Assembly: GCA_049969715.1 (NCBI GenBank)
Contig: JBMFOH010000046.1
Location: 1-8,620, forward strand
Length of the DNA: 8,620 bases
Origin: JBMFOH01 sp049969715 [NCBI: bacterium]
GTDB taxonomy: Bacteria > DUMJ01
Direction: 5' to 3'
A program made the translations under genes and the position numbers. This document shows positions 1 through 8,620 of this stretch, piece by piece (the stretch's first letter is position 1; each line of letters begins with the position of its first letter). Under the pieces are notes generated by a model. The model searched no databases, was not told the origin of the DNA, and saw nothing but the letters and a program-made list of their open reading frames with translations.

Positions 1-134
1 GAGGTAATTTATAAGGGGTCATTCTTAATAAACTTATTTGTAACGTCTAACCTGATATAAAAATGTTATTTAGAGGAATTAGCAAGAAGATATTTTTAAG
101 TTTCCTCCACGCAAAAAGTTGAAGAGTCGGGGTA

Positions 135-162
135 TTGACTTTTGATAAAAATATATTATAAT
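135..162 (+). promoter_or_regulatory. Sigma-A-like promoter upstream of the ADP-ribosylglycohydrolase gene
   Basis: The -35 element is TTGACT at 135-140 (5 of 6 consensus bases) and the -10 element is a perfect TATAAT at 157-162, with a 16-base spacer. The spacer is very AT-rich. Transcription would start near 168-170, inside the palindrome at 167-188, leaving a leader of about 40 bases before the ATG at 208. It is the strongest promoter match seen in the window and probably drives the whole hydrolase-importer-regulator block. Confidence 0.8.
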
Positions 163-166
163 TGCT

Positions 167-188
167 ATTGAGCAATGGATTGCTCAAT
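167..188. promoter_or_regulatory. 22-bp palindrome over the start site, candidate repressor operator
   Basis: Two perfect 10-base arms, ATTGAGCAAT at 167-176 and ATTGCTCAAT at 179-188, flank a GG centre. The site starts 5 bases after the -10 element and covers the expected +1, where a bound repressor would block transcription. LacI-family proteins bind palindromes of about this size, and a LacI-type gene lies at the end of the same gene block (4857-5852), so autoregulation of the locus is a natural inference. An extra half-site ATTGCT at 161-166 forms a second, overlapping inverted repeat with AGCAAT at 171-176. The centre is GG, not the CG common in LacI-family sites, so the match to the family is not decisive. 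Confidence 0.65.
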
Positions 189-207
189 TTAAAATGATGG
201 AGGAGGA

Positions 208-1563
208 ATGCAAAGAGAATATCTCAGTTATTATAGAAGACTTAAAACAGAAATCTTGCAAAGTCAAGATGAAGGGAAGGATTTATTAGGTCTAGAGGAA
301 GAGATACAAAAGGTCTCAGCAATGAAGGCTGATGAAAGAGAAGAACTTTCAGCGAAACTCTTAGATAAACTACAATTACTACCTCTCAGAGAAGATTTTA
401 GATATATAGAACCATCTGATCTTGAAGGCATTCTAAATGAAGCCAATGGCGAGTTTAAATTATACCAGACGAAAGTAGAATCTAGTGAAAAACTATTCAA
501 TAAAATCTATGGTGCCTGGCTAGGAAGGATTGCTGGATGTCTTTTGGGAAAGCCGGTAGAAGGATGGCCAAGAGATAAGATCTGGGACTTTTTAAAAGAT
601 ACAGACAATTTTCCTCTATCTAGATATATCTCTTCAGATGTAACTCAAGAGATAAAAGAGAGATATGGGATAAATGACGATAAATCCAGAGGATGGATCA
701 ATAAAATAGAGCATATGGTAGAGGATGATGATACAAACTATACTATTCTTGGGCTCTATATCTTTGAGAAATATGGTCCCAATTTTACATCTGAAGATGT
801 GGCAGAATCTTGGCTATATAACCTTCCTATATTTCATACCTATACAGCAGAAAGGGTAGCCTATCAGAATCTTGTAAATCTAATAATGCCTCCAAAATCT
901 GGCGAATATAGAAATCCTTATAGAGAATGGATAGGAGCTCAGATAAGGGCAGATTTTTGGGGATATATATCACCTGGAAATCCACTGAAAGCAGCAGAAT
1001 TTGCATTTAGGGATGCCTGTGTCTCCCACGTAAAAAATGGGATATATGGAGAGATGTTTATAGCAGCTTGTCTAGCTTGGGCATTTGTCTCAGATAATAT
1101 ACTAGATGTGATAAGGGTAGGTCTTTCAGTAATACCTAAAAGAAGTAGATTCTATGAGGCAATAAACAAGATATTAGGTTTTAGGGAAGAAGGGAAGACA
1201 TTTGAAGAGGTAAGAGATTATATCTATCAGACTTATGAAAAAGGAAAACGCTATGAAGAATACTGGCATAACTGGTGTCATGTCATCTCAAATGCACTGG
1301 TAGTGGTAAGTTCTCTTCTTTATAGTGAGCTTGATTATGAGAAAGGGATCACCTATGCAGTAAGCTGTGGTCTTGATACTGACTGTAACGGGGCAACGAC
1401 AGGCTCTATATTGGGGGCTATCATAGGTGCTAAGGACCTTCCTGAGAAATGGATAAAACCGATAAACAACGAGATAGAATCAGGAGTCTCTGGGTATAAT
1501 TTCTGTAAGGTATCTAGCTTAGCTCAAAGGACTATTGAACTTATCAGAGAGATGAAAGATTAA
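208..1563 (+). CDS. ADP-ribosylglycohydrolase (DraG/ARH)-family protein
   Basis: The protein has 451 residues, longer than the roughly 300 usual for DraG/ARH enzymes. Residues 1-95 form a charged, helix-rich N-terminal extension. The catalytic fold begins near residue 98 with GAWLGRIAGCLLGKPVEG (102-119). The metal-binding acid cluster is EDDDTNYT (172-179), matching the family [ST]DDT motif, and the second metal motif is CGLDTDCNGATTGS (387-400), matching GGDTDxN. NGIYGEMFIAA (277-287) is a further family block. All expected metal-binding Asp residues seem present, so it should be active. Family members remove N- or O-linked ADP-ribose or cleave related N-glycosides with Mg2+. No signal peptide is seen, so it acts in the cytoplasm. 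Beside a sugar ABC importer and LacI it probably hydrolyses an imported glycoside or nucleoside-like compound, as suggested for E. coli YegU, but the substrate is unknown. The ATG has a strong GGAGGAGG at 199-206, unusually close to it; TAA at 190-192 rules out an earlier in-frame start. Confidence 0.9.
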   Translation: MQREYLSYYRRLKTEILQSQDEGKDLLGLEEEIQKVSAMKADEREELSAKLLDKLQLLPLREDFRYIEPSDLEGILNEANGEFKLYQTKVESSEKLFNKIYGAWLGRIAGCLLGKPVEGWPRDKIWDFLKDTDNFPLSRYISSDVTQEIKERYGINDDKSRGWINKIEHMVEDDDTNYTILGLYIFEKYGPNFTSEDVAESWLYNLPIFHTYTAERVAYQNLVNLIMPPKSGEYRNPYREWIGAQIRADFWGYISPGNPLKAAEFAFRDACVSHVKNGIYGEMFIAACLAWAFVSDNILDVIRVGLSVIPKRSRFYEAINKILGFREEGKTFEEVRDYIYQTYEKGKRYEEYWHNWCHVISNALVVVSSLLYSELDYEKGITYAVSCGLDTDCNGATTGSILGAIIGAKDLPEKWIKPINNEIESGVSGYNFCKVSSLAQRTIELIREMKD

Positions 1564-1582
1564 GGGTAATAAGAAGGGAGTG

Positions 1583-1639
1583 ATGCCTGGAGAAAAGGAA
1601 TATAGTAGTTATAAAGGTTTGAGAATTCAGTCAAGTTAA
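1583..1639 (+). CDS. Possible 18-residue leader peptide ORF
   Basis: A short reading frame of 18 codons, ATG 1583 to TAA 1637-1639, lies between the hydrolase and binding-protein genes. Its product would be MPGEKEYSSYKGLRIQSS. A purine-rich AAGGGAG at 1574-1580 sits just upstream, and AAGGG ends 4 bases before the ATG, the same spacing as at 1767 and 3178. Its stop abuts a small ACCC/GAAA/GGGT hairpin (1639-1650). It could be a leader peptide that couples translation to the downstream stem-loops, but an ORF this short arises easily by chance. Confidence 0.2.
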   Translation: MPGEKEYSSYKGLRIQSS

Positions 1640-1653
1640 CCCGAAAGGGTAGT

Positions 1654-1698
1654 TTTAGATAGCAGTTTTAAAAGAGTGATAAGGGATTGCTGTCTAAA
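1654..1698 (+). promoter_or_regulatory. Leader stem-loop upstream of the solute-binding protein gene
   Basis: TTTAGATAGCA at 1654-1664 pairs with TGCTGTCTAAA at 1688-1698: 11 base pairs with one G-U wobble, around a 23-base loop. No run of T follows, so it is not a standard terminator. It lies in the 203-base gap between the hydrolase and transporter genes, where I see no convincing promoter, so the transporter is probably read through from the upstream promoter. A role in transcript processing or in setting the binding-protein level is possible. I could not assign it to a known riboswitch class. Confidence 0.4.
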
Positions 1699-1735
1699 GA
1701 TTTAAGTTTGAATGGAAACCTTAGAGTAAAAATTT

Positions 1736-1749
1736 GCCAAAGTTTTGGC
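1736..1749 (+). promoter_or_regulatory. Small hairpin just upstream of the binding-protein ribosome site
   Basis: GCCAA (1736-1740) pairs with TTGGC (1745-1749) around an AGTT loop; as DNA it is a 14-bp palindrome. It ends 6 bases before the Shine-Dalgarno AAGGAGG (1756-1762), so it leaves the ribosome site free and could help keep it unpaired. It could also be a protein-binding site, but it does not resemble the palindrome at 167-188. Confidence 0.3.
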
Positions 1750-1766
1750 TTAAAGAAGGAGGTTTT

Positions 1767-3116
1767 ATGGTGGCTAAAATTAGTTTTTTGAGAAGGAAGA
1801 TGTTTCCAATTATCCTCTCTATAATTATATTGTTTATCTTTAATGCAAGTGCCTTTGGACAGGAGAAGATAACTATAACTTGGTGGTATGAGTCGGTGCT
1901 TCCTCAAAATTTAGAAGCAATGCAGAAAGATTTAATAGAACCTTACGAAAAAGCTCATCCTAATATTCATGTAGAAATAACTGTGAAAGAGCAATTATTA
2001 GAGACCGTTAGAACAGCTGTTTCTGCAGGTGGTGGCCCAGATATAATTATGACTATGGGTCCTGCAGAGGCTAACAAGTATGCTGAAGCAGGTTTACTAG
2101 TCCCTCTCGATCCATACGTAACAAAAGGAGGGTTAAACAAATTATTACCTGCTTTTGCACTAGATCTTGGAAGATTTAGGGGAAGAATCTACTCACTTCC
2201 AAAGACTTTTGAGAGTATGGGAATTATATACAACAAGACCCTCTTTGATAAGTATGGATGGAAACCACCTACAAATAGAAAGGAATGGGTAGATCTTTGT
2301 AATGCTATTAAAGCAAAAGGGATTCAGCCAATTATATCAGGATGTAGTGATTGGCGTCCTACCCACGAACACTTTGTAACCTGTTACCTTAATCATTATG
2401 CCGGACCGGATAATGTATATAAGGCTCTAACAGGAAAGATGAAGTGGTCTGATAAAGTTTTCGTTGATGCAATTAAGATGTTTAAGGATGATTTTCTAAA
2501 CTATTGGCCTAAAATGGATACCTATTTTGCAATAGGTCCTGACTCCTATGTACCGCAAGTCGCTATGGAAAAAGCAGCTATGTTAGTTGTAGGATCTTGG
2601 GGATTCCAATGGATGAGAGACCCCGCCTATTGGCCAACTAAAGACCAATACGCATGGGCTCCGTTCCCTTCACTTAGAGAAGGGGTCCCATATCCTCTTC
2701 TTTCAGTTGGTGTAGGAACGACCCTTTCGGTGAATAAGGCATCTAAACATGTTAAAGAAACAGCTGAATTTTTGGTTTGGATGTTAAGCTATAAAGAAGG
2801 GATTGCAAAATTAACAAAAGATTTTCCTGGAGAATGGCTTGTACCTATAGATATCTCGAAAGATCTTATACCAAAGGATGCAGACCCAGTATTTATAGAG
2901 CACTATTTTACTCAGTCTGAATTGATGAAAAAAGGTGCATATGGATATACAACATGGACATTCCTTGGACCTGATACATGGCGCTGGTGTTATGAAAATA
3001 TCGAACAGGTATGGTCAGGTAAGATGACCCCAGAAGATTATATGAAGGGATGGGAAGAGACTTTTAGAAAAGAAGTTAAGGCAGGTGCTGTACCACCAGT
3101 GCCCAGAAGGAAGTAA
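1767..3116 (+). CDS. Sugar ABC transporter, family 1 extracellular solute-binding protein
   Basis: This is the substrate-capture subunit of a carbohydrate ABC importer, acting outside the inner membrane. I choose ATG 1767 (449 residues) over TTG 1734: AAGGAGG at 1756-1762 sits 4 bases before the ATG, and the protein then starts directly with a signal peptide. That peptide has a basic n-region (KISFLRRK), a hydrophobic core (about residues 12-27) and ASA or AFG cleavage sites (after residue 29 or 31). There is no lipobox Cys, so the mature protein is not a lipoprotein. Family 1 features include GGGPDIIMTMGP with the following EAGLLVPLDPY, then SMGIIYNKTLFDKYGW, and AAMLVVGSWGFQWM. The many Trp and Tyr residues fit sugar-ring stacking. 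It heads a binding protein-permease-permease set typical of CUT1 importers. The ligand is unknown; an oligosaccharide or glycoside is likely. Confidence 0.92.
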   Translation: MVAKISFLRRKMFPIILSIIILFIFNASAFGQEKITITWWYESVLPQNLEAMQKDLIEPYEKAHPNIHVEITVKEQLLETVRTAVSAGGGPDIIMTMGPAEANKYAEAGLLVPLDPYVTKGGLNKLLPAFALDLGRFRGRIYSLPKTFESMGIIYNKTLFDKYGWKPPTNRKEWVDLCNAIKAKGIQPIISGCSDWRPTHEHFVTCYLNHYAGPDNVYKALTGKMKWSDKVFVDAIKMFKDDFLNYWPKMDTYFAIGPDSYVPQVAMEKAAMLVVGSWGFQWMRDPAYWPTKDQYAWAPFPSLREGVPYPLLSVGVGTTLSVNKASKHVKETAEFLVWMLSYKEGIAKLTKDFPGEWLVPIDISKDLIPKDADPVFIEHYFTQSELMKKGAYGYTTWTFLGPDTWRWCYENIEQVWSGKMTPEDYMKGWEETFRKEVKAGAVPPVPRRK

Positions 3117-3124
3117 GATAGTTA

Positions 3125-3150
3125 AGGGGATGGGGAATTCCCCATCCCCT
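3125..3150 (+). promoter_or_regulatory. Perfect 26-bp palindrome (RNA hairpin) between binding protein and permease
   Basis: Bases 3125-3137 are exactly complementary to 3138-3150, with AATT at the centre and G/C-rich arms that stand out in this AT-rich region. As RNA it would form an 11-bp stem with a 4-base loop. It begins 8 bases after the binding-protein stop, and only a weak T-rich stretch (CTTTTC) follows. This position is where many binding-protein operons carry a partial terminator or a 3'-protecting hairpin that keeps the binding-protein message more abundant than the permease messages. Full termination is unlikely because the permease ribosome site follows at 3168-3173. Confidence 0.7.
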
Positions 3151-3177
3151 AATCAACTTTTCAATATAGGAGGCATC

Positions 3178-4026
3178 ATGGACAGAAATAAGGTCTTACA
3201 AGTAAAAAATGTTTCTCCATTTATAATTCCAGGTTTAACAATTAATCTGTTTGTTATCCTTGTACCCTCAATTTTGACCTTAGTCTTATCTTTTTTTGAG
3301 TGGGATGGTCTTGGTCCTATACGCTTTGTAGGTATAAAGAATTTTATTACCCTGTTATCTGAAAGAGGCTTTTGGCAAGCAATAATTCACAATATTATCT
3401 GGACTTTAATCTTTATTACAATTCCCGTAGGTTTAGGACTATTAGGTGCTGAGCTCCTTAGAAGAACTAGATGGAATTTTCTCGAATCTTTCTACTTTCT
3501 GCCTGTCACATTACCTGCAGTAATAGTTGCTATTATATGGAGATATATCTATGACCCTATGAGAGGGATAGGGAAAATCATAGGCATAGCATTATTAGGG
3601 CATTCAGATACTGCTCTTTATGCTATTGCCTTAGCTAATATATGGGCATGGTGGGGTTTTCTATGTGCAGTATTTTTTAGTGCTATTCAAGGAGTGCCTG
3701 TAGAATTATATGAGTCAGCTACCCTAGATGGAGCTAATAGTTGGCAAGAATTTCGTTATATTACACTACCTCAAATTGCGCCATCCATAGTGCTAATGGA
3801 AATAATGACTATAATTTGGTCCTTTCAGGTTTTTGATTGGGTTTGGGCTACTACTCAGGGAGGACCTGCAGGAGCAAGTGAACTTTTAGCTACTCTTCTA
3901 TATAAAGAAGCATTCTACTCATATAGGATAGGAACGGCTTCTGCAATTGGTGTGGTAATCTCATTCTTTGGACTTCTAGCAATTACTCTATTATATTATC
4001 TTAGACGAAGGGGGATGGAAGTATGA
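3178..4026 (+). CDS. Sugar ABC transporter permease, MalF/UgpA type
   Basis: This 282-residue inner-membrane subunit forms half of the importer channel. ATG 3178 is chosen because AGGAGG (3168-3173) precedes it; the frame is open further upstream but that part crosses the binding-protein end and the palindrome. About six hydrophobic segments are visible (near residues 14-38, 68-92, 106-126, 148-170, 203-223 and 253-275). The cytoplasmic EAA loop that docks the ATPase is ESATLDGANSWQEFRYITLP (179-198). The TQGGPAGASELLATLLY block (226-242) is typical of MalF-like proteins, as is the length for those lacking the large MalF periplasmic insert. Its stop overlaps the next ATG (ATGA, 4023-4026), implying coupled translation and equal amounts of the two permeases. 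Confidence 0.93.
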   Translation: MDRNKVLQVKNVSPFIIPGLTINLFVILVPSILTLVLSFFEWDGLGPIRFVGIKNFITLLSERGFWQAIIHNIIWTLIFITIPVGLGLLGAELLRRTRWNFLESFYFLPVTLPAVIVAIIWRYIYDPMRGIGKIIGIALLGHSDTALYAIALANIWAWWGFLCAVFFSAIQGVPVELYESATLDGANSWQEFRYITLPQIAPSIVLMEIMTIIWSFQVFDWVWATTQGGPAGASELLATLLYKEAFYSYRIGTASAIGVVISFFGLLAITLLYYLRRRGMEV

Positions 4027-4853
4027 TGCCTTTAAAATCTAATATACATTTATTTGAATTACTACCCTTGATAATACTTTTATTATATACGTTATTTCCG
4101 TTGTATATGGCTATAAGCACTTCTTTTAAAAATCCGGGTGAACTATTTTTAAATCCCTTTGGACCTCCAACTAAAATAAATGTGAATAATTATATAGGCG
4201 TATTAATGAATAAAGATTTTAAGAGAGCTTTTGTAAATACTATAATTTTGACGGTGGGTACAATAATAGGAGTTTTAGTTACGGCTATCCCTATGGCTTA
4301 TGCATTAGCAAAGATTAGTTTTCTAGGAAGTTCTCTTTTGATGAGTTATATATTCTTTTGTACAACTATCCCTGCCCAACTTTTTATTGTTCCTCTTTAT
4401 CATATCTTTGCTAGAATTGGATTTTTAAATTCCTTGTTGGGAATGATATTGGTTTATGTAGCTGTATTATCTCCCTTTCAAATATTATTACTACGTTCAT
4501 ACTTTATAACTATTCCTCAGGAATTATTTGAAGCAGCTTTGGTAGATGGAGCATCGTGGTGGAAAGCTCTCTGGCAGATCATTCTTCCAGCAGCTCGACC
4601 TGGCGTAACTACTTCAGTTGTCTTAGTGGCAATGAACAGTTGGCATCAATTTTTACTACCATTAACTTTTTTACAGAAATCTCAATTGCAACCTCTTACT
4701 GTAGCTGTGGCAATGTTCCAGGGGCAATGGTCAGTGGATTGGGGGAAAATGATATCTGCATCTTTACTTAGTGTCTTACCTATTGTAATATTGTTTGCCT
4801 TATTACGTAGAAAATTTATAGCAGGATTAGCTGCAACAGGTATAAAAGGTTAG
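4023..4853 (+). CDS. Sugar ABC transporter permease, MalG/UgpE type
   Basis: This 276-residue second channel subunit pairs with the product of the gene it overlaps. Hydrophobic segments lie near residues 11-32, 72-96, 105-129, 138-158, 195-215 and 243-262. The EAA loop is EAALVDGASWWKALWQIILP (170-189), and the C-terminus RRKFIAGLAATGIKG is characteristic of the MalG side. The start is ATG 4023 in the ATGA overlap, with AGGGGGA at 4009-4015; ATG 4026 is an equally possible start one codon later. No MalK/UgpC-like ATPase follows, and the next gene is the regulator, so the ATPase must come from elsewhere. Many Firmicutes and Thermotogae share one ATPase among several such importers. Confidence 0.93.
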   Translation: MMPLKSNIHLFELLPLIILLLYTLFPLYMAISTSFKNPGELFLNPFGPPTKINVNNYIGVLMNKDFKRAFVNTIILTVGTIIGVLVTAIPMAYALAKISFLGSSLLMSYIFFCTTIPAQLFIVPLYHIFARIGFLNSLLGMILVYVAVLSPFQILLLRSYFITIPQELFEAALVDGASWWKALWQIILPAARPGVTTSVVLVAMNSWHQFLLPLTFLQKSQLQPLTVAVAMFQGQWSVDWGKMISASLLSVLPIVILFALLRRKFIAGLAATGIKG

Positions 4854-4856
4854 CCT

Positions 4857-5852
4857 ATGCCAAGAGAAGGTCGAATTACAATATATAAAATTGCAGAAGA
4901 ACTTGGGGTTTCGCCATCTACTGTTTCTAGGGCATTAAATAATACTGGAAGAATGAGCCAAGAGTTAAGGAATAAGATAGTTGAGCTTGCTAAGAAGTAT
5001 AACTATATCCCTAATGAGGCAGCAAAAGGGCTTAGAACCAAGTCTTCTATGCTTCTTGGCTTAATAGTACCTGATATAGCAAACCCTTACTATGTGAATG
5101 TGGCTAGAGGGGCTCAGGATGAGGCAGATAGATATGGTTATTCTATTGCTATCTGTAATACAGATGATAAGCCAGATTTAGAAAAGAAAAGAATAATTAC
5201 ATTGGTAAAGAAACAGGTAGATGGTCTATTGGTATTTAATTTCTTTAATAACAAGGATACCTTAGAACTCCTTAAGACTCTTTCTGTCCCTATAATTCTC
5301 TTTAACCCTCCTCCTAGAAATTATAAGTTTGTTCATATAAAGCATGATACATCTGTTATAAGCTCTCTATTGGCTTATCTATTGAATAAAAGCTATAGAA
5401 AGATAGCCCATATAGCTGGAGACCAAAGGACTATAGTCGGAACACTTCGTCTTAGACATTTCGTTCATTTTTTGAAATCTCATAATATTCCTTTAAAGGA
5501 AGAATGGATTATAGAAAGCGACTTTACATATAAAGGTGGGTATGATGCTATGAAAAGGCTACTCTCTTTAGAAGAAAGGCCTCGTGCAGTATGGGCTTCA
5601 AATGATATGATGGCTATAGGGGCAATGGATGCTATAAAAGAAGCTGGACTTAGCGTCCCTAAAGATATTGCAGTAGCAGGATGTGACGATATCGAATACG
5701 CGTCTCTAGTGAGTCCAAAGTTGACTACTATTTATAAACCTAAGTATGAGCTTGGAACTTTAGCTGTAAAACTACTTGTAAATTTAATAAGAGGGGAAGA
5801 GATAAGTATAGAGACTCTCAAAGATGAATTAATAATAAGAGAATCTGCTTAA
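4857..5852 (+). CDS. LacI/GalR-family transcriptional regulator
   Basis: This 331-residue protein has the usual family length and layout. An N-terminal helix-turn-helix (about 8-28) carries the family recognition helix SPSTVSRALN (19-28). A hinge (about 52-64, IPNEAAKGLRTKSS) includes the Leu that family members insert into the operator minor groove. A periplasmic-binding-protein-like effector domain follows from about 66: LLGLIVPDIANPYY (66-79), ASNDMMAIG and VAGCDDIEYASLVSPKLTTI. It begins 3 bases after the permease stop, with only a weak AAAGG (4845-4849), so it is probably translated by coupling and is cotranscribed with the transporter. It likely represses the locus through the palindrome at 167-188 and is released by the imported compound or a product of it. 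The effector is not identifiable. Confidence 0.93.
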   Translation: MPREGRITIYKIAEELGVSPSTVSRALNNTGRMSQELRNKIVELAKKYNYIPNEAAKGLRTKSSMLLGLIVPDIANPYYVNVARGAQDEADRYGYSIAICNTDDKPDLEKKRIITLVKKQVDGLLVFNFFNNKDTLELLKTLSVPIILFNPPPRNYKFVHIKHDTSVISSLLAYLLNKSYRKIAHIAGDQRTIVGTLRLRHFVHFLKSHNIPLKEEWIIESDFTYKGGYDAMKRLLSLEERPRAVWASNDMMAIGAMDAIKEAGLSVPKDIAVAGCDDIEYASLVSPKLTTIYKPKYELGTLAVKLLVNLIRGEEISIETLKDELIIRESA

Positions 5853-5858
5853 TCTTAG

Positions 5859-5883
5859 CTAGTTGCATTCTTCCCTTAACTAG
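5859..5883. repeat. Inverted repeat around the -35 region of the ABC-2 transporter promoter
   Basis: CTAGTT (5859-5864) and AACTAG (5878-5883) are perfect 6-base inverted arms with a 13-base spacer. They begin just upstream of the -35 hexamer and end 2 bases before the -10. This could be a regulator site or a weak 3' hairpin for the LacI transcript. Six-base arms are easily found by chance in such DNA. Confidence 0.25.
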
Positions 5884-5891
5884 AATAAAAT
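5863..5891 (+). promoter_or_regulatory. Probable promoter of the ABC-2 transporter operon, leaderless start
   Basis: TTGCAT (5863-5868) and TAAAAT (5886-5891) are separated by 17 bases. The -10 matches 5 of 6 consensus bases while the -35 is weak. The expected transcription start is about 7 bases past the -10, exactly at the ATG at 5898. The upstream gene ends at 5852, so this promoter fills most of the 45-base gap and separates two units of different function. Confidence 0.5.
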
Positions 5892-5897
5892 ATTCCT

Positions 5898-6620
5898 ATG
5901 GATATAGTTGTTAATGTAGAAGGATTAAAGAAAAACTATGGTAATATTCAGGCATTAAAAGGAATAAGCTTCCATATCAATAAGGGAGAGATATTTGCCC
6001 TTATAGGTCCTAATGGAGCTGGAAAGACAACGACTTTAAGAATTATTGCTACCCTCCTTTCTCCGTCCGAGGGAAGAATAACTGTATTGGACTATGACTT
6101 AAAGAAAGAACCAGAAAGAATAAGAGAAAGTATAAGCTATCTTCCTGAAGAAGCAGGTGCTTACAGGAATCTCAAAGGGATAGAATACCTAAATTTCATG
6201 GCAAAATTTTACTCTTCAAATCCTAAAGATATAGAAAAGTTTCTAGAGAGGGCAGAGGGGATAGCAGAACTTGGAGACCGTCTCAATGATAAGATAGGAA
6301 CATACAGTAAGGGTATGGTAAGAAAATTGCTTCTAGCAAGAGCTTTAATGACGATGCCTCCTCTTACTATCCTTGATGAGCCAACATCTGGACTTGATGT
6401 TATAAATTCTTTAGAGGTAAGAGAGATTATTAAAAGATATGTAAAAGAGGGGACTTCGGTCCTTCTCTCCTCTCATAATATGCTAGAGATAGAGTTTCTC
6501 TCTGATAGGGTTGCTCTTATAGATAAAGGAATAATCTTAGAGGTAGGGACCCCAAAAGAGCTAAAGGAGAAGTACAATGCTAGTAATCTAGAAGAGGTCT
6601 TCAGAGAGGTAGTAAGATGA
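5898..6620 (+). CDS. ABC-2-type transporter ATP-binding protein (NatA-like)
   Basis: This 240-residue cytoplasmic ATPase energises the membrane protein encoded next. Walker A is GPNGAGKTT (37-45). The Q-loop region reads YLPEEAGAY (81-89), with Glu in place of Gln as is common in this subfamily. The signature is YSKGM (136-140), Walker B is LTILDE (156-161), the D-loop is GLD (165-167) and the switch His is H193. All catalytic parts are present. The start is fixed by the standard beginning of the fold (VEGLKKNYG). No Shine-Dalgarno precedes the ATG (5880-5897 is AT-rich with no purine run), and the promoter puts the RNA start at the ATG, so translation is probably leaderless. The end overlaps the permease by ATGA. 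The NatAB resemblance is to the family; Na+ export is not established. Confidence 0.9.
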   Translation: MDIVVNVEGLKKNYGNIQALKGISFHINKGEIFALIGPNGAGKTTTLRIIATLLSPSEGRITVLDYDLKKEPERIRESISYLPEEAGAYRNLKGIEYLNFMAKFYSSNPKDIEKFLERAEGIAELGDRLNDKIGTYSKGMVRKLLLARALMTMPPLTILDEPTSGLDVINSLEVREIIKRYVKEGTSVLLSSHNMLEIEFLSDRVALIDKGIILEVGTPKELKEKYNASNLEEVFREVVR

Positions 6621-7903
6621 GAAAATTTATCAATCTATTAAGAAAAGAAGTCAAGGAGCTTATTACATTCCAATTAATTATTTCCCTTGTTTTTACCTTC
6701 TTTCTCTTTTTATTTATGGGAGATATAATGAAAAGAGAGATGAAAAAGGCTTCTAGTTCTCAAACAATATATATACTCGATCTCGATAACTCTTCTCTCT
6801 CTAAGAAGGTTATAAATAATCTCGCATTTTTTAACTTTAAGATTTCTCTCCTTGAAAAGAAGGATAAAGAAGAGGCAATAGAATATGCTAGAAAGAGTAA
6901 CATCAGTCTTCTTCTTGTTATTCCTAGACAGTTTGAGGATTCTATATTAAAATTTAAAGGAAAAGATATTGAAACCTATTCATTTATCAAAAGTTTTTCT
7001 GTAGCTGGCACAAGTGCCACCGGAATAGTAAATTATATCATCTCTGCAATAAATAGAGTTATATCTGATGATTTATTAAAGAGTAAGGTTCCAAATATAG
7101 ACCCTCAAGAATTAAAAAATCCAGTGAAAAATAAAGAGTTTGTAGTTGTAAAAGATAAGATTGCTCAAGGTTCTCCTCAAGATGTTCTCAATTTTGTCTA
7201 TTCCCAATCTGTTTTTTTGCCCATAATACTTATGATGATAATAGTATACTCTTCACAGATGGTCATCTCTGCAATGGCGATGGAAAAGGAGAATAAGACA
7301 TTAGAAACTCTCTTGACTGTTCCAATAAATCGAAGAGATATAGTACTAGCAAAGATGCTCTCTTCAGGCATTGTAGGCTTGATTTCTGCCGGAATTTATA
7401 TGATAGGATTTAGAAACTATATGGGGGAATTTGTAAATAAAGTGCCAACAGCTACTCAGCTGAGTATGGTAATCCAAGAACTTGGACTATCTCTTACTGT
7501 CCAGGGGTATATAATTCTAGGGATCTCACTATTTTTAGCTATCCTCTGTGCACTCTCTATGGCTATCATCCTAGGGGTATTAGCAGAAGATTTAAAAACT
7601 GCTCAAGGGCTAATCATTCTTATAATCTTTCCAACTATGGTCCCGTATTTCCTTTCTATCTTCTCTGATATAAATTCCCTCTCTCTGCCTGCAAAGATTA
7701 TTGTTTGGCTGATACCATTTTCTCATCCATTTTTAGCATTACAAAATATACTCTTAGGAAACTATATCCAAATTTTTTATGGCATATTCTATATGACTTT
7801 GGTATTCGCCATTTTAGTTATAATTGCTACCCGCATCTTTTCTTCTGATAGAATACTTATTATGAAGTTGCAATTTAGAAGATTGAGAAGATTGAGAAGA
7901 TAA
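6617..7903 (+). CDS. ABC-2-type transporter permease (NatB-like)
   Basis: This 428-residue membrane partner of the preceding ATPase is translationally coupled to it through the ATGA overlap. Topology from hydropathy: one N-terminal segment (about 17-36), a large soluble extracytoplasmic domain (about 40-190) opening with IYILDLDNSS, then a membrane bundle (about 198-218, 248-265, 296-322, 328-350, 360-380 and 386-405). After the second segment comes the ABC-2 coupling motif EKENKTLETLLTVPINRR (223-240), continuing to LAKML. This architecture belongs to NatB/YhaP-like exporters of ions, drugs or lipids; the cargo is unknown. The C-terminus ends in RRLRRLRR, encoded by a 9-bp tandem repeat, giving a strongly basic cytoplasmic tail. 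The stop codon abuts the next ATG. Confidence 0.88.
   Translation: MRKFINLLRKEVKELITFQLIISLVFTFFLFLFMGDIMKREMKKASSSQTIYILDLDNSSLSKKVINNLAFFNFKISLLEKKDKEEAIEYARKSNISLLLVIPRQFEDSILKFKGKDIETYSFIKSFSVAGTSATGIVNYIISAINRVISDDLLKSKVPNIDPQELKNPVKNKEFVVVKDKIAQGSPQDVLNFVYSQSVFLPIILMMIIVYSSQMVISAMAMEKENKTLETLLTVPINRRDIVLAKMLSSGIVGLISAGIYMIGFRNYMGEFVNKVPTATQLSMVIQELGLSLTVQGYIILGISLFLAILCALSMAIILGVLAEDLKTAQGLIILIIFPTMVPYFLSIFSDINSLSLPAKIIVWLIPFSHPFLALQNILLGNYIQIFYGIFYMTLVFAILVIIATRIFSSDRILIMKLQFRRLRRLRR
7877..7901 (+). repeat. 9-bp tandem repeat, about 2.8 copies, at the permease 3' end
   Basis: AGAAGATTG occurs at 7877-7885 and 7886-7894, followed by a partial AGAAGAT at 7895-7901. In frame it encodes Arg-Arg-Leu repeats and runs into the stop codon. 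The unit also contains GAGAAG, the only purine-rich sequence available as a ribosome site for the gene at 7904, so changes in copy number could alter both the tail of the permease and translation of the next gene. Confidence 0.85.
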
Positions 7904-8458
7904 ATGTGTATAATAGCAGTATGTATAAGTAGAAAACTCTCTAAAGGGGAGATGGAGTTTGGATGGGAAAGAAATCCACATGGAAGTGGAATAGGCTGGT
8001 TTGAAAACGGGAGAGTAAATTATATAAAAGGACTTATGCATCTTGAAGATTTTAAAAAAGAGTATGAAAGAATTGGAATCTTACCGCATATAGTTCATTT
8101 TAGATATGCCTCAAGTGGTATGAAGATAAATCCTAAGCTTACTCATCCATTTATAGTGAGTGAGGTTTCTCCTATAAGGCTGAGATATAAAGGACAGAAG
8201 CCTATAATATTCCATAATGGTACTATAGAAGGATGGAAAGATTACTATGAGTCATTCATAAAGTTAAAGTTTAGAAAGGATAGCCTTTCAGATACAAGGA
8301 TTATGGCAATGGTATGGGCAGAAAGAAAAGAGGAAACCTTCAAGATATTTAACCCAGGGAGGGTAGCTATACTTTTACCTTCTGGAGAGATAAAAAGGTA
8401 TGGAGAATGGGTAGAAAAAGAAGGTATATACTTGTCAAATAGCCAGTTAATCGGCTGA
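7904..8458 (+). CDS. Class II (Ntn-type) glutamine amidotransferase-like protein, stand-alone
   Basis: This is a 184-residue protein consisting only of the amidotransferase domain. The start MCIIAV places Cys2 as the N-terminal nucleophile after Met removal, the hallmark of class II glutamine amidotransferases. Other family elements follow in order: NPHGSGIGWF (24-33), HFRYASSG (65-72), HPF (81-83), HNG (104-106, the oxyanion and glutamine-binding turn) and SDTR (129-132). It should hydrolyse glutamine or a related amide, but no synthase domain or obvious acceptor partner is present. YafJ-like and phage-encoded small amidotransferases look similar, and most have no known substrate. The ATG directly follows the ABC-2 permease stop (TAAATG) and lacks a good Shine-Dalgarno, implying coupling. 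Its 3' end overlaps a convergent gene by 12 bases. Confidence 0.83.
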   Translation: MCIIAVCISRKLSKGEMEFGWERNPHGSGIGWFENGRVNYIKGLMHLEDFKKEYERIGILPHIVHFRYASSGMKINPKLTHPFIVSEVSPIRLRYKGQKPIIFHNGTIEGWKDYYESFIKLKFRKDSLSDTRIMAMVWAERKEETFKIFNPGRVAILLPSGEIKRYGEWVEKEGIYLSNSQLIG

Positions 8459-8620
8459 ACTGTAATCATTTTGCCAGCCTAAAAATAAGCCTAGTATCAC
8501 TGAAAACATCAATACTATTAAATATCTCTGTATCTTAGCTTTTAAGATAGCATATGCAATCAATGTAATGTTCTGGACAGCCTTTTTATTTAGGGAGTAT
8601 TGTAGTAAAATATTTGCTAT
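8447..8620 (-). CDS. C-terminal part of an unrecognised membrane protein, cut by the window edge
   Basis: On the minus strand a frame is open from the right edge for 57 codons and stops at TAA (complement of 8447-8449). The visible residues begin IANILLQYSLNKKAVQNITL, continue through IAYAILKAKIQRY and include the hydrophobic segment LIVLMFSVILGLFLGW, ending QNDYSSAD. This looks like a real protein end: a final transmembrane helix flanked by a basic patch (KAKIQR) and a short polar tail. The start lies outside the window. It converges on the amidotransferase gene. I do not recognise the family; a polytopic permease is one possibility. Confidence 0.6.
   Translation of the reverse strand: MANILLQYSLNKKAVQNITLIAYAILKAKIQRYLIVLMFSVILGLFLGWQNDYSSAD

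What the first reader, a model, noticed from the sequence alone, without database searches (positions are those of the whole stretch)
208..5852. ADP-ribosylglycohydrolase-family enzyme inside a LacI-regulated sugar ABC import locus
The DraG/ARH-type fold has intact metal motifs (EDDDTNYT, DTDCN), yet its neighbours are a carbohydrate-type importer and a LacI-type regulator, with no ADP-ribosyltransferase in view. Known biology gives a parallel in E. coli yegTUV, where a nucleoside transporter, an ARH-family protein and a PfkB-type kinase are grouped. I infer that the enzyme degrades an imported glycoside or nucleoside-like compound and not protein ADP-ribosylation. This would be a poorly described catabolic route.
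Basis: partly seen in the sequence, partly recalled or inferred. Interest (0 to 1): 0.6.

Follow-up and report, generated by a model that had tools for sequence, protein, structure and literature searches.

The report
Putative ribosidase in sugar-import operon
A bacterial enzyme of a family known for removing ADP-ribose from proteins sits in what looks like a repressor-controlled sugar-uptake operon and, judging by its relatives' neighbours, probably frees ribose from an imported compound; its predicted metal site differs from the known enzymes in two positions.

Summary
In detail: 208-1563 encodes an ARH-fold enzyme, followed by a CUT1-type importer (binding protein, two permeases) and a LacI regulator; no ADP-ribosyltransferase is in the window. 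"Intact metal motifs" needs correcting: in 120 relatives the canonical TDDT Thr is Asp in 119 and the second DTDT Thr is Cys in 120. A perfect 22-bp palindrome lies just behind the best promoter match, upstream of the ARH gene. The window's SBP and MalF are matched best beside ARH in two distant genomes (Spirochaetaceae MAG, Diplocloster), not in most others. Across the family, LacI and binding proteins are not enriched near ARH; PfkB kinases are (4.5-fold at 0-2 kb against 4-10 kb), and 12 of 14 tested score best as ribokinase, four over the curated cut-off; five loci also hold a nucleoside hydrolase. Best reading: a riboside hydrolase feeding ribokinase, probably on alpha-ribosides. Parallels exist (E. 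coli yegTUV, staphylococcal ARH-permease-ribokinase), so this is a new variant of a known but biochemically unproven kind. Substrate, metal and host are unproven.

The parts
135..162 (+). sigma-70-like promoter TTGACT-16-TATAAT
   Evidence: 11 of 12 consensus matches, the best of 32 in the window; the number found is no more than in shuffles (mean 30.1), so the site rests on its place
167..188 (.). perfect palindrome ATTGAGCAAT-GG-ATTGCTCAAT, putative operator of the LacI-type repressor
   Evidence: 10 of 10 paired arms; 0.085 such expected per 8620 bases; binding by this LacI is inferred; no exact copy of its 20-base core in the 156 fetched loci
208..1563 (+). ADP-ribosylglycohydrolase-fold enzyme of the DDD/DTDCN subfamily, 451 aa, about 90-residue N-terminal extension
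1654..1698 (+). stem-loop in the ARH-SBP spacer (11-nt arms, 91% complementary)
   Evidence: fold z-score of 1562-1770 is -2.1; no Rfam match over its gathering score; function unknown
1767..3116 (+). family-1 solute-binding protein with an N-terminal signal-like segment and no lipobox Cys by eye
   Evidence: PF01547 136.1 bits; ATG at 1767 behind GGAGG; nearest solved chain 4g68, E 2.8e-29
3125..3150 (+). perfect 26-base palindrome between SBP and permease genes
   Evidence: script; role inferred (expression step-down as between malE and malF, recalled)
3178..4026 (+). MalF-type permease
   Evidence: PF00528 57.3 bits
4023..4853 (+). MalG-type permease, 4-nt overlap with the gene before
   Evidence: PF00528 68.1 bits
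4857..5852 (+). LacI-family regulator; best NCBIfam model RbsR 231.7 bits, below its cut-off of 531

Best explanation
The locus is a repressor-controlled uptake-and-hydrolysis operon. A CUT1 ABC importer (no ATPase gene for it in the window, so presumably encoded elsewhere) brings in a ribose-containing compound; the ARH-fold enzyme hydrolyses its ribosidic bond at a binuclear metal centre, most likely in an alpha-ribofuranoside, since ARH enzymes cut alpha-ribosyl bonds; the D-ribose released goes to a ribokinase encoded outside the window. The LacI protein blocks the promoter at the palindrome 167-188 until an inducer is present. Shown: genes, predicted fold, retained acidic residues at the ribose-contact positions, palindrome and promoter match, importer-ARH pairing in two other genomes, ribokinase and nucleoside hydrolase neighbours in a minority of relatives. 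Inferred: substrate, anomer, metal, repressor-operator pairing, co-transcription, the kinase's existence in this host.
For: (1) PfkB genes lie within 0-2 kb of ARH 4.5 times as densely as at 4-10 kb (10 against 4 genes, one-sided p 0.007; with 0-4 kb the ratio is 3.2, p 0.03; no correction for the six families tried). Of 16 loci with such a kinase in 121, 14 kinases were scanned: ribokinase is the best NCBIfam model in 12, four of them over the TIGR02152 cut-off of 299.65 (L015 306.6, L016 348, L087 316, L103 329.8); exceptions L019 and L054; L041 and L058 not scanned. (2) Nucleoside hydrolases in 7 of 121 loci; L005, L016, L019, L024 and L076 hold ARH, PfkB and nucleoside hydrolase together, though L019's kinase is not best as ribokinase. 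(3) In G022 and G033 the best hits genome-wide to the window's SBP and MalF both lie beside ARH (SBP 299.4 against 54.9 and 122.3 against 78.2 bits; MalF 190.9 against 120.2 and 184.7 against 137.6), and L022 reads SBP-MalF-MalG-ARH-ribokinase-like. (4) In ARH3, Asp77 and Asp314 contact the ribose 2''- and 3''-OH and bind metal (PMC8141533, passages); taking YegU's TDDT and DTDT as the equivalents, the matching D174 and D390 are each kept in 119 of 120 relatives. (5) Palindrome behind the promoter match ahead of ARH. (6) Parallel triads: yegTUV, yegV matching only the ribokinase model at E 1e-20, 83 bits, and staphylococcal ADP-ribosylglycohydrolase-permease-ribokinase (PMC3637587, PMC3900703, passages).
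Against: No ribokinase or nucleoside hydrolase lies in the window itself. Most relatives lack these neighbours: of 119 immediate same-strand neighbours PfkB is 5 and IU_nuc_hydro 2; MFS 6 and GNAT acetyltransferase 5 are as common, and GH20C 3, RuvC 3, DUF2961 2, rhamnosidase 2 also occur, besides GH3, GH116 and a sugar-isomerase-like protein. None of the 60 solved SBPs shown (of 472) is named a nucleoside binder; they include chitin-, xylo- and arabino-oligosaccharide binders. LacI orthology is weak: in 1 of 8 genomes is the best LacI hit in the ARH locus, and G022's LacI beside ARH scores 91.6 against 126.9 elsewhere. SBP best hits are beside ARH in only 3 of 24 genomes, MalF in 2 of 13. The nucleoside hydrolase excess near ARH is not significant (p 0.21). 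The ARH tree gives no supported place to the window's enzyme, and importer neighbours need 11 changes for 13 labelled rows.
Confidence: 0.5

Rival explanations
1. The enzyme hydrolyses another small glycoside (for example an arabinofuranoside or other furanoside) and the ARH fold was recruited as a general glycosidase; different members use different substrates.
For: Varied neighbours: GH20C 3, DUF2961 2, rhamnosidase 2 of 119; DUF2961 at 3 loci; GH3 in L021, GH116 in L030; SBP nearest to oligosaccharide binders.
Against: The sequence motifs are almost invariant across 120 relatives, which argues for one core reaction; 12 of 14 scanned kinases are best as ribokinase.
Confidence: 0.25
2. ARH and importer are neighbours by chance or only loosely linked; the importer serves an unrelated sugar.
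For: No family-wide excess of SBP or LacI near ARH; a spacer of about 200 bp separates ARH from SBP; of 24 genomes with an SBP hit, 16 have the best one away from ARH, and for 5 its place was not printed.
Against: Best-hit SBP and MalF beside ARH in G022 and G033; at E 1e-33 or better these were the only SBP hits among 391 Clostridia and 247 Spirochaetota genomes, although those groups were centred on these genomes and few candidates per genome were scored; no terminator-like site on the + strand of the spacer.
Confidence: 0.12
3. The enzyme removes ADP-ribose from protein, as DraG or ARH1/ARH3 do.
For: Same fold, Z 26.8 to 31.4 to ARH1, DraG and ARH3 entries; Gly and His that I take to match the pyrophosphate-contact residues of ARH3 (PMC6309922, passages) are kept as G243 (120 of 120) and H274 (119 of 120).
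Against: TIGR02662 (DraG) 37.4 bits against a cut-off of 337.05; no ADP-ribosyltransferase found among eight genes, the rest of the genome unseen; the segment before the pyrophosphate loop (NPYREWIG) is conserved in the subfamily and unlike YegU's; neighbours in relatives include transporters and sugar kinases.
Confidence: 0.06
4. The enzyme acts on a nucleotide sugar or ADP-ribose-like metabolite (as suggested for yegTUV and ADP-glucose).
For: The yegTUV repressor GgaR senses ADP-glucose as effector (PMC10819704, passages).
Against: [quoted passage not shown] YegU and this enzyme align only through distant profiles; CUT1 importers for nucleotide sugars are not known to me (recalled).
Confidence: 0.07

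Closest known systems
E. coli yegT-yegU-yegV
   Same: Transporter, ARH-family protein and sugar kinase adjacent on one strand; yegV's only NCBIfam match at E 1e-20 is ribokinase, 83 bits, below the cut-off.
   Different: Nucleoside-symporter-type MFS transporter and GntR repressor; YegU has canonical TDDT and DTDT and no N-terminal extension; function unproven.
Staphylococcal ADP-ribosylglycohydrolase-permease-ribokinase genes in SCC regions
   Same: Transporter plus ARH plus ribokinase (passages).
   Different: Cytosine/purine-type permease; no ABC importer or LacI named beside them in the passages; sequences not compared here.
ARH3 / DraG / MJ1187 (PF03747 fold)
   Same: Fold; Glu and four Asp of the metal site at matching places.
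   Different: Two Thr metal ligands replaced by Asp and Cys; subfamily motifs NPYREWIGAQIR and KNGIYGEM; extension of about 90 residues.
L022, Spirochaetaceae MAG, SBP-MalF-MalG-ARH-kinase operon
   Same: Nearest anatomical relative found: SBP 36%, MalF 41%, ARH 50% identity.
   Different: Carries a ribokinase-like kinase; its LacI gene is divergent in orientation and is not the closest LacI in that genome.

Membership tests
PF03747 ADP-ribosylglycohydrolase superfamily | Pfam gathering score and ARH fold | tested here: met
   178.8 against 26.2 bits; Z 31.4 to 6g1p; hhalign probability 99.6%, E 2.4e-24 to eight ARH proteins
Canonical ARH1/ARH3/DraG-type enzyme | full set of metal ligands (ARH3: Thr76, Asp77, Asp78, Asp314, Asp316, Thr317; Glu41 recalled) | tested here: not met
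   Glu and four Asp kept; both Thr replaced, by Asp173 and Cys393
DraG (TIGR02662) | NCBIfam equivalog cut-off 337.05 bits | tested here: not met
   37.4 bits
DraG (TIGR02662) | partner ADP-ribosyltransferase (DraT) | tested here: inconclusive
   none found among the eight window genes; no genome is held
yegTUV-like transporter-ARH-kinase module | transporter next to ARH | tested here: met
yegTUV-like transporter-ARH-kinase module | PfkB/ribokinase in the operon | tested here: not met
   none in the window, though present in L022
CUT1 sugar importer | SBP_bac_1 plus two BPD_transp_1 permeases | tested here: met
LacI-family regulator | LacI HTH and sugar-binding ligand domain | tested here: met
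   PF00356 and Peripla_BP_3
LacI-family regulator | binds a palindromic operator at its operon | not testable with these tools
   palindrome present; binding needs an experiment
Riboside hydrolase | catalysis on ribosides | not testable with these tools
   needs enzyme assay

The most novel reading that the evidence does not exclude
The DDD/DTDCN proteins are an undescribed class of alpha-ribosidases whose binuclear centre carries an invariant cysteine ligand (so perhaps Mn, Fe or Zn in place of Mg). They work beside nucleoside hydrolases that take the beta-anomers and pass ribose to ribokinase, which opens a catabolic route for alpha-ribosides (such as alpha-ribazole-like or alpha-ADP-ribosyl debris) in bacteria and some archaea.
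Probability: 0.25. Interest if true: 0.7.

Novelty: new variant of a known kind. Interest (0 to 1): 0.45.

Why it matters
Members of this subfamily are found by sequence in records labelled Bacillota, Spirochaetota, Chloroflexota, Armatimonadota, Bacteroidota, Planctomycetota and archaea, and PF03747 names them after protein ADP-ribosylation. If they are ribosidases that feed sugar metabolism, that label is misleading, a missing catabolic step gains an enzyme, and the Thr-to-Cys change offers a direct test of how ARH metal sites evolve.

Tried and rejected
Own-genome search: no genome is held, so the host and any ribokinase of its genome remain unknown. Rfam: one hit at E 1 or better, 23 bits against a gathering score of 88, taken as chance. 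Sharing of the palindrome: no exact copy of its core in 156 loci; the inverted repeats listed for nine stretches of relatives (five longest at most per stretch) share no word with it by eye. Structure lookup adds fold only, not substrate; the model's N-terminal 90 residues are barely covered by matches. A profile against YegU alone aligned only 45 columns; with eight canonical proteins it aligned 305. Ten paper searches: in their listings I saw no biochemical study of this subfamily, and I opened passages of seven papers only; the library lacks most subscription journals. 'ADP-ribosylglycohydrolase' with 'ribofuranosidase' gave 0 papers. The Bacteroides ribose-scavenging (rus) locus, which I recall as holding an ARH-family gene, could not be checked: searches listed no paper describing it. 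A structure of the SBP was not predicted (one of two structure jobs used).

Limits of the survey: genes in relatives were called by a simple ORF script, not a gene finder; the local MalF and MalG profiles cross-match; profiles were seeded from clusters near ARH. L104 was dropped as a repeat of L004, and L081-L083 were left out. Six loci (L119-L124) are second ARH-like copies from genomes already counted. Genome G521 (two partial hits) was not fetched. The structure alignment took 73 relatives of 400-490 aa and left the others out. Of 180 chained same-strand neighbours 119 went to Pfam (first neighbours; four over about 1000 aa left out); the control took 119 of 180 genes drawn from those under 900 aa among 311. 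The family counts show only the 25 commonest families. The importer labels of the tree were set by hand.
Full report
What is there. The window carries eight + strand genes (ORFs of 80 aa or more). The first, 208-1563, is an ADP-ribosylglycohydrolase-fold protein (PF03747, 178.8 bits). It is followed by a family-1 solute-binding protein (ATG at 1767, read), two BPD_transp_1 permeases whose genes overlap by 4 nt, and a LacI-type regulator, then an ABC exporter pair and a GATase_6-like gene. No ADP-ribosyltransferase was found among them. The importer has no ATPase gene of its own here, which is common for CUT1 systems (recalled).

The enzyme. A relatives scan kept the best 80 of 587 stretches (a capped list), at 42-53% identity. 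An alignment of 74 proteins gave 47 invariant positions and, with no templates, an AlphaFold2 model of mean pLDDT 94.1. The nearest solved folds are ARH3, MJ1187 and DraG (Foldseek best E 4.7e-7 to 1t5j; Z 31.4 to 6g1p, 18% identity). A profile comparison with E. coli YegU and seven other ARH proteins aligned 305 columns at E 2.4e-24. In that register E118, D174, D175, D390 and D392 match the usual acidic residues, D173 takes the place of the Thr in YegU's TDDT, and C393 that of the second Thr in its DTDT. In human ARH3 those two Thr, with the Asp residues, bind the two magnesium ions, and Asp77 and Asp314 touch the ribose 2''- and 3''-OH (PMC8141533, passages read). Over 120 relatives C393 is kept in 120, D173 in 119 (one Asn), D174 in 119 (one Gly), D390 in 119 (one gap). 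So the ribose-contact acids are kept while one ligand of each metal site has changed. The DraG model is not met (37.4 against 337.05 bits).

The control region. The best promoter match of the window (TTGACT-16-TATAAT, 135-162) is followed at 167-188 by a perfect palindrome, ATTGAGCAAT-GG-ATTGCTCAAT, 19 bases before the ARH start codon. Promoter-like sites as such are no more frequent than in shuffles (32 against a mean of 30.1), so the argument rests on the place and on the palindrome, expected 0.085 times per 8620 bases in simulated sequence for arms with 3 or more G/C. The same scan found one other such palindrome in the window, at 3125-3150. No terminator-like site was found on the + strand between ARH and SBP. 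That the window's own LacI binds at 167-188 is inferred.

Is this importer really tied to ARH? In 29 genomes searched with the window's SBP, 24 had hits (ARH places). In three (G010, G022, G033) the best hit lies in the ARH locus; in 16 it lies elsewhere (in G006 on ARH's contig, 23 kb off, with SBP pieces also beside a second ARH-like copy); for five (G001, G028, G035, G040, G042) its place fell outside the printed list. G022 (Spirochaetaceae MAG) scores 299.4 bits against 54.9 for its next listed SBP, G033 (Diplocloster) 122.3 against 78.2. Of 13 genomes searched with MalF, the best hit is beside ARH in two, G022 (190.9 against 120.2) and G033 (184.7 against 137.6), elsewhere in nine, not printed for two. 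Of eight genomes searched with LacI, only in G010 is the best hit in the ARH locus, and barely (195.9 against 193.5 bits). At E 1e-33 or better the SBP was found in 1 of 391 Clostridia and 1 of 247 Spirochaetota genomes, both times beside ARH; both groups were centred on those genomes and only a few candidates per genome were scored, so this is suggestive, not a rate. The ARH subfamily itself is sporadic: 22 of 391 Clostridia and 15 of 301 Chloroflexota (E 1e-80), 2 of 149 Spirochaetota (E 1e-60), the centre genomes included.

Neighbours across the family. Over 121 loci (window, 80, 40 fetched) local profiles were scored by distance. PfkB kinases: 10 genes within 0-2 kb, 4 at 4-10 kb, rate ratio 4.5, p 0.007 (0-4 kb: 3.2, p 0.03); AraC regulators 13 against 7, ratio 3.4, p 0.007 (0-4 kb: 2.3, p 0.05); MalF/MalG ratio 1.8, p 0.08; nucleoside hydrolase 2.4, p 0.21; LacI 1.1; SBP 0.6 (one-sided, uncorrected). 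Among 119 immediate same-strand neighbours Pfam counted MFS 6, PfkB 5, GNAT acetyltransferase 5, AraC 4, BPD_transp_1 3, GH20C 3, RuvC 3, DUF2961 2, nucleoside hydrolase 2; among the 25 commonest families of 119 control genes 6-10 kb away, only AraC-type HTH (2) of these appears. In L103 the kinase gene overlaps the end of ARH by 4 nt on the same strand, and in L087 the called frames overlap likewise; L107 reads MFS, ARH, then a ribokinase-like gene 9 nt on, on the other strand.

What the kinase says. Of the 16 loci with PfkB, 14 kinases were scanned with NCBIfam: ribokinase is the best model in 12, over the TIGR02152 cut-off in L015, L016, L087 and L103; L019 and L054 differ. In L005, L016, L019, L024 and L076 a nucleoside hydrolase also lies in the neighbourhood. 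A ribokinase and a nucleoside hydrolase together point to D-ribose as the product. ADP-ribosylated residues, the known ARH substrates, are alpha-anomeric (PMC6309922, passages), whereas nucleosides are beta (established knowledge). My inference is that the ARH enzyme takes alpha-ribosides and the nucleoside hydrolase beta ones.

Known parallels. E. coli yegTUV has transporter, ARH and sugar kinase in a row; [quoted passage not shown] Staphylococcal SCC regions carry an ADP-ribosylglycohydrolase, a cytosine/purine-type permease and a ribokinase side by side (PMC3637587 and PMC3900703, passages). The general arrangement is thus not new; the CUT1/LacI form and the altered metal motif of this subfamily are what I saw no study of, within the searches listed under Tried and rejected.

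Against. The window itself holds no ribokinase. The SBP's nearest solved relatives include oligosaccharide binders and none named for nucleosides among the 60 shown. Glycoside hydrolases and unrelated genes also occur beside ARH. A tree of 74 ARH proteins gives the window no supported partner and needs 11 changes for 13 importer-bearing rows, so importers were joined to ARH repeatedly; the pairing with this importer type in distant genomes may itself have spread by transfer.

Verdict. A real import-and-hydrolysis locus, by its anatomy regulated; ribosidase with ribose as product is the best-supported function (0.5); protein de-ADP-ribosylation is unlikely (0.06). New variant of a known but biochemically unproven kind; interest 0.45.

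Noticed in passing
window 3125-3150: Perfect 26-base palindrome between the SBP and first permease gene, no T-run after it; resembles the hairpins that lower permease expression relative to the binding protein (recalled).
   Followed up: no
window 1562-1770: ARH-SBP spacer folds better than shuffles (z -2.1, 3 of 200 as good) around a strong stem at about 1654-1698.
   Followed up: partly
window 5898-8458: ABC exporter ATPase and ABC2 permease (4-nt overlap) and a GATase_6-like protein starting Met-Cys (PF13522 20.1 bits, below its cut-off of 27).
   Followed up: no
L146 and L153: Longer ARH-like proteins (about 450-520 aa) with DTDCT motifs and, by the script's pattern, no DDDT motif, in genomes that also hold the DTDCN type.
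   Followed up: no
L021:8951-9991 and 14673-15764: Two URO-D-like proteins near ARH in Robinsoniella, with a GH3 enzyme.
   Followed up: no
L084:8255-12745: Spirochaete locus with AraC, ARH, DHDPS-family and BNR-like genes in a row: another carbohydrate context.
   Followed up: no
L033:8355-9983 and L005:7345-9477: Proteins of 542 and 710 aa beside ARH without a Pfam match at 1e-6 or an NCBIfam match at 1e-10; the 542-aa one has no PDB match either at 0.001.
   Followed up: partly
Prevotella intermedia, PMC10434189 (passages): An ADP-ribosylglycohydrolase-family gene lies in a hemin-uptake (HmuY) locus and is reported 8.5-fold upregulated with it; its subfamily was not checked. Another non-ADP-ribosylation context.
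   Followed up: no
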